A stretch of DNA of 64,000 nucleotides from NCBI GenBank assembly GCA_020740485.1, contig DYMN01000007.1, positions 1 through 64,000 on the forward strand, in the 5' to 3' direction. Source of the DNA: Polaribacter sp. (GTDB lineage Bacteria > Bacteroidota > Bacteroidia > Flavobacteriales > Flavobacteriaceae). Below, in pieces: positions 1-64,000 of this stretch. Every line of letters begins with the position of its first letter. Position 1 is the first letter of the stretch. A model generated the notes under the pieces. That model saw only the letters and a program-made list of their open reading frames with translations. It searched no databases and was not told the origin of the DNA. Both the position numbers and the translations under genes were made by a program.

Positions 1-145
1 TTTTTTAACGGAACTTATTTTGGAAAGAGCCTTTGAAGAAAATACATTACAACCTGAACCAACTGTCATTCCATTTGATTTTGATAAAATTTACAAAAGC
101 AAAGGAAAAGTAATTCCGGTGGAATGGCGCATTAAGAAAAAATAA
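1..145 (+). CDS. C-terminal end of an unidentified protein (partial)
   Basis: An open frame enters from the left edge (codons from base 2) and stops at TAA 143-145, giving 47 residues that end in VEWRIKKK. The reading frame has a plausible coding composition, but I do not recognise the family from this fragment. It runs towards the convergent adenine deaminase gene, leaving about 70 bases between the two stops. No clear hairpin terminator was seen in that gap. Confidence 0.6.
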   Translation, partial: FLTELILERAFEENTLQPEPTVIPFDFDKIYKSKGKVIPVEWRIKKK

Positions 146-216
146 TAAGAATCTCCAAACTCCGAAATTTTAGAAACCTTTTGGGTTTAATAGGTTCTTA
201 AACAGAGCGATAAGAT

Positions 217-1224
217 TTATTTATTTTTATCGTAATAAGTTTCTAATTCTTTCAAATATTTCTCTTTTGTAACTTGATCCAAAAGTGAATACTCAAAAGA
301 ATTTCTTGCCAAAACGTACAAGTCTTCTTTGCTTAAATTCAATGCTTTTTGAATCTCCTCGTAATTTTTGTTGACTTGTCCGCCAAAATAGGCCGGATCA
401 TCTGAGTTTACGGTTACTTTTAATCCTATATCCATCATTTTCTTTAAAGGATGTTTTGTCAAATCTTCTTGCACTTTTAGGGCTTTGTTAGACAGTGGAC
501 AAACGGTCAGCGCCAAATCTCTTTTTATGATTTCTTTCACCAATTCAGGGTCTTGCAATGAATTATTTCCATGGTCTATTCGTTTTATTCCCAATAAATC
601 AATAGCTTCCCACACGTATTCCGCAGATCCTTCCTCGCCGGCGTGTGCTAATGGAATATACCCTTCTTTTACTGATGCTTCAAAAACACGTTGAAACTTG
701 CTCGGTGGATTTCCTTTTTCCGAAGAATCTAATCCTACTGCTTTGATTTTGTCCTTAAACGGTAAAGATTGTTCTAATGTTTTGAAACAAGCTTCTTCAC
801 TCAAATGACGTAAATAACTCATAATCAAAAGTGAAGTGATGCCAAATTTCTTTTTAGCATCATCACAAGCCCTTGAAATACCGTTGATAACGGTTTCAAA
901 GGTTATTCCTCTGTCGGTGTGCGTTTGCGGGTCAAACATGATTTCAGTATGACGCACATTCTGAATATTACATTTTTGGAGATAAGCAAAAGTTAAATCA
1001 TAAAAGTCTTGTTCGGTTTGCAAAGCATTAGCGCCTCGATAATAAATATCCAAAAAATCTTGTAAACAATCAAACTGATAGGCTTTTCTTAGCTCTTCTA
1101 CGGTAGCATAAGGAATCCCTATTTGATTGCGCTTTGCAATTTCAAATAATAATTCGGGTTCAAAGGTCCCTTCAATATGAAGGTGCAATTCCGCTTTGGG
1201 GAGATTTTTTATAAAGTCTTGCAT
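217..1224 (-). CDS. Adenine deaminase, adenosine-deaminase superfamily (type 2)
   Basis: 335 residues, full length for the family. It would hydrolyse adenine to hypoxanthine and ammonia in cytosolic purine salvage. Visible motifs are the metal-binding LPKAELHLHIEGT near the N-terminus (H14, H16), GLDSSEKGNPPSKF, AHAGEE, IDHG, LTVCPLSN and VNSDDPAYFGG. The GNPPSKF and DPAYFGG segments fit adenine deaminases of the Aah1/type 2 group better than classical adenosine deaminases; this is a family inference, so adenosine remains possible. A promoter-like TTG-N17-TAAATTTG lies just upstream. The HPRT-Adk fusion at 17.8-18.9 kb could use the hypoxanthine produced. Confidence 0.85.
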   Translation of the reverse strand: MQDFIKNLPKAELHLHIEGTFEPELLFEIAKRNQIGIPYATVEELRKAYQFDCLQDFLDIYYRGANALQTEQDFYDLTFAYLQKCNIQNVRHTEIMFDPQTHTDRGITFETVINGISRACDDAKKKFGITSLLIMSYLRHLSEEACFKTLEQSLPFKDKIKAVGLDSSEKGNPPSKFQRVFEASVKEGYIPLAHAGEEGSAEYVWEAIDLLGIKRIDHGNNSLQDPELVKEIIKRDLALTVCPLSNKALKVQEDLTKHPLKKMMDIGLKVTVNSDDPAYFGGQVNKNYEEIQKALNLSKEDLYVLARNSFEYSLLDQVTKEKYLKELETYYDKNK

Positions 1225-1245
1225 GGTTTACAGATTTTAGAATTA

Positions 1246-1273
1246 CAAATTTAAGTCTATTTTTTCATTTCAA
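1246..1273 (-). promoter_or_regulatory. Bacteroidetes-type promoter of the adenine deaminase gene
   Basis: Read on the minus strand, TTG (1273-1271), a 17-base spacer and TAAATTTG (1253-1246) match the Bacteroidetes housekeeping consensus TTG-N~19-TAnnTTTG. The start codon is 21 bases downstream of the -7 element, so the leader would be very short. Confidence 0.6.
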
Positions 1274-1342
1274 GTCTTTTTACAAACCAGTATTTTCCAT
1301 TTAATTTTATTTGTTAATTTTACAAATCTCAAATTAATCACA

Positions 1343-2497
1343 ATGAATTACGTAAAAACTTTAAATTCAAAACTTCCCGATGTGGGGACTTCTATTTTTG
1401 CAGTAATGTCCGGCTTGGCTAATGAAGTTAGGGCCATTAATCTTTCTCAAGGTTTTCCTGATTTTCCTATTTCGGAAGAATTGATTGATTTAGTACATCA
1501 CAATATGAAACAAGGCTATAATCAATATGCGCCTATGCAAGGAGTTCTAGCATTAAGAGAGGGAATAGCGTCTAAAACTTATGAAAAATACAAGGTGAAT
1601 TATGATCCGGTCAGTGAAATCACGATTACTTCAGGAGCCACAGAGGCTCTTTTTGATATTATTACGGCTGTGGTTCAGCCCAATGACGAAGTAATCATTA
1701 TTGAGCCTGCCTATGATTCTTACGCTCCTGCCATAGAATTATGCGGTGGAATCACCCGTTTTGTGTCCTTGAAATTACCGGATTATCATATTGACTGGAA
1801 TGAAGTGAAAAGCTTGATAAACATCAAAACTAAAATGATTATCATCAATACTCCTCATAATCCTACCGGAACGGTGTTGTCTAAAGCGGACTTAACAGAA
1901 TTGGAAAAAATTGTGGAAGAAACCGACTTGTTCGTGTTGAGTGATGAAGTATATGAACATTTGATATTTGATGGCATTAGACACGAGAGTGTATGTTATT
2001 ACCCAGAATTAGTGAAAAGGAGTTTTGTAGTAGGTTCATTTGGGAAAACTTTTCACGCTACCGGTTGGAAAATTGGGTTTGTGTTGGCTCCCAAGGAGTT
2101 AACGGCTGAATTGAGAAAAGTGCATCAATTTGTTACCTTTACCACCAATACACCCATCCAAATGGCACTTGCAGCGTACATTAAAAATCCTGCAAATTAT
2201 GAATATGTTTCAAATTTATATCAAGAAAAGAGAGATTTTTTTGTGAATGCAATTAAAAAATCTCGTTTTAAAATTATGCCTTGCAATGGCACTTATTTTC
2301 AATTGCTGAATTATGATGGTATTTCCAACGAGAGTGAAATGGATTTTGCCATCCGATTAACCAAAGAATACGGTTTGGCAACTATTCCGGTTTCCCCGTT
2401 CTATCACAACCAAAAAGACGATAAAATGTTAAGGGTTTGTTTTGCAAAAACAGAAGAAACTTTGATAAAAGCAGCTGATATCTTAAATAAAATTTAA
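1343..2497 (+). CDS. Class I/II PLP-dependent aminotransferase, methionine/glutamine aminotransferase type (YbdL-like)
   Basis: 384 residues, a fold-type I aminotransferase. Seen: NTPHNPTG (about 169-176), DEVYEHL with the pyridine-nitrogen Asp at 201, and the PLP-Schiff-base lysine K235 in GSFGKTFHATGWKIGF. The N-terminal SQGFPDFP and the FHATGWKIG context resemble E. coli YbdL and glutamine transaminase K, which transaminate methionine or glutamine with 2-oxo acids. The next gene starts 5 bases after the stop and encodes an omega-amidase-like protein. The pair therefore suggests coupled transamination/deamidation or methionine (KMTB) salvage. Exact substrate is inferred. Confidence 0.85.
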   Translation: MNYVKTLNSKLPDVGTSIFAVMSGLANEVRAINLSQGFPDFPISEELIDLVHHNMKQGYNQYAPMQGVLALREGIASKTYEKYKVNYDPVSEITITSGATEALFDIITAVVQPNDEVIIIEPAYDSYAPAIELCGGITRFVSLKLPDYHIDWNEVKSLINIKTKMIIINTPHNPTGTVLSKADLTELEKIVEETDLFVLSDEVYEHLIFDGIRHESVCYYPELVKRSFVVGSFGKTFHATGWKIGFVLAPKELTAELRKVHQFVTFTTNTPIQMALAAYIKNPANYEYVSNLYQEKRDFFVNAIKKSRFKIMPCNGTYFQLLNYDGISNESEMDFAIRLTKEYGLATIPVSPFYHNQKDDKMLRVCFAKTEETLIKAADILNKI

Positions 2498-2502
2498 TTA
2501 AA

Positions 2503-3306
2503 ATGACACCTGAAAATTTATATATTGCCTTAGCACAAGCAGATTTGGCTTGGAAAGACAAAGAAACCAATTTTTTAAAATTTGAGAAATGGTTTTACGA
2601 CACGAAAGAACCTTTAGACTTAGTCGTATTGCCCGAAATGTTCAATACCGGATTTGTAACTGAACCTATTGATGTGGCTGAACCTATGACCGGAAAAACA
2701 GTTCAATGGATGAAAACACAAGCGGTTCAAAATAAATTTTCCATTATAGGAAGTGTGATTATTGAAGAAAATGGAAATTACTACAATCGGTTGATTCATA
2801 TTGACAGAAATGGCGAAATGCAATACTATGATAAAAGGCATTTGTTTACTTATGGAGGAGAACATCACCAATTTAAAGCCGGAGATAAAAAGTTAATTAT
2901 CAATATCAACAGTTGGAAAATACAGCCTTTGGTGTGCTATGACTTGCGCTTTCCGGTATGGGCAAAAAATGTATATGAAAATGGAGAAAATGCCTACGAT
3001 GTGTTAGTTTATATAGCCAATTGGCCCTCTGCAAGGGCTTATGCTTTCAGACAGTTGTTGATAGCCAGAGCCATTGAAAATCAATCGTACGTAATAGGAG
3101 TTAATAGAGTAGGAGTAGACGGAAAAGGGCTATATTATCAAGGAAATACTACAGCTATTGATTTTAAAGGTAATCACATTGCCGAATTAAATCCGGATGA
3201 AGAAGTATTCGAAATTGTTCACTTGATCTACAATGATTTACAAAAATATAGAGCAGAATTTCCGGTGGGAATGGACTGGGATCAATTTGAAATCAAATTG
3301 CAATAA
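2503..3306 (+). CDS. Nitrilase-superfamily omega-amidase (YafV/NIT2-like)
   Basis: 267 residues, the usual length for this branch. The Glu-Lys-Cys catalytic triad is visible as E45 in VVLPEMFNTGF, K111 in YYDKRHLF and C145 in LVCYDLRFPVW. Members hydrolyse the amide of 2-oxoglutaramate or 2-oxosuccinamate. It lies 5 bases downstream of the YbdL-like aminotransferase and is almost certainly cotranscribed with it. Such an amidase makes transamination of glutamine irreversible. No signal peptide, so cytosolic. Substrate preference cannot be read from sequence alone. Confidence 0.87.
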   Translation: MTPENLYIALAQADLAWKDKETNFLKFEKWFYDTKEPLDLVVLPEMFNTGFVTEPIDVAEPMTGKTVQWMKTQAVQNKFSIIGSVIIEENGNYYNRLIHIDRNGEMQYYDKRHLFTYGGEHHQFKAGDKKLIININSWKIQPLVCYDLRFPVWAKNVYENGENAYDVLVYIANWPSARAYAFRQLLIARAIENQSYVIGVNRVGVDGKGLYYQGNTTAIDFKGNHIAELNPDEEVFEIVHLIYNDLQKYRAEFPVGMDWDQFEIKLQ

Positions 3307-3307
3307 A

Positions 3308-4375
3308 TTATCTAAAGGATTCAAAATCAATTTTTAAAGAAAATATATTGCTATACAAGGCATTACCCACGCTTGCAATGTTAGTAAGTGCATAGTCAAT
3401 GTGAATGCCATTGTATTCAAAACCCACGCCAATATTAGGCTGAAAGCTCAAACTTTTGCTATTGTCTAATTCCAAGGTGTGTTGTATATTGTTTAGTCCG
3501 GCTCTAACATAAACTATTTGTAAATAATCAGCTTCCAATCCTAATGCCGGTTCTACGCTTGCAAAGGAAGTGTGTAGCAAGTCATTGGTTTCTACAAAAC
3601 GCACATTCAAATCCAAATTGGATTGCAAGCCGATATCGCGCGTGATTTCCCATTTTTTACCTAAGCCCAATTGCATTTTCGGTATAGTAATTTCAGTGGT
3701 TTCAGGCAGTTCTTGATTTTGGTAAGGTATGGCATTTTGAATTTTTTTAAATTCATCTTCATTAATCGTCCAAGAGTTATAGGTGGTAGTAATGTCTCTA
3801 ATCATTATTCCATAAGACCAGTTTTCATTTTGATACTGCAATCCGGCGTCAAAGCCAAAACCAAGTGAATTTGCAAATTTTCCAATGCGTCTGTGTACTA
3901 TTTTTGCACTAATACCCCAACTAAAGTCTTTCATTAGGGGTTTTTGAGCAAAAGAAAACAAAAAGGCATAATCGGCAGCAGAAAAAAGTTTGATTCTGTT
4001 GTAATCTACATTTCCTTCGCTGTCAATTAATTCTGTGGTGTCCATAATATCATCTACCCCAAATCTCAACAGAGAAAAACCAATGGTTGAGTTATTGTCT
4101 ATTGGTTTTGCATATCCAATGTAATCATATTGAGCAATATTGGCAAAATAAGCCGCGTGCATCAAACTGATTTCAGAATCTTCCATTTGAGTCAATCCGG
4201 CGGGATTCCAATAGCCGGCTGTAACGTCATTCACATTAGCAACTACCGCTTTTCCCATTGCCAAAGCGTTTGCATTAACGCCAATATTTAAAAACTCATT
4301 AGAATATTTGCGCACAGATTGAGCATTGGAAACCAAACTGAAGATAAAAATAAAAGTTAAGAATCTTGATTTCAC
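3308..4375 (-). CDS. PorV/PorQ-family outer-membrane beta-barrel protein (PorV2-like)
   Basis: 355 residues with an N-terminal signal peptide (MKSRFLTFIFIFSLVSNAQ). The mature start, with GVNANALAMGKAVVA and NDVTAGYWNPAGL, is the hallmark of the PorV/PorQ (UPF0164-like) family. The rest alternates polar and hydrophobic residues like a transmembrane barrel. Family members act in or beside the type IX secretion system, where PorV shuttles cargo to the attachment complex. This protein matches the PorV2 variety rather than canonical PorV, and its role in secretion is unproven. The convergent amidase gene ends 1 base away, with no room for a terminator. Confidence 0.75.
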   Translation of the reverse strand: MKSRFLTFIFIFSLVSNAQSVRKYSNEFLNIGVNANALAMGKAVVANVNDVTAGYWNPAGLTQMEDSEISLMHAAYFANIAQYDYIGYAKPIDNNSTIGFSLLRFGVDDIMDTTELIDSEGNVDYNRIKLFSAADYAFLFSFAQKPLMKDFSWGISAKIVHRRIGKFANSLGFGFDAGLQYQNENWSYGIMIRDITTTYNSWTINEDEFKKIQNAIPYQNQELPETTEITIPKMQLGLGKKWEITRDIGLQSNLDLNVRFVETNDLLHTSFASVEPALGLEADYLQIVYVRAGLNNIQHTLELDNSKSLSFQPNIGVGFEYNGIHIDYALTNIASVGNALYSNIFSLKIDFESFR

Positions 4376-4580
4376 TTAAATATGATTTTAACTTAACAAA
4401 AATACATTTTATAAAGAGATAAACTAAAAAATGATTTTTTTATTGTTTTAAAAATATTTTAAAAATTTTATAATAATTTTTCAAATAATTAAATAAAGGA
4501 TAATCAGTAATATAGATTCTTTGTTCTAATGTATAAGTAAATTTTATTGCATTATTGAAAAATAATATTGCGTTAATCAC

Positions 4581-4610
4581 TTGCATATTCTAAAAATGGG
4601 TGTATATTTG
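4581..4610 (+). promoter_or_regulatory. Perfect Bacteroidetes promoter driving a short transcript
   Basis: TTG at 4581-4583, a spacer of exactly 19 bases, and TATATTTG at 4603-4610. This is a full match to the TTG-N19-TAnnTTTG consensus. The predicted transcription start is near 4616, just where a self-complementary stretch begins. Confidence 0.75.
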
Positions 4611-4614
4611 CATC

Positions 4615-4694
4615 GTTATTAGTGAAAGCTAATAACTACTTTTTCTTTTTCATAGCAATTTTTCCGCCCTTGGTTTACCAAGGGCGGTTTTTTT
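4615..4694 (+). ncRNA. Candidate small RNA (or transcription attenuator leader), about 80 nt
   Basis: Downstream of the perfect promoter lie, in order: a stem GTTATTAG (4615-4622) with CTAATAAC (4629-4636) closed by a TGAAAG loop; a pyrimidine-rich single-stranded linker (about 4637-4650); and an 11-bp terminator stem (4664-4687) followed by seven T. No open reading frame fits between promoter and terminator. The layout of promoter, hairpin, linker and intrinsic terminator is that of a free small RNA. Because the permease gene follows on the same strand, the alternative is a leader that terminates unless antiterminated. I recognise no known RNA family in it. Confidence 0.55.
4664..4694 (+). 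terminator. Strong intrinsic terminator ending the small transcript
   Basis: CCGCCCTTGGT (4664-4674), a two-base loop and ACCAAGGGCGG (4677-4687) form an 11-bp GC-rich perfect stem followed by TTTTTTT (4688-4694). It is one of the most GC-rich stretches in an otherwise AT-rich gap. Confidence 0.85.
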
Positions 4695-4751
4695 GTTATT
4701 ATTTCTTATAATTTGATAATTCAACTTAAATTTGCAAAAAAATTTCACAAA

Positions 4752-6440
4752 ATGTTTGAGTGGTTTTATAATCTTTTTTTGCCTACTCCTACGCCGGATA
4801 TTACCCAATCGCTGATAACCATTATGTTAGCCATAGGTGGCGGGGTGCTTTTAGGACGACTTAAAATAGGGGAAGTATCTCTGGGCGTGGCTGCCGTTAT
4901 GTTTATGGGCTTGCTTTTAGGCCATTTTGGTTATAGAATACAACCTGATTTATTAGTATTTATAAGAGATTTTGGGCTTATCCTTTTTGTATATGGAATT
5001 GGAATTCAAGTAGGACCGGCTTTCTTTTCTTCGATGAAGCAAGAGGGATTAAAACTCAATATTTTATCGGTCAGTACGGTTTTGTTAAGCGGTGTAGTTG
5101 CGTTTATCCTATTTAAACTAACTAATATGAACCCGGAAAATGTAGTCGGAATTATGACCGGTGCTGTAACGAATACACCAGGTTTGGGAGCCGCTAAAAC
5201 TACACTACACGAGATACAAGCTAATTTTCCGGATAGAACATTTTCCGATCCTGCAATTGCTTACGCCATTACTTATCCTTTAGGAGTTTTGGGGATTATT
5301 TCGATGATCTATTTGTCTAAAATAGTCTTCAAAGTTGACTCAGAGATGGAAATGAGAAAATTCAGAATGTTACGCATTAAAAGTGAGGTGCCTTTACTTG
5401 CCAAAAAATGCAGAATTACTAATGATAATTTTATTGACAAATCGGTTTATCAAGTTTTAAAGGAATTGGGTGTGGAAATTCTGGTTACGAGATTAAAACG
5501 CAGTGGTAAAGAGCACGTGACATCACCAACGTTAGATACGCATTTTCAAAAGAATGACGTAGTGATGATTTTTGGTAAAGAAGATGAGGTTGATAAGTTT
5601 ATTCAAAATGCTGGGCGTGAATCTTCTGATTTGTTCATTGAAACTACAGGCGAAATAAGAGTAAAAAATCTTTTTGTTACTAATCCCAAAGCGGTTCACA
5701 AAAAATTGGTAGAATTGGACTTATACAACAAATACGAGCTTAAAGTTACTCGTGTTTTTCGTTCGGGACAAGAAATTTTAGCAAGACCCTCCTTGGAATT
5801 ATTTTATGGCGATAAGTTAAGAGTCGTAGGAAGTCAGGAAGCAATTGAAGAGGTTGAAAAAATCATAGGAAACTCTGAAAAGAAATTATTACAACCTGAT
5901 TTTTTATCCTTATTTGGTGGGCTGTTAGTAGGTGTATTAATTGGTTCAATTCCCATCTTTATTCCATCAATGCCGGTCCCCATAAAATTGGGTTTTGCTA
6001 CCGGACCACTTTTGGCTGCTTTAATCATCAGCCGATATGGAGGCATAGGAGCAGTACATTCTTACATCAATAGTGGTGCAATTCTTTTTATGAAAGAACT
6101 AGGTATCAGCTTATTTTTTGTTTCTGTTGGGGTTCACGCCGGTGAAGGTTTTTATGATAATTTTATAAAATACGATGGTTGGTTAATGATGTTTTATGGA
6201 ATGTTTATTTTTTTAATTCCACTTTTATTTATGATTATCATTGCGAAATATTTTATGAAATTAAATTTTTTGCAATTAACAGGACTGATCAGTGGTACTT
6301 ACACCGACTCGGCGGCATTAGCTTTCAGCACCTCTTTTTTAAAAAGTGATATTCCCATTCAAACTTATGCAACGGTATATCCTTTAGCTACTATAATAAG
6401 GATTTTGGTAGCCCAGTTTTTAGTGTTGTTATTGGTTTAA
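4752..6440 (+). CDS. AspT/YidE-family putative transporter with two TrkA-C (RCK) domains
   Basis: 562 residues from ATG 4752. An in-frame ATG at 4713 would add 13 residues that look untranslated (basic, AT-run encoded) and would overlap the TAAATTTG box, so I prefer 4752. Domain order: five or six membrane helices (about 15-190), two soluble RCK_C-like regulatory domains (about 200-370, including YELKVTRVFRSGQEI), then about five more helices ending at the C-terminus. The internal duplication (GAVTNTPGLGAAKTTL in the first half, GLISGTYTDSAALAFS in the second) is typical of aspartate:alanine exchanger and YidE/YbjL permeases. The substrate is unknown; organic acid or amino acid exchange is family inference. 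Confidence 0.8.
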   Translation: MFEWFYNLFLPTPTPDITQSLITIMLAIGGGVLLGRLKIGEVSLGVAAVMFMGLLLGHFGYRIQPDLLVFIRDFGLILFVYGIGIQVGPAFFSSMKQEGLKLNILSVSTVLLSGVVAFILFKLTNMNPENVVGIMTGAVTNTPGLGAAKTTLHEIQANFPDRTFSDPAIAYAITYPLGVLGIISMIYLSKIVFKVDSEMEMRKFRMLRIKSEVPLLAKKCRITNDNFIDKSVYQVLKELGVEILVTRLKRSGKEHVTSPTLDTHFQKNDVVMIFGKEDEVDKFIQNAGRESSDLFIETTGEIRVKNLFVTNPKAVHKKLVELDLYNKYELKVTRVFRSGQEILARPSLELFYGDKLRVVGSQEAIEEVEKIIGNSEKKLLQPDFLSLFGGLLVGVLIGSIPIFIPSMPVPIKLGFATGPLLAALIISRYGGIGAVHSYINSGAILFMKELGISLFFVSVGVHAGEGFYDNFIKYDGWLMMFYGMFIFLIPLLFMIIIAKYFMKLNFLQLTGLISGTYTDSAALAFSTSFLKSDIPIQTYATVYPLATIIRILVAQFLVLLLV

Positions 6441-6474
6441 CTCTATACTACTTTTAACAACGATTAAATAAAAA

Positions 6475-6507
6475 AAAACCAATTCCGATTTTCGCAGAAT
6501 TGGTTTT
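6475..6507. terminator. Bidirectional intrinsic terminator between convergent genes
   Basis: AAAACCAATTC (6475-6485) pairs with GAATTGGTTTT (6497-6507) across an 11-base loop. A-runs on the left and T-runs on the right allow termination in both directions, serving the permease and the phosphorylase genes. Confidence 0.8.
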
Positions 6508-6553
6508 ATTATATTTGACTACTAAAAAACTTGTGCGTAAAAGTAATTCGAAA

Positions 6554-8218
6554 TTACTTATATAGCTTCGTATAATATTCATCTGCCATTCTTCCTGAAT
6601 CAAAATAAGGTGCTATCTGATTCATACTGGTTTCAACCAAATCCCACCATTTTTTAGGTGTTTCGTAATACATTGGAATAACTTCGGTTTCTAACATTTC
6701 GTATAAATTGGCTAAATCCAATTGGTCTTGCATATACACCGGCAATGTATGATCAATAATGGGCAAAACAAATGAATTTTGCTTTTTATTCATATCTTTA
6801 AATTCCCTTACCCAACCGTCATTTGTCGAGAAATTGATAGCTCCATTCATAGCAGCGGTCATTCCGCTGGTTCCGGATGCTTCGCGTGTTACACGCGGAT
6901 TGTTCAACCAAATATCGGCACCACCTTTGAGCGTTCTAGACAATTTGAGTTCATGTCCTACCAAAACAGCCATATTCTTAATGTTTTGGCTCATGTGCGA
7001 TAGATGATTAAATGCCTGGATGCCTACATAATCCATAGGATAAGGCTTGCCGGCAAAAATGATTTGGACAGGTTTTTCTTTATTGTTTAATATTTTTAGG
7101 AATCTATCCATGTCGCGTGTGATTAAATCCGGACGTTTGTAGCCGGCAAAACGACGTGCCCAAACAATAGTAAACACATTGGGGTCAAATAATTTCCCTG
7201 TTTGGTCTGCTACCAATTCGAAAAGCTTATTTTTTAGATGTCTTTTTCTTTTTTGTAATCCTTCGCGGTCTTTTTTTGCTCTTGCATCTTCTAAAATTTC
7301 ATCTGCCCAATATTTTTTATTTTGTGCATTGGTTATGTAATCAATCTTACAGATGTCCTTGTGATTTTTCCACATTTCATTGGAAACTTCACCATGAAGT
7401 TTTGAAACGGCATTGGCAGCGTGCGCTAAACGAAGGGCTACTAAACTATGATTGAAAATAGTGTCTTTGATTCCGGTAATTTCTCTTACTTTTTCCATGC
7501 TCAATCCGTCAAAGAAACTCATTTCATTGAGCAGATTGATATCGTGTTTTTCATTGCCGGCTTCCTCCGGAGTGTGGGTGGTGAAAACCAAACGTTTCTG
7601 AATGTCTTTTATATTACCGTATTTATTGTAAAGAGAGAAGACTAATGAAAGTGCGTGCGCTTCATTGATATGATATATATCCGGTTCATATTCTAATATA
7701 TCTAATAATTTGGCACCCCCGATTCCTAAAACCATGGTAGAAGCAATCTTCGCTTTTTGTTCATAATCATACAAACGGTTGGTGGTAGATTGTGCTAAAA
7801 AGTCGTTTTCAGGAACATCTGTAGAAAGGAAAAACATGGGAGCTGTACCGAATGTTTCCGGATTCAAAAACATGGCTTTTACCCAAACATCGTGATTGTT
7901 GATTTGAATTTTAAATTTGATTCCGGTTTCTTCCAAAAAATGATAATGTTTGTCTCTAAATTGAACCCCCATCGTATCATCTTCATTGAGAATCTGGTCG
8001 AAATAGCCTTTTTTCCATAAAATTCCGATACCTATTTCGTTTTGTTTAAGATCATACACACTTCGCATGTGAGAACCGGCTAAAAAGCCTAAACCACCGG
8101 AGTATATTTTCAAACTTTGGTCAATAGCAAATTCCATACTGAAATACACTACGGGTTTTTTGTATTTCGGATCAAATTTATAAGGGTGTTGATACTGTTT
8201 TGGTAATGTCTTGCCCAT
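6554..8218 (-). CDS. glgP: Alpha-glucan (glycogen) phosphorylase, GT35, with altered PLP-lysine position
   Basis: 554 residues, the short alpha-glucan phosphorylase type that lacks the long N-terminal regulatory region of animal enzymes. Seen: VVYFSMEFAIDQSLKIYSGGLGFLAG at the N-terminus (in parts), HINEAHA, ARRFAGYKRPDL, and EASGTSGMTAAMNGA with STNDGW near 446-475. Family members phosphorolyse glycogen or maltodextrin to glucose-1-phosphate. In typical members the Met of this motif is followed by the lysine that binds PLP (EASGTxxMK). Here that residue is Thr454 (codon ACC on the minus strand at 6859-6857). Whether this enzyme binds PLP conventionally is therefore in doubt. It is flanked by no other glycogen gene in the window. 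Confidence 0.85.
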   Translation of the reverse strand: MGKTLPKQYQHPYKFDPKYKKPVVYFSMEFAIDQSLKIYSGGLGFLAGSHMRSVYDLKQNEIGIGILWKKGYFDQILNEDDTMGVQFRDKHYHFLEETGIKFKIQINNHDVWVKAMFLNPETFGTAPMFFLSTDVPENDFLAQSTTNRLYDYEQKAKIASTMVLGIGGAKLLDILEYEPDIYHINEAHALSLVFSLYNKYGNIKDIQKRLVFTTHTPEEAGNEKHDINLLNEMSFFDGLSMEKVREITGIKDTIFNHSLVALRLAHAANAVSKLHGEVSNEMWKNHKDICKIDYITNAQNKKYWADEILEDARAKKDREGLQKRKRHLKNKLFELVADQTGKLFDPNVFTIVWARRFAGYKRPDLITRDMDRFLKILNNKEKPVQIIFAGKPYPMDYVGIQAFNHLSHMSQNIKNMAVLVGHELKLSRTLKGGADIWLNNPRVTREASGTSGMTAAMNGAINFSTNDGWVREFKDMNKKQNSFVLPIIDHTLPVYMQDQLDLANLYEMLETEVIPMYYETPKKWWDLVETSMNQIAPYFDSGRMADEYYTKLYK

Positions 8219-8648
8219 GTTAAGATAAATCTTTACTTTGTTTAAATTAATTTTTGTTTCTAAAAAAGAGGGACAAAAGTAAACTATTTTAAGAGAATTT
8301 CTGCAAATAAAATATTAAAGCAGCTTATTCAATGGCATCTATATGAATAGTTTACATATTTTTTTAAAAATAATAAACTACGAGTGTTTAGCTTTAAATT
8401 CCATTAAATGAATGTTTTACGATTGAAACTGTTTTAATTTGTTTAAAAACGAAAACCTTTGCGTAATTTTATAAATTTGTTGATAAAATGGTTGATAATT
8501 TAGTGATTTTATATGTTTTGTAGCCTATATCATAAATTAAGTTTTGTTAGGATTAAATAAAAATGATTTATAGAGCCCATCTCAACTGAAAGAAAATACT
8601 TAACAAATAAAAAATAGTATTAAATTTGTATTTTTGATAGATTTTCCA
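8219..8648. other. 430-base gap between divergent genes; promoters only
   Basis: AT-rich with no ORF of note and no strong hairpin. A minus-strand -7-like element TACTTTTG (8281-8274) lies about 55 bases before the phosphorylase start. On the plus strand TAAATTTG (8621-8628) and TATTTTTG (8629-8636) are candidate -7 elements close to the secreted-protein start at 8649. Neither has a well-spaced TTG. I see nothing else in this stretch. Confidence 0.45.
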
Positions 8649-11600
8649 ATGAAAACAAAACTAATCTTACTTTCATTTTTACTCTCCTTACCTATTTTTT
8701 CGCAACACGAAGCAGATAATTGGATATTTGGTGTAAATGCCGGTATTAATTTTCAATCGGGGAATCCTACAAATATTTCATCTTCTCTTATCCCGATGAG
8801 TTCAATGGAGGGATGTGCCGCAATTTCCGATGTAAGTGGAAATTTATTATTTTATGTTGGAGCTCCCAATGAAAATGCCTCCAACCTTACCGTTTGGGTT
8901 CCCTATGATTCAGATAACAATGGAGTTCATGATATAATGCCGGGCGGAAATAATTTGATTGGAGATGTTTCAGCTACCCAAGCGGCTATTATTGTACCAA
9001 AACCGGACGATGATACTATATATTACATTTTCACAGTTGATAAATTCGATGGATACACTCCTAATAATAATAGAGGGTTAAATTATTATACCGTAGATAT
9101 GACCCTGAATTCAGGGAAAGGGGGCATTTCCGGTGGTGTAGTAAATTTATTGCAATATTCTGCAGAAAAAATTACTGCTGTTAAAAGTAACGATTGCAAA
9201 TCTATTTGGGTGATGTCATACTCAAGTAATGATGCGCAAGGGTCTAATGTGGCAAGTAATGCATTTCACGCTTTTAAAGTAACAAACACTGGGGTAGATC
9301 CTAATTCTATCATATCCAATTCCGGTTTATCAGGTATGGTTGATGGTAGAGGCTATATGAAAATTAGCCCTAATGGCAAGAAATTGGCAATGGCACAAAC
9401 GCCTAATCAAGAAGTGTTGCTGTTTGATTTTGATGATGCCACAGGAATAGTGACTAATGGAATTCGGCTAAATTTTCCGAAATATGATTATACTTATGGA
9501 CTTGAATTTTCAAAAGAAAGTAAAAGATTATATGTTACAACCTATGACAATCATGGAGATGACACAAATTTGCCCAATGATGGTTTTTTATACCAGTTTG
9601 ATTTAGAAGCAGCACAACCCGAAAACTCAGCTGTAGTCATTGATGCGGTATATGATAATTTGTACAGAACAGCTTTACAGTTGGCTCCTGATGGGAAAAT
9701 ATATAGAACCATGCCCCGATTTTGGGGTGTAACCGGAGGGTCTCAATTCCTATCTGTAATTAGCGACCCTGAAAATTTAGGAACTACTTGCAATTATTCA
9801 ACCAATGCGATAGATCTTGGTATAGGCAGGAGCCATCAAGGCTTGCCTCCTTTTATACAATCCCTTTTCACCGATAATTTAGATATTATTCATCAAGTAA
9901 ACCTCAATACCAATGAACTAAAACTTTGTATTGGCGACGCCTTTACCCTGTACTTAGATGACACCAATTATCCAGCAGGAACAACTTATTCTTGGACGTT
10001 GAATGGCAATCCTATCGCTGTAACCTCTAATTCCATCACGCTTGATTACACAGGTACTTATAACATAGGGCTTTTTGAGGTTACGGTCACTTTTCCGGAT
10101 TCTAATTGCCCGCAGAAAGGCTCAGCTAAAGTTAGTTTCTACACTCGCCCTACTGCAAATCCGGTAGATGATTGGATGGCTTGCGATACAGACAATGACG
10201 GTTTTTTCAACTTCGATTTAGCGTCCTTGAATCCAACCGTTTTAGGTGCTCAAAGTGCCACTGATTTCTCTGTTTCCTACCATCTTTCGCAAGATTACGC
10301 GAATGCAGACACCAACCCTATTGCCTTAAATTATACCAATCTAACGGCTAATCTTGCCCAAACCATCTATATAAGAGTAGAAAACAATGCTTGTTCTACT
10401 TGTTTTGATACGACTGATTTTACAATTGATGTATTTGATACCCCTACTGCTAATACAGTTCCCAATATAGAATCTTGCGACAATGCAATTGATGGAGACG
10501 ATACCAATGGACTCCTTTCTTTTGATTTAACCATCCAAGATGCAGGAATTTTAGGAACGCAATCTGCCTCTCAAAACTATATTACCTATCATTTATCTCA
10601 AGACGATGCCGACCAAGATATTAATCCTATAGGTTCTCCTTATCAAAACACAAAAAACCATCAAGATATTTTTGTTCGTGTTGAAAATGTTGATCATCCT
10701 GAATGTTTTGATACTACTTCATTTTCTTTAGAAGTGCTTCCTCTCCCCGTTATAACAGCTACTCCGGTAAGTTTAGAACAATGTGATGATGATTTAGACG
10801 GATATACACCTTTTAATTTATTTGAATCCGCTCAATTAATATCGACCGATTATCAACATGAAACCTTTACCTTTTATCTTTCCCAACAAGATGCATTAAA
10901 TCACATAAACCCAATTACAAATCCCACGAATTATACCAATCCAAACCAGCCTACTAGTAAAGTTTGGGTGGAAGTTTCCACTATTCACGGATGTACCCGT
11001 GTAAAAGAAGTATCATTGACAGTCGCCACCACTCAAATCCCTTCAAACTTTCTTATTCAATATGCAGACTGTGACAACCTTTTAATAGACAATAACGATA
11101 CCAATGGAGTAATTCCTTTTGATTTGTCGGATGCTAATGCTCAAATTGAAGCTCTTTTTCCCAATCCTCAAAACCTGAAGATTACGTATTATGAAAAAAT
11201 GGAAGATGCCTTAATGGAGCAAAATGCTATCTCAGATTTATCCAATTACCAAAATATAAATAATCCTTATCATCAATTTATTACCGTGAGAGTTGATAGT
11301 GAGGACTATAATGCTTGCTTGGGATTGGGCGAACACATAGAGTTAACGGTTTATCCTTTGCCTGTGATGCCCATTATTTTGGACACTCAAGAAACTTATT
11401 GCCTCTACGAGGGTAGCATTTCCCTAGAACCCGCCACCGCTGGAGCACCTTATACTTACGAGTGGACTTTGGGAGGAACAGTAGTAGGTAACAATGCTAT
11501 TTTGGAAGTCAATGCTGTAGGAACTTATACGCTTACGGTATCCACTGCTGAGGGTTGTAGTGTATCTCAAAACGTGGTAGTAGAAGAATCACAAGAGTCA

Positions 11601-12080
11601 TTGTTGACCGAAGAGGATTTGGTTTTTACCCAATTTGAAAATAATAACACTTTGACCATTCCCACAGGAACTGTATATGGTTTAGGAAATTACCTCTATT
11701 CTATTGACGGAAGTCCTTTTACATCGCAAGTGCAATACTCCAACCTCTCAGGTGGCACCCACACCTTGGACATCTCAGACCAAAATGGTTGCAAAACCCA
11801 CACAATTACTTTTTTTATATTGGATTACATGCATTTCTTCACACCCAATACCGATGGGCATAATGACACTTGGAACTTACTCGGGGGAACTACACAACCC
11901 GATGCTGAGATATACATCTACGATAGATTTGGAAAACTCTTAGCCAAAATAGACCCTATGGGAATCGGTTGGGATGGTACATACAACGGGCAGCCACTGC
12001 CCTCCACCGATTATTGGTTCTCGATCAAACTATCCGATGGTTCTATTAAAAAAGGACATTTTTCCTTAGTGAGAAGATAA
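8649..12080 (+). CDS. Large secreted T9SS type B (CHU_C) surface protein with repeated beta domains
   Basis: 1143 residues from ATG 8649; this start gives a clean signal peptide MKTKLILLSFLLSLPIFSQ, whereas a TTG at 8634 would only add five residues. Residues about 20-420 look like a beta-propeller/WD-like region (ADNWIFGVNAG; PDGKIYRTMPRFWG). About 430-500 resembles an Ig/PKD fold (YSWTLNGNPI). Then four related units of about 95-105 residues follow (approximately bases 10147-11370), each starting near ACDTDNDG/SCDN/QCDDD/DCDN and containing YHLSQ-like segments. The end (FTPNTDGHNDTWNL ... YDRFGKLL ... GWDGTYNG) is the gliding-motility-associated type B sorting domain. It is probably displayed on the cell surface as an adhesin. 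mnmE starts 3 bases after its stop. Confidence 0.87.
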   Translation: MKTKLILLSFLLSLPIFSQHEADNWIFGVNAGINFQSGNPTNISSSLIPMSSMEGCAAISDVSGNLLFYVGAPNENASNLTVWVPYDSDNNGVHDIMPGGNNLIGDVSATQAAIIVPKPDDDTIYYIFTVDKFDGYTPNNNRGLNYYTVDMTLNSGKGGISGGVVNLLQYSAEKITAVKSNDCKSIWVMSYSSNDAQGSNVASNAFHAFKVTNTGVDPNSIISNSGLSGMVDGRGYMKISPNGKKLAMAQTPNQEVLLFDFDDATGIVTNGIRLNFPKYDYTYGLEFSKESKRLYVTTYDNHGDDTNLPNDGFLYQFDLEAAQPENSAVVIDAVYDNLYRTALQLAPDGKIYRTMPRFWGVTGGSQFLSVISDPENLGTTCNYSTNAIDLGIGRSHQGLPPFIQSLFTDNLDIIHQVNLNTNELKLCIGDAFTLYLDDTNYPAGTTYSWTLNGNPIAVTSNSITLDYTGTYNIGLFEVTVTFPDSNCPQKGSAKVSFYTRPTANPVDDWMACDTDNDGFFNFDLASLNPTVLGAQSATDFSVSYHLSQDYANADTNPIALNYTNLTANLAQTIYIRVENNACSTCFDTTDFTIDVFDTPTANTVPNIESCDNAIDGDDTNGLLSFDLTIQDAGILGTQSASQNYITYHLSQDDADQDINPIGSPYQNTKNHQDIFVRVENVDHPECFDTTSFSLEVLPLPVITATPVSLEQCDDDLDGYTPFNLFESAQLISTDYQHETFTFYLSQQDALNHINPITNPTNYTNPNQPTSKVWVEVSTIHGCTRVKEVSLTVATTQIPSNFLIQYADCDNLLIDNNDTNGVIPFDLSDANAQIEALFPNPQNLKITYYEKMEDALMEQNAISDLSNYQNINNPYHQFITVRVDSEDYNACLGLGEHIELTVYPLPVMPIILDTQETYCLYEGSISLEPATAGAPYTYEWTLGGTVVGNNAILEVNAVGTYTLTVSTAEGCSVSQNVVVEESQESLLTEEDLVFTQFENNNTLTIPTGTVYGLGNYLYSIDGSPFTSQVQYSNLSGGTHTLDISDQNGCKTHTITFFILDYMHFFTPNTDGHNDTWNLLGGTTQPDAEIYIYDRFGKLLAKIDPMGIGWDGTYNGQPLPSTDYWFSIKLSDGSIKKGHFSLVRR

Positions 12081-12083
12081 AAA

Positions 12084-13466
12084 ATGAATTCAAATACTAA
12101 CGATACCATAGTAGCACTCGCAACACCTTATGGAATGGGTGCCATAGCCGTCATCAGATTGAGTGGCTATAATGTCTTTCCTATAATTGAAGCTATTTTT
12201 AAGCCAAAAAATAAAAAAAAGAAAATTTTTGAAATGAAAAGTCATACTTCTCATTTGGGCTATTTAAAAGATGAAGACAAAATCGTGGATGAGGTTTTGT
12301 TAAATTTATTTAAAGCTCCTCATTCTTATACCGGAGAAGACATTATAGAAATAAGTTGTCATGGTTCTACTTATATACAAAATGCAATTGTAGAGGTGCT
12401 GATTAAAAATGGGGCTAGGGCTGCCGAACCGGGAGAATTTACCCAAAGAGCCTTTATGAATGGTAAAATGGATTTGAGTCAAACGGAAGCAGTGGCAGAT
12501 TTAATTCATTCTCAAAGCGAAGCGGCTAAAAATATAGCTATTAATCAATTACGAGGGGGTATTTCATCTGATATCAAATTATTTAAAGAAGAATTGATTC
12601 AATTTGCCTCACTAATAGAATTAGAGTTAGATTTTTCGGAAGAAGATGTAGAATTTGCCGACAGAACCCGATTGATGGCTTTGATAAAAAAATCTATTCA
12701 CCACATCAATGACTTAATTCAATCTTTTAAATACGGAAATGCTATTAAAAATGGTATTAGTACAGCGATTATAGGAAAACCAAATGCGGGTAAATCAACG
12801 CTTTTAAATTCTCTGCTTAATGAAGAAAGGGCTATTGTTACTGAAATTCCAGGAACGACTAGAGATACCATTGAAGAGGTGTTGTACGTCAGAGGTATTC
12901 AGTTCAGATTTATAGATACGGCAGGGATAAGAGAAACGGAGGATGTCATTGAAAAAATAGGAGTAGAGAAGGCAATAGAAAAGATGCGTTCTTCTCAAGT
13001 TTTTGTCTACTTGTTTGACATCAATACGACTAAAATTGAAGAATTAAAAGCCGAAATATTAACTTTTCCACAAGACGTTCCCTTTTTATTAGTAGCTAAT
13101 AAAATAGATATTTGTCTTCCCTCTGTGATAGAACAATTTAAAGAAGTAATTCCCGATTTAATCTTTATTTCTACCAAAGACAAATTGAGTATTGAAATTG
13201 TCAAACTAAAATTAATTGAAAAATTGGAATTGGAACATATCGACACAAATGCTGTCATTATAACTAATACACGACATTTAGAAGCTTTTCAAAACACGCT
13301 TGATGCCCTTATGAACATAAAATCGGGAATAGAAAACAACATACCGGGGGATTTACTCTCTATTGACCTTCGCCAAGCACTTTACTATCTTGGAAGTGTG
13401 ACAGGTGAAATTACCAGTGATGATGTTTTGGGAAATATTTTTTCAAAATTTTGTATCGGAAAGTAA
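12084..13466 (+). CDS. mnmE: tRNA modification GTPase MnmE (TrmE)
   Basis: 460 residues, normal length. With MnmG it installs the carboxymethylaminomethyl group at wobble U34 of certain tRNAs. Seen: N-terminal tetrahydrofolate-binding domain beginning NDTIVALATPYGMGAIAVIRLSG (in parts), central P-loop GKPNAGKST (231-239), the TTRDT switch, DTAGIRE, NKID, and the C-terminal CIGK with the conserved Cys457. It follows the T9SS type B protein gene by 3 bases, an odd pairing of a core gene with a surface adhesin. No promoter was seen in between, so transcription from within or upstream of the long gene is likely. Confidence 0.97.
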   Translation: MNSNTNDTIVALATPYGMGAIAVIRLSGYNVFPIIEAIFKPKNKKKKIFEMKSHTSHLGYLKDEDKIVDEVLLNLFKAPHSYTGEDIIEISCHGSTYIQNAIVEVLIKNGARAAEPGEFTQRAFMNGKMDLSQTEAVADLIHSQSEAAKNIAINQLRGGISSDIKLFKEELIQFASLIELELDFSEEDVEFADRTRLMALIKKSIHHINDLIQSFKYGNAIKNGISTAIIGKPNAGKSTLLNSLLNEERAIVTEIPGTTRDTIEEVLYVRGIQFRFIDTAGIRETEDVIEKIGVEKAIEKMRSSQVFVYLFDINTTKIEELKAEILTFPQDVPFLLVANKIDICLPSVIEQFKEVIPDLIFISTKDKLSIEIVKLKLIEKLELEHIDTNAVIITNTRHLEAFQNTLDALMNIKSGIENNIPGDLLSIDLRQALYYLGSVTGEITSDDVLGNIFSKFCIGK

Positions 13467-13529
13467 AATCTCGTTTTTATAACCTCAAAATATAATTTTT
13501 TTTGTATCTTTACATTATCAAATTAGTTA

Positions 13530-13790
13530 ATGATGGCAAAAATAAGAACTCTAAAAAAAATTGTAAACTTTGAACTTTCTAATGTTATTGAAGAATGTTA
13601 TGTATGGCAATTAGTTAACCAAGATCAAGTGGTAAAATCGGAAGCTTTAATTGATGAAACTATTGCGCATTTCGATAAATTAATAGTCCGTATCAATCAA
13701 AAAGATGTGACCAATAAAAAGGCGCATTTTAACAAAATAAAGAATGATTTGTTTGAAACTGTTAAAGTATTGACTAGTAAAATTTCTTAA
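13530..13790 (+). CDS. Small conserved protein of unknown function (86 aa)
   Basis: 86 residues, charged and largely predicted helical (IDETIAHFDKLIVRINQKD), without signal peptide or membrane segment, so cytosolic. ATG 13530 is followed at once by a second ATG (13533), and either could be used. A TATCTTTA -7-like box lies about 20 bases upstream. I do not recognise a domain; from memory similar short proteins are common in Flavobacteriaceae. It stands alone between mnmE and another small gene. Confidence 0.7.
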   Translation: MMAKIRTLKKIVNFELSNVIEECYVWQLVNQDQVVKSEALIDETIAHFDKLIVRINQKDVTNKKAHFNKIKNDLFETVKVLTSKIS

Positions 13791-13864
13791 TTTTTTGTTA
13801 ATTAAGATAAGTTGTAAAATAATAGATAGGTTTTTTACGTTTCCCCAATTATAAATTCTTTTCT

Positions 13865-14059
13865 ATGGCTAGAGCAATGTTTGATTACACTAAAACGGTT
13901 TTGGAAAAGGTTAGTTTTAGTGTAGAATTGTTTACAAGAGAGTTGCAAAAAGCACTCAAGAGATTACTTCCTCACGAAATTGACGAGTTGAGATTATGGT
14001 TAGTCGGTTTCACAAAGAAGAAGCCCGAATTGGCAATTTGTATTACTATTTTAAGTTAA
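13865..14059 (+). CDS. Small conserved protein (64 aa), tail-to-tail with oxyR
   Basis: 64 residues starting MARAMFDYTKTVLEKVSF with a helical, amphipathic sequence (ELFTRELQKALKRLLP, HEIDELRLWLVGF). No signal peptide or known domain. From memory, near-identical small proteins occur in many Flavobacterium genomes, which supports it as a real gene. Its 3' end overlaps the 3' end of convergent oxyR by 14 bases, so the two transcripts could form an antisense overlap. Confidence 0.7.
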   Translation: MARAMFDYTKTVLEKVSFSVELFTRELQKALKRLLPHEIDELRLWLVGFTKKKPELAICITILS

Positions 14060-14996
14060 TTTTAGGTAGAGGACTGATAATTTTCACATCACTAAAATTA
14101 ATTGCTCCCTTAATAACAGAATCTATTGTAGATTTCAAAGCTTCTGTTAGCTGTATTTTAAGTTGAGATTTGTGATAAATTAGGCTCACTTCCCTCGCAG
14201 GAGCCGGATTTTCAAATTCTCTTAAAAAAGTCCTATCTCTTTCATTCATATCCAAAGTGTCTAAATAGGGGAGAAGCGTCATCCCCATATTTTCTTTGGT
14301 CAATTTTATCAATGTTCCAATACTACCACTTTCTAATTCAAAATTTTTAGTTTCTTTAAGTTGAACCGGTTTACAGAGGTTGATAATGTTGTTTTTAAAA
14401 CAATGACCTTCTTCCAAAAGTAATATGTTCGATAAATCCAAATCTTCTGCTTTTAATTTTTTCTTTTCGCTCAACGGATGTTCTTTAGGTAAAAAGGCTA
14501 CAAAAGGTTCATAATAAACTGCCTTTTCCTTAATAACAGGATTTTCTAATGGGGTGGCGGCTATACCGGCGTCAATATGTCCGTTAATCAATTGAGAAAC
14601 CATTTCATCCGTAGTTAATTCTTTTATAATCAAATTAACTTTTGGAAATTTTTTTATAAATATTTTGAGAAACATAGGCAATAATGTAGGCAAAATCGTA
14701 GGGATGATGGCTAACCTAAACTCACCTCCAATATAACCTTTTTGTTGGTCGACTATGTCAGTCATTCTGTTACTTTCACTTACAATCAGTTTGGCTTGTT
14801 CAACGATTTTTTTCCCGATTTCAGTGAGTTCTATCGGTTTTTTCTTTCGGTTGAAAATCTGAATATCCAATTCTTCTTCCAATTTTTGAATTTGCATACT
14901 CAAAGTAGGTTGTGTCACAAAACTATGCTTGGATGCTTCTGTGAAATTTTGATATTTTGCAACCGATAATACGTATTCTAATTGAGAGATGGTCAT
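14046..14996 (-). CDS. oxyR: Hydrogen-peroxide-sensing regulator OxyR (LysR family)
   Basis: 316 residues. The N-terminal winged helix-turn-helix (QLEYVLSVAKYQNFTEASK ... QPTLSMQIQKLEEEL) is followed by a LysR substrate-binding domain. The two redox cysteines fall exactly at C199 and C208 in EEGHCFKNNIINLC, the positions and spacing of E. coli OxyR. The protein should form a C199-C208 disulfide with peroxide and activate catalase or peroxiredoxin genes; none of these is next to it here. Two near-palindromic 18-bp sites lie upstream (15010-15075) and may be operators. Its 3' end overlaps the small gene on the other strand by 14 bases. Confidence 0.93.
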   Translation of the reverse strand: MTISQLEYVLSVAKYQNFTEASKHSFVTQPTLSMQIQKLEEELDIQIFNRKKKPIELTEIGKKIVEQAKLIVSESNRMTDIVDQQKGYIGGEFRLAIIPTILPTLLPMFLKIFIKKFPKVNLIIKELTTDEMVSQLINGHIDAGIAATPLENPVIKEKAVYYEPFVAFLPKEHPLSEKKKLKAEDLDLSNILLLEEGHCFKNNIINLCKPVQLKETKNFELESGSIGTLIKLTKENMGMTLLPYLDTLDMNERDRTFLREFENPAPAREVSLIYHKSQLKIQLTEALKSTIDSVIKGAINFSDVKIISPLPKINLK

Positions 14997-15009
14997 AACT
15001 GTTTAGGAT

Positions 15010-15027
15010 GACGCAATGCATTACGTC
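15010..15027. promoter_or_regulatory. Near-palindromic 18-bp site upstream of oxyR, copy 1
   Basis: GACGCAATGCATTACGTC is an inverted repeat around ATGCAT with a single mismatched pair. It starts 14 bases before the oxyR start codon. A second, very similar copy lies 48 bases away centre to centre. Confidence 0.5.
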
Positions 15028-15057
15028 GGTAAATGATTGATAATGTTATATTTATGT

Positions 15058-15075
15058 GACGCTATGCATTGCGTC
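15058..15075. promoter_or_regulatory. Near-palindromic 18-bp site upstream of oxyR, copy 2
   Basis: GACGCTATGCATTGCGTC shares 16 of 18 bases with copy 1 at 15010-15027 and is again an inverted repeat around ATGCAT with one mismatched pair. The pair occupies the gap between oxyR and the end of the acyltransferase gene. They could be a tandem operator, or the arms of a very short palindromic element. Confidence 0.5.
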
Positions 15076-15099
15076 TTTATTTGAATCTTAATTTTGATA

Positions 15100-15927
15100 T
15101 CAATACGAATTCCAAAAATTGCGTTGTTTGTTGAGTTCGTCTTCTTGTTGTTGATAGTCTTCTGTTTTGATTTCTTCTTCTTTAGATACCTTTAAAAAGG
15201 AAGGATGCTGTTCAATGGCATATTCTATTTTTTCAACAATGCTTTCAATGGATTCATTTTCATAATCAATTTCCAATGGACTTTTGATTACCATACTTTG
15301 TAAAATGCCTCGTTTTTTTATGAGTAATCCTTTTTTGTCAAAAGACCTTCTAAATCCGTCAATCACAATGGGAACAACGATGGGTTTATAGGTTTTAATA
15401 ATATGGGCTGTTCCACGTCTAATAGGTTTAAATGGAGTAGTAGTCCCTTGTGGAAAAGTGATCAGCCAACCGTCTTTTAATGCAATTCCTATGTTTTTAA
15501 TATCTGACATTTTTACTTGACGATTGATATCTTCGCCTTTACTTCTCCAAGTTCTCTCCACCGAAACCGAACCTGCGTAAGCAAATATCTTAGGCAATAA
15601 TCCGGATTTCATCGTTTCTGTGGCGGCAACAAAGTAGATATTCAGTTTAGGTTTCCATAGGTAACCTATATTTTGAATACTATCTACTCTCTCATTCAGT
15701 GCCGCATTAAAAACGTGAAACATAGATGCTACGTCAGCAAAATAGGTTTGATGATTCGAGATAAACAGCACATTTTTATCAGGCAAATCTCTCAGTATTT
15801 CCGATCCATCTATTTGTAGTTCGTTAAATCCTCGGTATCTTCTATGCGATATAAGTCCTAAAATTCTTATAACCCATAATTTTATAAACAAAATATGCCC
15901 AAAGGGGTTTCTTTTGATCAACTTCAT
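15100..15927 (-). CDS. PlsC-like lysophospholipid acyltransferase
   Basis: 275 residues from ATG 15927-15925. The open frame continues to 16035, but a -7 element TATATTTG (15963-15956) lies inside that extension, which argues for the shorter start at MKLIKRNPFGH. The family transfers acyl chains to lyso-lipids, typically 1-acylglycerol-3-phosphate, at the inner membrane. Seen: block I SNHQTYFAD, with five rather than the usual four residues between His and Asp, and block III FPQGTTTPFKPIRRGTA, where the usual FPEGTRS glutamate is Gln. A hydrophobic segment precedes block I. These deviations suggest a non-standard acyl acceptor. It is the third gene after obg and the Nudix gene on this strand. 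Confidence 0.75.
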   Translation of the reverse strand: MKLIKRNPFGHILFIKLWVIRILGLISHRRYRGFNELQIDGSEILRDLPDKNVLFISNHQTYFADVASMFHVFNAALNERVDSIQNIGYLWKPKLNIYFVAATETMKSGLLPKIFAYAGSVSVERTWRSKGEDINRQVKMSDIKNIGIALKDGWLITFPQGTTTPFKPIRRGTAHIIKTYKPIVVPIVIDGFRRSFDKKGLLIKKRGILQSMVIKSPLEIDYENESIESIVEKIEYAIEQHPSFLKVSKEEEIKTEDYQQQEDELNKQRNFWNSY

Positions 15928-15955
15928 TGTGATTAGGTTCTGTAAATTGGTTAAG

Positions 15956-15963
15956 CAAATATA
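15956..15963 (-). promoter_or_regulatory. -7 promoter element before the acyltransferase gene
   Basis: TATATTTG on the minus strand, 29 bases before ATG 15927. The expected -33 position reads TTA instead of TTG, one mismatch, at a 19-base spacer. It lies within the longer open frame and so helps decide the start. Confidence 0.5.
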
Positions 15964-16056
15964 AGAAGTTCTTATGTTTTGATAAAATTTATTTATAATA
16001 AATTTCAACCAGATAGATAGTAAATTGAAAATCAATTTATTTATCGGATGAATAAA

Positions 16057-16689
16057 TTAAAAAGTCGATAAAATTAAATCTTTTAGTTCACTTAATATCA
16101 TAGCAGTAGCACCCCAAACAAATTGTTCTTCTAGTACAAATCCGGGTGTTTCAAACTGTAAGCCTGTAGTCCCTATTCTATCTCTTATTTCAATGGTGGG
16201 AGCTAATAAATCAGATAGCGTAGGGGTTAAAACTGTTTCAACTTCATAATTAGGTTTAAATTCGGGAGTAAAATCAATTAAACATACAAATGGGTGTACT
16301 AAAAAATGGCTTGGCGGAATATACACTTCAGTCAAACTTTTAAAAATCTGATTTTCAATAATTTTAACATTTATTTCTTCAAAAGTTTCGCGTAGTGCTG
16401 TTGTTATTAAGTCTTGGTCTTTTTCTTCAAATTTTCCACCGGTAAAGCTGATTTGATTAGCGTGGAATCCATCGTAATCAGGTCTTTTGGTTAAAATAAA
16501 TCTTATGTTTTTATTATGGTCGGGATAAAGAATAATAAGAACAGCCGCTTTTTTTGGGTTTTGATCTTTAATTTTCTCTAAATCGTATTTTTCTCTATAG
16601 TTTGGGGCTAACTTAAATTGAGACGCAATTCCTCCAAGTGATTTTTCAATTAAAAACGGAATTCTATTTTTAATTTCTTGATAAGTCAA
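16057..16689 (-). CDS. Nudix hydrolase, CoA pyrophosphatase type (NudL-like)
   Basis: 210 residues. The sequence FILTKRPDYDGFHANQISF followed by TGGKFEEKDQDL and ALRETFEEINV combines the UPF0035 signature (L-T-R-x..H..QISFPGG) with the Nudix box, pointing to coenzyme A diphosphatases that cleave CoA to phosphopantetheine and 3',5'-ADP. The start codon appears to be TTG (16689-16687): an in-frame stop lies shortly upstream and there is no ATG nearby. It begins 16 bases after the obg stop and is probably cotranscribed with obg. Substrate is inferred from family resemblance. Confidence 0.8.
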   Translation of the reverse strand: MTYQEIKNRIPFLIEKSLGGIASQFKLAPNYREKYDLEKIKDQNPKKAAVLIILYPDHNKNIRFILTKRPDYDGFHANQISFTGGKFEEKDQDLITTALRETFEEINVKIIENQIFKSLTEVYIPPSHFLVHPFVCLIDFTPEFKPNYEVETVLTPTLSDLLAPTIEIRDRIGTTGLQFETPGFVLEEQFVWGATAMILSELKDLILSTF

Positions 16690-16705
16690 TTGACAACAAT
16701 TAGTT

Positions 16706-17695
16706 TTAGTTTAACAAATTCCACAATTTGTCTTTTAATAGATCTAATCCGGTTTGTGCAACGGACGAAATAAATACGACTTCAATAGCTGTAGGAACTT
16801 CTTTTTTCATTTGTTCTAACATAATATCGTCTAGCATATCAATTTTGGTTATAGCTAATAGGCGTTCCTTGTCCATTAATTCAGGATTGTACTTTTTAAG
16901 TTCGTTCAACAGAATTTTGTATTCTTTTTGAATATCATCAGCATCAGCCGGAATCATAAACAACAAAGCAGCATTGCGTTCAATATGCCTTAGAAAATAG
17001 TGTCCCAATCCTTTGCCTTCCGATGCGCCTTCAATAATTCCGGGAATATCAGCCATTACAAAACTGCGAAAATCTCTGTAAGGAACAATACCGAGATTAG
17101 GTTTTAAAGTAGTAAACGGATAATCAGCAATCTTAGGTTTTGCTTTGGTCAGCACGGAAAGCAAGGTTGATTTTCCGGCATTGGGAAATCCTACTAAACC
17201 CACATCAGCCAATATTTTGAGTTCCAATCTGAAATCACCTTCTTGTCCCGGTATTCCGGGCTGAGCAAAACGAGGGGTTTGATTGGTTGAGGATTTAAAG
17301 AATGCATTACCTTTTCCTCCTTTACCGCCTTCGAGCAGTATTTTTTCTTCTCCTTCTTCGGTTATTTCAAAAAGTAATTTTCCGGTTTCCAACTCGTAAG
17401 CCACAGTACCTAAAGGAACTTTAACATAAATATCATCGCCGTCTTTACCCGTCAATTCTTGACGTCCGCCATCTCCACCGCTTTCTGCTGTGAAATGTTG
17501 ACTAAATTTAAGATGATACAATGTCCATAATTGCTTATCTCCTTTTAGTATAATATGACCGCCTCGCCCTCCATTACCACCGTCTGGTCCGCCTTTAGCG
17601 ACGAATTTTTCTCTTCTTAAATGGGTTGAACCTTTTCCGCCCTTGCCTGATTTGGCATAAATTTTAATATAGTCTACGAAATTTCCTTCGGTCAT
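16706..17695 (-). CDS. obg: GTPase Obg (CgtA), ribosome-assembly factor
   Basis: 329 residues. The N-terminal glycine-rich Obg fold ([22 protein letters not shown] in parts, [12 protein letters not shown]) is followed by the G domain with P-loop GFPNAGKST, switch region [27 protein letters not shown] and TKID. It lacks the C-terminal OCT extension seen in some Firmicutes and proteobacterial proteins, as is usual for compact Obg. It acts in 50S subunit maturation and stringent-response signalling. Four AGTTAAA-type heptamers stand directly before its start codon (17701-17728). Confidence 0.96.
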
Positions 17696-17700
17696 TTTTA

Positions 17701-17728
17701 AGTTAAAAGTTAGAAGTTAAAAGTAAAA
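17701..17728. repeat. Heptamer tandem repeat (4 units) abutting the obg start
   Basis: AGTTAAA, AGTTAGA, AGTTAAA, AGTAAAA in perfect register on the plus strand. The array ends 5 bases before the obg start codon, which is on the minus strand. In obg orientation the mRNA leader would read TTTTACT-TTTAACT-TCTAACT-TTTAACT. Confidence 0.8.
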
Positions 17729-17766
17729 ATTGAATCATTTTACTATTACACTTGGATTAAATCCAT

Positions 17767-17814
17767 AAAAAAAATGGAATACATTATCACGAGACAAATG
17801 TACTCCATTTTTTT
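17767..17814. terminator. Intrinsic terminator after the HPRT-Adk gene
   Basis: A-run plus ATGGAATACATT (left) pairs with AATGTACTCCAT plus T-run (right), with one internal mismatch and an 11-base loop. On the minus strand it lies 16 bases after the adk stop and ends in a T-run. The symmetrical A/T flanks would also work in the other direction. Confidence 0.75.
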
Positions 17815-17829
17815 ATAGGTAATAATATA

Positions 17830-18945
17830 TTATAAATTATCAATCACATTTTTAAGTCTGTCAGTGATTTCATCAATAGTACCAACGCCATTGATGCCAT
17901 AGTATTTTCCTTTGGTTTGATAGTACTCTTTCAAAACGGCTGTTTTGTTTTCGTATTCATTAAATCGAATGCGAATTTTCTCTTCACTTTGATCATCAGG
18001 ACGTCCGCTGGTTTTGCCACGCTCCAATATACGTTGTACTAATATATCTTCCTGGACTTCCAATGCTACCATACCGTTAATAATTTCCCCTTTTTCGGCT
18101 AAAAACGCTTCTAAAGCATCTGCTTGAGAAATGGTACGTGGAAATCCGTCAAAAATAAACCCGTTGGCAGTGCGGTATTTGTTTACTTCTTCCTTTAACA
18201 TTTCAATGGTAACAGAATCAGGCACTAACTCTCCATTGTCCATAAACGATTTTGCAATTCTACCTAAATCTGTGTTATTAGCAATATTAAAACGGAATAC
18301 ATCTCCGGTTGATATATGAATAAGTTGGTAACGTTCTTTTAGTAGTTCTGCTTGGGTGCCCTTACCGGCACCGGGATGACCGAACAATATGATGTTTTTC
18401 ATATTTTCGGTTTTTAACTCGTAGATGTCTTTTAAATTTCTACCTAATTCATTGTAATCTAAACCATAGCCCACAATAAATCTATCCGGAATAGAAAGCC
18501 CTATGTAATCTATGGGCAGTTCTTTTTTAAACACATCTGGTTTAAAGAAAAGAGTTGCCAATTTAAGTTGTTTAACCGGCAATGTTTTAAAAATGTCGTA
18601 AATTTTGGCTAAAGTATTTCCGGTATCTATGATATCTTCTAAAATAACAACAGTTTTTCCGGTTACATCATTCGTTAAGCCCATAATTTGGTTTACCGTG
18701 CCACTACTTATAGTGCCCTCATAGGATGCTAACCTGATAAAATTGATTTCACAATTGGTCGGATATTTTCTGATAAAATCAGCAACAAAAATAAACGAAC
18801 CGTTTAATATTCCTACAAATACAGGTATTTCATCTTCTATATCTTCGTGAACTTGATGTACCAAAGATTCAATAGCTTGGTTTATTTTTTCGTCTGTAAT
18901 GAAAAGATTGAAAAATTTGTCGTGCAGTTTGATAATGTTATTCAT
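17830..18945 (-). CDS. adk: Fused hypoxanthine phosphoribosyltransferase - adenylate kinase
   Basis: 371 residues from ATG 18945 (MNNIIKLHDKFFNLFI). The open frame reaches 18990, but the added 15 residues are AT-encoded and a TATTTTTG box falls within that region, so the shorter start is preferred. Residues 1 to about 178 are an HPRT-type phosphoribosyltransferase: LNGSFIF, and the PRPP-binding VVILEDIIDTGNTL. From Met182 a complete short-lid adenylate kinase follows: P-loop GHPGAGKGT, STGDVFRF, FDGFPRT, ERGKTSGRPDD. One chain would thus couple hypoxanthine/guanine salvage with AMP + ATP = 2 ADP. The fusion is known, to my memory, in flavobacteria. An internal ATG at 18402 could also yield free Adk. 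Confidence 0.93.
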   Translation of the reverse strand: MNNIIKLHDKFFNLFITDEKINQAIESLVHQVHEDIEDEIPVFVGILNGSFIFVADFIRKYPTNCEINFIRLASYEGTISSGTVNQIMGLTNDVTGKTVVILEDIIDTGNTLAKIYDIFKTLPVKQLKLATLFFKPDVFKKELPIDYIGLSIPDRFIVGYGLDYNELGRNLKDIYELKTENMKNIILFGHPGAGKGTQAELLKERYQLIHISTGDVFRFNIANNTDLGRIAKSFMDNGELVPDSVTIEMLKEEVNKYRTANGFIFDGFPRTISQADALEAFLAEKGEIINGMVALEVQEDILVQRILERGKTSGRPDDQSEEKIRIRFNEYENKTAVLKEYYQTKGKYYGINGVGTIDEITDRLKNVIDNL

Positions 18946-19070
18946 TTCGATATAAAAATTATCTTTCAAAAATAAGAATTTTTTTTTCAATATTATGAAG
19001 TAAATGCCAAAAATAGTTCACTTTTTGTCAATATTGAATAAAATGTGTTTGATTAAAGTAGAATAATAAA

Positions 19071-19097
19071 AAAAACCGCCCTATTTTGAGCGGTTTT
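19071..19097 (-). terminator. Intrinsic terminator of secDF
   Basis: On the minus strand AAAACCGC, a loop rich in A, and GCGGTTTT followed by a long T-run. The stem (ACCGC/GCGGT core) begins about 19 bases after the secDF stop. Confidence 0.8.
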
Positions 19098-19115
19098 CTT
19101 TTTGGTTAATAACCA

Positions 19116-22109
19116 TTATTTGTTTTTATTGACTAATTTTTTTGTAGTATCATACATAATGGGCGAAGCAACAAACAAAGATGAATAAGTTCCAACTACT
19201 ATACCAATCATTAAGGAAAAGGTAAATCCTTTGATAGAGTCACCACCAAATAAAAATATGGCGAGTAACACTACAAATGTGGTTCCGGCAGTATTGATAG
19301 TTCTACCCAACGTACTACTCAAACTCTTATTGATGTTTTCTTCAAAACTCCAACTTTCGTGTAATCCGAGATATTCACGAACACGGTCAAAAATAATCAC
19401 CGTATCATTGATGGAATATCCAAGTACAGTTAATATAGCCGCTATAAATGCTTGATCTACTTCCATATCGAAAGGCATCAATTTGTATAATAAAGAGAAC
19501 ATTCCGATTACGATTAATATGTCGTGGAATAAAGCGAGAGTAGCTCCTAAACTGTATTGCCATTTTTTGAAACGAAATAAAATATAAAGGAAAATAACCA
19601 CTAATGAACCTAAAATAGCCCAACCGGATGAAGCTTTAATGTCATCGGCAATGGTGGGTTCTACTTTTACTTGGCTCATAATACCATAGAGTTGCCCGTC
19701 AAATCCACCTTTGAATTGCTCAAAAGTAAATCCTTTAGGAAGATGGGATTTCAATCCTTCATATAGTTTGGTTTGAACATCTTCATCAATATCTTGACCT
19801 TCTTCATCAATTCTGTATTTAGTAGTGATTTTTAATTGTGATGGTTCTCCATAAGTCTTAACTTCAGGGGAGCTGCCGAATTGGGTTTTTAAAGAAGCGG
19901 CAATCACTTCTGCTTTTTGTGTCGTGTCGAATTTTACCACGTAATTTCTACCCCCTTTAAAATCTACTCCGTAGTTTAAGCCTTGTGTAAATAAAGAACC
20001 AATTCCTATTAATATAACAGTTGCTGAAACGGCATACCAAATTTTTCGTTTGCCAAGAAAATCAAAACTGATGTTATTAAACCAATTCTTAGTTAAAGGG
20101 GTTGTAAAATTCAATTTGCTGTCTTTTGAAACTGCCCAATCTATTAACATTCTTGAAATTACAATTGCGGTAAATAATGAGGTGATAATCCCAATCATTA
20201 AGGTCAAAGCGAATCCTTGCACCGGTCCTGTTCCAAATGAATATAAGATAACAGCCGTTAAAAAGGTAGTTACGTTACCATCAACAATGGCAGAAAAAGC
20301 GCCTTTGAAACTATATCCAAAATCTACGGCTTCTTTTAGTTTTTTGCCTTTCGCTAATTCTTCTTTGACGCGTTCATAGATGATTACGTTGGCATCCACT
20401 GCCATTCCAAGGGTCAAGATGATACCTGCTATACCCGGCAAAGTCAATACAAAACCAAAAGCAGTCATAATACCAAATAAGAAAAGGAGGTTCACAAGGA
20501 GTGCTATATCAGCAAAAATACCTGCTTTACCATAGAAAAATATCATATAGATAAAAACTAAAAGTAAAGCTACAACAAACGACATTATACTTTTGTTGAT
20601 GGACTCTTTACCTAAAGAGGGACCGACCACTTCACTTTGAATAATATGTGCTTTTGCAGGCAATTTTCCGGCTTTTAACACGTTAGCAAGATCTTTAGCT
20701 TCTTCTACAGTCATATTGCCGGAAATGGATGTACGTCCGGTAGTAATTGCATCGTTAACAGAAGGAGCAATATAAACATAATCATCTAATACCACTGCTA
20801 CAAAGTTGCCAACATTAGCAGCAGTTATTTTTCCCCATATTTTGCTGGCACTAGCATTCATAGTCATTGACACTTCAGGATTGATTCCTAATTGGTCAAA
20901 TGTTTGAGCTGCATCTTCTATGACATCTCCTTCTAGGGGAGCAACCCCATCTTTAGTACCTTTAATAACGTATAAACTCAATATTTCTGAATTAGGTTGC
21001 GTTTTGGCATCCCATAAAAACTTAGCTAAACGCATATTGTCAGGCAACAAAGCTCTTACTTCAGGATCTAAAAGATATTTGTTTACAGTAGCTGTATCTT
21101 TTACAGATGCGTAACCTATAACTGAACTTTTTTGATTTTGGTTTTGAGGAATGTTGGGAATTAAATAGGTGAAAAGCTGTTTTTGGTCTGGGTCTTTCGG
21201 CGTTGCATCTTGACCGTTTAGTAATTCTGATATTGATTTTTCATTGGCTTTTGCAGTATCCTTTGCAATGCTGTCTTTCGCTACCACACCCATAGTAGCG
21301 TCATTTTTCATTAATTCAGTTACTTTTGTATTGGCTGTAATTAAATATTGGGCAACATCTTCATTAGAAAATGCTTCCCAAAATTGAAGTTTTGCAGTAC
21401 TTTGCAATAGATTTTTTACGCGATTTATATCTTTTGCACCAGGTAATTCAATGAGAATACGACCTGATTTTCCAATGCGTTGTATATTCGGTTGGGTTAC
21501 GCCAAATTTATCTATACGAGTTCTCAATACGCGGAAAGCAGTACCGATAGAATTATCGACTTCTTCTTTGATTACGCTCATTACAGCGTCATCATTCATT
21601 TTAAAGTTGATTTTTTCCTTTAAACTATTGTTGCCAAAAATAGATGGATCGCCTAATTTGACTTGCCCGTTACTTAATTTTTTGAATTTTTCATAAAAAA
21701 TATCAATGTAAGGTCTGCTGTCATTTTTTTGAGCTTCAGCCGCTTGGTCTAAGGCTTGGTTGAAAATAGGGTTTTTAGAGTCGTTAGATAGGCCCAATAA
21801 GATTTCTCTTACCGACACTTGAAGTACGGCGTTAATACCCCCTTTTAAATCCAATCCAAGATTAATTGATTTGTCTTTAATTTGATTGTAAGAATAAAGA
21901 TTTGCGTAAAGATTGGTGTCATTCGCTATTGAATCTAAGTAGTTTCTTTCGATTCTCGCTATTTCTTTACCATCACCCTTTGCTTTATTTTCAGCAAATT
22001 TATAGGCTTTTTTCTCAACACTGTTGGTGTAAAATGAAAATGAAATTGAATACAAACTCACCAATCCGAATAGAATGGCAAAAGTTTTAATAAGTCCCTT
22101 ATTCTGCAT
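19116..22109 (-). CDS. secDF: Protein translocase SecDF, fused SecD and SecF
   Basis: 997 residues. The inner-membrane SecD and SecF subunits, separate in E. coli, form one chain here as in many Bacteroidetes. They use the proton gradient to pull preproteins through SecYEG. Seen: an N-terminal helix (about 8-28), LGLDLKGGI (SecD), a large periplasmic P1 region (about 60-480) with the RIDKFGVTQPNIQRIG motif and LIELPGA, five C-terminal SecD helices (about 510-690, with LTLGMAVDANVIIYERVKEE in parts), then the SecF half with GVDFKGGRNYVV and SINDTVIIFDRVRE. It has its own promoter and terminator. Confidence 0.96.
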   Translation of the reverse strand: MQNKGLIKTFAILFGLVSLYSISFSFYTNSVEKKAYKFAENKAKGDGKEIARIERNYLDSIANDTNLYANLYSYNQIKDKSINLGLDLKGGINAVLQVSVREILLGLSNDSKNPIFNQALDQAAEAQKNDSRPYIDIFYEKFKKLSNGQVKLGDPSIFGNNSLKEKINFKMNDDAVMSVIKEEVDNSIGTAFRVLRTRIDKFGVTQPNIQRIGKSGRILIELPGAKDINRVKNLLQSTAKLQFWEAFSNEDVAQYLITANTKVTELMKNDATMGVVAKDSIAKDTAKANEKSISELLNGQDATPKDPDQKQLFTYLIPNIPQNQNQKSSVIGYASVKDTATVNKYLLDPEVRALLPDNMRLAKFLWDAKTQPNSEILSLYVIKGTKDGVAPLEGDVIEDAAQTFDQLGINPEVSMTMNASASKIWGKITAANVGNFVAVVLDDYVYIAPSVNDAITTGRTSISGNMTVEEAKDLANVLKAGKLPAKAHIIQSEVVGPSLGKESINKSIMSFVVALLLVFIYMIFFYGKAGIFADIALLVNLLFLFGIMTAFGFVLTLPGIAGIILTLGMAVDANVIIYERVKEELAKGKKLKEAVDFGYSFKGAFSAIVDGNVTTFLTAVILYSFGTGPVQGFALTLMIGIITSLFTAIVISRMLIDWAVSKDSKLNFTTPLTKNWFNNISFDFLGKRKIWYAVSATVILIGIGSLFTQGLNYGVDFKGGRNYVVKFDTTQKAEVIAASLKTQFGSSPEVKTYGEPSQLKITTKYRIDEEGQDIDEDVQTKLYEGLKSHLPKGFTFEQFKGGFDGQLYGIMSQVKVEPTIADDIKASSGWAILGSLVVIFLYILFRFKKWQYSLGATLALFHDILIVIGMFSLLYKLMPFDMEVDQAFIAAILTVLGYSINDTVIIFDRVREYLGLHESWSFEENINKSLSSTLGRTINTAGTTFVVLLAIFLFGGDSIKGFTFSLMIGIVVGTYSSLFVASPIMYDTTKKLVNKNK

Positions 22110-22150
22110 AATGAATTAATTTAAAGAAAAATGTCTTTTTTTCAAGGTTG

Positions 22151-22179
22151 CAAAGATAAAAATTTTTGTAAGATTCCAA
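22151..22179 (-). promoter_or_regulatory. Bacteroidetes promoter of secDF
   Basis: Minus strand: TTG (22179-22177), 18-base spacer, TATCTTTG (22158-22151). It lies 41 bases before the secDF start. Confidence 0.65.
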
Positions 22180-22264
22180 TGTATATTGACATTTTTATTT
22201 TAAAAGATGTCGAATTAGGTTAAAAATTTGTACTTTCGTGGACTGATATAATTATTTATCCAAA

Positions 22265-22744
22265 ATGAATAAAACAATTCTCTTTTTTATCGCTGTGTCC
22301 CTAACTGTTTCATCTTGTAATTTATTTAATAAAGAAATAAAACCAATAGATTTTGCTTCTTTAGATCGTTATCCCGTCTTTCAAGGATGTGATAGTACAG
22401 CTGTAGCCGATTCTATTAAAATATGCTTTGAAAAATCAATTGTTGCTTTTATTCAAAAAGATTTGGACACTTGTAAGTTGATGAATCAGGCATTTTTAAA
22501 GGATACGGGCGTTATTATACATTTAGATGTGTTAAGAGATGGAAGTTGTCAAGTGGCTGAAATTGAGAAAATAAACGAGGTAGAAGCAGCTCTTCCGGAA
22601 TTAAGAAATCAAATAACGCTCTCTGTCGCCAATATTCCAACAATGACTCCCGGTAAAAAAATTGGGCAAAGTGTCAATGCGCGTTTTATGATTCCATTGT
22701 ATATTGAAAAAAACACGGTAATTGATACTACTCAAATTCAATAA
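22265..22744 (+). CDS. Lipoprotein resembling a TonB C-terminal domain protein (159 aa)
   Basis: 159 residues with a lipoprotein signal (MNKTILFFIAVSLTVSSC, lipidation Cys at 18). The body contains YPVFQGCDS and a later INARF-like VNARFMIPLYIE, with LDVLRDGSCQVAEIEK. These resemble the P-x-F-x-GC and VxRxxVxFxV features of Bacteroidetes proteins with a TonB-like energy-transducer domain. It is too short for a complete TonB and lacks an inner-membrane anchor. The function is therefore uncertain: a periplasmic or outer-membrane lipoprotein. A TACTTTCG -7-like box stands at 22231-22238. The next gene overlaps its end by 23 bases. Confidence 0.6.
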   Translation: MNKTILFFIAVSLTVSSCNLFNKEIKPIDFASLDRYPVFQGCDSTAVADSIKICFEKSIVAFIQKDLDTCKLMNQAFLKDTGVIIHLDVLRDGSCQVAEIEKINEVEAALPELRNQITLSVANIPTMTPGKKIGQSVNARFMIPLYIEKNTVIDTTQIQ

Positions 22745-23540
22745 GTTATTTGATTTTTATATTAAATATTATTTTCACGTAGCCATTTTAGCAGTTTCAC
22801 TAACAGCGATTTCTTCCTATGACTTGTATCAAAATATAGCTTCAAAATGGTACTATTTAATATTTTTTTCTACCGTAATAGGCTATTTACTTACCGGATT
22901 TCACTATAAATTAAAAAACGCAAAAATTGGCTGGAAATTAAAAACCATAACGATAATCTTTTTCCTGTTTTTTTTATTTTTTCTATCTTATTATTTTAAT
23001 ACACTAGAGATTATTATTTGGTTATTAGCTTCAATTCTAACCTTTTGGTATGTTTTTCCCGTCATTCCATTTAACAATAGAAAAATTACGCTGAGAAACA
23101 TTCCGCAATTAAAAATTCTAATTGTTGCTTTGGTTTGGACTATTGTGACCGTTGTATTCCCATTTCATCAACTTTGGGGCAGCAACAATTTTTGGATAGA
23201 GCTGGGGCAAAGATTTTTTCTAATTTTAGCTTTAGCGATTCCTTTTGAAATAAGGGATTTTGAAAAAGATAGCATTCACCTTGAAACAATTCCACAAAAA
23301 AGAGGTGTGGAAAATGCTAAATTGTATGGAGTATTTTTTTTAATTATGTTCTTGATGTTGAGTTTTTTAAAAACCAAAAATTTTGTTCACCAACAATATA
23401 TAGAGATATTTGTATTTGCTATAAGTACTTATCTTTTAGTTAAATCAGATGTCAGGAAATCTCAATATTATACTGCTTTTTGGGTAGATTCTGTTCCGAT
23501 AATTTGGTTAATAATGGTCTGGATTGCTAACTTAATTTGA
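22722..23540 (+). CDS. UbiA-like integral membrane protein
   Basis: 272 residues, about eight hydrophobic helices and almost no soluble part. LRNIPQLKI and IPFEIRDFEKD resemble the two aspartate-containing loops of the UbiA prenyltransferase superfamily, but the usual NDxxDxxxD motif is not present in full, so assignment is tentative. The only plausible start is TTG 22722, inside the preceding lipoprotein gene (23-base overlap), which suggests translational coupling. It converges with ppx, overlapping it by 9 bases. Confidence 0.6.
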   Translation: MILLKFNKLFDFYIKYYFHVAILAVSLTAISSYDLYQNIASKWYYLIFFSTVIGYLLTGFHYKLKNAKIGWKLKTITIIFFLFFLFFLSYYFNTLEIIIWLLASILTFWYVFPVIPFNNRKITLRNIPQLKILIVALVWTIVTVVFPFHQLWGSNNFWIELGQRFFLILALAIPFEIRDFEKDSIHLETIPQKRGVENAKLYGVFFLIMFLMLSFLKTKNFVHQQYIEIFVFAISTYLLVKSDVRKSQYYTAFWVDSVPIIWLIMVWIANLI

Positions 23541-24428
23541 TTTTCGTTCTTTATACAGCGTTTTGATGATACCGTCAGCTAAACCGAACTTAGGAACGAT
23601 GACTTTTTTGGCATTACTCCATTTCATTGCCGAAATGTAAATCTGAAGTGCGGGAATAATTACATCGGCTCTATCAGGGTTGAGCCCGACTTCTCTGATG
23701 CGTTGTTCATAGGTAAGCCCGCTCAAATACTTGTACTGTTTTTTTAAATAATCTAAGCTAATCGGTTTTCCTATGCCCGTATTCGACATTTTATAAACTC
23801 TGACAATATTTCCACCTGAACCTATCATAGTAACTTCTTCACGGTGTTCTGTTTGTTTTTTTACCCAATTTTCAGCTTCTTCCCATACTTGGGTCATATT
23901 GTCTTTTGTTTCGAGCAAACGAACAGTTCCGATTTTAAATGATTTGGAAGCGACCTTTCTGCCGTTGGAAATAAAGGTAAATTCTGTACTACCACCCCCC
24001 ACATCTACATAGAGATAATCTTTATTTTCTTCCAACATTTGATATAAATCGGTAGAAGCTATAATATCAGCTTCCTTTTTTCCATCAATAATTTCAATTT
24101 CTATATCGGTATTTTTTTTAATTTTATCAATTACAGCATTTCCATTTTGTGCTTCACGCATGGCAGATGTAGCGCAAGCTCTGTATTTTTCAACCCCATG
24201 AACATTCATTAATAATTTGAATGCTTTCATAGCATCACTCATGCGCTCAATGTTATTTTCAGAGATATTTCCGGTTTCAAAGGTATCAGCACCCAAACGG
24301 ATGGGCACCCGAACTAAAGCAGATTTTCTAAATATTGGCGGTAAATCTTTCTCTAACAATATATTACTTATCAATAATCTAACTCCGTTTGATCCTATAT
24401 CTATTGCTGCATACCGTTTTATATCCAT
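23532..24428 (-). CDS. ppx: Ppx/GppA-type exopolyphosphatase
   Basis: 298 residues, the short single-module Ppx/GppA form (only the two ASKHA-fold domains, no HD extension). Seen: AAIDIGSNGVRLLIS (phosphate-binding loop), ACATSAMREAQNG, DVGGGSTEF and MIGSGGNIVR. Members release terminal phosphate from polyphosphate or hydrolyse pppGpp. Its start codon follows the stop of the SixA-like gene directly, so both are read as one unit. PPK2 at the right end of the window is a further polyphosphate gene. Confidence 0.88.
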   Translation of the reverse strand: MDIKRYAAIDIGSNGVRLLISNILLEKDLPPIFRKSALVRVPIRLGADTFETGNISENNIERMSDAMKAFKLLMNVHGVEKYRACATSAMREAQNGNAVIDKIKKNTDIEIEIIDGKKEADIIASTDLYQMLEENKDYLYVDVGGGSTEFTFISNGRKVASKSFKIGTVRLLETKDNMTQVWEEAENWVKKQTEHREEVTMIGSGGNIVRVYKMSNTGIGKPISLDYLKKQYKYLSGLTYEQRIREVGLNPDRADVIIPALQIYISAMKWSNAKKVIVPKFGLADGIIKTLYKERKSN

Positions 24429-24929
24429 TTAATTTTTTATTTTTTTTAAATCTTTAGGGAAAAGTGTAAGAAAAGTTTCCCCTTTTTTTAAATTTTTCCA
24501 ATGTGGAATATCCATTTTGATACCGACTACACCGCTTGTTGGTACAATTTCAATTTCTTTATTCCCATATTTGTTTACAAAAGCGCTAATGCCGTGTTCA
24601 TGGCTAAAAACCATAGCAGTATCAAAAGCGTCGTCTAAAGCCATAATCGTTTTGGCTAAATAACCGTCGCTAAAACTATACAATGATTTTTTTATAAAAA
24701 GGTGACTGACCGGAAATTTAAGCGATTCAGCAAAAATGATAGCTGTATGCAATGCTCTGATGGCAAAACTGGTAATGATGATATCCGGTTTACTTATTTT
24801 CTGAGCCAGATTTTGAGAAATAAAATGAGCATCTTCAATACCGCGCTGTTTTAGGGGTCTGTCAAAATCTTCAATACCTTCGCAATCCCAAGAAGATTTT
24901 GCGTGTCGGACTATGTAAACGGTTTTCAT
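24429..24929 (-). CDS. SixA-like histidine phosphatase
   Basis: 166 residues. The N-terminal YIVRHAKSSWD carries the catalytic RHxK/R motif (R8, H9) of the histidine phosphatase superfamily; SixA-type proteins of this size dephosphorylate phosphohistidine. FSHEHGISAF contains the second catalytic histidine. The stop is immediately followed by the ppx start codon. The physiological substrate is unknown. A link to phosphate or polyphosphate metabolism is suggested only by the pairing with ppx. Confidence 0.85.
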   Translation of the reverse strand: MKTVYIVRHAKSSWDCEGIEDFDRPLKQRGIEDAHFISQNLAQKISKPDIIITSFAIRALHTAIIFAESLKFPVSHLFIKKSLYSFSDGYLAKTIMALDDAFDTAMVFSHEHGISAFVNKYGNKEIEIVPTSGVVGIKMDIPHWKNLKKGETFLTLFPKDLKKIKN

Positions 24930-24988
24930 GGGTTGGTGGTCATTGGTCTTTAGTTTGTAATGTACAAAAATTTGGAGTTTTGTCTCAA

Positions 24989-25927
24989 TTAATGATAATG
25001 AAAATCAACTAATTCAACTTCAAAAACCAAAGTAGCATCGGGAGGAATAACGCCACCCGCTCCACGAGAACCGTAAGCAAGGTGTCCCGGAATTACAAAT
25101 TTTGCTTTGTCACCCACTTTAAGTAGTTGAATCCCTTCGTCCCAGCCGGCTATCACGTGACCCATTCCAACAGGAAAATCGATAGGCTCTTTTCTTGCAT
25201 AGGATGAATCGAAAACGGTGCCGTCTAAAAACATTCCGGTGTAGTGAACAGAAACGTGTGCTCCTTTTTTAGGGGTGTCGCCACTACCTTCTTGTGTTAT
25301 CTTATAAAGTAAGCCACTTGGGGTTTGTATCATCCCATCGGTTTGTTTTTTTATTGCAGCTTGAGCAGCTTCTTTTTGTTCAGCTATTCTCTTTTCGCCT
25401 TCTGTGTTGAATTTTTGAAAAGCGGCATAAGCGTCAAATTGATCTGCTTCAGTTCCTATTCTGATTATTTCGATGTTTTCAATTTTATCTCCTTGTTTTA
25501 TGCTATCTACTACATCTTGCCCTTCTACTACGTAACCAAAAACGGTGTGTTTCCCGTCTAACCAAGGCGTAGCCACATGCGTAATAAAAAATTGACTTCC
25601 ATTGGTGTTAGGTCCTGAATTAGCCATAGATAAAATACCTGGACTGTCGTGTTTGAGTTCAGGATGAAATTCATCGTCAAATTTATATCCTGCATCTCCT
25701 GTGCCTGCTCCGAACGGACAACCGCCTTGAATCATAAAATCCGGAATGACTCTGTGGAAATTGAGACCATTATAATAAGGAGTATTTTCGGGTTTTTTAT
25801 TGTTAGGCATTTTACCTTCAGCCAAAGCTACAAAGTTGCCAACTGTTCCTGGCGTTTTATCAAAAGTGAATTGAAGTAAAATAGTACCACTTGTGGTAGT
25901 GATTTTTGCATATAAACCGTTTTGCAT
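24989..25927 (-). CDS. Dual immunophilin: cyclophilin fused to FKBP peptidyl-prolyl isomerase
   Basis: 312 residues from ATG 25927. An upstream in-frame ATG at 25951 lies inside the promoter -7 box, so it is rejected. The first 160 residues are a cyclophilin: [24 protein letters not shown] and [10 protein letters not shown] short charged linker (about 165-195, [19 protein letters not shown]) leads to a C-terminal FKBP domain: [55 protein letters not shown]. Two unrelated prolyl isomerase folds thus act in one cytosolic chain (no signal peptide). Such CFBP fusions are known from Flavobacterium. Active-site residues of both folds look intact. Confidence 0.93.
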
Positions 25928-25948
25928 GATTTGTTTTTTAAATGTTTG

Positions 25949-25978
25949 CAAATTTAATTATTGATTTGGATTAATCAA
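25949..25978 (-). promoter_or_regulatory. Perfect Bacteroidetes promoter of the cyclophilin-FKBP gene
   Basis: Minus strand: TTG (25978-25976), exactly 19 bases, TAAATTTG (25956-25949). The start codon at 25927 follows 21 bases after the box, a leader of about 15 nt. The site decides the start by excluding ATG 25951. Confidence 0.75.
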
Positions 25979-26125
25979 AATCATTTTTTAGAAGTTATTG
26001 ACAAAAACGGTTGAGGCGTTTTTTTATCATCCGATAACTTGGCGTCATGCTTCGAATTTTAACTATCCAAAAATTTTTTATATCAAAATGAAACATTATT
26101 CCTACTTTCGCAAACTGTTAAAATT

Positions 26126-27484
26126 ATGAATTTAAAAAAATATACTTCAGAATTTAAAACCAATTTGAAATTGGCTACACCCGTTGTTTTGGGCTCTTTA
26201 GGGCACATGTTAGTGGGTTTGGCAGATGATATGATGGTGGGTGTAATTGGTCCTGTGGAATTAGCAGCTACTTCGCTGGGCAATTCATTGGTATTTATCG
26301 CTATTTCTATCGGATTAGGTTTTTCATTTGCATTAACACCTTTGGTATCAGAAGCAGACGGAGAAAGTGATTTTGAAAAAGGGAGGAAACTCTATCATCA
26401 CAGTTTGGTCCTCAATATCATTATTGGGATTGTGATGTTTGGACTTTTGTTAGTAGCAAAGCCTATATTGTATCAGCTCAAACAATCGGAAGAAGTGGTG
26501 GTGTTAGCTATTCCTTATTTTAAAATAGTAGCGCTGTCTATGATTCCGATGATGTTGTTTCAAAGTATGAAACAATTTGCCGATGGCATGTCTCGCACAA
26601 AACACGCAGCAAAAGCCATCATTATATCCAATGTGATTAATGTAGTCATCAATGCTTTTTTGATTTATGGAATATGGTTTTTCCCGAGAATGGGTATAGT
26701 AGGAGCCGCTTATGGTACTTTCTTTTCAAGGATAGGTTTGCTTTTTGTGATGATGTATTTTATGAAAAGAGACGATAAGTTAAAACCTTATCTAACTAAA
26801 TTTACCAAAGACGAATTTGAAAAATCCATTTTTAAAAAATTACTTAATTTGGGTTTCCCCACAGCCCTTCAAATCTTGTTTGAAGTAGGTGTATTCGTAG
26901 CCGCCGTATTTTTAGCAGGAGTTTTAGGCGCTTTTCCACAAGCTGCCAATCAAATAGCGATGAAATTAGCATCAACTACTTTTATGGTGGCTGTAGGAGT
27001 AGGGGTAGCTACCACGGTAAGAATAGGCAATCAAAAGGGAATGGGCGATTATATCAATTTGAGAAGAATTGCCTTTTCCAATCATATACTCATCACTTTA
27101 ATAATGGGTGTATTTGCAATTTTATTCTTACTTTTGAATCATATTTTACCTTGGGGTTTCACGCAAAATAAGGAAGTGGTTGATTTAGCGGCAAATTTAC
27201 TGATTATCGCTGCTTTTTTTCAAATGTCGGATGGGTTGCAAGCTGTGTTATTGGCTTCCTTACGAGGTATTCAAGATGTGTGGATTCCGTCTGTACTTAC
27301 TTTTATTGCTTATTGGGTCATTGGTTTTCCAGTAAGCTATTATTTAGGATTACAAACCGATTTAAAAACAACAGGAATTTGGATAGGATTATCTTTAGGA
27401 CTCACAAGTTCAGCAATTATGTTATTTTTGCGTTTTAATTATCAAACTAAAAAATTAATACAACAAAATCATGGAACTACCTAA
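26126..27484 (+). CDS. MATE-family multidrug/sodium efflux transporter
   Basis: 452 residues with about twelve hydrophobic helices in two related halves. The N-terminal LATPVVLGSLGHMLVGLADDMMVG is the typical first MATE helix (in parts). NVINVVINAFLIYG and the second-half LMGVFAILFLLLNHILPWGF fit the same family. Such inner-membrane exporters expel cationic compounds in exchange for H+ or Na+. TACTTTCG at 26103-26110 is a candidate -7 box. The next small gene overlaps its end by 14 bases. Confidence 0.9.
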   Translation: MNLKKYTSEFKTNLKLATPVVLGSLGHMLVGLADDMMVGVIGPVELAATSLGNSLVFIAISIGLGFSFALTPLVSEADGESDFEKGRKLYHHSLVLNIIIGIVMFGLLLVAKPILYQLKQSEEVVVLAIPYFKIVALSMIPMMLFQSMKQFADGMSRTKHAAKAIIISNVINVVINAFLIYGIWFFPRMGIVGAAYGTFFSRIGLLFVMMYFMKRDDKLKPYLTKFTKDEFEKSIFKKLLNLGFPTALQILFEVGVFVAAVFLAGVLGAFPQAANQIAMKLASTTFMVAVGVGVATTVRIGNQKGMGDYINLRRIAFSNHILITLIMGVFAILFLLLNHILPWGFTQNKEVVDLAANLLIIAAFFQMSDGLQAVLLASLRGIQDVWIPSVLTFIAYWVIGFPVSYYLGLQTDLKTTGIWIGLSLGLTSSAIMLFLRFNYQTKKLIQQNHGTT

Positions 27485-27701
27485 ATTTATAATGGGCGAT
27501 CACGCTGATTTACAAGACGAAATTTTAGTTATTCACACTGAATTTCCAAGATTTATCATAAATTTAGTCAATGACCAAGTTTATTGGATGGAAGATATAG
27601 CCGATGAAGAAGAAGACCAATTAGCCGAAGAAATGGCAAAACTTATAGAGCAAGCAGGTATTTTTTACGATGAACAAGTGAAAAGATATGAGGAAGATTA
27701 A
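27471..27701 (+). CDS. Small acidic conserved protein (76 aa)
   Basis: 76 residues, strongly acidic, with PRFIINLVNDQVYWMEDI followed by a run of Glu/Asp. No signal or membrane segment. It overlaps the MATE gene by 14 bases and is 38 bases ahead of the MsbA-like exporter gene, so the three are probably cotranscribed. I recognise no domain; similar short acidic proteins occur in flavobacteria by memory. Confidence 0.7.
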   Translation: MELPKFIMGDHADLQDEILVIHTEFPRFIINLVNDQVYWMEDIADEEEDQLAEEMAKLIEQAGIFYDEQVKRYEED

Positions 27702-27739
27702 TTTTTGAATTGTCTTGAGTTACTATAACCACAACAAAA

Positions 27740-29587
27740 ATGTTTGACCAGAACTTTAAAAAAATTATTCCATTTATTTTACCGTATAAATGGACTGCTT
27801 TTTGGAATATTTTTTTCAATATCCTTTATTCCTTATTCAGCACACTTTCGTTTATCGCTATGATTCCGATGTTGGAAGTGCTTTTTGATGAATCTAAAAG
27901 CAATACTCCCAAGCCTGTCTTCGAAGGATTAGGGAGCATTACTCACTTTTTGAAAGATTACTTGTATTATTATTTACAAGAATTGCAGATAAATAATGGG
28001 CCACAATCTGCATTACTCTTAGCAGTTGTCTTAGTCATCATAACATTTTTTTTAAAGAATCTATTCAATTTTTTTGCTTCTAACCATTTGATAAAATTAA
28101 GAAATGGGGTACTCAGAGATTTGAGGATGAATATGTTTAATCAAATCGTTACTTTGCCTATTTCCTATTTTACAGAAAGGAGAAAAGGCGATTTGATGGC
28201 GCGTATGCTGGGTGATTTAGGAGAAGTGCAACATTCTTTCTTTTTGATTTTAGAACTCATCGTCAAAGAACCGCTTACCATTATCTTTTCTGTAGTGGCT
28301 ATGCTATCCATAAGTGTTAAATTAACCTTATTTGTTTTCATTTTTATACCTATTTCAGGTTATATCATTTCAAAAATTGGAAAATCGCTAAAAGCTAATT
28401 CAATCAAATTGCAAGAAGAATCCGGAAAGATGATTTCAGTTACCGAAGAAACTTTATCGGGAATGAAAATCGTTAAAAGTTACAATGCTGAAGATTTTTT
28501 TTCAAAGAAATTTGGTCAAACTACGGATTTTATCTATCATATGTCTAACAAAATTGGCGTAAAATACAATTTATCTTCGCCTTTAAGTGAATTTTTGGGT
28601 GTTATAGCTATTTCGGTGTTACTTTGGTATGGCGGTAAAATGGTTTTGGTCGATAAAAATTCTATGGGAGCACCCTTGTTAAAAGGAGCAGAATTTATAG
28701 TGTATATGGGGTTGGCTTATAATATTCTCACTCCTGCAAAAGCGATATCAAGAGCATCCTTTATGGTGAAAAACGGATTAGCGGCAGCACAAAGAGTATT
28801 TGAAGTTTTAGAGGTGAAAAATGATATTGTAGAACCTAAAAATGCTATTAAAAAAGAGGATTTTAATAAAGAATTACAAATAAAAAATGTAACTTTTAGT
28901 TACAAATCGGCAGAAGTGCTCACTAACTTTTCGATGAACGTTGAAAAAGGAAAAATGCTTGCTTTAGTGGGTCAATCCGGTAGTGGGAAAAGCACTATTG
29001 CTAATTTATTACTGCGTTTTTATGATACGCAGCAAGGTGAAATATTGATTGACGGAATTAACATTAAAGAATTAAATACAAAATCGTACAGAGATCTTAT
29101 TGGTTATGTTTCTCAAGAATCTATCTTATTCAATGATACCATCAAAGGAAATTTACTCATAGGGAATCCTGAAGCTACGGATGAAGAGATTATTGAAGCG
29201 CTTAAGGTTGCCAATGCTTATGAATTTGTTGAAAAATTACCGGAAGGGATTGACACCAATATTGGAGATGCCGGAGGTAAACTTTCCGGCGGTCAGCGTC
29301 AAAGGCTTTCTATAGCTCGTGCTGTGCTTAAAAACACGCCTATTTTGATTTTAGATGAAGCTACTTCTGCTCTTGATACAGAGTCAGAGAGATTGGTTCA
29401 AAAAGCCTTAGAAAATATGATGGAAAACCGTACTTCTATCGTCATAGCTCACCGACTTTCTACCATACAAAAAGCGGATACTATTTTAGTAATGAAGAAC
29501 GGAAAAGTGGTAGAGCAAGGCAATCATCAAGAATTGGTTGCTATAAATGGGACTTATAAGAAATTAGTGGAAATGCAAGAGATTTAG
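27740..29587 (+). CDS. MsbA-like ABC exporter (membrane domain fused to ATPase)
   Basis: 615 residues: six membrane helices in about 15-340 followed by an ATPase domain with Walker A GQSGSGKST, signature LSGGQRQR, Walker B ILILDEATSALD and the H-loop IVIAHRLST. This is the homodimeric half-transporter layout of lipid A flippase MsbA and related multidrug exporters. Lipid or drug export is inferred; the sequence does not identify the cargo. It is the last gene of the MATE unit. Confidence 0.9.
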   Translation: MFDQNFKKIIPFILPYKWTAFWNIFFNILYSLFSTLSFIAMIPMLEVLFDESKSNTPKPVFEGLGSITHFLKDYLYYYLQELQINNGPQSALLLAVVLVIITFFLKNLFNFFASNHLIKLRNGVLRDLRMNMFNQIVTLPISYFTERRKGDLMARMLGDLGEVQHSFFLILELIVKEPLTIIFSVVAMLSISVKLTLFVFIFIPISGYIISKIGKSLKANSIKLQEESGKMISVTEETLSGMKIVKSYNAEDFFSKKFGQTTDFIYHMSNKIGVKYNLSSPLSEFLGVIAISVLLWYGGKMVLVDKNSMGAPLLKGAEFIVYMGLAYNILTPAKAISRASFMVKNGLAAAQRVFEVLEVKNDIVEPKNAIKKEDFNKELQIKNVTFSYKSAEVLTNFSMNVEKGKMLALVGQSGSGKSTIANLLLRFYDTQQGEILIDGINIKELNTKSYRDLIGYVSQESILFNDTIKGNLLIGNPEATDEEIIEALKVANAYEFVEKLPEGIDTNIGDAGGKLSGGQRQRLSIARAVLKNTPILILDEATSALDTESERLVQKALENMMENRTSIVIAHRLSTIQKADTILVMKNGKVVEQGNHQELVAINGTYKKLVEMQEI

Positions 29588-29806
29588 TTTGTGCGGTTTA
29601 CCTTTTTTTTAAGGTGCTATCATAAAATCTACCTTGCCGATAGGTGTGCATCTTTACTTCTTCTTAAACTTTTTTGAAAACAATATGTTGATTAATAAAA
29701 TTTTAATTCTAAATATTACACAACTTAAATAAAAAGTAAAATTATTCTAACAAAAACACTTTAATTTTAAGTTTTAGATACTAATTTTGCTAAAAACAAT
29801 CGTATT
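29588..29806. other. Gap with promoter of mvaD; otherwise unremarkable
   Basis: A weak palindrome ACCTT-T(n)-AAGGT at about 29600-29615 may terminate the MsbA transcript. The -7 box TAATTTTG (29782-29789) is 17 bases before the TTG start of mvaD; the -33 position reads TTT at 19 bases. Nothing else is visible. Confidence 0.4.
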
Positions 29807-30868
29807 TTGGATGCACAGAACCTTATTTTCAACAAAACGTATAAGCAGATAGAAGGGCAATTTATTGCTAAGGCGCCAAGTAATATAGCCTTAATTAAAT
29901 ATTGGGGCAAAACCCATCCGCAATTACCTAAAAATGCTTCTTTCAGCTTTAGTTTATCTGCCAGTTATACCGAAACAAAACTTGTTTTTTTCCCTAAAAA
30001 GGAAACTATAAATTACGATTTTGATGTTTTTCTCGATGGGGTTAAAAAAGATGATTTCAAGCCCAAAATTCAAAATTTTTTTGAAAGTGTAGCTGAATAT
30101 ATCCCTTTTATTCAGTCTTTTAGATTTGAAATTTACACGCATAATTCGTTTCCGCACAGCAGTGGCATTGCTTCTTCTGCCAGTAGTTTTGCTGCACTAT
30201 CGCTTTGTTTGATGCAAATGGAAAGGTCGTTTACCCCAGAAATGTCCGATGCTTATTTCTATCAAAAAGCAGCATTTTTAGCTCGTTTAGGATCGGGAAG
30301 TGCTACCCGCAGTGTTAAAGGAAGTATGGTTTTGTGGGGAAAACATCCGGATTTTGAAGGTAGTTCGGATTTATACGGTATCGAATTTTCAAAAGTCATT
30401 CATCCTGTTTTTCACGATTTCCAAGATACTATTTTATTGGTTGATAAAGGGCAGAAAAAAGTGTCAAGTTCAGTAGGTCATAATTTGATGAACGGACATC
30501 CATTTGCTGAAAATAGATTTCAACAAGCCAATCTAAATTTAGTTTCGCTAATTAAAGCAATGAAAGAGGGTAACTTGTCTGAATTTATCCAAATCGTTGA
30601 AACTGAAGCTTTGAGTTTGCATGCCATGATGATGACGGCAAACCCCTATTTTATATTGATGCAACCCAATACATTGGCTATCATTAAGCAGATTTGGGAA
30701 TTTAGAAATGATACTAATACGTCTGTTTGTTTTACGTTAGACGCAGGTGCAAATGTGCACTTACTATATCCTAAAAGTGAAACTGATAAGGTTATAAAAT
30801 TTATTGATAATAAATTAAGTAAGTTTTGTGAAAATAATCAGTACATTTGTGACGAAGTTGGAATTTGA
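29807..30868 (+). CDS. mvaD: Diphosphomevalonate decarboxylase
   Basis: 353 residues. It converts mevalonate 5-diphosphate to isopentenyl diphosphate. Seen: APSNIALIKYWGK, SFSFSLSASYT, and the GHMP nucleotide-binding loop FPHSSGIASSASSFAAL. The start is TTG 29807: an in-frame stop lies at 29768, the only ATG nearby (29811) is out of frame, and the -7 box at 29782-29789 places transcription start just before it. It is followed by mevalonate kinase, giving two steps of the mevalonate pathway that Flavobacteriaceae use for isoprenoids. Confidence 0.9.
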   Translation: MDAQNLIFNKTYKQIEGQFIAKAPSNIALIKYWGKTHPQLPKNASFSFSLSASYTETKLVFFPKKETINYDFDVFLDGVKKDDFKPKIQNFFESVAEYIPFIQSFRFEIYTHNSFPHSSGIASSASSFAALSLCLMQMERSFTPEMSDAYFYQKAAFLARLGSGSATRSVKGSMVLWGKHPDFEGSSDLYGIEFSKVIHPVFHDFQDTILLVDKGQKKVSSSVGHNLMNGHPFAENRFQQANLNLVSLIKAMKEGNLSEFIQIVETEALSLHAMMMTANPYFILMQPNTLAIIKQIWEFRNDTNTSVCFTLDAGANVHLLYPKSETDKVIKFIDNKLSKFCENNQYICDEVGI

Positions 30869-30914
30869 GGATTGATTAATTAAAAATTAGCAGTTTGTAA
30901 ATCGTAATACTAAA

Positions 30915-31841
30915 ATGAAAAGTCCTTTATTTTACGCAAAAATTTTACTTTTCGGGGAATATGGAATCATAAAAGACTCCAAAGGACTGGCAATTCCCTA
31001 TAATTCATACATGGGTTCTTTGCTTAAATCTGACAAATTGGACGAGCAACAGAAAGAATCTAACAAAAGTTTAAAATCTTTTTATACCTATTTAAAAAAA
31101 CTTCCTAATGAAGAAATCAATTTAAGGTGGGATGAGTTTGAAAATGACTTAAGTAAAGGAATGTATTTTGATTCTAGTATTCCACAAGGATATGGCGTAG
31201 GAAGTTCGGGGGCATTGGTTGCTGCAATTTATGATAAATATGCAAATGATAAAATTACAGTTCTAGAAAATTTGACGCGCAATAAGCTTTTGAAATTGAA
31301 AACGACTTTTGGGCTTATGGAATCGTATTTTCACGGAACCAGTTCAGGTTTAGACCCACTGAACAGTTATTTAAGTTTACCTATCCTAATCCATTCAAAA
31401 ACGGATTTAGAAGCCACCGGAATACCATCTCAAAAACAAGGAAAAGGAGCTGTGTTTTTAATTGACTCTGAGCAAGTGGGTGAAACTGCACCGATGATTG
31501 AGATTTTTATGGAGAAAATGAAAAATGAAGGTTTCAGAAATATGCTGAAAAATGAATTTGCAAAATACACCGATGCTAGCATTCATGATTTCTTGAATGG
31601 AGATCTAAAATCTATGATTAAGAATGTAAAACCGCTTTCTAAATTGGTTCTCAATCATTTTAAACCTATGATACCAAAAAATATGCAGGGTATTTGGCAA
31701 AAGGGATTGGAAACAGATGATTATTATTTGAAATTGTGCGGTTCAGGAGGAGGAGGTTATTTTTTAGGGTTTACAGAAGATTTTGAAAAAACTCAATCTC
31801 TTTTGAATAATTATAAATTAGAACTCGTTTACCAGTTTTAA
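30915..31841 (+). CDS. GHMP-family kinase, mevalonate kinase type
   Basis: 308 residues. Seen: FYAKILLFGEYGIIKDSKGL at the N-terminus, the ATP-binding IPQGYGVGSSGALVAA and the C-terminal motif LKLCGSGGGGYFLGF. These three blocks define GHMP kinases; the adjacent mvaD gene makes mevalonate kinase the likely function (ATP + mevalonate to 5-phosphomevalonate). No phosphomevalonate kinase was found in the window. It starts 46 bases after mvaD. Confidence 0.82.
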   Translation: MKSPLFYAKILLFGEYGIIKDSKGLAIPYNSYMGSLLKSDKLDEQQKESNKSLKSFYTYLKKLPNEEINLRWDEFENDLSKGMYFDSSIPQGYGVGSSGALVAAIYDKYANDKITVLENLTRNKLLKLKTTFGLMESYFHGTSSGLDPLNSYLSLPILIHSKTDLEATGIPSQKQGKGAVFLIDSEQVGETAPMIEIFMEKMKNEGFRNMLKNEFAKYTDASIHDFLNGDLKSMIKNVKPLSKLVLNHFKPMIPKNMQGIWQKGLETDDYYLKLCGSGGGGYFLGFTEDFEKTQSLLNNYKLELVYQF

Positions 31842-31955
31842 TTGATTTTTCCATTTAAAATCAATCGTATAATCTTAAATTTTCCGATTTAAGTATTTAA
31901 TTTGATGTTGCTTAATTTGGAAATTAAAGTAATAATATTTTGATTTTTTTTACAA

Positions 31956-32894
31956 TTGGATTTATTAGAGCAAGCCATATTAAACAAAAAAAAACAAGCT
32001 CCTTTTTACTACAAATTCTTTAGTCTTTTGTCAGTAGTTAGGGTTTATAACCTTGTGATCGTTTTTTTAGCTCAATTTTTATCAGCTATATTCGTTTTTG
32101 CCCCTAAAAAAACATTAAGACAAGTTGTATTTGATTACAAATTGTGGGCTTTAATGTTGGGCACCTCATCTGTAATTGCTGCCGGTTATATCATTAATCA
32201 TTTTTACGATACCGGTAAAGATGCTGTAAATCGTCCTATTAAAAACAGAATTGATACTTTTATAAGCCAGAAAACCAAACTAAAAAGTTATTTTTTACTC
32301 AATTTCATAGGTTTTGGATTAGGATTTTTCGTTTCTTGGCGTGCAGCATTATTTTTTGGAGTTTACATCTTTCTTATTTGGTTTTATTCTCACAAACTAA
32401 AAAAATATCCTTTGACCGGATTGTTTAGTGGCGCATTCTTGAGTATTTTACCTTTTTTTGCGATATTCGCCTTTTATAAAAATTACTCGGAGATTATAAT
32501 TATTCAAGCATCCTATCTTTTTTTCTTATTGTTGATAAAAGAGTTATTAAAAGATTTGGAAAATTTAAAAGGAGATATGCTTTTTAATTATCAGACTATT
32601 GTTATTAAATATGGTGAACATTTTACTCGAATGCTCATTGTATTAATCGTTATTCTAAGTTTTTTACCCATATATTTTATTTTAAAATATCCTGAAGTGG
32701 GCTATATGAAATATTATTTTGTTTTTGCAGTTTTTGGGCTTTCAATGATTGCTTTATTAATTTGGTTTAGCAGAACTCAAAAACGATATTTACAATTGTA
32801 TAATTTATTGAGAATCATTATTATAACAGGAGTATTTAGTTTGATACTCATTGATAAATCAGTAATAATTGACAGAATACTGATGCACTTGTAG
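31956..32894 (+). CDS. UbiA-family prenyltransferase
   Basis: 312 residues with about eight membrane helices. NHFYDTGKDAVNRP corresponds to the first aspartate-rich motif (NDxxDxxxDxxN/R) and KELLKDLENLKGD to the second. The family attaches prenyl chains to aromatic or glycerol-phosphate acceptors; position after mevalonate genes fits use of isoprenoid diphosphates, but the acceptor is unknown. The start appears to be TTG 31956, with no upstream in-frame ATG and a hydrophobic region following at once. The 114-base gap before it is AT-rich. Confidence 0.82.
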   Translation: MDLLEQAILNKKKQAPFYYKFFSLLSVVRVYNLVIVFLAQFLSAIFVFAPKKTLRQVVFDYKLWALMLGTSSVIAAGYIINHFYDTGKDAVNRPIKNRIDTFISQKTKLKSYFLLNFIGFGLGFFVSWRAALFFGVYIFLIWFYSHKLKKYPLTGLFSGAFLSILPFFAIFAFYKNYSEIIIIQASYLFFLLLIKELLKDLENLKGDMLFNYQTIVIKYGEHFTRMLIVLIVILSFLPIYFILKYPEVGYMKYYFVFAVFGLSMIALLIWFSRTQKRYLQLYNLLRIIIITGVFSLILIDKSVIIDRILMHL

Positions 32895-32914
32895 TATTTT
32901 TATGAAAATTAGCT

Positions 32915-32944
32915 TTGATTTTTTCTTAAAATTTCGTAATTTTG
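32915..32944 (+). promoter_or_regulatory. Perfect Bacteroidetes promoter of the TerB gene
   Basis: TTG (32915-32917), exactly 19 bases, TAATTTTG (32937-32944). Transcription should begin near 32950, leaving a leader of about 100 nt before ATG 33054, long for this genome. Confidence 0.7.
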
Positions 32945-32949
32945 TTAAG

Positions 32950-33053
32950 CAAATGGAACTTTTTAAGCTTTGTTGTTGTTAAATTTAAAGTATTTGTAAT
33001 TTTTAAGTATAAATCTGCTCCGCTGATAAGGCGGGCTTCAAATTTTTACAACT
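32950..33053 (+). promoter_or_regulatory. Long 5' leader of the TerB gene with a GC hairpin
   Basis: In an otherwise AT-rich leader stands a CCGC ... GCGG hairpin (CCGCTGATAAGGCGG, about 33017-33031) followed by GCTTCAAATTTTT shortly before the start codon. It could be a weak attenuator or a structured RNA element. I cannot assign it to a known riboswitch family. Confidence 0.4.
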
Positions 33054-33494
33054 ATGTCATTATTGGATCTATTTACAAGCGGTGAACACAAAAAAGCCAA
33101 AACATATTTTGCTGCATTAGTTAAATTGGCATTTGCTGATGGTGTGTTAGAGCCTTCAGAGTTGAAATTTTTACAAAAAATGTCTATTAAATTAGGAATT
33201 GAAGATGCTGAGTTTAGTAAAATATTAAAAAATCCGGATCATTACCCTTTAGATCCTCCATTGGATTATAACGATAGAATAGAACAATTATATCATTTTA
33301 CTGCTATGATATTTGCGAGTCACGAAGTAACAATCAAAGAAGAAAAAGTGATTGAGAAATTAGCAATAGGATTAGGTTTTCCTGTGAAAAACGCAAAAAG
33401 AGTAACACATAAAGCCGTTGAATTATTACATAATAAGGTGAGTTTTGAAACTTTTTCAAGAGAAATAAAAGAAGTTAATGATATATTTTCTTAG
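33054..33494 (+). CDS. TerB-family protein (tellurite-resistance-like helical domain)
   Basis: 146 residues, all helical. The segment LVKLAFADGVLEPSELKFLQKMSIKLG contains the conserved acidic ADG.L...E loop of TerB domains (quoted in part by position 22-48), and a second copy-like half (ASHEVTIKEEKVIEKLAIGLG) follows. TerB domains occur in stress and tellurite resistance clusters and bind metal in some cases; no other ter gene is present. Cytosolic. It has its own perfect promoter and a long leader. Confidence 0.8.
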   Translation: MSLLDLFTSGEHKKAKTYFAALVKLAFADGVLEPSELKFLQKMSIKLGIEDAEFSKILKNPDHYPLDPPLDYNDRIEQLYHFTAMIFASHEVTIKEEKVIEKLAIGLGFPVKNAKRVTHKAVELLHNKVSFETFSREIKEVNDIFS

Positions 33495-33693
33495 TTTTCA
33501 GACTGGGCGATTTTAATTTATTCATCTGCAGATAATATCATAAGGTTAATAACCTGAATGATAAATCATAAGAGTTTCAAACCATTTTTAGAGAAATCAA
33601 AAAGTTTAAATGACTTTAAATTTCATAAACCATAAAATTGCATTTAAAACTTGAATCAAATCTATCCGTTTTTAAGTTTTTGATTAACAGAAT

Positions 33694-33721
33694 TTGTCAT
33701 TTAATTTTTTTTCTACCTTTG
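33694..33721 (+). promoter_or_regulatory. Promoter of the HAD nucleotidase gene
   Basis: TTG (33694-33696), 17 bases, TACCTTTG (33714-33721), only 7 bases before ATG 33729. The transcript would be nearly leaderless. Confidence 0.6.
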
Positions 33722-33728
33722 TCGCCTC

Positions 33729-34409
33729 ATGAATATAAAACATATTTTTTTCGACCTCGATCAAACCCTCTGGGACTTTGATAAAAATTCAGCTTTAGCC
33801 TTTCAAAGTTGCTTTGATACACTGAAAATTGATGTGGACTTCGATGTATTTTTAAAAATATACGAGCCTATTAATGAAACTCTATGGAAGTTGTACGGCG
33901 AAGGAAAAATCACCAAAGACGAGCTGAAATACACTCGTTTAAAAAATACTTTCGACGCAATGAATTATGAAATAACCGATGAAATTATTCATGAGCTTTC
34001 AGAGAGTTACTTGTATATTCTTCCTACATTCAATCACTTACATCCGGGAACTATTGAGGTTTTAGATTTTCTACACCCTAATTATACCTTGCATATTATC
34101 ACTAATGGTTTCAACGAAGTTTCTTTTCGAAAGGTGGAACAATCCGGGCTGGGCAAGTATTTTTCACAAATCATCACTTCAGAAAATGCCGGAGCCAAAA
34201 AACCCGACCCTCGTGTTTTTTATTATGCATTGAGCCAAGCCCAAGCTCAAACAAACGAAAGTATTATGATTGGCGATAATTATGAAGCAGATATTTTGGG
34301 GGCAAAAGGGGTGGGAATGCAAACTATTTATTACAATTACAATAATAAACCCGAAGTGGCTGATGTGGTTACCATAACCAATTTAACTGAACTTAAGTCT
34401 GTTTTTTAA
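33729..34409 (+). CDS. HAD-superfamily phosphatase, YjjG-type nucleotidase
   Basis: 226 residues. HAD motif I is FFDLDQTLWDFD near the N-terminus, motif II IITNG, motif III KKPDPRVF and motif IV IGDNYEADILGAK. The WDFDKN continuation is typical of YjjG-like noncanonical pyrimidine nucleotidases that remove aberrant nucleotides. Cytosolic. The promoter box is 7 bases from the start. Confidence 0.85.
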   Translation: MNIKHIFFDLDQTLWDFDKNSALAFQSCFDTLKIDVDFDVFLKIYEPINETLWKLYGEGKITKDELKYTRLKNTFDAMNYEITDEIIHELSESYLYILPTFNHLHPGTIEVLDFLHPNYTLHIITNGFNEVSFRKVEQSGLGKYFSQIITSENAGAKKPDPRVFYYALSQAQAQTNESIMIGDNYEADILGAKGVGMQTIYYNYNNKPEVADVVTITNLTELKSVF

Positions 34410-34419
34410 ATATATTGAG

Positions 34420-34959
34420 ATGTTTAAATATAGTTTTCTGCTATTTTTTTTCTTGGTGATTTCATTATCAAGTTGTTTGAAAGAGGTGGACTTTTCGCAA
34501 ACGGATGATTTTCAATTAATACAGCCTATTGATATGCCTTTTGTGTATTTTGATTTCAATCAAACGAATTTTATTGATGCACAAAATAATGAAATACAAA
34601 GTATTACAGATGAAACTTTTATAAGAATTGGGAGTGATGTTAGGACTAATATTCGCGACAAAGTGGAATTGGAAATCAATACTTTTAATTCTTTTGACAG
34701 GGATTTTACACTTCAATTCGGTTTTTATGACGTAAATAATGTGTTTCTTTTTCAAAAATCAATTGTTATCAGTGCTCAATCTTCAAATACTACACAATTT
34801 ATTGTTTTTGAAGGTGAAGATTTGAATTTGTTTCAGTTGATGTATAAAGTGGAAACCAAAGTAACTATGTCAACAGGTGCTCCTGTTCAAAGCAATGTAA
34901 ATCAGTCATTTTCCTTGAAATCTGCTTTGCATTTTAATATAAATTACACCTCGAATTAA
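34420..34959 (+). CDS. Lipoprotein of unknown function (179 aa)
   Basis: 179 residues with a lipoprotein signal (MFKYSFLLFFFLVISLSSC, lipid Cys at 19). The rest is beta-rich (FTLQFGFYDVNNVFLFQKSI in parts) and has no recognised domain. It starts 10 bases after the HAD gene and its stop overlaps the next start by one base (TAATG), so it is translationally coupled to the DUF5723-like gene. The pair may form an outer-membrane lipoprotein/barrel unit; this is inference. Confidence 0.7.
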   Translation: MFKYSFLLFFFLVISLSSCLKEVDFSQTDDFQLIQPIDMPFVYFDFNQTNFIDAQNNEIQSITDETFIRIGSDVRTNIRDKVELEINTFNSFDRDFTLQFGFYDVNNVFLFQKSIVISAQSSNTTQFIVFEGEDLNLFQLMYKVETKVTMSTGAPVQSNVNQSFSLKSALHFNINYTSN

Positions 34960-36338
34960 TGATGAAGAATCCTATTTTTCATACCTTATTGATGTTCCTA
35001 AATGTGGCAAATTTATTAGCTCAAACCGGTGTTGGGATTTACGATTTTTCTACTATTCCGCAAACCAATTTAGAAAATCCCGCTTATTCAACGCTCAAGC
35101 AAGGTCACGTTTCTATTCCTTTATTAGGTAATCAACAAGTGTTTGCCGGAAGCTCAGGAGCAACGGCTTACGATGTTTTTGCCAAAAATGCCATTCCTTT
35201 TAATGAAAAATTACAAACGGCCGTTTATAACATGAATTCGGATGACACTTTTTTAATGCAACAACAATCCGAATTGATTAACATCGGTTATCAGTATCAA
35301 GATTATTATTTGTCTTTTGGTATCTATGAAGAAGGATTATTATATTCCAATTTCCCTTCCGGGCTTTCAAAATTATTTTATGAAGGAACCTCCTATCTTG
35401 ATAAAAAATATGCAATTGATGGTTATAAAACCCAATCAAATTTAACAACAGTGTATCATTTTGGAGCTCAAAAACAATGGAATGCAGATACTAATGTAGG
35501 CATAAGAATAAAAATTTATAATCAAGGTTTTGATGCACGAGTTACCGGAGCAACTGGTCAAATTTTCACAAGCAATGGAACGGATAATTTGTATAGGTAC
35601 ACCTTAGAAGATGCAAATATTAATGTGCATACTTCCGGAATCGTATTAGACAATTATGATGTTGTAGATCAAAATTACGTGGTTAAAAATATTCTTATAT
35701 CTGGTAATAAAGGACTCGGATTCGATTTGGGATTTACGCGTAATTATGAATCCAATTGGTATTTGTCCTCCTCGTTATTGGATTTGGGTTTTATTGCTCA
35801 TACTAAAAACGCGAAGAATTATTCTGCAAAGGGAACTTATACAACAGAAGGAATCGAATTGCAATTTGATGCTCAAAATCCCGAATACTATTGGCGCAAG
35901 CTAGAAACTGAATTTATCGAAAATGTAAATTATCAGGAAACGGATAAAGCCTACTTTACTTTGCGACCGATTCAATGGAATACCTTATTGATGAAAAAAC
36001 TGAATAAAAGAAGATTGGCGGAATGTGCTAATATGTCGAATAATCAAACTGAACGTGATTACAGAGCGGCTTGGGGTGTTTTTTCAAAAATTCAAATTTA
36101 CAATAAATCTATTTTCCCGACAGCAAGTGTTTTTTATGAACATTACTTTGGAAATTTCTTAGATGTGAGAGCATCTTATTCAGCCAACCGATTTTCTTAC
36201 ACCAATTTGGGTGCTGTAGCTTCTTTTACAATTTGGAAAATCAATTTATATACTTCTGTAGATAATATTTTAGGATTAACTAATTTAGCTAAAACAAACT
36301 CGGCTGATGTCCAGTTTGGGTTAAATATAATATGGTAA
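34959..36338 (+). CDS. DUF5723-like outer-membrane beta-barrel protein
   Basis: 459 residues with a signal peptide (NPIFHTLLMFLNVANLLAQ). The mature start TGVGIYDFSTIPQTNLENPAY and the repeated aromatic-ended strands (YYLSFGIYEEGLL, WYLSSSLLDLGFI) fit DUF5723, a Bacteroidetes family of predicted barrels distantly like PorV/FadL. The function is unknown. It overlaps the preceding lipoprotein stop by one base and is closed by a strong terminator. Confidence 0.65.
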   Translation: MMKNPIFHTLLMFLNVANLLAQTGVGIYDFSTIPQTNLENPAYSTLKQGHVSIPLLGNQQVFAGSSGATAYDVFAKNAIPFNEKLQTAVYNMNSDDTFLMQQQSELINIGYQYQDYYLSFGIYEEGLLYSNFPSGLSKLFYEGTSYLDKKYAIDGYKTQSNLTTVYHFGAQKQWNADTNVGIRIKIYNQGFDARVTGATGQIFTSNGTDNLYRYTLEDANINVHTSGIVLDNYDVVDQNYVVKNILISGNKGLGFDLGFTRNYESNWYLSSSLLDLGFIAHTKNAKNYSAKGTYTTEGIELQFDAQNPEYYWRKLETEFIENVNYQETDKAYFTLRPIQWNTLLMKKLNKRRLAECANMSNNQTERDYRAAWGVFSKIQIYNKSIFPTASVFYEHYFGNFLDVRASYSANRFSYTNLGAVASFTIWKINLYTSVDNILGLTNLAKTNSADVQFGLNIIW

Positions 36339-36340
36339 AA

Positions 36341-36369
36341 AAAAAAGTCGGCATAAACCGACTTTTTTT
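36341..36369 (+). terminator. Intrinsic terminator after the DUF5723-like gene
   Basis: AAAAAAGTCGG (36341-36351), loop CATAAA, CCGACTTTTTTT (36358-36369). The A-run on the left lets it act in both directions, and the next gene is convergent. Confidence 0.85.
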
Positions 36370-36389
36370 ATGTTGAATTTGGGATTTGG

Positions 36390-36409
36390 ATTCCGATAGC
36401 TATCGGAAT
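36390..36409. repeat. Perfect 20-bp palindrome
   Basis: ATTCCGATAGCTATCGGAAT is identical to its reverse complement. The same TTCCGATA ... TATCGGAA arms recur at 61120-61158 around an insert, so this is a member of an interspersed repeat family. It lies 13 bases from the end of the adaptor gene. Confidence 0.75.
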
Positions 36410-36422
36410 GGGATTTCAAATT

Positions 36423-37556
36423 TTACTCATCTTTTGGATGACCATTTTTCTTTTCGTCTTCTTCTTTGCTCGCTTTATTCCAAATTTTTATTTTGTCGGT
36501 AGGTTTCAACCCTTTAATTACTTCTACATTTACACCATCTGATATACCTAATTTTAAAAATTTCTTCTCAAATTTTTGATCTCCTTTTTCTACTTCTACG
36601 TAGGGTTTATCATCCTTTTTATCGTAGCGCAATAAGGCTTCCTTAATAGCCAAAACAGAATCTTTTTTCTCTAAAATAATATTGGCATTGGCACTGTAAT
36701 TGGCTCTAATCATGTATTCACTTTTAGCTTTAGTGTCAACATCTGCTTTCACTTTAAATTGAACAGCTCCATTTTCTTCCGTACCTTTTGGGGCAACAAA
36801 AGTAAGTACTGCAGGAAACTTGACATCTTGATATGCTCCTAAATCTACTTCTATGTTGGTTCCTTTTTGTAATTTTCCCACTTCAGCTTCATCCACTTTG
36901 CCTTCAAAAATCATCACACTCATATCGGCAATGGTAGCAACAGTTGTTCCCGGACTAAAAGTGTTACTTTCAATAACAGACATCCCTTCGCGCACTGGAA
37001 TTTCTAACACTGTTCCTGATATTTCAGCTCTGATGTTGGTATTGGCTACATTGCCAAAGCCGGAAGCAGTTCCTTTTTGCACAATTTGTAAGTCAGTTAC
37101 TGCATTGTTGTATTGCTGGCGTGCATTGTTGTAGCTCAATTCTATATTTTCGTATTCCTGTTTGGGAATCACGCCTTTTTGGTATAATTCCTTGTTGCGA
37201 TTGTATAGTACCAAGGCATTGTCTAATTGTAATTTGGCTGTTCTCACATTGCCTTGAGCTCCATTGAGTTGTTGTACATTAGGAATAACTCTGATGGAGG
37301 CAATCATATCTCCTTTTTTTACGATAGCGCCTTCTTCCACGTATATTTTTTCAATGATACCTGAAACGCGCGGTTTGATTTCAATTTCTTCTAATGGAAT
37401 CACTTTACCAGTGGCAACGGATTTTCGTACAATGTTAGTTTTAAAAGGTTTTTCCGTTTCAAAAGTTACTGCTGATTTGTTGTTTTTCTTTCCAAACCAT
37501 ATCAAAACGGCTATAAGTGCTATTCCTAAAACTGAAAAGAGAATTGTTTTTTTCAT
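36423..37556 (-). CDS. HlyD/MacA-type periplasmic adaptor subunit of an efflux pump
   Basis: 377 residues: one N-terminal membrane helix (about 5-22), the lipoyl-like half VSGIIEKIYVEEGAIVKKGDMIA (in parts), a coiled-coil hairpin (about 75-160), and beta-barrel domains (GTVLEIPVREGM, VDEAEVGKLQKGTNIEVDLG). This is the adaptor layout of MacA and RND/ABC exporters, linking inner and outer membrane. It is the last gene of the ATPase-permease-permease-adaptor series on the minus strand. The gap before it carries TTATTGA-type repeats directly upstream of its start. Confidence 0.88.
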   Translation of the reverse strand: MKKTILFSVLGIALIAVLIWFGKKNNKSAVTFETEKPFKTNIVRKSVATGKVIPLEEIEIKPRVSGIIEKIYVEEGAIVKKGDMIASIRVIPNVQQLNGAQGNVRTAKLQLDNALVLYNRNKELYQKGVIPKQEYENIELSYNNARQQYNNAVTDLQIVQKGTASGFGNVANTNIRAEISGTVLEIPVREGMSVIESNTFSPGTTVATIADMSVMIFEGKVDEAEVGKLQKGTNIEVDLGAYQDVKFPAVLTFVAPKGTEENGAVQFKVKADVDTKAKSEYMIRANYSANANIILEKKDSVLAIKEALLRYDKKDDKPYVEVEKGDQKFEKKFLKLGISDGVNVEVIKGLKPTDKIKIWNKASKEEDEKKNGHPKDE

Positions 37557-37571
37557 TGTTATACTTTATAT

Positions 37572-37602
37572 TTTGATTATTGAGTTATTGATTATTGAAT
37601 TG
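37572..37602. repeat. TTATTGA-type tandem repeat upstream of the adaptor gene
   Basis: Successive TTATTGA-like units (GATTATTGA, GTTATTGA, TTATTGA) fill the plus strand from about 16 bases before the adaptor start (ATG 37556, minus strand). They are followed by CTTATTAAC and a CGCTGAGCGAAG-type repeat. Confidence 0.6.
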
Positions 37603-37632
37603 CGAATGTGCTTATTAACTTTTACTTTAGGC

Positions 37633-37652
37633 CGCTGAGCGAAGTCGAAGCG
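37633..37652. repeat. Interspersed CACTGAGC-type repeat, copy A
   Basis: CGCTGAGCGAAGTCGAAGCG: same core (TGAGCGAAGTCGAAG) as the copies at 50033 and 50089, with compensatory C/G ends. It lies between the adaptor and permease genes. Confidence 0.65.
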
Positions 37653-37666
37653 TACCTTTTACCTTT

Positions 37667-38914
37667 TCATTCATCTCTTAAAGCATCAATTGGTTTTATA
37701 CTTGTGGCAATATTCGCCGGAATTAATCCGATTAAGGTGCCAAGTATTATTAAAACAAATACAGCTATGAGAACGATAGGCAAATTTACAGTAGGATTGG
37801 CTAACCACGGATTTTCACCGGTTACCGCAGCTGAGTGATCAATTAAAAATAATATAAAACCACCAATGATAATTCCCATAGCTCCGGCAATACTGGTGAG
37901 AAATACCGATTCCATGATAATTTGGATTTTAATATCCCAAGGTTTTGCTCCCAATGCACGTCGAACACCAATTTCTTGGGTACGTTCTTTCACCGTGATT
38001 AATAGAATATTTCCTATGGCAAAAACGCCAGCAATTAAGGTAAAAATTCCGACAAACCAGGTTAAAAATTGAATCCCTTTCAAAAAACCGTTTACTTTTT
38101 TAAATTCGTTACCCAAATTAAAACTTCCAAAGGCTCTTTCATCATCCGGATGGACTTGATGTAAGTTTTTTAAAAGTAATTTGACGTCCATTTCAATCTG
38201 TTTGATGTCATAATTCGGTTTTCCGGTAATCATCATCCAACCGATGTTGTCGCCCATATTATATACCTGTTGATAAGTAGTAAAAGGAATATGGATACCT
38301 CCTTGAGGTCCCCCACCACGCATGGTTACTTTATAAACGCCTATTACCTGATAATTTACATCATTGATTTTGATATATTGACCAATGGGAAATTCATTTT
38401 CTTCAAACAATTGATTGTAAGTATCTTCATCAATTACGCAAACTTTTCTTTTGTCATTGATATCACTTTCATTAATAAACCGACCCCACATCATGTTTTT
38501 TTTCTCCACTTTATCTAATAACGGATAATCTCCATAAATTCCAATAGTAACTGTTTTCAGCCCTTTTACAACTAAATTTTCGGTTTGGTTTCGTGGAACA
38601 ACGTACAGTAAACCGTCAATATTATTTTGTATTGCAGTAACATCAGACTCTTTCAATTGGATACTTCTTCCGGTCTGAAAACCTTTGAAAGGTTCACCGG
38701 TGGTTTGAGACCAAACAAACACCGAATTAGTAGCAAAATCACCGAATAATTTGTTGAAATTATTCTCAATGCCACGAGCAACCCCTAATAAGGTCACCAA
38801 TAACAGCACACCCCACATCACTCCAAATATGGTGATGATGGTACGCAATTGATTTTTTTTGATTCCTTCAAAAATCTCTTGCCAAGTATCTTTATCTGTT
38901 AAAAATCTGAACAT
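37667..38914 (-). CDS. MacB-like ABC transporter permease (FtsX/MacB family), second permease
   Basis: 415 residues. One helix at about 20-45, a large periplasmic MacB core (about 50-270) and three C-terminal helices (about 285-405) with the family signature VKERTQEIGVRRALGAKPWDI. The ending SIKPIDALRDE is the standard MacB-permease tail. It couples the mechanotransmission of MacB-type exporters to the ATPase encoded at 40.4-41.1 kb. A 9-bp tandem array lies immediately before its start. Confidence 0.9.
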   Translation of the reverse strand: MFRFLTDKDTWQEIFEGIKKNQLRTIITIFGVMWGVLLLVTLLGVARGIENNFNKLFGDFATNSVFVWSQTTGEPFKGFQTGRSIQLKESDVTAIQNNIDGLLYVVPRNQTENLVVKGLKTVTIGIYGDYPLLDKVEKKNMMWGRFINESDINDKRKVCVIDEDTYNQLFEENEFPIGQYIKINDVNYQVIGVYKVTMRGGGPQGGIHIPFTTYQQVYNMGDNIGWMMITGKPNYDIKQIEMDVKLLLKNLHQVHPDDERAFGSFNLGNEFKKVNGFLKGIQFLTWFVGIFTLIAGVFAIGNILLITVKERTQEIGVRRALGAKPWDIKIQIIMESVFLTSIAGAMGIIIGGFILFLIDHSAAVTGENPWLANPTVNLPIVLIAVFVLIILGTLIGLIPANIATSIKPIDALRDE

Positions 38915-38921
38915 TTTCTTT

Positions 38922-39033
38922 GGTTATTGATTGTTAGGTTATTGATTATTAGGTTAATTAGGTTAATTAGGTTGTTGAGTTAATTAGGTTAATTAGGTTA
39001 TTGAGTTAATTAGGTTATTAGGTTATTGATTGT
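38922..39033. repeat. Nonamer AGGTTAATT tandem array upstream of the permease gene
   Basis: About 110 bases built from AGGTTAATT, AGGTTATTGATT and related 8-, 9- and 17-bp units, on the plus strand. It starts 8 bases before the minus-strand start codon at 38914. In gene orientation the leader reads as repeated AATTAACCT/CAATAACCT. Confidence 0.8.
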
Positions 39034-39058
39034 TTTAAAATTGAAACCGGTACAATCT

Positions 39059-39088
39059 CCCTCTCCTTTGGAGAGGGCTGGGGTGAGG
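39059..39088. repeat. REP-like palindrome after the first permease
   Basis: CCCTCTCC (39059-39066), TTT, GGAGAGGG (39070-39077), followed by CTGGGGTGAGG. The 8-bp perfect stem lies just after the stop of the 39095 gene and may stop transcription or act as an interspersed repeat. I have seen this sequence class in many bacterial genomes. Confidence 0.6.
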
Positions 39089-39094
39089 CTTAAA

Positions 39095-40324
39095 TCATCT
39101 ACTATTTAATGCCTCAATCGGTTTGATGCTTGCGGCTCTTTTTGCAGGTAAATATCCTGCTATCAATCCGGAAACAACAAGCAAAACAGTGGCTCCTATC
39201 ACAACGCTTTTGCTCACAGAAGGATTGGTGATAAAATATTCTTCCACATGGGGCGACATCCATTTTAATAATCCTATCCCCACAATAAGTCCACTGTATC
39301 CGGCTAAAGCTGTAATGAAAATAGTTTCTTGTATAATCATTCCAACAATGGCTGCCGGTGTAGCTCCTAAAGCTTTTCGGATACCAAGTTCCTTGGTGCG
39401 TTCTTTCACCACGTATACCATAATATTACTAACCCCAACAATTCCGGCTATTAAAGTTCCTAAACCAATGATGAGAACTACTAAATTGATTCCAAACATC
39501 ATTTGACCCACTTGCTGATTGGCTTCTGCCATATTTTGAGTTCGAATACCATTGTCATCTCTTGGGTCAATGTCGTGTTTTTTTCGCAATTCTTGTTGCA
39601 CATCCTTTCCAAAAGCGATGGCTTCCTCCGTATTCATCTCAGGATTAAACGTTATGTTGATTTGGTCTACTTCATCATTTCTTCCGAAAATGCCTTGTGC
39701 AGTGGTTATAGGAATGTAAATCATGCGTTCTTCTCTATCGCCACCTTCATCAGAAAATACACCTACTACTTTATAACTTAAGCCGTCAATTACTATATTT
39801 TTATTTAAGGCAGAACGATTTTTAAATAAATCCTTTTCCACCAATCTTCCAATAACAGCAACTTTAGAACGTCTTTCAAGATCCAACTGATTGATATATC
39901 TTCCTGATTCTATTATTGTATTTTCTAAAAACTGATGATCAGGCTTCACTGCTCTGATGTCATTCATACTTGATTCATTCTGATAGGTAGTTTTTAAAAA
40001 ATTGTAGATGCGAGGACTCATAAATTGAATTTTGTCACCAAACTTATTTACTAAAAATTTTAAATCATCATTTTTTAGTTTAATTTCTCTTCCGGCTTGA
40101 TAGCCTTTGTAGGCTTTTGATGTTTTGTCAGCGTAAATAAATATGGCATTGTTGGCATCATCGGCAAACTGTTTTTTAAAAGTATTTTGCAACCCGTTTC
40201 CGACCCCAAAAAGCAAGGTAAACAACAAAATTGCAAATGCCACCGTAAATCCGGTAAGGACGGTACGCAATTTGTTTTTACTGATTGCTTCAAATATTTC
40301 GTGCCAACGGTCTAAGTCAAACAT
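39095..40324 (-). CDS. MacB-like ABC transporter permease, first permease
   Basis: 409 residues, same architecture as the 37667 gene and evidently a paralogue: N-terminal helix (RTVLTGFTVAFAILLFTLLFG), periplasmic core, and three terminal helices with VKERTKELGIRKALGATPAAI. The tail SIKPIEALNSR is typical. Two dissimilar permeases suggest a heterodimeric membrane unit with one ATPase. It is followed by the REP-like palindrome and the nonamer array before the second permease. Confidence 0.9.
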   Translation of the reverse strand: MFDLDRWHEIFEAISKNKLRTVLTGFTVAFAILLFTLLFGVGNGLQNTFKKQFADDANNAIFIYADKTSKAYKGYQAGREIKLKNDDLKFLVNKFGDKIQFMSPRIYNFLKTTYQNESSMNDIRAVKPDHQFLENTIIESGRYINQLDLERRSKVAVIGRLVEKDLFKNRSALNKNIVIDGLSYKVVGVFSDEGGDREERMIYIPITTAQGIFGRNDEVDQINITFNPEMNTEEAIAFGKDVQQELRKKHDIDPRDDNGIRTQNMAEANQQVGQMMFGINLVVLIIGLGTLIAGIVGVSNIMVYVVKERTKELGIRKALGATPAAIVGMIIQETIFITALAGYSGLIVGIGLLKWMSPHVEEYFITNPSVSKSVVIGATVLLVVSGLIAGYLPAKRAASIKPIEALNSR

Positions 40325-40438
40325 TATTTAATTTGTTTGTTGTTTTTGTTTATTGTGCTTTTGTATTCCAACTTCAGAAAAATTCGCGTTAATCTGCATA
40401 ATCCATGTTGTCTGTGTGTCATTTTCGAACTTCTAACT

Positions 40439-41131
40439 TCAAACTTTCTCATCACTCACGATGATTCCGTCTTTTAATCTGATGATACGGTCGCTTGCCT
40501 TGGCTATTTCTTCTTCGTGCGTAATAACAATGATAGTCATTCCTTCTTTGTTAATTTCTCTAAGCAAATCCATAACGCTATGCGAAGTTTCAGAATCTAA
40601 GGCACCTGTGGGTTCATCAGCTAAAATTACTTTTGGATGGCTCACCAAAGCTCTGGCAATGGCAACCCGTTGTTTTTGTCCACCTGACATTTCATTGGGC
40701 AAATGATGCGCCCAATCTTTTATGCCTACTTTATCTAAATATTTTAAGGCTTGTTCGTTTCGATCTTTTCTGCTCATCCCTGCGTAATACAAAGGAAGTG
40801 CTACGTTTTCTTGGGCATTTTTATAATTGATCAAATTAAATGATTGAAAGATAAAACCCAAAAATTTGTTTCTCAATTGGGCTGCTTTTTTTTCATTCAA
40901 ATTTTCGATTAACTCATCGTTCAAACGATAAGTACCGGTATCGTGCGTATCTAACAGACCAATGATATTTAACAAGGTCGATTTTCCGGAACCTGATGCT
41001 CCCATGATAGAAACAAATTCGCCTTCTTTAATTTCAAGATTTAAACCTTTCAATACGTGCAACGAATCTTTTCCCATAGGATAAGATTTGTGTAAATCTT
41101 TTATTTCAATCATTTTGGGTTTTGTTTCCAT
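40439..41131 (-). CDS. ABC transporter ATPase (MacB/LolD type)
   Basis: 230 residues from ATG 41131 (METKPKMIEIKDLHKSY); ATG 41113 is an alternative start. The open frame runs to 41290 but that part lies opposite the DCC gene and is unlikely. Seen: Walker A GASGSGKST, LSYPMG-like Q-region (FQSFNLINYKNA), signature MSGGQKQR, Walker B ILADEPTGALD, H-loop THEEE. It is the ATPase of the MacB-type exporter formed with the two permeases and the adaptor downstream. AACTTCT-like heptamers cover the bases around its stop. Confidence 0.92.
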   Translation of the reverse strand: METKPKMIEIKDLHKSYPMGKDSLHVLKGLNLEIKEGEFVSIMGASGSGKSTLLNIIGLLDTHDTGTYRLNDELIENLNEKKAAQLRNKFLGFIFQSFNLINYKNAQENVALPLYYAGMSRKDRNEQALKYLDKVGIKDWAHHLPNEMSGGQKQRVAIARALVSHPKVILADEPTGALDSETSHSVMDLLREINKEGMTIIVITHEEEIAKASDRIIRLKDGIIVSDEKV

Positions 41132-41152
41132 TGAAATTGTATATTTGGTCTT

Positions 41153-41560
41153 ATGATAGAATTGAATAAAACGATTGTCTTTTTTGACGGAATTTGTGTG
41201 TTGTGCAATGCAAGTGTTCGTTTTATAATAAAATACGATAAAAAAAAACACTTCCACTTTTCGACACTTCAATCTGACGTTGCAAAGCAATTTTTGTTAC
41301 ATCAAAGTGAAAAAATTCAACAAAAAGATAGCATTATATTATGGTATAAGCATCAGGTTTATACGGAATCCTCAGCCGTTTTGATGATTGCTAAAGTTTT
41401 GGGTGGTTTTTTTTGGATCACGCAATTATTTTGGATTATACCTAAATTTATGAGAGATTATATTTATAGGTTTATCGCTAAAAATAGGTATAAATGGTTT
41501 GGAAAATTAGATAGGTGTGTGGTGTTGGATGAAGAGAGTAGGGAGAGAGTTATTGAATGA
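41153..41560 (+). CDS. DCC-family thiol-disulfide oxidoreductase-like protein (DUF393)
   Basis: 135 residues. The N-terminal VFFDGICVLCNASVRF holds the D-G-x-C-x-x-C motif that defines the DCC family, a thioredoxin-like group of unknown substrate. STLQS and the C-terminal YRFIAKNRYKWFG fit the family. It is divergent from the ABC ATPase gene with 21 bases between start codons. TATATTTG at 41140-41147 gives a near-leaderless transcript. Confidence 0.88.
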   Translation: MIELNKTIVFFDGICVLCNASVRFIIKYDKKKHFHFSTLQSDVAKQFLLHQSEKIQQKDSIILWYKHQVYTESSAVLMIAKVLGGFFWITQLFWIIPKFMRDYIYRFIAKNRYKWFGKLDRCVVLDEESRERVIE

Positions 41561-41569
41561 CTTAAAATA

Positions 41570-41604
41570 AAAAAACCGCTCCCATTTCCGGAAGCGGTTT
41601 TATT
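41570..41604. terminator. Bidirectional terminator between the DCC gene and rpsA
   Basis: AAAACCGCT pairs with AGCGGTTTT around CCCATTTCCGGA (core stem 41574-41580 with 41593-41599), with A-runs before and T after. It serves the convergent genes on either side. Confidence 0.85.
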
Positions 41605-41621
41605 ATTTAAAAAATGGATTA

Positions 41622-43985
41622 TTATTTATTCTCCATTTTATCTTTCAATGCTTGTAAAGTATCATTTACATCACCAAATGTTGAAGGTTCAGCTGTTTGC
41701 GCTTTTTTAGCAACTTCTTTTACTGCTTTTTCTTCTTCTTCTTTGTAAGTGGCAGTGTGTGAAACTACTATTCTGCGGTATTCTTTGCTGAATTCCAATA
41801 CCATAAAGTCTGCCACATCGCCTTTGTTTAATTTACTACCGTCTTCTTTGGTCATTTGACGTGCAGGTACAAAAGCTTCAACTCCATCTTCAAAATCTAT
41901 AATGGCTCCTTTGTCAATTTTTTCTTTGATTGTACCTTTGTGAACGGAACCAACTACATAAGCTTCTTCATGAGCATCCCATGGATTTTCAAGGGTTTGT
42001 TTATGCCCTAAATTCAATTTGCGTTCTTCAGCATTCAATTCTAAAACTTTCACTTTCAATTCATCACCAATGGCAACAAATTCTGAAGGATGTTTGATTT
42101 TTTTCGTCCAAGAAAGGTCAGAAATATATACTAAACCATCGATGCCTTCTTCTAATTCTACGAATACTCCGAAATTAGTGTAATTTCTCACTTTTCCGGT
42201 GTGAAGAGAGCCAATTGTGTATTTTTTATCAACGTCTACCCAAGGATCTTTAGTCAATTGTTTCATTCCTAAAGACATTTTGCGTGTCTCACGGTCCAAA
42301 GTCAATATTTCAGCTTCGATTTCGTCGCCTACTTTTACAAAGTCGGAAGCGGAACGTAAGTGGGTTGACCAAGACATTTCAGAAACATGAATCAATCCTT
42401 CTACTCCATCGGCTACTTCTACAAATACACCATAATCTGCAATAACGGCTACTTTACCTTTGATTTTATCACCAACTTTTAAGGTGGCACTTAAAGCATC
42501 CCAAGGATGTTCACTCAATTGTTTCAATCCTAATTGGATACGTGATTTATCTTCATCGAAATCAAGGATAACTACATTAATCACTTGGTCTAATTCAACC
42601 ACTTCATTCGGATGAGAAATTCTGCTCCAAGAAAGGTCAGTAATGTGAATTAACCCATCTACACCACCTAAATCAACAAACACGCCATAAGAGGTGATGT
42701 TTTTCACAACTCCTTCTAATACTTGACCTTTTTCTAATTGGCCGATAATTTCTTTCTTTTGTTCTTCAAGGTCATTTTCAATCAAAATCTTATGCGATAC
42801 CACTACGTTTTTGAATTCGTGGTTGATTTTCACGATTTTGAACTCCATGTTTTTCTCTACAAATTGATCGTAATCGCGGATCGGTTTCACGTCAATTTGT
42901 GAACCCGGTAAGAAGGCTTCAATTCCGAAAACATCTACAATCATACCACCACGCGTTCTGCATTTCACAAAACCGGTTACGATTTCTCCTGTTTCATGTG
43001 CGTTGTTTACTCTATCCCAAGCTTTGATAACACGAGCTTTTCTGTGAGAAAGCACCAATTGACCGGAACTGTCTTCACGCTTATCCACCAAAACTTCAAC
43101 TTTATCACCTACTTTTAAATGTGGATTATAACGGAATTCGTTTAATGAAATTACGCCTTCTGATTTTGAATTGATATCTATAATTGCTTCACGATCAGTC
43201 ATACGAGTAACAACACCATCAATTACTTCGCGTTCTTTTACAAAACCCATGGTTCCTTCTAAGGCATTTTCGAATTCTTTCAAATGCGCCTCGTCAATTT
43301 CTTCAATTCCTTCTTCGTATTTATGCCAATCAAATTTTTCCAAAAATTCTTTGGGATCAATTTGTTCTCTTACTTCTTTTACGGCAGCTTCTTTCAACAA
43401 TTGTTTAGCGTCAGAAACTAATTCTTCATCCACATTTTCATTGTCCCAAGTTTGTACTTCCGGATTTTCAGCTTTTTCTTTAGCTATCTCTACCGCTTTA
43501 TCTTCGGCAACTTCAATTTCTTTTTCTTCAATTACTTCGCTTACGACTTCGGTTTCAACTGCTACTGCATTTGCAGCAACTTCAACTACCGGCACTTCAG
43601 CAACAGCAGTTGCTTCAGCTTCTATTTCAACTTTTTCTGTTGATTTTTCAGCATACAAATCAGCTTTTCCAAATTTTCCTACTAATAAATAATAGAAAAT
43701 CGCTCTGTATTTGTTTTTGTTAGAACTTCCCATTTTTTCGCAAACTTCAGCGATAGCTAAATCTAAAGCTTCACCGTTTTCCAATCCTAATTTTTTAATC
43801 AAAAAATTGTTTTTTACGGTGGCTAATTCGCTGTCTTCTGAACAAGAAACCGTTTCAGAATCTTGTTGATAAATGCTGGGACCTAAACCTTTGGTAATTT
43901 TTCCTAACAATTCTGCATTAACTTGCAATCCTAATTCTGTAGCTTCTTTTAAATAAAAATCGATTTTATCTTGTAATTTTGACAT
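41622..43985 (-). CDS. rpsA: Ribosomal protein S1 fused to an N-terminal DUF2853-like domain
   Basis: 787 residues, about 200 longer than the S1 usually found in flavobacteria. Residues 1 to about 112 match DUF2853 by memory: KITKGLGPSIYQQDSETVS, SELATVKNNFLIKKLGL, NKYRAIFYYLLVGKFGK. About 113-205 is an acidic, low-complexity Ala/Val/Glu linker. From about 210 (DPKEFLEKFDWHKYEEGI) a standard flavobacterial S1 begins, with roughly six S1 OB-fold repeats (GFVKCRTRGGMIVDVFGIEAF in part, YGVFVDLGGVDGLIHITDLSW in part) and the C-terminal ALKDKMENK. S1 binds mRNA on the 30S subunit, important in a genome without Shine-Dalgarno sites. The fusion may add a function; none is known to me. Confidence 0.9.
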   Translation of the reverse strand: MSKLQDKIDFYLKEATELGLQVNAELLGKITKGLGPSIYQQDSETVSCSEDSELATVKNNFLIKKLGLENGEALDLAIAEVCEKMGSSNKNKYRAIFYYLLVGKFGKADLYAEKSTEKVEIEAEATAVAEVPVVEVAANAVAVETEVVSEVIEEKEIEVAEDKAVEIAKEKAENPEVQTWDNENVDEELVSDAKQLLKEAAVKEVREQIDPKEFLEKFDWHKYEEGIEEIDEAHLKEFENALEGTMGFVKEREVIDGVVTRMTDREAIIDINSKSEGVISLNEFRYNPHLKVGDKVEVLVDKREDSSGQLVLSHRKARVIKAWDRVNNAHETGEIVTGFVKCRTRGGMIVDVFGIEAFLPGSQIDVKPIRDYDQFVEKNMEFKIVKINHEFKNVVVSHKILIENDLEEQKKEIIGQLEKGQVLEGVVKNITSYGVFVDLGGVDGLIHITDLSWSRISHPNEVVELDQVINVVILDFDEDKSRIQLGLKQLSEHPWDALSATLKVGDKIKGKVAVIADYGVFVEVADGVEGLIHVSEMSWSTHLRSASDFVKVGDEIEAEILTLDRETRKMSLGMKQLTKDPWVDVDKKYTIGSLHTGKVRNYTNFGVFVELEEGIDGLVYISDLSWTKKIKHPSEFVAIGDELKVKVLELNAEERKLNLGHKQTLENPWDAHEEAYVVGSVHKGTIKEKIDKGAIIDFEDGVEAFVPARQMTKEDGSKLNKGDVADFMVLEFSKEYRRIVVSHTATYKEEEEKAVKEVAKKAQTAEPSTFGDVNDTLQALKDKMENK

Positions 43986-44185
43986 AGTGTTGTCATTTGT
44001 ATCTTGTTGTTTTCCAGATTTTTAATGCAATAAAACCCCAAGAGGTGTTTTGAATTATTTTTTGAAATATCCCTTTAAAATCTGTTCTTGCTAAAAGGAG
44101 TGCAAAGAAACAAAAAATATTTTTCTAACGCAAAGAATTTCAGTAAATTATTCATACGCTTCTAACAAATAAGACTTTCATTATA
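43986..44185. other. Gap upstream of rpsA; possible structured leader
   Basis: 200 bases between rpsA and the response regulator stop. AAAACCCCAAGAGGTGTTTT (about 44032-44053) forms a short imperfect hairpin that, on the minus strand, would sit in the rpsA leader and could serve autoregulation. No clear -7 box with spacing was found. Otherwise nothing is visible. Confidence 0.35.
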
Positions 44186-44800
44186 TCAAATCAACTCATA
44201 TTTTGAAGCCAATCGCACCAAATCTGCTGTATTTTTAGCTTCCAACTTAACAATTAAATTTTTGCGGTGCGTATCGACTGTGCTGGCACTTACAAATAAT
44301 TTTTCTGCAATTTCGGAATTGGTCATGCCTAGTGCGATTAATTCCAGCACTTCTTTTTCTCGACGTGTTATGGCAGGATAATTTTGGGTTTTTTGCTCTA
44401 ACAAATCTTCTACTTCTTCACTGAAATATTTCCCCCCCTTATTTACCAGATGAATAGCATCAATAATTTCTTCTTTGGTTGCGTTTTTTAACAAATAGCC
44501 CGAAGCTCCGTTTTCTATCATTTTTTCAATGAAACTCAATTGATTGAAGGTGCTCAATCCTATTATTTTGACATTAGGAAAAATACTTTTTACTTCCAAA
44601 CACAAATCCACACCACTTTGGTTCGGTAAATTAATATCCATCAAAATAACATCGGGAACTTGGTTTTGCAAAAATGCTAATGCTGAGGATGCATTCATGG
44701 CATGACCCATCCATTCGATGTTTTTTTCAAATTGCAATAAGGTTCGCAATCCTTCAATCACCATATAATGATCATCTACTATGAATAGTTTTGTGGGCAT
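44186..44800 (-). CDS. LuxR/NarL-family response regulator
   Basis: 204 residues: receiver domain with D10-D11-type acidic pocket (FIVDDHYM), phosphorylation Asp55 in VILMDINLPNQSG, T/S and K at standard places, and a C-terminal LuxR helix-turn-helix LTRREKEVLELIALGMTNSE in 138-185. It acts as a transcription factor and pairs with the sensor kinase upstream (44931). An AATGTGCT-type octamer array and a hairpin repeat lie in the 130-base gap between the two. Confidence 0.93.
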   Translation of the reverse strand: MPTKLFIVDDHYMVIEGLRTLLQFEKNIEWMGHAMNASSALAFLQNQVPDVILMDINLPNQSGVDLCLEVKSIFPNVKIIGLSTFNQLSFIEKMIENGASGYLLKNATKEEIIDAIHLVNKGGKYFSEEVEDLLEQKTQNYPAITRREKEVLELIALGMTNSEIAEKLFVSASTVDTHRKNLIVKLEAKNTADLVRLASKYELI

Positions 44801-44804
44801 TTTT

Positions 44805-44864
44805 TAATGTGTTAATGTGCTAATGTGACAATGTGACAATGTGCTAATGTGACAATGTGCTAAT
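44805..44864. repeat. Octamer tandem array (7 units) before the response regulator gene
   Basis: TAATGTGT, TAATGTGC, TAATGTGA, CAATGTGA, CAATGTGC, TAATGTGA, CAATGTGC plus TAAT, in register on the plus strand, from 5 bases before the minus-strand start codon at 44800. In gene orientation it is GCACATTA-type, the same family as at 52403-52474 and 53709-53755. Confidence 0.85.
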
Positions 44865-44902
44865 CCCGCTCACGCCGATGCGTGATTTTCAATTTACGGG
44901 AT
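44863..44902. repeat. Nested hairpin between response regulator and sensor kinase
   Basis: ATCCCG (44863-44868) pairs with CGGGAT (44897-44902), enclosing CACGC-CGAT-GCGTG (44871-44884). TTCGTTTCACTACGAT follows. It looks like an interspersed palindromic element rather than a terminator, since no T-run follows on either strand. Confidence 0.5.
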
Positions 44903-44930
44903 CTTCGTTTCACTACGATATGCAAATTTA

Positions 44931-46943
44931 CTAATTTACTAATTTAATTTCGATTAATACCGATGTTCCTTCGTCTTTTTTGGAATGTATATCAATGTTT
45001 CCTTTGAGAAAATCGACTCGATTCTGAATATTACTCCAACCTATTCCTTTGGCTGATTGAAGCAAATCGGTTTCAAATCCTTTGCCGTTATCTTCAACTG
45101 TAATACTCAGTTTATTATCTGCAATACTCAATTGAACCAAAGTTTCTGTGGCTCCCGAATGTTTCAAAGCATTGTTAATCAATTCTTGCACAATGCGATA
45201 AACTGTAATGGATTTACTTTGTTCTAAGGGTTGGTTGTCCAATCCGTAGGATTGGTAGATTACTTTCATTCCACTGCTTTGGTTCATATCAGAACAAAAA
45301 TCGTTTAATGCCGTATCTAAACCGAATTTTACCAATGCTTCCGGCATCATATTGTGCGCCACGCGTCGCATTTCCTTGATACTGCTGTCTAACATATCCA
45401 AACTTCTTTCAAAAGCCGTTGCATTGTCCGGTGTCATAATGAGATTTCCTTTCATGTTGTGTAAAGAGTATTTAATTCCCGAAAGCATACCACCCAAACC
45501 ATCGTGTAAGTCTTTTGCAAGACGTGAACGTTCTTGCTCTTCCCCTTTGATGACGGAGGCGGTGGCTAATAATTGCTTATCGGTTTCTAATTGTTTGATT
45601 TTCTGATTTTGGTTGATTTGTTTGAGTCTATGATATCTAAAATATAATAAACCGGTTATTAATAATCCAATTATGGTTAACAATAAAACAGTAATCAAAA
45701 CTCTTCTTTTTCCCAATTTTTCCTTTTGTTGTAAAATTTGTTTTTCTTTTTTCTCCGACTGATATTTGGCTTCTAATTCAGAAAAAAGTTGTGATTGCTC
45801 ACTCTTTAAAATCGTATCGTTTACAACAGAATACAATTCTAAAAATTTATATGCCTCCTTATAGTTTCCGGTTTTGGAATAATACTGATGCAAAACATTA
45901 TAGAAGTTTCTTTTTTCAGTTGGATCATCGACATTTGAATAATAAGATTTACAAGCATCTATATATTTAGCGGCTTCTGAAAGTTTATTTTCTTTTATCG
46001 CAATTTTAGCTAAAAGTAAATTTGAATTTGCAATGCCTTCAGTACTTTTAATACGCATTGATGTCATCAAACTTTTTTTGGCAAAAATGTAAGATGAGTC
46101 TATTTTATTTAAATCAAAATATTCTTGTGCAATATTGTTATAATATCCTTGAATATGGGATTCAGGGACTTCACTTTTTTCCAATTCAGGAAGATATAAA
46201 AGTCTTATTCTAAGTGCTTTTTCCGTTTGTCCGTTTTCGTAGTAATTATCAGCTTTTTGTTGCGTATAAAAAGCCGTAATGGTCTTATTTTTATAGAAAT
46301 TTGATATATTCAACGCTTTATCAATATATTCATCTGCTTTGGGTAAATTCTTCAAGGTGCTAAATACAGCACTCATATTGTAATATAAATCAGATTTTTT
46401 CTTATCTAATATTCTCTTTGTCAAATTTTTATCTTTGAAAATTTCAGGATTATCAAAAATGGCTTGTGTTTTAAGGTAATAAACCACACAACTATCATAT
46501 TGCCCTTTCCAGTATTTTACATTTCCAATATTAAAATACGAACCTGACATAAGATACAAGTAATTTTCCGTTTTTGCAATTTCCAGCGATTTTTTATAAT
46601 TATATTCCGTTTTATCCATTTGATTGAAAAAGCTATGCCACAAACCTAACATTCTGTAACTATTGGATATTGCATAATTATTCTTTAATGCGATGCTTTT
46701 CTCTAATGCTTCATCTAATAATTTTTTTGACAAGGCACTGTCTTTTTCAATAATGTCATATCCTAAATGGCTCAATTTTCTTACTTGGGTAGTATCTATA
46801 GATGAAGAACGTATTTGAGTAACTTTTTTATGAAGTTCGCCGCTTTCCGATTGCTGTGCCGATAGCGAAAAAAAGCAAAGAAATATCAATAAGTTAAATG
46901 CTAATAATTTTTTATTATATAAGGTGTATTTATTTTTAATCAT
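44931..46943 (-). CDS. TPR-containing sensor histidine kinase (HisKA_3)
   Basis: 670 residues. A signal/membrane segment (LLAFNLLIFLCFFSLSAQ), periplasmic tetratricopeptide repeats (about 80-370), one transmembrane helix (414-434), a coiled coil, and a HisKA_3 dimerisation domain with the phospho-acceptor H480 in ERSRLAKDLHDGLGGM. The ATPase lobe has NALKHSGATE and VEDNGKGF. This is the Bacteroidetes type that senses an unknown periplasmic or surface signal and phosphorylates the LuxR regulator encoded downstream. Divergent to it lies a secreted-protein cluster, which may be its regulon. Confidence 0.93.
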   Translation of the reverse strand: MIKNKYTLYNKKLLAFNLLIFLCFFSLSAQQSESGELHKKVTQIRSSSIDTTQVRKLSHLGYDIIEKDSALSKKLLDEALEKSIALKNNYAISNSYRMLGLWHSFFNQMDKTEYNYKKSLEIAKTENYLYLMSGSYFNIGNVKYWKGQYDSCVVYYLKTQAIFDNPEIFKDKNLTKRILDKKKSDLYYNMSAVFSTLKNLPKADEYIDKALNISNFYKNKTITAFYTQQKADNYYENGQTEKALRIRLLYLPELEKSEVPESHIQGYYNNIAQEYFDLNKIDSSYIFAKKSLMTSMRIKSTEGIANSNLLLAKIAIKENKLSEAAKYIDACKSYYSNVDDPTEKRNFYNVLHQYYSKTGNYKEAYKFLELYSVVNDTILKSEQSQLFSELEAKYQSEKKEKQILQQKEKLGKRRVLITVLLLTIIGLLITGLLYFRYHRLKQINQNQKIKQLETDKQLLATASVIKGEEQERSRLAKDLHDGLGGMLSGIKYSLHNMKGNLIMTPDNATAFERSLDMLDSSIKEMRRVAHNMMPEALVKFGLDTALNDFCSDMNQSSGMKVIYQSYGLDNQPLEQSKSITVYRIVQELINNALKHSGATETLVQLSIADNKLSITVEDNGKGFETDLLQSAKGIGWSNIQNRVDFLKGNIDIHSKKDEGTSVLIEIKLVN

Positions 46944-47164
46944 CAGTAAATATAATAATTAATAACTTAAAAGGAATTCATTTTTTTAAAAAAATTTAGT
47001 TGTACACAAGAAATAAACTTTAAAACAAAATAATACAATTTATTCAATGTAGAGCATCCCCTTTTTAAGGGATTTTTCAAAAGTACTAAAATATCCCCTT
47101 TTTCGTGGATTGATTTGTTGAAAGTTACTTGTGATTTTTACATCAAAACAAAATCTACATTATT
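46944..47164. other. Divergent regulatory gap with direct ATCCCCTTTTT repeats
   Basis: ATCCCCTTTTT occurs twice, at 47056-47066 (followed by AAGGGAT, making a short hairpin) and at 47093-47103 (followed by CGTGGAT), 37 bases apart. They lie 62-109 bases before the start at 47165. They could be binding sites for the neighbouring response regulator or parts of a terminator/antiterminator. No Bacteroidetes -7/-33 pair was found. Confidence 0.45.
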
Positions 47165-47641
47165 ATGAATTTAAAAATCAATTTTTTATTTCTTTTTGGA
47201 GTTGTTGCAAACTCCATTTATGCACAACAATCGGTAGTTGCTGCCGGTGGAAATGCTTCCGGAACCACCGGCTCATTTAGTTATTCGGTAGGACAAGTGG
47301 CTTATACCACTATTTCTACTGCCAATGGAACCCTTACACAAGGTGTACAACAACCTTATGAAATCTTAACGTTAAGCGGTGAGGAAATTACTCATATTTC
47401 TCTCTCTATGACGGTGTTTCCTAATCCTACTACTTCATTTGTAACTCTTAAAATTGAAGAAATGGTATTGGAAAATATTACTTATCAATTATTTGATGTC
47501 AATGGAAGACAAATTGATGACCAAAAAGTAACGGAAAATGAATCTGCTATTGATTTAGAATCCAATGCTATCGGCATTTATTTACTCCATGTAATGGAAA
47601 ACAACACTTTAATAAAATCATTTAAAATCATTAAAAATTAA
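47165..47641 (+). CDS. Short secreted protein with T9SS type A sorting domain (158 aa)
   Basis: 158 residues with signal peptide NLKINFLFLFGVVANSIYA. AAGGNASGTTGSFSYSVGQV and GVQQPYEI form the known Bacteroidetes N-terminal motif; the C-terminal FPNPTTSFVTLKI with VNGRQI and IGIYLLHVMENNTLIKSFKI (parts) is the type A sorting signal. It should cross the outer membrane by T9SS. It is the first gene of the cluster next to the two-component system; a second secreted gene starts 5 bases on. Confidence 0.85.
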   Translation: MNLKINFLFLFGVVANSIYAQQSVVAAGGNASGTTGSFSYSVGQVAYTTISTANGTLTQGVQQPYEILTLSGEEITHISLSMTVFPNPTTSFVTLKIEEMVLENITYQLFDVNGRQIDDQKVTENESAIDLESNAIGIYLLHVMENNTLIKSFKIIKN

Positions 47642-47646
47642 CAATC

Positions 47647-48900
47647 ATGAAAACAACACTACTTAAAATGAAAAATATAATTTTTACCATCTTATTCTTG
47701 ACTGTAATAAATGCTGTAGCCCAAATTCCAAACAAATTCAGCTATCAAGCTGTGGTGCGTAATGCTTCCGGTCAATTAGTAACAAATACATCTATAGGCG
47801 TAATGATACAACTTTGGCAATTCAATACAGACGGATCGGCAACAGAACAATTTAGAGAGAAACATACCATAACAACCAATGCTAATGGTTTGATAACTTT
47901 GTTGATTGGGCAGGGAACCGTTGAAGTTGGGAACATTTCGGGTATTGATTGGAGCAGTGGACTATCACATAAAATTCAAGTGAGAATAGATCTTGCCGGC
48001 GGCACAAATTATACTATTGTAAGTAACCCTGAAGTACTTGCAAGTGTTCCGATGGCATTGAGCACCAAAAAAAGTGAAGATAATGTTTGGACAAAAAATG
48101 GAACACACATTTCTAATATTAATAATTTAGGCAATGTGGGTGTAGGAATATCTTCTCCCACCTACAAACTTCATGTAGGAAATTCAGATGCTGCGTTTAG
48201 AATTGAAGGTCCTTCGCAAAGCTCAAATTTTGCAAAAGCATTGAGTATTGGCGGGTTCGGAACAGTTGGAGTAGATGCTCCCGGTATTGAAAATGGACGT
48301 TTTTATATTCAAGACAACGGAAATATATCTATTGGAAGTCATTTGCTAACATCAGATAAATTATTTGTAAACGGAAAAACCCGTACATTAGATCTTCAAG
48401 TTCAAAACGGAGCCGGTGCAGGAAAAGTGCTTACCTCTGATGCCAACGGAAATGCCACATGGCAGACACCTGCATCACCTACGCCTATATCACCTACCTT
48501 AGTTTATGGTTTATTAGGGGCTATTAGCCAAAATATTATCGGTGGTTCATCTATACCTGTATTTGCCGGGCCTACGGTGCAAGTAACCATCACTTCAACT
48601 GCTCAAAAAATTATTGGCGTTGCAAATGCACCCCTTGGGCTTGCCGCTGGAAGTGCTGCTCAGAATATTGAAACCGGCATGTGTTATCAACTTGTTCCCG
48701 ATGGTCAAATCACCAATTTTGCTGGAGGCTCTTATTCTCTTACTACTGCAACTTCAACCAGAACAACTTTTGGTGCATCAACAACGATTACAGGCTTAGC
48801 ACCGGGCACTTACAATATTGGTTTTGGGGTAAGAAACGGTGGGGCTAATACCTTGTCAAACAACGATTTTGTGAACGGTTGGGTTATGGTATTGCCTTAA
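47647..48900 (+). CDS. Secreted protein with FSYQAVVRN-type N-terminal domain (417 aa)
   Basis: 417 residues; signal peptide within MKNIIFTILFLTVINAVAQ (the first seven residues may not be translated if ATG 47668 is used). FSYQAVVRNASGQLVTNTSI starts a domain common in secreted Bacteroidetes proteins, followed by YKLHVG and a Gly/Thr-rich C-terminal region without clear sorting signal. Tail-fibre-like repetitive sequence suggests an extracellular structure; role unknown. It follows the type A sorting protein by 5 bases and probably shares its transcript. Confidence 0.75.
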   Translation: MKTTLLKMKNIIFTILFLTVINAVAQIPNKFSYQAVVRNASGQLVTNTSIGVMIQLWQFNTDGSATEQFREKHTITTNANGLITLLIGQGTVEVGNISGIDWSSGLSHKIQVRIDLAGGTNYTIVSNPEVLASVPMALSTKKSEDNVWTKNGTHISNINNLGNVGVGISSPTYKLHVGNSDAAFRIEGPSQSSNFAKALSIGGFGTVGVDAPGIENGRFYIQDNGNISIGSHLLTSDKLFVNGKTRTLDLQVQNGAGAGKVLTSDANGNATWQTPASPTPISPTLVYGLLGAISQNIIGGSSIPVFAGPTVQVTITSTAQKIIGVANAPLGLAAGSAAQNIETGMCYQLVPDGQITNFAGGSYSLTTATSTRTTFGASTTITGLAPGTYNIGFGVRNGGANTLSNNDFVNGWVMVLP

Positions 48901-48926
48901 TTCATTTACTTTTTTTTATAATTTCA

Positions 48927-48959
48927 AAGTTTGCCAAAGTTTGGAACTTTGGCAAACTT
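48927..48959. terminator. 15-bp perfect hairpin between secreted genes
   Basis: AAGTTTGCCAAAGTT (48927-48941), TGG, AACTTTGGCAAACTT (48945-48959). Exceptionally strong stem but with no T-run on the plus strand, so it may be a processing or attenuation site. It lies 32 bases before ATG 48991. Confidence 0.5.
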
Positions 48960-48990
48960 AAATAAAACAACATTTATAAAAACAATAATT

Positions 48991-49959
48991 ATGAATAATC
49001 AAATTTTAAAAAACTTATTAATTATATCAATGCTAATGCTAGTAATTGCTTCATGTCAAAAAGATGAAGCTATTAATAAAACAACTTCTCAAAATAATTT
49101 TGAAGGACCTTTTGAACAAAATATCAGTTTCCATTTTGACACAACTACTTTTAATGATGGTTGGATCAGCAAAGTGAAAGAAGATTGGGTCGAAGTTATT
49201 AAAGGTAACATTACAGTGCTGCTTCATTACAAAATATACAATATGCAGTCCCAAGACATTGATCAAATAATAAATACCGCATGGAATGGTATTGTTGCCC
49301 CTAGATACAGTTCTTTGTCTAACTACAGAACATCTTATATTTCAACATATAATAGATCCTATTTAGGTATGGGTTCTGTTGTTGATAATGCTTCTGGTCA
49401 GCAAAAATTTGTTTTATTATTTAGAAGAGGAGCTGGCTGGATTGAAGTTATTTGCCCAAACAAAAATACCTTTATGAACCAATTTCAGTTTGATCCGGAA
49501 ACAATTCAGTGGAATTCAAATGAAGACTTAGTAGATAGTGTAGCTGATTTAGCTAATTATAACAAATTTGCGATAGATGGTTCAGACCTAAACAATGTAG
49601 GTAAATGGTCAACTAATTATTCAAACAATACCTTTTACACCAACTATTATACCGGTGCTTATGAAGGGATGAGCACTTTTACAACCTCTCAATGGTTCAT
49701 TTTTGGAAAAAACCGTGCATATCATTGGGAAATTGTTAGTACAAATACAAGTGGAGGTCAGACAAGCGTGGGTTCTGCAAATAGTGATGGCATCTATTCA
49801 GTTCCAAATAATTGGCAAATACAATGTTCAAATATAGAAAACAATCCAAAACTATATGATGCCTACTACACAGCTACAAAAGGCGGAAGACTGCTTTGGC
49901 TTAATGATGCAGTATATCCGGGCAATGGAACCTTCACTGGTTTTGCAGTGAGTAATTAA
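48991..49959 (+). CDS. Lipoprotein with a paralogous 290-residue domain of unknown function
   Basis: 322 residues from ATG 48991 (MNNQILKNLLIISMLMLVIASC, lipid Cys at 22). The open frame begins at TTG 48931 but that part covers the hairpin and is not likely translated. The mature part matches the C-terminal half of the 53762 protein: FNDGWISKVKEDWVEV / FDDGWTSTVQEDWVEV, VAPRYSSLSNYRTSY / VAPRYTNLTNFKTAY, FRRGAGWIEV / FRRSAGWIEI, LWLNDAVYPGNGTFTGF / LWMNDAEHQGNGTFDGF. The family is unknown to me. Probably an outer-membrane surface lipoprotein within the two-component cluster. Confidence 0.78.
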   Translation: MNNQILKNLLIISMLMLVIASCQKDEAINKTTSQNNFEGPFEQNISFHFDTTTFNDGWISKVKEDWVEVIKGNITVLLHYKIYNMQSQDIDQIINTAWNGIVAPRYSSLSNYRTSYISTYNRSYLGMGSVVDNASGQQKFVLLFRRGAGWIEVICPNKNTFMNQFQFDPETIQWNSNEDLVDSVADLANYNKFAIDGSDLNNVGKWSTNYSNNTFYTNYYTGAYEGMSTFTTSQWFIFGKNRAYHWEIVSTNTSGGQTSVGSANSDGIYSVPNNWQIQCSNIENNPKLYDAYYTATKGGRLLWLNDAVYPGNGTFTGFAVSN

Positions 49960-50250
49960 AACAAAACGATTCTTTGGAGAAAAGGATTGAAGTGTTGGAA
50001 AGGAAATAAATTATTAATGTGCCAATGCGATGCACTGAGCTTGTCGAAGTGTGGTAATGTGCCAATGTGTTAATGTGCTAAAGCGATGCACTGAGCGAAG
50101 TCGAAGTGTGGTAATGTGTAACGCTAAGTACTGACTTATTCTTAATTGAAAATTATTTATATATGTTAAATAATCACATATTAATAATTGACATATAATG
50201 TATTACAATTAAAAAAATATTTTTTATTGAATCTATAAAATCAACATCCT
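49960..50250. repeat. Composite intergenic repeat block
   Basis: About 50016-50118 holds two copies of a module: TAATGTGCCAATG-type octamers followed by GCGATGCACTGAGC(TTG or GAAG)TCGAAGTGTGG. The dyad copies CACTGAGCTTGTCGAAGTG (50033-50051) and CACTGAGCGAAGTCGAAGTG (50089-50108) are members of the interspersed family. The remaining part to 50250 is AT-rich with no evident signal. Confidence 0.7.
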
Positions 50251-52245
50251 ATGCAGTTTATAAAATTTGTTTTGGTAATTACATTACTTTCAAATTCTCT
50301 TTTTGCTCAAAACAATCCTAAAAAGGAGAAAGAGCAAGTCCAAATGGAGCAAATGATGATACAAGCCATGAAACAACAAGGCATGTCGCAGACTGAAATA
50401 GACGAAGCCCTGAAGGAATATCGAGCGATGCAACCTGTGATAGATGAAATGAAAGATTCCGGGGTAAAGGGTTCATCTGATGCGACCGATTTGAGCATTC
50501 CTGCCAAACAAACAAAACTTCTGAGTGGTTTAACAATTTTGACCAAGGCTTCCACTCCACAATACATCGCCAATTTGTCTAAAGAAGCCAATGCCAAGAT
50601 TGCATCTCAAATCAAAACACAAGCTGATAAAATTTGGGCTGAAAACAATCAAGATAAAAATACATCCATGTTATTGTTTTTAAAAGGCGAACTGAAATCA
50701 GCGGTGTACATTTCATTGAAAACCGCTGAGAAATATCCAGATGACGATTTGGTTCTCAATAATCTGGCTTTTGTATTGGCGCAAACCGGTTATCCGCAAA
50801 AAGCCCTTCCCATACAACTACAATTGTACAATCAATACCAAAATGATATTACTGCCAATAATCTGGGACAAAGTTTTTTGGCATTGGGGGATGTCGAAAA
50901 TGCTAAAAAATATTTCACCTTCGGATTGGCAGTCAATCCGCAACATTTTGAAATGAACTGCGCCATGGGTCTCATAGAAGCAGAAAAAGGCGATCCCATC
51001 AAAGCACAAGTGTATATCAAAAAAGCACTTCAAAAAGGCTATTCACCTACTGCAGAGGCATTGGCTAAAAAAACCAATCTCAAACTTTCCTATAATGATA
51101 TCAATAAACCTGAAGTTCCCGAATACTTCAATGCATACAAATTGAAACCGGTTGCAGCTACCGAAGATTGGTTGGCTATTCCCCAAGTACTCGCCGAACG
51201 TGAAGCCCTGACGGAATTACACCGACAATGGTATCAAAAAAGAGAAGAAGCAACAGCACACGCCCATACCCAAGACCTTTCCAAAATATACAAAGAACAT
51301 ATGGGTATCGTGCAAGGTCCATTTGCTAAAAAAGCCCTTTTTATGATCAAACTCATTGGAGAAGATCAAATGGAACAATTGAGTACTAAAAAAATGTTGT
51401 TGCCCTATTATGAAAAGGAAGCTGTATTGCGAAAAGCATTTGATAACAAAATTGATAATATGTATCAAAACAAAAGTTATGATAATGCGGCAGAAGAATG
51501 CAAAACCAAAGTGCAATTTTTAAAAGAATATCTTTCGGCTTCCAAACAAAATCACGACGCTGCCGAACGTTCGCTTTTACCCAAATACTACGATTGGATC
51601 AATCAATCTTTGTATTGGAATGCTTTTTTGCAGTCGGGAGATGCCTATCAAGCGACCTATGTGGGGTATGTTCACGATTTTATCGGCAGATTGCTAACAT
51701 TCGACGATTTTCAAAACCTCTATCCTACTCCCGAATATATAAGCGTTCATTGCAAAGATTATGAACAAGATTTACAAAAAATAAAAGCAGCAGAATTAGC
51801 GGATGATAGTCCCAAATGTCCGGTGAATTTCAAATTTAAAACAGCACTTGCCGATTTAAAAATCAATTGTAAAGGTTATGAAGTGGAAGGCGGCGAATTG
51901 GCAAAATTATCTTTTGAAAAAGATATCAAAACCGGCGAATTTCAAATTGCATTCGGCTTGGGTGTGGATGCAGATGCAGGGTTCCTCGCCTTTGGAGCCA
52001 AAGGGATGATGTACATGCGTTTTGGCAGTGACTTTACCCCTGTAGATATGGGCGGATTAGCAGAAGCTGGTGTGGAAGCACAAGTATGTACTTTCAATGT
52101 GGAAGAAAAATTAAAAGGGACAATGGGTATCGGCAGTGTGAATGTGGAAGCCATTCACCACGGAGAAGAAATCAAAATCTTTAGCGCCGATGCCACCAAG
52201 GACACTAGAGATGATGCTGCGGCTATTAAGCCATTGGAAAAATAG
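50251..52245 (+). CDS. Secreted TPR-repeat protein of unknown function (664 aa)
   Basis: 664 residues with signal peptide MQFIKFVLVITLLSNSLFA. A Gln/Met-rich start (EQMMIQAMKQQGMSQTEIDE) is followed by tetratricopeptide-like helices (about 120-260: LNNLAFVLAQTGYPQKALP, ANNLGQSFLALGDVENAKKYF). The middle (about 300-500) is helical and the end (about 520-650) is beta-rich with GLGVDADAGFLAFGAKG. No sorting domain is evident, so periplasmic or outer-membrane associated. Function unknown. It lies in the same-strand secreted cluster. Confidence 0.75.
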   Translation: MQFIKFVLVITLLSNSLFAQNNPKKEKEQVQMEQMMIQAMKQQGMSQTEIDEALKEYRAMQPVIDEMKDSGVKGSSDATDLSIPAKQTKLLSGLTILTKASTPQYIANLSKEANAKIASQIKTQADKIWAENNQDKNTSMLLFLKGELKSAVYISLKTAEKYPDDDLVLNNLAFVLAQTGYPQKALPIQLQLYNQYQNDITANNLGQSFLALGDVENAKKYFTFGLAVNPQHFEMNCAMGLIEAEKGDPIKAQVYIKKALQKGYSPTAEALAKKTNLKLSYNDINKPEVPEYFNAYKLKPVAATEDWLAIPQVLAEREALTELHRQWYQKREEATAHAHTQDLSKIYKEHMGIVQGPFAKKALFMIKLIGEDQMEQLSTKKMLLPYYEKEAVLRKAFDNKIDNMYQNKSYDNAAEECKTKVQFLKEYLSASKQNHDAAERSLLPKYYDWINQSLYWNAFLQSGDAYQATYVGYVHDFIGRLLTFDDFQNLYPTPEYISVHCKDYEQDLQKIKAAELADDSPKCPVNFKFKTALADLKINCKGYEVEGGELAKLSFEKDIKTGEFQIAFGLGVDADAGFLAFGAKGMMYMRFGSDFTPVDMGGLAEAGVEAQVCTFNVEEKLKGTMGIGSVNVEAIHHGEEIKIFSADATKDTRDDAAAIKPLEK

Positions 52246-52264
52246 AAAGTTAATAGTTTGTAAA

Positions 52265-52306
52265 GGCAATAGGCATTAGGCATTAGGCAATAGGCAATAG
52301 GTATTA
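52265..52306. repeat. Heptamer tandem array GGCAATA/GGCATTA (6 units)
   Basis: Six 7-bp units in register (GGCAATA, GGCATTA, GGCATTA, GGCAATA, GGCAATA, GGTATTA), 20 bases after the stop of the TPR protein. A related GGCAATAGGTAATTGGCATTAGGCAATA-type second block starts near 52341 (four units). Similar GGCAATAGGCA occurs at 53661. Confidence 0.8.
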
Positions 52307-52402
52307 GAAAGTAAAATTATAAAGTTTGTAAAGTTTATAAAGGCAATAGGTAATTGGCATTAGGCAATAGAAAGTAAAACATTTATAGAATTTGTAAAGA
52401 TT

Positions 52403-52474
52403 AACACATAAGCAAATTAGCACATTAACACATTAGCACATTAGTACATTAGCACATTAGCAAATTAACACATT
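52403..52474. repeat. Octamer tandem array AGCACATT (9 units) before a secreted gene
   Basis: Nine contiguous 8-bp units (AACACATA, AGCAAATT, AGCACATT, AACACATT, AGCACATT, AGTACATT, AGCACATT, AGCAAATT, AACACATT), ending 8 bases before ATG 52483. The only bases between are CTTTAAAA. Confidence 0.9.
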
Positions 52475-52482
52475 CTTTAAAA

Positions 52483-53643
52483 ATGAAACATCTTATTTTA
52501 ATCATCGCATTTGTATCTGTAAGTGATATGCAGGCGCAAAAAAATTCTTATGTTGACGAAGTAATCGGTTGGAAAACAGTGTACAATTTTACATCGGCCA
52601 CAAAGTCGCAACAAGTTGGAGACAAAACCTATTCGGCTAGTCAAATAACCCTAGCAGGCGAAATAGCCAATTGGATGCAGATGAGTTATATGCCAAAAGG
52701 GACTTTAGGTGATGTTAAAAAAACGGTTTTACCTAAAGCAGGTTTGTACAATGCCTACGTTAAAGCATTACCACATGCTTATGGGGCTGTGGTTTATTCT
52801 TATGTTTTTCTAAAAAAAGATGCTCAAAACAAATGGATTAATGAAACTTCGCATGCCAATGTATGGCGCATTATGGCCAATGAAGTTCCCAATGCCGACT
52901 ATTACGGAATCCCTTTTCTATCTTCAGATGCTACTTTTTATTTTACCATTCCTCAATCGGAGGAAACACGTTGGGATCATTTGCAAGAAAACACTAACCA
53001 ACATCCTGTTATCAAAAAATACTACCATAAAACTTTACCCGATTTTGGTGGTGCCAGCCATGCCAAACTCATTATCATTAGTAAAAATAATGTTTTTCCT
53101 TTCCACCATTTGACCATAGGTGAAGTATTAAATTTAATTGAAACATCTATAAACAATTGGTTTGAAGTTGAACAAAAAAGTATAGCCGAACGCAGACAGT
53201 ATCAGGCAGTTAAAGATTCGTATAAAGATTATGAACATGATATAAATAGAGCCAAAGAAAAAGTTACTTCAGCCAAATTGTTTTTGAATGAATTGAAAAC
53301 CAAATATAAAAACAAGACCAGCGAACCGGCATATCTAAGAAATGGTGAATTTGATGTAATCGATTTTGTCATCCGTTATGATATATTCTCGGGAAATGAA
53401 ACCACAAATCTCAATAAAAATTATCCCGTTTATACCATCAAACCGGAAATTCTATCCCAATGCAAAACCGATCAACCGCAATGGTTCAGCATCATGTGGT
53501 ACGGTGCAAGTATAGATGAACCCGCTTACAGGCATTTAAATGAATCAATTCTCAATAATTTTAATTTTGATTATTTGTACCAATACTTTTTCGACTCTAC
53601 TAAAATTGGCACTCAAAAATATCAACCTTTGAAAACTCCTTGA
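52483..53643 (+). CDS. Secreted protein of unknown function (386 aa)
   Basis: 386 residues with signal peptide MKHLILIIAFVSVSDMQAQ. I recognise no domain. Features: aromatic-rich N-terminal half, VVYSYVFLKKDAQNKWI, LIIISKNNVFPFHHLTIGEVLNLIE in parts, and a central charged helix (about 220-270). The protein has no C-terminal sorting signal, so a periplasmic or surface location is open. Nine octamers stand immediately before its start codon. It sits between the TPR protein and the two-domain protein, same strand. Confidence 0.7.
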   Translation: MKHLILIIAFVSVSDMQAQKNSYVDEVIGWKTVYNFTSATKSQQVGDKTYSASQITLAGEIANWMQMSYMPKGTLGDVKKTVLPKAGLYNAYVKALPHAYGAVVYSYVFLKKDAQNKWINETSHANVWRIMANEVPNADYYGIPFLSSDATFYFTIPQSEETRWDHLQENTNQHPVIKKYYHKTLPDFGGASHAKLIIISKNNVFPFHHLTIGEVLNLIETSINNWFEVEQKSIAERRQYQAVKDSYKDYEHDINRAKEKVTSAKLFLNELKTKYKNKTSEPAYLRNGEFDVIDFVIRYDIFSGNETTNLNKNYPVYTIKPEILSQCKTDQPQWFSIMWYGASIDEPAYRHLNESILNNFNFDYLYQYFFDSTKIGTQKYQPLKTP

Positions 53644-53708
53644 AGTTATTATGATTATAAAGGCAATAGGCAGTTATACAGTTATTAAGATGAACACATT
53701 TCTAAATT

Positions 53709-53755
53709 GGCACATTGGCACATTAACACATTGGCACATTAAAAATTAGCACATT
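53709..53755. repeat. Octamer array GGCACATT/AGCACATT before the two-domain gene
   Basis: GGCACATT, GGCACATT, AACACATT, GGCACATT, (AAAAATT), AGCACATT, then six A and ATG 53762. Same family and orientation as the array before 52483. A GGCAATA heptamer block lies further upstream near 53661. Confidence 0.88.
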
Positions 53756-53761
53756 AAAAAA

Positions 53762-55240
53762 ATGAAACATTCTTTTTTAACCTTAGCATTTTACCTCATG
53801 ATTGTCCACGTTTTTGGGCAAACCGAAACCTTTGACATCGTTACTTATAAAGCACCCAAAGGTTGGACGAAAGAAACTAAAAACAACTTGGTGGCTTTCT
53901 CCAAAATTGACGGTAGCAGTTGGAGTCAAATTATTGTGTATAAAAACACGATTTCCAAAGGCAGTATTCAAAAAGATTTCGATAGCGAATGGCAGGAGTT
54001 AGTAGTAAAAAACTATACTAGCATCTCCAAACCCGAAATAGAAAAACCTGAAACAGCCGAAGGTTGGACCGTGATGAGCGGTTCGGGTTTATGGAAATAT
54101 GAAGGAAGCAATGTCGCAACCATTCTCACCACTTATACCGGCTATAATGCATGTGTGAGCATAGTGTGCAATGCTACTGCAATGCCGTATCTTGAAAACT
54201 ACAAAGATTTTATCGGAACTGTGGAACTATACAACGGTCAAAATAATTCGGAAAAAGTCGTTCCAAACATTCATACCGATAATGCTTCTAATCAAAACAA
54301 TACTTCACAAAACAACACAAACCCAAGCAATCCAAAGAAAGACAATTACGCTTTCAATACCACCAATTTTGACGACGGTTGGACTTCAACCGTACAAGAA
54401 GATTGGGTAGAGGTAGCCAAAAGCAATATCAAAGTGTTGTTGCATTATCCCAAAGAAGGTACTATCTTTCCGGCTGATCCCGAACAATTGACCGGTACTG
54501 CATGGAATATCTTGGTTGCACCGCGCTACACTAATCTCACGAATTTTAAAACCGCTTATGTAGAAATGTATAACCGTCCCTATTTTGGGATGGGTTATGC
54601 CAATGAAAACAGCTCAGGGAAAAAAGTATTTGTCGTATTGTTTCGCCGAAGTGCAGGATGGATAGAAATTGTTTCACCCGATGCCAATACCTTTACTCAA
54701 GAATTTGGTTTCAACCCAGAGACCATACATTGGGGTAAAATAAGTGATTACATGGGTGGTTATGTGGTGGATAACGCACAAGGTGTAACAGTGAAAGCCG
54801 ACGAACCGGAAGTTTATAACAAATTGGACAACATGACAAGCAGAAACAAGTTTGCCGTGGCTGCTTCAGACTTGGATAACACAGGACAATGGGATAATCG
54901 TTATAGTAGCAACACGTTTTATGCTAATTACTATACGGGAGATTATGCCGGCATGAGTACGTTTTCTTCTTCCAAATGGTTTGTGTTTAAACCCGGGCAA
55001 AAATACCATTGGGAATTAGTGATGGTAAATTCTTATGGAGGGCAAGGAACTGCCGCACAAACAAAAAGCGATGGAGCATTTAAATTGCTTAACAATTGGC
55101 AATTGCATTTTTCTAAGATTGATACAAGTCCCAAAACCTTTGATGTCTATTTTTCAGCGATTAAAGATGGTCGTGTGCTTTGGATGAATGATGCTGAGCA
55201 TCAGGGCAACGGTACCTTTGATGGATTTACAAAAAAGTAA
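53762..55240 (+). CDS. Two-domain secreted protein containing the paralogous unknown domain (492 aa)
   Basis: 492 residues with signal peptide MKHSFLTLAFYLMIVHVFGQ. Residues about 22-165 form a domain with YKAPKGWTKETKNNLVAFSK and IVYKNTISKGS, followed by an Asn/Ser/Gln-rich linker (about 175-200). The C-terminal 290 residues repeat the domain of the 48991 lipoprotein, with FDDGWTSTVQEDWVEV, FRRSAGWIEI and NNTF/NTFYANYYTGDYAGMSTF. This indicates domain duplication within the cluster. No lipid cysteine, so soluble periplasmic or secreted. The domain is not known to me. Confidence 0.75.
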   Translation: MKHSFLTLAFYLMIVHVFGQTETFDIVTYKAPKGWTKETKNNLVAFSKIDGSSWSQIIVYKNTISKGSIQKDFDSEWQELVVKNYTSISKPEIEKPETAEGWTVMSGSGLWKYEGSNVATILTTYTGYNACVSIVCNATAMPYLENYKDFIGTVELYNGQNNSEKVVPNIHTDNASNQNNTSQNNTNPSNPKKDNYAFNTTNFDDGWTSTVQEDWVEVAKSNIKVLLHYPKEGTIFPADPEQLTGTAWNILVAPRYTNLTNFKTAYVEMYNRPYFGMGYANENSSGKKVFVVLFRRSAGWIEIVSPDANTFTQEFGFNPETIHWGKISDYMGGYVVDNAQGVTVKADEPEVYNKLDNMTSRNKFAVAASDLDNTGQWDNRYSSNTFYANYYTGDYAGMSTFSSSKWFVFKPGQKYHWELVMVNSYGGQGTAAQTKSDGAFKLLNNWQLHFSKIDTSPKTFDVYFSAIKDGRVLWMNDAEHQGNGTFDGFTKK

Positions 55241-55373
55241 TTTAACGATATTGATTTAAGTTCAAATAGTAGAAAAATATCAAGTTTAAGAATCTCAAAT
55301 TACATCAACTCAAAATACAAAATTGATTTTTAGAAAACGTTTTGGTTTCAAATGATGTATATTGTAAAAAATA

Positions 55374-55381
55374 TATCTTTG
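55374..55381 (+). promoter_or_regulatory. -7 element of mtaB
   Basis: TATCTTTG, 22 bases before the TTG start 55404. The -33 position reads ATG at a 19-base spacer (one mismatch to TTG). Confidence 0.5.
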
Positions 55382-55403
55382 CAAACTCTAAAAACGAATT
55401 ATT

Positions 55404-56714
55404 TTGGCTCACACGGTCGCCTTTTACACATTGGGTTGTAAACTCAATTTTTCCGAAACGTCAACTATTGCACGCGATTTTATCCAATTAGGTTATCAAA
55501 AAGTAGCATTTGAAGAACCTGCTGATATTTATGTCATTAATACTTGTTCTGTAACGGACAATGCCGATAAACGCTTTAAAGATATTGTAAAACAAGCTTA
55601 TAAATCAAACCCTGAAGCTTTTATCATTGCCATTGGCTGTTATGCTCAACTCAAACCGCATGAATTGGCGCAAGTAGATAATGTGGACTTAGTACTGGGT
55701 GCCAATGAGAAATTCAAAATTACTCACTATCTCAATGATCTGCAAAAAAAACAAATTGCTGAAGTTCATTCTTGTGAAATTGAAGAGGTAAATTTCTATG
55801 ACAGTGCTTATTCCATAGGCGATAGAACGCGCGCTTTTCTAAAAATTCAAGATGGTTGCGATTATGTTTGCACCTATTGCACCATTCCGATGGCAAGGGG
55901 CATTTCAAGGAGTGACACGTTAAATAATGTTTTGAAAAATGCCAGTGAAATTACGGAAAAAGGCATAAAAGAAATTGTTCTGACCGGTGTGAATATTGGG
56001 GATTACGGTAAAGGCGAATTGGGAAATAAAAAACACGAACATACCTTCTTTGATTTGGTTAAAGCTTTGGATGAAGTTAAAGGATTAGATCGGGTGCGGA
56101 TTTCCTCTATAGAACCTAATTTATTAAAAAATGAAATTATTGATTTTGTAGGACAGTCCAAAACTTTTGTTCCGCATTTTCACATTCCTTTGCAAAGTGG
56201 TAGCAACACGTTGTTAAAATTAATGAAGCGCCGTTATCAAAGAGAATTATATGCTGAGAAGGTAAAATTCATTAAAAATTTGATGCCCGATGCTTGTGTA
56301 GGAGTGGACGTTATCATAGGATTTCCAGGCGAAACGGACGATTTGTTTTTAGAAACCTATCAGTTTTTAAATGAATTGGATATTTCATACCTTCACGTTT
56401 TCACCTATTCCGAAAGGCCTAATACCGAAGCCATTTTGATGGATGGAGCTGTGCCTCAGAATGTAAGGCATAAAAGAAGTAAAATGTTGCGTGGTTTATC
56501 GGTAAAAAAAAGACGTGCTTTTTATGAAAGTCAGTTAGGAAAACAAAAGACCGTTCTGTTAGAATCTGAAAACAAAGATGGATTCATGTTTGGATTTACC
56601 GAAAATTATGTGAAAGTAAAAACTCCTTACCGAGAAGAATTTATCAATACTTCGCATCATGTTAAATTGAACAAAATTGACGATGATGGACATGTGTTGT
56701 TTGAATTTGTATAG
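55404..56714 (+). CDS. mtaB: tRNA t6A37 methylthiotransferase MtaB
   Basis: 436 residues. It adds a methylthio group to N6-threonylcarbamoyladenosine-37 of tRNAs reading ANN codons. Seen: N-terminal UPF0004 domain (FYTLGCKLNFSET, INTCSVTDNAD, IGCYAQ), the radical-SAM cluster motif CDYVCTYCTIP, and a C-terminal TRAM domain. The first codon appears to be TTG 55404; an ATG is not available upstream, and a -7 box lies just before. All seven or so conserved cysteines appear present. Confidence 0.93.
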   Translation: MAHTVAFYTLGCKLNFSETSTIARDFIQLGYQKVAFEEPADIYVINTCSVTDNADKRFKDIVKQAYKSNPEAFIIAIGCYAQLKPHELAQVDNVDLVLGANEKFKITHYLNDLQKKQIAEVHSCEIEEVNFYDSAYSIGDRTRAFLKIQDGCDYVCTYCTIPMARGISRSDTLNNVLKNASEITEKGIKEIVLTGVNIGDYGKGELGNKKHEHTFFDLVKALDEVKGLDRVRISSIEPNLLKNEIIDFVGQSKTFVPHFHIPLQSGSNTLLKLMKRRYQRELYAEKVKFIKNLMPDACVGVDVIIGFPGETDDLFLETYQFLNELDISYLHVFTYSERPNTEAILMDGAVPQNVRHKRSKMLRGLSVKKRRAFYESQLGKQKTVLLESENKDGFMFGFTENYVKVKTPYREEFINTSHHVKLNKIDDDGHVLFEFV

Positions 56715-56841
56715 AAAAATACATAAAATTCTCCTTACTGCATCCTTTCTCATAACTTAGATTTCGGATTTTTTTTTACCCTAAAAATTTTCAGATTTGA
56801 TTTTTGTAGTATATTAGCTGAAAATTTTATAACTTTGCGCT

Positions 56842-57501
56842 ATGTCCGAAAAAATACACATCTATTTTGTGCCAGGAATGGCAACCGGATCGGAAATATT
56901 TGAATTTATCAAGTTACCTTCCGATCGGTTTGAATTACATTTCTTGGAATGGCTCATTCCTGAATCCATGCATGAGTCTTTAGAACATTATGTAGAAAGA
57001 TTGTCAAAATTTGTAGAGCATAAAGATCCTGTATTGGTGGGAGTTTCTTTTGGTGGGGTCGTTGTTCAGGAAATGAAAAAATTTGTAAATCCCCAAAAGA
57101 TTATTATCATTTCCAGTATTAAAAGTCGCGATGAAATGTCAAAGAGCATGCATATTGCAAAAAAATTAAATTTGGATAAATGGTTGCCTATCAGTTTTGT
57201 GTCTGATGTTGATAGGTTCGAACGCTATGCGCTGTTAAGAAGTATTCGCGGCAAATTGCATCATTTAAAAAAGTATTTAAACATGCGTGATACGTTCTAT
57301 TTACCATGGGCTCTACATAACGTTATCAATTGGGATAGGACGGAAATTGATTCGCAAGTAGAACATATTCACGGAACAAAAGACTTTATCTTTCCAATTA
57401 AAAATATAAAAAACTGTATTGAAATTGACGGAGGTAATCATGTGATGATACTCATAAAAGCCAAAAAAATTAGTTCTTTATTAGAGGAATTAATAGGATA
57501 A
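56842..57501 (+). CDS. Alpha/beta-hydrolase-fold protein
   Basis: 219 residues. VPGMATGSEIFEFI near the N-terminus, the nucleophile elbow GVSFGGVVVQE (catalytic Ser), HGTKDFIFP with the acid, and GGNHVMIL with the catalytic His near the C-terminus. No signal peptide; cytosolic esterase or thioesterase-like. TAACTTTG at 56830-56837 (5 bases before ATG) is a candidate -7 box. Substrate unknown. Confidence 0.82.
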   Translation: MSEKIHIYFVPGMATGSEIFEFIKLPSDRFELHFLEWLIPESMHESLEHYVERLSKFVEHKDPVLVGVSFGGVVVQEMKKFVNPQKIIIISSIKSRDEMSKSMHIAKKLNLDKWLPISFVSDVDRFERYALLRSIRGKLHHLKKYLNMRDTFYLPWALHNVINWDRTEIDSQVEHIHGTKDFIFPIKNIKNCIEIDGGNHVMILIKAKKISSLLEELIG

Positions 57502-57630
57502 TTAATAAAGTAATTTGTAATTCCTCATTTACTACTTAAAAAACGCCTTCTTTTTTTAATTTTTTTTATTTGAAATTTGTTACTTATTGATTAATATTAC
57601 TACTCATATAATTAATCAATATTTTACAGC

Positions 57631-60600
57631 ATGAAATTTTTATTCACACTATTGGCATTTGTTGTTTTCATGAACAGCAATGCGCAAGCCAAAAAAGAAG
57701 CTAAATCAAAAGCTAAAATCGAAACTAAAAAAGATTCTGTTAACCCTAATCCTTTTAGTGTGTTGAAATTTAGAAGTATAGGTCCTGCGCTAACCTCAGG
57801 TCGTATTGCCGATTTTGCCGTCAATCCTGATAATACGTCAGAGTATTACGTAGGTGTGGCAGCCGGAGGCGTATGGAAAACGCTTAACAATGGAACCACC
57901 TTTGAACCCATTTTTGACAAGTACGGTTCATTTTCTATTGGCTGTTTGGCTATGGATCCAAAAAATCACAATGTCATTTGGGTAGGAACCGGTGAAAATA
58001 ACCACCAACGCAGTGTGAGTTATGGTGATGGTGTTTATAAATCAATAGATGGTGGAAAGTCATTTACCAATATGGGATTGAAAGAATCGCGACAAATTGG
58101 TGCAATTGTCATTGACCCGAGAAATACCGATGTAGTGTATGTGGCTGCTGAAGGCTCTGTTTGGGGACCGAGTAAAGATAGAGGTCTTTACAAAACCATG
58201 GATGGTGGAAAAACTTGGGAAAAAGTATTAAATATCAGTGAAAATACAGGAGTAAACAACGTGGTGATTGACCCTATAAATCCTGATGTACTCTATGCCA
58301 CATCGGAGCAACGTCGTCGTCATGTGAACATCAGAATAGGTGGAGGACCTGAAAGTGCCTTGTGGAAATCAACCGATGCCGGAAAAACCTGGCGCAAAAT
58401 TACTTCCGGAATCCCAGAGGTGGACAAAGGGGGTATGTCTATTGCCGTTTCACCGGTAGATCATAACGTGCTCTATTTAATGGTAGAAGCTGCTGAGGAC
58501 AAAGGAGGATTTTTCCGTTCTACCAATCAAGGGGAATCTTGGGAAAAAATGAGCGATTATAATACCAGTGGCCAATATTATGGTGAATTTTACTGTCATC
58601 CTACAGATGTAAATACCTTGTATTCTATGGAAACCTTATCAAAAGTTTCTAATGATGCCGGAAAAACTTGGACGAATTTAGGATTAGAGGATCGCCATGT
58701 AGATGACCACGCATTTTGGATTGACCCCAAAAATCCAAACCATTTTATGATTGGGGGCGATGGCGGTATTTTTGAATCCTACGATCATGGTAAAAAATAT
58801 ATATTCAAATCCAATTTACCCGTCACTCAATTTTACAGAGTGGCTTTGGACAATAGCGAGCCTTTTTACAATATTTACGGTGGCACCCAAGACAATAACA
58901 GTTTTGGTGGACCGGTTCAATCTCTTTATAATGATGGTGTAATGAGCCATGATTGGCAAATCACCTTGGGCGGTGATGGATTCTGGCAAGCCATTGATCC
59001 TATAAATCCCGATATCATTTATTCCGAATACCAATATGGAAATTTGTTTAGATACGATCGTAAAAGCGGAGAACGCATCCCCATCAAACCTTTGCCTAAG
59101 GCAGGAGAAAACACCTACAAATGGCATTGGGATACTCCGTTTGTCTTGAGCTCACACGATAACAAAAGTTTGTATATGGTTGCCAATAAAGTCTTTAAAA
59201 GCGAAGATCGAGGCGATTCATGGCAAGTGATCAGTGAAGATATCTCTCAAAATTTGTCCAGAGACAAATGGTCCGTAATGGATAGATATTGGAGTGTGGA
59301 CGGAGTTCAAAAAAATGTATCGACTTCTTTGTTCGGATTAGGCGTTGCTTTGAGTGAATCTCCCGTTAAGGAAGGTTTAATTGTAGTAGGAACGGATGAC
59401 GGCGTGGTTCAATTCACCGACAATGACGGAAAAACTTGGAGTAAAACCATAAAATTTTCCGGGGTGCCGGAATATACGTATGTGAGTGATGTGTTGGCAT
59501 CTCGTTTTGATGAAAATGTAGTATTTGCTACTTTCAATAATCACAAAAGAGATGATTTTACACCTTACGTTTTGATGAGCAAAGACAAAGGCAAGACTTG
59601 GAGTTCAATAGCCGGTAATTTACCTAAAAACGGACCGGTTAACACCATAGAACAAGATTTTATCAATCCTGATTTATTGTTTGCGGGGACTGAATTTGGT
59701 GTTTTTTATTCCACCGATTCGGGCGCAAATTGGATACAGATGAAATCCGGTATTCCTACTATTGCTGTAAGAGATTTGGCTATTCAACAACGTGAAAATG
59801 ACTTAGTAGTTGCTACTTTTGGCAGAGGCTTTTATGTGTTGGATAACTATAGTCCCATGCGTGAATGGAATAAGTCAATGGAGGAACAAAAAGCGGCAAT
59901 TTTAAAGATTAAAGATGCCAAACTTTATATTCAAAAAAATAGATCAGTAGAGTGGGGGGCTACTCAGTTTGTTGCTAAAAATCCTGAGTTTGGAGCTACT
60001 TTTACTTATTATTTAAAAGATGATTACAAAACAAAGCAAGACCAACGCAGAGAGGCTGAAAAAGAGTTGATAAAATCTAAAAGTCCTATTCCGCAACCCT
60101 CGGCAAAAGAACTTTATGATGAAAAGAATGAAATAGAACCTTACTTGGTTTTTACCATTTCGGATGAATCAGGAAATGAAATAAGAAAATTAACGACTCG
60201 TGCCAAAAAAGGGATTAATCAAATTAGTTGGAACCTAAAATCGCTGTGGAGTAATCCAATTAATGCGAATGCAAAATTCGAGCCTGCCAAAGAAAATACA
60301 AAACAAGGTATTTTTGTAATGCCCGGAAATTATCAAGTAAAAATGGATTTAGTGTATCAGAACAAGATTGAAAACTTAATCTCCAATCAAGCATTTAAAG
60401 TGGTAAGGTTGGAAAATAGAACGTTACCGGCGAAAGATGAAAAAGAATTTGCCGATTTTCAAAACAAGTTGAAGGAGTTAAATGCCGTTGCTTTAGGAGC
60501 TAAATCATTACTAAACGAAATTTCCCAAAGACTTTCTGCAATAGAAGTAGCGGCAGTTCAAACGAATGATTTTCCGCAAGCCACTTTAAGTCAAATTCAA

Positions 60601-60915
60601 GACTTAAAGAAAGAACTCAAAGAAATGAAATGGCAACTTGAAGGCGAGCAACCCATCGCGAGTTACGAAGAAATTGAACCGGCTGAAATGTCTATAATGG
60701 ATAGGTTAGAGGCTATAGTTTATGTTCACAATCAATCGTTTAGCAACATCACAGCCAAACAAAAAGAAGGATATGACATTTTGAAAAATAGCCTGAAACC
60801 TATGATTCAAAGGTTAAAAGAGCTAAATAACACCATTTTACCGGAAATTGAAAAGCAACTCAATCAATACAAGTCACCTTGGACTTCAGGTAGAGTATTA
60901 GAATTTAAGGAGTAG
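57631..60915 (+). CDS. Secreted sortilin/BNR-like beta-propeller protein (1094 aa)
   Basis: 1094 residues, signal peptide MKFLFTLLAFVVFMNSNAQA. Many Asp-box/VPS10-type blades (SIDGGKSFTNMG, TMDGGKTWEKVL, STDAGKTWRKI, SKDKGKTWSSI, STDSGANWIQM) fill residues 50-740 as a ten-bladed-like propeller. The C-terminal third (about 760-1090) is helical and coiled-coil. Such proteins are frequent in Bacteroidetes, mostly of unknown function; sialidase annotations from the Asp box are not warranted here. A terminator follows. Confidence 0.85.
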   Translation: MKFLFTLLAFVVFMNSNAQAKKEAKSKAKIETKKDSVNPNPFSVLKFRSIGPALTSGRIADFAVNPDNTSEYYVGVAAGGVWKTLNNGTTFEPIFDKYGSFSIGCLAMDPKNHNVIWVGTGENNHQRSVSYGDGVYKSIDGGKSFTNMGLKESRQIGAIVIDPRNTDVVYVAAEGSVWGPSKDRGLYKTMDGGKTWEKVLNISENTGVNNVVIDPINPDVLYATSEQRRRHVNIRIGGGPESALWKSTDAGKTWRKITSGIPEVDKGGMSIAVSPVDHNVLYLMVEAAEDKGGFFRSTNQGESWEKMSDYNTSGQYYGEFYCHPTDVNTLYSMETLSKVSNDAGKTWTNLGLEDRHVDDHAFWIDPKNPNHFMIGGDGGIFESYDHGKKYIFKSNLPVTQFYRVALDNSEPFYNIYGGTQDNNSFGGPVQSLYNDGVMSHDWQITLGGDGFWQAIDPINPDIIYSEYQYGNLFRYDRKSGERIPIKPLPKAGENTYKWHWDTPFVLSSHDNKSLYMVANKVFKSEDRGDSWQVISEDISQNLSRDKWSVMDRYWSVDGVQKNVSTSLFGLGVALSESPVKEGLIVVGTDDGVVQFTDNDGKTWSKTIKFSGVPEYTYVSDVLASRFDENVVFATFNNHKRDDFTPYVLMSKDKGKTWSSIAGNLPKNGPVNTIEQDFINPDLLFAGTEFGVFYSTDSGANWIQMKSGIPTIAVRDLAIQQRENDLVVATFGRGFYVLDNYSPMREWNKSMEEQKAAILKIKDAKLYIQKNRSVEWGATQFVAKNPEFGATFTYYLKDDYKTKQDQRREAEKELIKSKSPIPQPSAKELYDEKNEIEPYLVFTISDESGNEIRKLTTRAKKGINQISWNLKSLWSNPINANAKFEPAKENTKQGIFVMPGNYQVKMDLVYQNKIENLISNQAFKVVRLENRTLPAKDEKEFADFQNKLKELNAVALGAKSLLNEISQRLSAIEVAAVQTNDFPQATLSQIQDLKKELKEMKWQLEGEQPIASYEEIEPAEMSIMDRLEAIVYVHNQSFSNITAKQKEGYDILKNSLKPMIQRLKELNNTILPEIEKQLNQYKSPWTSGRVLEFKE

Positions 60916-60935
60916 AATAACTGAATTATAAACTT

Positions 60936-60977
60936 AAAAGTCGCAAAAAATAGTTAATCTATTTTTTGCGACTTTTT
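60936..60977 (+). terminator. Strong intrinsic terminator after the propeller gene
   Basis: AAAAGTCGCAAAAAATAG (60936-60953) pairs perfectly with CTATTTTTTGCGACTTTT (60959-60976), loop TTAAT, then T. An 18-bp stem, about 20 bases after the stop. Confidence 0.88.
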
Positions 60978-61058
60978 AATGTAAATATCTTTAATAAGTT
61001 TTATCTTTTATCTATTTGGATGTGATGTTTTTTTATATTTGAATTTACTGATCTTGAC

Positions 61059-61168
61059 TGCACTGAACAATGGTTCCTGAGCTAGCCTGCACTGAGCTAG
61101 CCTGTACTGAGCTTGTCGATTCCGATAGACCTGCCACGCAATAGGCGTGGTATCGGAAGTCGAAGTAC
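61059..61168. repeat. Nested palindromic repeat mosaic
   Basis: Contains TGCACTGA, CCTGAGCTAGCCTGCACTGAG-type copies, then TACTGAGCTTGTCGA (61105-61119) and TCGAAGTAC (61160-61168) as the two halves of the CACTGAGC element. Between them lies TTCCGATA (61120-61127) and TATCGGAA (61151-61158), which themselves enclose CCACGC (61134-61139) and GCGTGG (61145-61150). The right edge touches the stop codon (TAG) of the CZB gene. Confidence 0.7.
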
Positions 61169-61611
61169 TATATTATTTCTTCTATATCCTTATCCGACAT
61201 TTTCAATATATCAATTTCTAATTGAGTTAAACCCTCAGTAAGAATTTTGGTGTAGTCGTTGAAATTTTCAAATAACCTGTCCACTTCTTCTTGACGTTTT
61301 TTCAAAAGTTTAGAAGTACTCGTGAAAAAACCGCCTTTTAGCTTGGCTTTTTGGAGTGTATAAATTTGGATATATAACTCGTGTACCATTTCATGGGGCT
61401 CTTCCAATGCATTAAAACTCGGAATGATGGTTAAAGACATTCCGTCACCATAATACCATTTCCCAAAATCACATTCAGTTTGTACGATAGGAACTTCCGT
61501 TTTTGATTCTTGCGTGACAACTCCACGTAAGGAAATTTGTACAAAAGATTTCCATCTGATATGAGCTGCCTTTGCAGAACGGATTTGCATGATTATATCT
61601 CTTTTGGTCAT
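61168..61611 (-). CDS. Stand-alone CZB zinc-binding sensor domain protein
   Basis: 147 residues. KAAHIRWKSFVQ (H17), ECDFGKWYYGDG (C47) and LEEPHEMVHELY (H73, H77) reproduce the CZB 3His-1Cys zinc site, including the C-x-x-G-K-W and H-x-x-x-H spacing. CZB domains usually form part of chemoreceptors or diguanylate cyclases that respond to zinc or hypochlorous acid; here no other domain is attached. The C-terminal part (about 85-147) is helical. It may act as a partner or sensor protein, possibly for oxidant stress. Its stop codon is inside an interspersed repeat. Confidence 0.72.
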   Translation of the reverse strand: MTKRDIIMQIRSAKAAHIRWKSFVQISLRGVVTQESKTEVPIVQTECDFGKWYYGDGMSLTIIPSFNALEEPHEMVHELYIQIYTLQKAKLKGGFFTSTSKLLKKRQEEVDRLFENFNDYTKILTEGLTQLEIDILKMSDKDIEEII

Positions 61612-61745
61612 TTTTTATAATGATTTAATGAAATTAATTTACAAAAATAATAAAGTTAGGCTAATAAAAATCAAAAAAGGAAATATTATTATTTAATTTT
61701 TTGAAAGAGAGTATAAATTTTGTGTGTTTTCAAAAGAAAAAATCG

Positions 61746-61753
61746 TAATTTTG
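61746..61753 (+). promoter_or_regulatory. -7 element of the fixH-like gene
   Basis: TAATTTTG, 28 bases before ATG 61782. The TTG upstream is at a 23-base spacer, so the -33 assignment is weak. Confidence 0.4.
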
Positions 61754-61781
61754 TTTTTCATAAATTAATAATCAATTTAAA

Positions 61782-62237
61782 ATGAGTTTCAAATTTCACT
61801 GGGGACATGGCGTCGTCTTATTTATGGGCGCTTTTATGATTTTTATTCTATCCTTTGTTTATAAAACCCTTTTTGTCGAAAAATACGACCACCAACTCGA
61901 AACCAAAAATTACTACGAAGAAGAATTAGAGTACCAAGAAGAAGTGGATAGAATCAACAATGCCAATATTTTAGAAGAAAATATAGATATAAAAACATCT
62001 GCAAAGGGACTTGATGTTGAATTTCCTAATGTGTTTGTTCCCTCCAAAGTTTCAGGGTATTTAAAATTAAGAAAGGTGGATGATGATAAACAAGACCTAA
62101 AAAAAGATATTTTTTTAAAAGACAGCGTCTTAAATATTCCTATTTCTGAATTAAATAAAGGGGCGTACCAATTAAAAGTCATTTGGATTTACGATGGAAA
62201 GGCTTATCAAAAAAATCAAAAGATTATGCTAAAGTGA
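61782..62237 (+). CDS. FixH-family protein
   Basis: 151 residues: one N-terminal helix (FKFHWGHGVVLFMGAFMIFILSFVY, in part) and a soluble periplasmic part. WGHGVVLFMG and the following YEEELEYQEE fit FixH (CcoH), which helps assemble cbb3-type oxidase. The usual partners ccoNOPG are not in this window, and the gene upstream is an unrelated minus-strand CZB protein. A SafE-like gene follows after 95 bases, an order often seen at the end of cco operons. Whether this is a split operon is open. Confidence 0.8.
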   Translation: MSFKFHWGHGVVLFMGAFMIFILSFVYKTLFVEKYDHQLETKNYYEEELEYQEEVDRINNANILEENIDIKTSAKGLDVEFPNVFVPSKVSGYLKLRKVDDDKQDLKKDIFLKDSVLNIPISELNKGAYQLKVIWIYDGKAYQKNQKIMLK

Positions 62238-62308
62238 TGAATGAAAAATAGTGGACGTCTAATATTGGTGTTTAAAAAGTCTATAAATTAGAATCAACAT
62301 ATAACCTA

Positions 62309-62329
62309 AAACTTTAAACTTTAAACTTT
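62309..62329. repeat. AAACTTT tandem repeat (3 units) before the SafE-like gene
   Basis: Three perfect AAACTTT heptamers (62309-62329), preceded by a partial one, then TTT and ATG 62333. Only three bases separate the array and the start codon. Confidence 0.85.
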
Positions 62330-62332
62330 TTT

Positions 62333-63076
62333 ATGTTTGTAATTTTAACTCAAGGATTGATTATGGGATTACTCGGCGGTTTTCACTGTGTCGGAATGTG
62401 TGGTCCCATTGCATTGGTTTTACCGGTAGATAGAACTAGTAAATGGAAAGCATTAGTACAAACTTCGGCGTATCATCTGGGAAGAATTGTAACTTATGCA
62501 TTAATGGGTCTGCTTTTCGGTTTGTTGGGAAAAGGTTTATCTTTAGCCGGTTTCCAGAGTAAAATATCAATATTGATGGGGGCTATAATGATATTAGCCG
62601 TTATTTTCCCAACTAATTATTTGGCTAATTTCGGCTTAGGAAAACCATTATACGGATTAGTCGCTAAATTAAAAAGTACCTTAGGTAGTTATCTACAAAA
62701 AAAATCAAGCTCTACGCTATTTATTATAGGATTATTAAATGGGCTTTTACCTTGTGGATTGGTTTATATGGCTCTAACGGGTGCCGTAGCTACCGGAGAT
62801 GCTTATACAGGAGCTGCTTTTATGGCGCTTTTTGGCTTAGGAACAAGTCCATTGTTAACCGGATTGGTATTAGCAGGAAATTTCTTTTCAATAGAGGCAA
62901 GAAATAAAATCAATAAAATAATTCCCTACTTTGTAGTTTTAGTGGGTATTATCTTTATTTTAAGAGGTTTAGAATTAGGTATCAAATTTATATCACCGCC
63001 AAAAGAAAAATTGAAAATCAGAACAAAAGCCCATGTTAGCCCATCTGTTTCAAAAGATAAAATCTATCATTTTTAG
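62333..63076 (+). CDS. SafE/DsbD-like membrane protein with HCxGMCGP motif
   Basis: 247 residues, about six hydrophobic helices. The first helix ends in LLGGFHCVGMCGPIAL, the His-Cys-x-x-x-Cys motif of the TauE/SafE and DsbD-transmembrane relatives found beside cbb3-oxidase genes. It may handle copper or thiols; substrate not assigned. A second motif NGLLPCGLVYMAL lies in the middle. It follows fixH on the same strand, and three AAACTTT heptamers precede its start. The next gene begins after 7 bases. Confidence 0.8.
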   Translation: MFVILTQGLIMGLLGGFHCVGMCGPIALVLPVDRTSKWKALVQTSAYHLGRIVTYALMGLLFGLLGKGLSLAGFQSKISILMGAIMILAVIFPTNYLANFGLGKPLYGLVAKLKSTLGSYLQKKSSSTLFIIGLLNGLLPCGLVYMALTGAVATGDAYTGAAFMALFGLGTSPLLTGLVLAGNFFSIEARNKINKIIPYFVVLVGIIFILRGLELGIKFISPPKEKLKIRTKAHVSPSVSKDKIYHF

Positions 63077-63083
63077 AGATAAA

Positions 63084-63971
63084 ATGACTGAAACTATAGT
63101 GAATTACCATCTTACTAAAGAAGATTTTGAAAGTGTTTCTGATAAAGAAGGGCTTAAAAAAATTATTGCTGAAAAGAATGTACCCTTAGATAGAGTGATA
63201 GCTAAATTAGCTTATTTGGAAGATTTGCAACACTTGCAAATGGAAATGGTAAAATTACAACAATGGGTTGCAAAAAATAATAAACGGGTAGCTGTTATCT
63301 TTGAAGGTCGTGATGCTGCCGGAAAAGGAGGCGCTATTCGTAGGTTTATAGAACATCTCAACCCGCGTTCTATGCGGTTAGTTGCATTAGACAAACCTAC
63401 CGATGTAGAGAAAGGACAATGGTATTTTACCCGTTATATTAAACAATTACCTAATCCGGGCGAAATTGTCTTTTTCGACCGAAGTTGGTACAATCGGGCG
63501 GTAGTTGAACCGGTAATGGGTTTTTGCACACCCGAACAATACGAACAATTTATGGTACAAGTACCTGAATTTGAACACATGTTGCGCGAAGATGGAGTAT
63601 ATATCATCAAATTGTGGTTTTCCATCACCAAAGAAGAACAAAAACGTCGTTTTGAAGCTAGAAAAAACAACCCTTTAAAACACTGGAAATTCAGTCCCGT
63701 TGATGAAAAAGGGCAGGAATTATGGGAAGAATATTCTAATTACCGCGATAAGATGTACAGTAAAACGCATACTTCTTATTCTCCGTGGATCATTATCAAA
63801 ACCAATGTAAAGAGAGAAGCCCGTTTAGAAAGTATTCGCTACGTTTTATCTCAATTTGAATACGATGACAAGGAAGAAGCCAGAACCACCTTGATTCCCG
63901 ACCCTAATGTAGTGATGCGTTATTATCGTTTTTATACCCAAACTCAAATCCTGAATGAAAATGAAAAATAA
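63084..63971 (+). CDS. ppk2: Polyphosphate kinase 2 (PPK2 class)
   Basis: 295 residues from ATG 63084; the open frame begins at 63033 inside the SafE-like gene, and the first 17 residues there are less likely. Seen: Walker A FEGRDAAGKGGAIRRF, RYIKQLPNPGEIVFFDRSWYNRAVVE (in part, Walker B and lid), and ARKNNPLKHWKFSPVDEKG. PPK2 makes nucleoside triphosphates from polyphosphate or the reverse. With ppx and SixA-like genes at 23.5-24.9 kb it is the second polyphosphate locus of the window. A further start (63955) overlaps its end by 17 bases. Confidence 0.93.
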   Translation: MTETIVNYHLTKEDFESVSDKEGLKKIIAEKNVPLDRVIAKLAYLEDLQHLQMEMVKLQQWVAKNNKRVAVIFEGRDAAGKGGAIRRFIEHLNPRSMRLVALDKPTDVEKGQWYFTRYIKQLPNPGEIVFFDRSWYNRAVVEPVMGFCTPEQYEQFMVQVPEFEHMLREDGVYIIKLWFSITKEEQKRRFEARKNNPLKHWKFSPVDEKGQELWEEYSNYRDKMYSKTHTSYSPWIIIKTNVKREARLESIRYVLSQFEYDDKEEARTTLIPDPNVVMRYYRFYTQTQILNENEK

Positions 63972-64000
63972 CACTGAATTAACCTTAAAAGATTTAAAAA
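63955..64000 (+). CDS. Start of a further gene running off the right edge (partial)
   Basis: ATG 63955 opens a frame MKMKNNTELTLKDLK that continues to the end. It overlaps the ppk2 stop by 17 bases, a pattern of tight cotranscription, with ATG 63961 as the alternative start. Fifteen residues are too few to identify the protein; a second PPK2-like gene is possible but not shown. Confidence 0.5.
   Translation, partial: MKMKNNTELTLKDLK

Follow-up and report, generated by a model that had tools for sequence, protein, structure and literature searches.

What are the tandem octamers that end within a few bases of three start codons in this stretch of DNA, and do they act on the genes behind them? 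In the window, by which we mean the whole 64-kb stretch that was analyzed, an array of about nine octamers (52400 to 52474, plus strand) places its last CACATT 8 bases 5' of the ATG at 52483; a second array, of about seven units and one more (53690 to 53755, plus strand), ends in the same way 6 bases 5' of the ATG at 53762; and a third, of eight units (44801 to 44864, minus strand), reaches the response-regulator start codon at 44800, its last CACATT (array 44806 to 44864) ending 5 bases 5' of that ATG. These three start-edge arrays had been described in a sequence-only reading of this DNA, and all were present at those distances. That reading had also held that the repeats always run in the same sense, and it had offered slippage in the leader or recruitment of an RNA-binding protein as possible functions. 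However, the window holds a fourth array that had been missed (50011 to 50082, minus strand), which is broken by a REP-like element, lies between two plus-strand genes, is antisense to both, and faces a stop, namely that of the gene at 48991 to 49959 (plus strand).

The array unit is 8 bases long with the consensus ATTRRCAC, its gene-side end reads CACATTA-, and the array can also be written (ATTAGCAC)n. The pattern CACATTRRCACATT had 10 matches in the window, compared to a mean of 0.00 and a largest count of 0 over 100 dinucleotide shuffles. The window is part of a 2.18-Mb genome of 40 contigs (G000), where the same pattern had 34 exact matches and its reversal 0; when a 24-base version was used with up to three mismatches, 42 matches were found, and again 0 for the reversed pattern. 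Further repeats accompany the octamers. Modules made of a heptamer (AGGCAAT / GGCATTA) and AAAGTTTRT occupy 52264 to 52403 on the plus strand, 5' of the first array, and include a tandemly duplicated segment of about 63 bases. Such modules also stand 5' of the octamers at 53660 to 53690, within a 118-base intergenic region of heptamer and octamer repeats (53644 to 53761, plus strand), and comparable modules were seen 5' of the octamers at other genus loci, L069 and L062 among them. Elsewhere in the window, two minus-strand genes flank a further degenerate array (38922 to 39029), whose GGTTATTGAGTTAATTA-type units represent a separate repeat class of G000.

The gene behind the third array encodes a response regulator with a LuxR-type HTH (44186 to 44800, minus strand; Pfam PF00072 and PF00196), and a TPR histidine kinase is encoded at 44931 to 46943 on the same strand (PF07730 and PF02518). 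Those 3' of the first and second arrays (52483 to 53643 and 53762 to 55240, both plus strand) are of unknown family, with no Pfam match and with orthologues in two relatives, G002 and G003, and the called gene whose stop is faced by the antisense array had no Pfam match either. Of 20 array-adjoining proteins scanned against Pfam, 15 matched a family at E ≤0.001, some of these matches falling short of the Pfam cut-off, and 5 matched none.

To place the arrays relative to their neighboring genes, we took arrays of at least four units and called the genes with a purpose-written codon-usage script. The genus set comprised 32 arrays from the window and 24 stretches of G000, G002, and G003, and the named set comprised 67 arrays out of 77 named loci that were picked up when 84,980 species were scanned for the pattern. 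We excluded arrays for which the nearest 800 bases on one side contained no called gene (7/39 genus, 31/99 named) and one further named array inside a gene; L108 and L134 (the same DNA as L068 and L065 of G002) and L095 (with a Burkholderiaceae title) were removed before counting, and the Polynucleobacter loci L105 and L130 were retained. The arrays were numerous per genome and intergenic; 0/39 genus arrays and 1/99 named arrays lay inside a called gene.

The CACATTA end was the gene-nearer end in 86 of the 99 arrays measured (25/32 genus, 61/67 named), and in 60/71 when one array was counted per locus. This end lay within 20 bases of the gene in 63/99 arrays, compared to 6/99 for the opposite end, and the polarity was seen under all four gene-caller settings (98/113, 86/99, 39/49, and 33/39). 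It was also seen in symmetric contexts, i.e., between two stops or two starts, where the CACATTA end was the nearer one in 28/31 named and 5/5 genus arrays, and in the convergent regions of the named set, where it lay at the nearer stop in 23/24 arrays. The edge that it faced was a start for 43 arrays and a stop for 56, and in same-direction gene contexts, 33 arrays were sense and 30 antisense, so that the preferences for start codons and for the sense strand expected from the sequence-only reading largely did not hold up; a sense-only leader signal is ruled out as a general rule by these counts. Placement before starts and in sense was thus a property of the three arrays first named and not of the arrays overall. 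Since the polarity is tied to gene edges and not to the direction of transcription, a leader signal is not the general explanation.

Start edges were looser than stop edges in the named set, with a median gap of 42 bases at start edges (same-direction context) and of -2.5 and -4 bases at stop edges. A stop codon stood in the array's own register at 21/38 named and 6/12 genus stop edges, where 1 in 8 is expected by chance, although part of this excess is to be expected because a gene entering an array terminates at the first in-frame TAA. Stop-edge arrays often provide the stop codon of the gene. The edge rule was not followed in G097, a genome of another genus in the same family, in which 5/5 arrays (loci L075 to L078, kept outside the 99-array counts) were remote from the gene pointed at, with 3' gaps of 74 to 1973. 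Three further ideas were considered and dropped. Avoidance of upstream ATGs as the sole cause of the orientation fails for the convergent regions of the named set. Frequent variants of the unit, GGCACATT and AGCAAATT among them, would break a chain of mini-ORFs (ATG-TGC-TAA). The promoter motif TAnnTTTG was about as frequent in the window as chance predicts (108 occurrences vs. 101 expected).

We then compared the window with its close relatives. Around the first two arrays, G002 and G000 share 94 to 95% identity in the flanking genes, and around the third, about 85%. The leader of the gene at 52483 carries 9 octamers in G000 and 3 at the same place in G002, which bears out, for this single genome pair, the expectation that unit number differs between relatives; the repeat region upstream is shorter in G002, and it is there that G000 carries its tandem duplication. 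The leader at 53762 has a REP-like hairpin inside the array in G002 that G000 is without, and the array at 44801 to 44864 is also found in G002, whose contig ends inside it. G003, which is about 74% identical, had no recognizable array at the three start-edge sites compared. At the 53762 junction, the gene calls give a 4-base overlap of the two genes in G003, and a separation of 118 bases in G000 and 184 in G002, where the spacer is largely made of heptamer and octamer repeats. Given the overlap in G003, the 53762 array may lie between cistrons instead of forming a promoter-proximal leader. The difference between the genomes may reflect a gain here or a loss in G003. No target-site duplication was seen at 53762 in the comparison with G003, in which the other two sites are too diverged.

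These comparisons bear on two explanations in which the arrays would serve the gene behind them. Phase-variable control, in which slippage of the octamers between promoter and start would alter leader length and thereby expression, agrees with the change from 9 to 3 units, with the position of the arrays directly 5' of three starts in the window, and with a unit that is not a multiple of three. However, the arrays face stops at least as often as starts and lie antisense nearly as often as sense, the degeneracy of their units should slow slippage, and the one at 53762 may be no leader at all, so we regard such control as distinctly improbable. The sequence-only reading is thus upheld in that unit counts vary, but not in its view of the arrays as leaders, as they have no general preference for starts or for sense. 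The other explanation would make the repeat, read as AUUAGCAC in the leader, the binding site of an RNA-binding regulator of translation, by analogy with what has been suggested for the TAACTGA heptamers of Beggiatoaceae. The start-edge arrays do share their sense, with CACATTA- directly before the ATG, and a published precedent exists in the parts of PMC4679880 that we compared; yet 56 of the 99 arrays face stops, where the messenger would carry the complement, and we consider this idea less probable again. Either role is insufficient alone, because the arrays abut stops at least as tightly as starts.

We next turn to the architecture in which the arrays occur. All arrays on opposite strands less than 250 bases apart pointed outward, in 2/2 cases for the genus set, which both come from L072 of G003, 11/11 in the named set, and 24/24 in stretches of Bacteroides and Phocaeicola, and no inward-facing close pair was seen in any of these three sets. 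The 24 pairs came from 40 stretches of Bacteroides sp. 519, B. nordii, and Phocaeicola intestinalis; since these were often picked for showing pairs, the counts inform on the direction of pairs and not on their frequency, and two of the stretches coincide with L146 and L158 of the named set. Likewise, among the matches listed, opposite-strand matches within 250 bases were outward in 15/15 cases in Bacteroides sp. 519 and 5/5 in B. nordii. The complete element was best seen in Bacteroides, where it is an inverted repeat in which (TAATGTGC)n is followed by a short hairpin core that often contains GCGCAGC and then by (GCACATTA)n; it can take up all the space between two neighboring genes, and several copies fold into long hairpins. 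When arms were compared over 31 of the 40 stretches (L236 to L266), likeness was 0.885 within the same element vs. 0.853 between different elements (permutation p 0.0076), with an arm's own partner being its best match in only 5/24. Two elements of Bacteroides sp. 519, at L251:1540-1660 and L237:1500-1640, are long near-perfect hairpins between convergent genes, and the gene whose stop lies at the second of these, in L237, has a Pfam match to the Rho termination factor. At a Crocinitomicaceae locus (L107:1332-1823), a merged composite of 38 counted octamer units has CCCGAAGGGTCGGGA hairpins within it and ends at a start codon.

Terminal inverted repeats are a trait of MITEs, and close pairs do face outward, yet most arms in the window's genus are single, and hairpins there lie within same-direction arrays or adjoin them. 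Dispersed short intergenic hairpins, a trait of REP/BIME elements, are present both as the REP-like copies of G000 and as the Bacteroides hairpins. Two copies of the GCTCAGTGCATCGC family lie on the minus strand of the window (50027 to 50050 and 50083 to 50107), and a hairpin of a second REP-like family (GCGTGAGCGGG...) lies at 44865 to 44920 on the same strand, directly 5' of the octamer array at 44801 to 44864. This second family is also dispersed, e.g., at G000:C36:47621-47726, which is 87% identical over window positions 44839 to 44943. The REP-like motif has 14 exact copies in G000, and 13 of them, all but L316, lead straight into octamer-type units, though L321 is a weak case with one or two units only; the next gene edge was a start in 7/14 and a stop in 7/14. 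The search for a Y1/RAYT-type transposase (PF01797) gave no match in 5 of the 14 array-holding genomes, among them the genome richest in array matches, or in 2 of the 4 genus genomes, one of which is G002, several of the genomes in either count being drafts. The sole PF01797 match in G000 is a Y1 transposase-like frame with one internal stop (G000:C28:137860-138177). Because this family was not consistently found, a RAYT/Y1 transposase is unsupported as the general mobilizer.

The pattern scan of 84,980 species matched at least 120 stretches. Among the matches listed, 77 of 80 carried titles that we take to be those of Bacteroidota, and the non-Bacteroidota among them were one Burkholderiaceae and two Polynucleobacter loci, all from metagenome bins. 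An exact triple array was present in 3/4 genus, 3/299 family, and 3/198 sampled phylum genomes, with the window's own genome counted each time, and in 2/6 genomes of the genus of G097. The spread across Bacteroidota is therefore patchy. Across 14 genomes chosen among the matches, exact pair matches summed to 719, vs. 1 for the reversed control. A 22-base triple pattern found only 7 stretches in 2.9 million viral contigs, which rules against a phage origin; six viral arrays had at least four units, and flanking genes were measurable for only two of them.

The account that we hold to be probable, if narrowly so, is that the arrays are the arms of a dispersed, non-coding, REP/STRR-like intergenic repeat element of Bacteroidota. 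We observed edge polarity, outward pairs, differences in units and inserts, one junction without intergenic DNA in a relative, and spread through the phylum; on this account, the octamer arms would extend outward from a hairpin core until coding sequence sets the limit, and the CACATTA end would therefore meet whichever gene edge is there, start or stop. The element would spread as tolerated or selfish DNA, and its placement would reflect what coding sequence and promoters permit. Any effects on leaders or messenger ends would be secondary, a by-product, and slippage is the likely cause of the differences in unit number. Several observations sit less easily with a repeat element. No mobilizing enzyme has been tied to it, the arms of the genus are mostly single with hairpins inside same-direction arrays, and all five arrays of G097 lie away from the gene that they point at. 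The enrichment of arrays in convergent regions of the named set would also fit a role at messenger 3' ends, and a repeat element gives no account of why one unit is common to the phylum.

A role at messenger ends is part of a different proposal, in which the arrays would be kept as gene insulators that work as an exit boundary or one-way valve, the strand leaving the gene reading (TAATGTGC)n. RNA exiting the 3' end, or antisense RNA crossing the start, would then carry UAAUGUGC repeats that bring about termination, processing, or stabilization, while transcription into the gene would pass the permissive strand. The polarity is indeed alike at starts and stops, long hairpins lie between convergent Bacteroides genes, and the named set showed convergent enrichment (21/56 regions with an array vs. 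17/149 without), together with a depletion of divergent regions (overall p 4.8e-05). However, there was no convergent enrichment in the genus (2/35 with an array vs. 12/86 without, p 0.34) and the Bacteroides stretches were not clearly shifted (7/28 vs. 2/18, p 0.23), the unit is without a terminator-like U tract, and an exact triple in 3/198 phylum and 3/299 family genomes is patchy for a general boundary signal. We therefore think a valve of this kind unlikely, although it is the least unlikely of the alternatives. Its broader form, a gene-edge signal of Bacteroidota in which a phylum-wide factor would read the (TAATGTGC)n-exiting arrays at starts and stops as a one-way boundary, allowing entry and ending or trimming exit, we place just behind phase-variable control and ahead of RNA binding in probability. 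Finally, the arrays might have grown directionally, a templated polymerase adding octamers in telomere-like fashion to DNA ends leaving the gene, which would then be sealed. As a rule, the T/G-richer TAATGTGC is on the strand whose 3' end points out of the gene, and one unit recurs phylum-wide among the matches listed; both would suit such growth. Conversely, the units are degenerate, hairpins are embedded in the arrays, and seeding at gene edges would be left unexplained. This is the least probable of all the explanations weighed here, and we return to the intergenic repeat element as the preferred one.

A repeat that honors the limits of genes whichever way they run is unexpected, and it implies one of two things, a boundary signal or an intergenic element that is unusual in filling the space up to gene edges. 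Because the arrays are not confined to metagenome bins but are also present in cultured, named Bacteroidota, genomes already available and RNA 3'-end data allow a test of their polarity. The case also carries a caution, that repeats adjoining start codons should not be taken for leader regulators until the stop side has been inspected. We found no description of the octamer or of its edge rule in the literature searched, which covered few subscription journals, and a search with the exact repeat strings returned only an unrelated match.

How, then, do the arrays compare with systems already known? Contingency loci with simple repeats in promoters or leaders consist of near-exact repeats at a few genes. 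Like them, the octamers form a non-triplet tandem repeat near a start that varies in unit number; unlike them, the arrays are many, degenerate, and found at starts and stops. The cyanobacterial STRR sequences are tandem heptanucleotide repeats in intergenic regions, and the octamers resemble these in forming short intergenic tandem arrays but differ in unit and in phylum; we know of no edge polarity for STRR repeats. The repeat unit of BrickBuilt is longer than the octamer. This MITE of Porphyromonas gingivalis, named in PMC5771137 and set beside the octamers by description only, is likewise an intergenic inverted-repeat element of Bacteroidota, with an internal minisatellite. REP/BIME elements of the GTAG and CGTC families are, in the parts of PMC3733652 compared, intergenic palindromes near genes, and the ends of GTAG REPs often give flanking ORFs a stop codon, a supply that the octamers share; the octamer element differs in consisting mostly of degenerate octamer arms and in being without a consistent Y1 transposase. 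Similar in placement to the start-edge arrays are the TAACTGA heptamers, which lie a few bases 5' of starts in Beggiatoaceae, where a translational role was favored, and which also occur, patchily, as sets in cyanobacteria and five Bacteroidetes (MacGregor 2015, PMC4679880, here and below as far as the parts compared). Between two Cyanothece strains, their indels are mostly in 7-base steps; some sets are reversed, one lies directly after a stop codon, and several lie between stop codons in Microcystis (PMC4679880). The start/stop edge rule, the cores, and the outward inverted pairs are absent from those parts of PMC4679880. Both kinds of repeat are short intergenic direct repeats with many sets in some genomes, near starts and patchy in distribution, whereas the heptamer has another sequence and was counted as exact repeats, and the unit here is the degenerate, 8-base ATTRRCAC. 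Set beside these systems, the arrays look like a little-described intergenic repeat and not like a switch for three genes.
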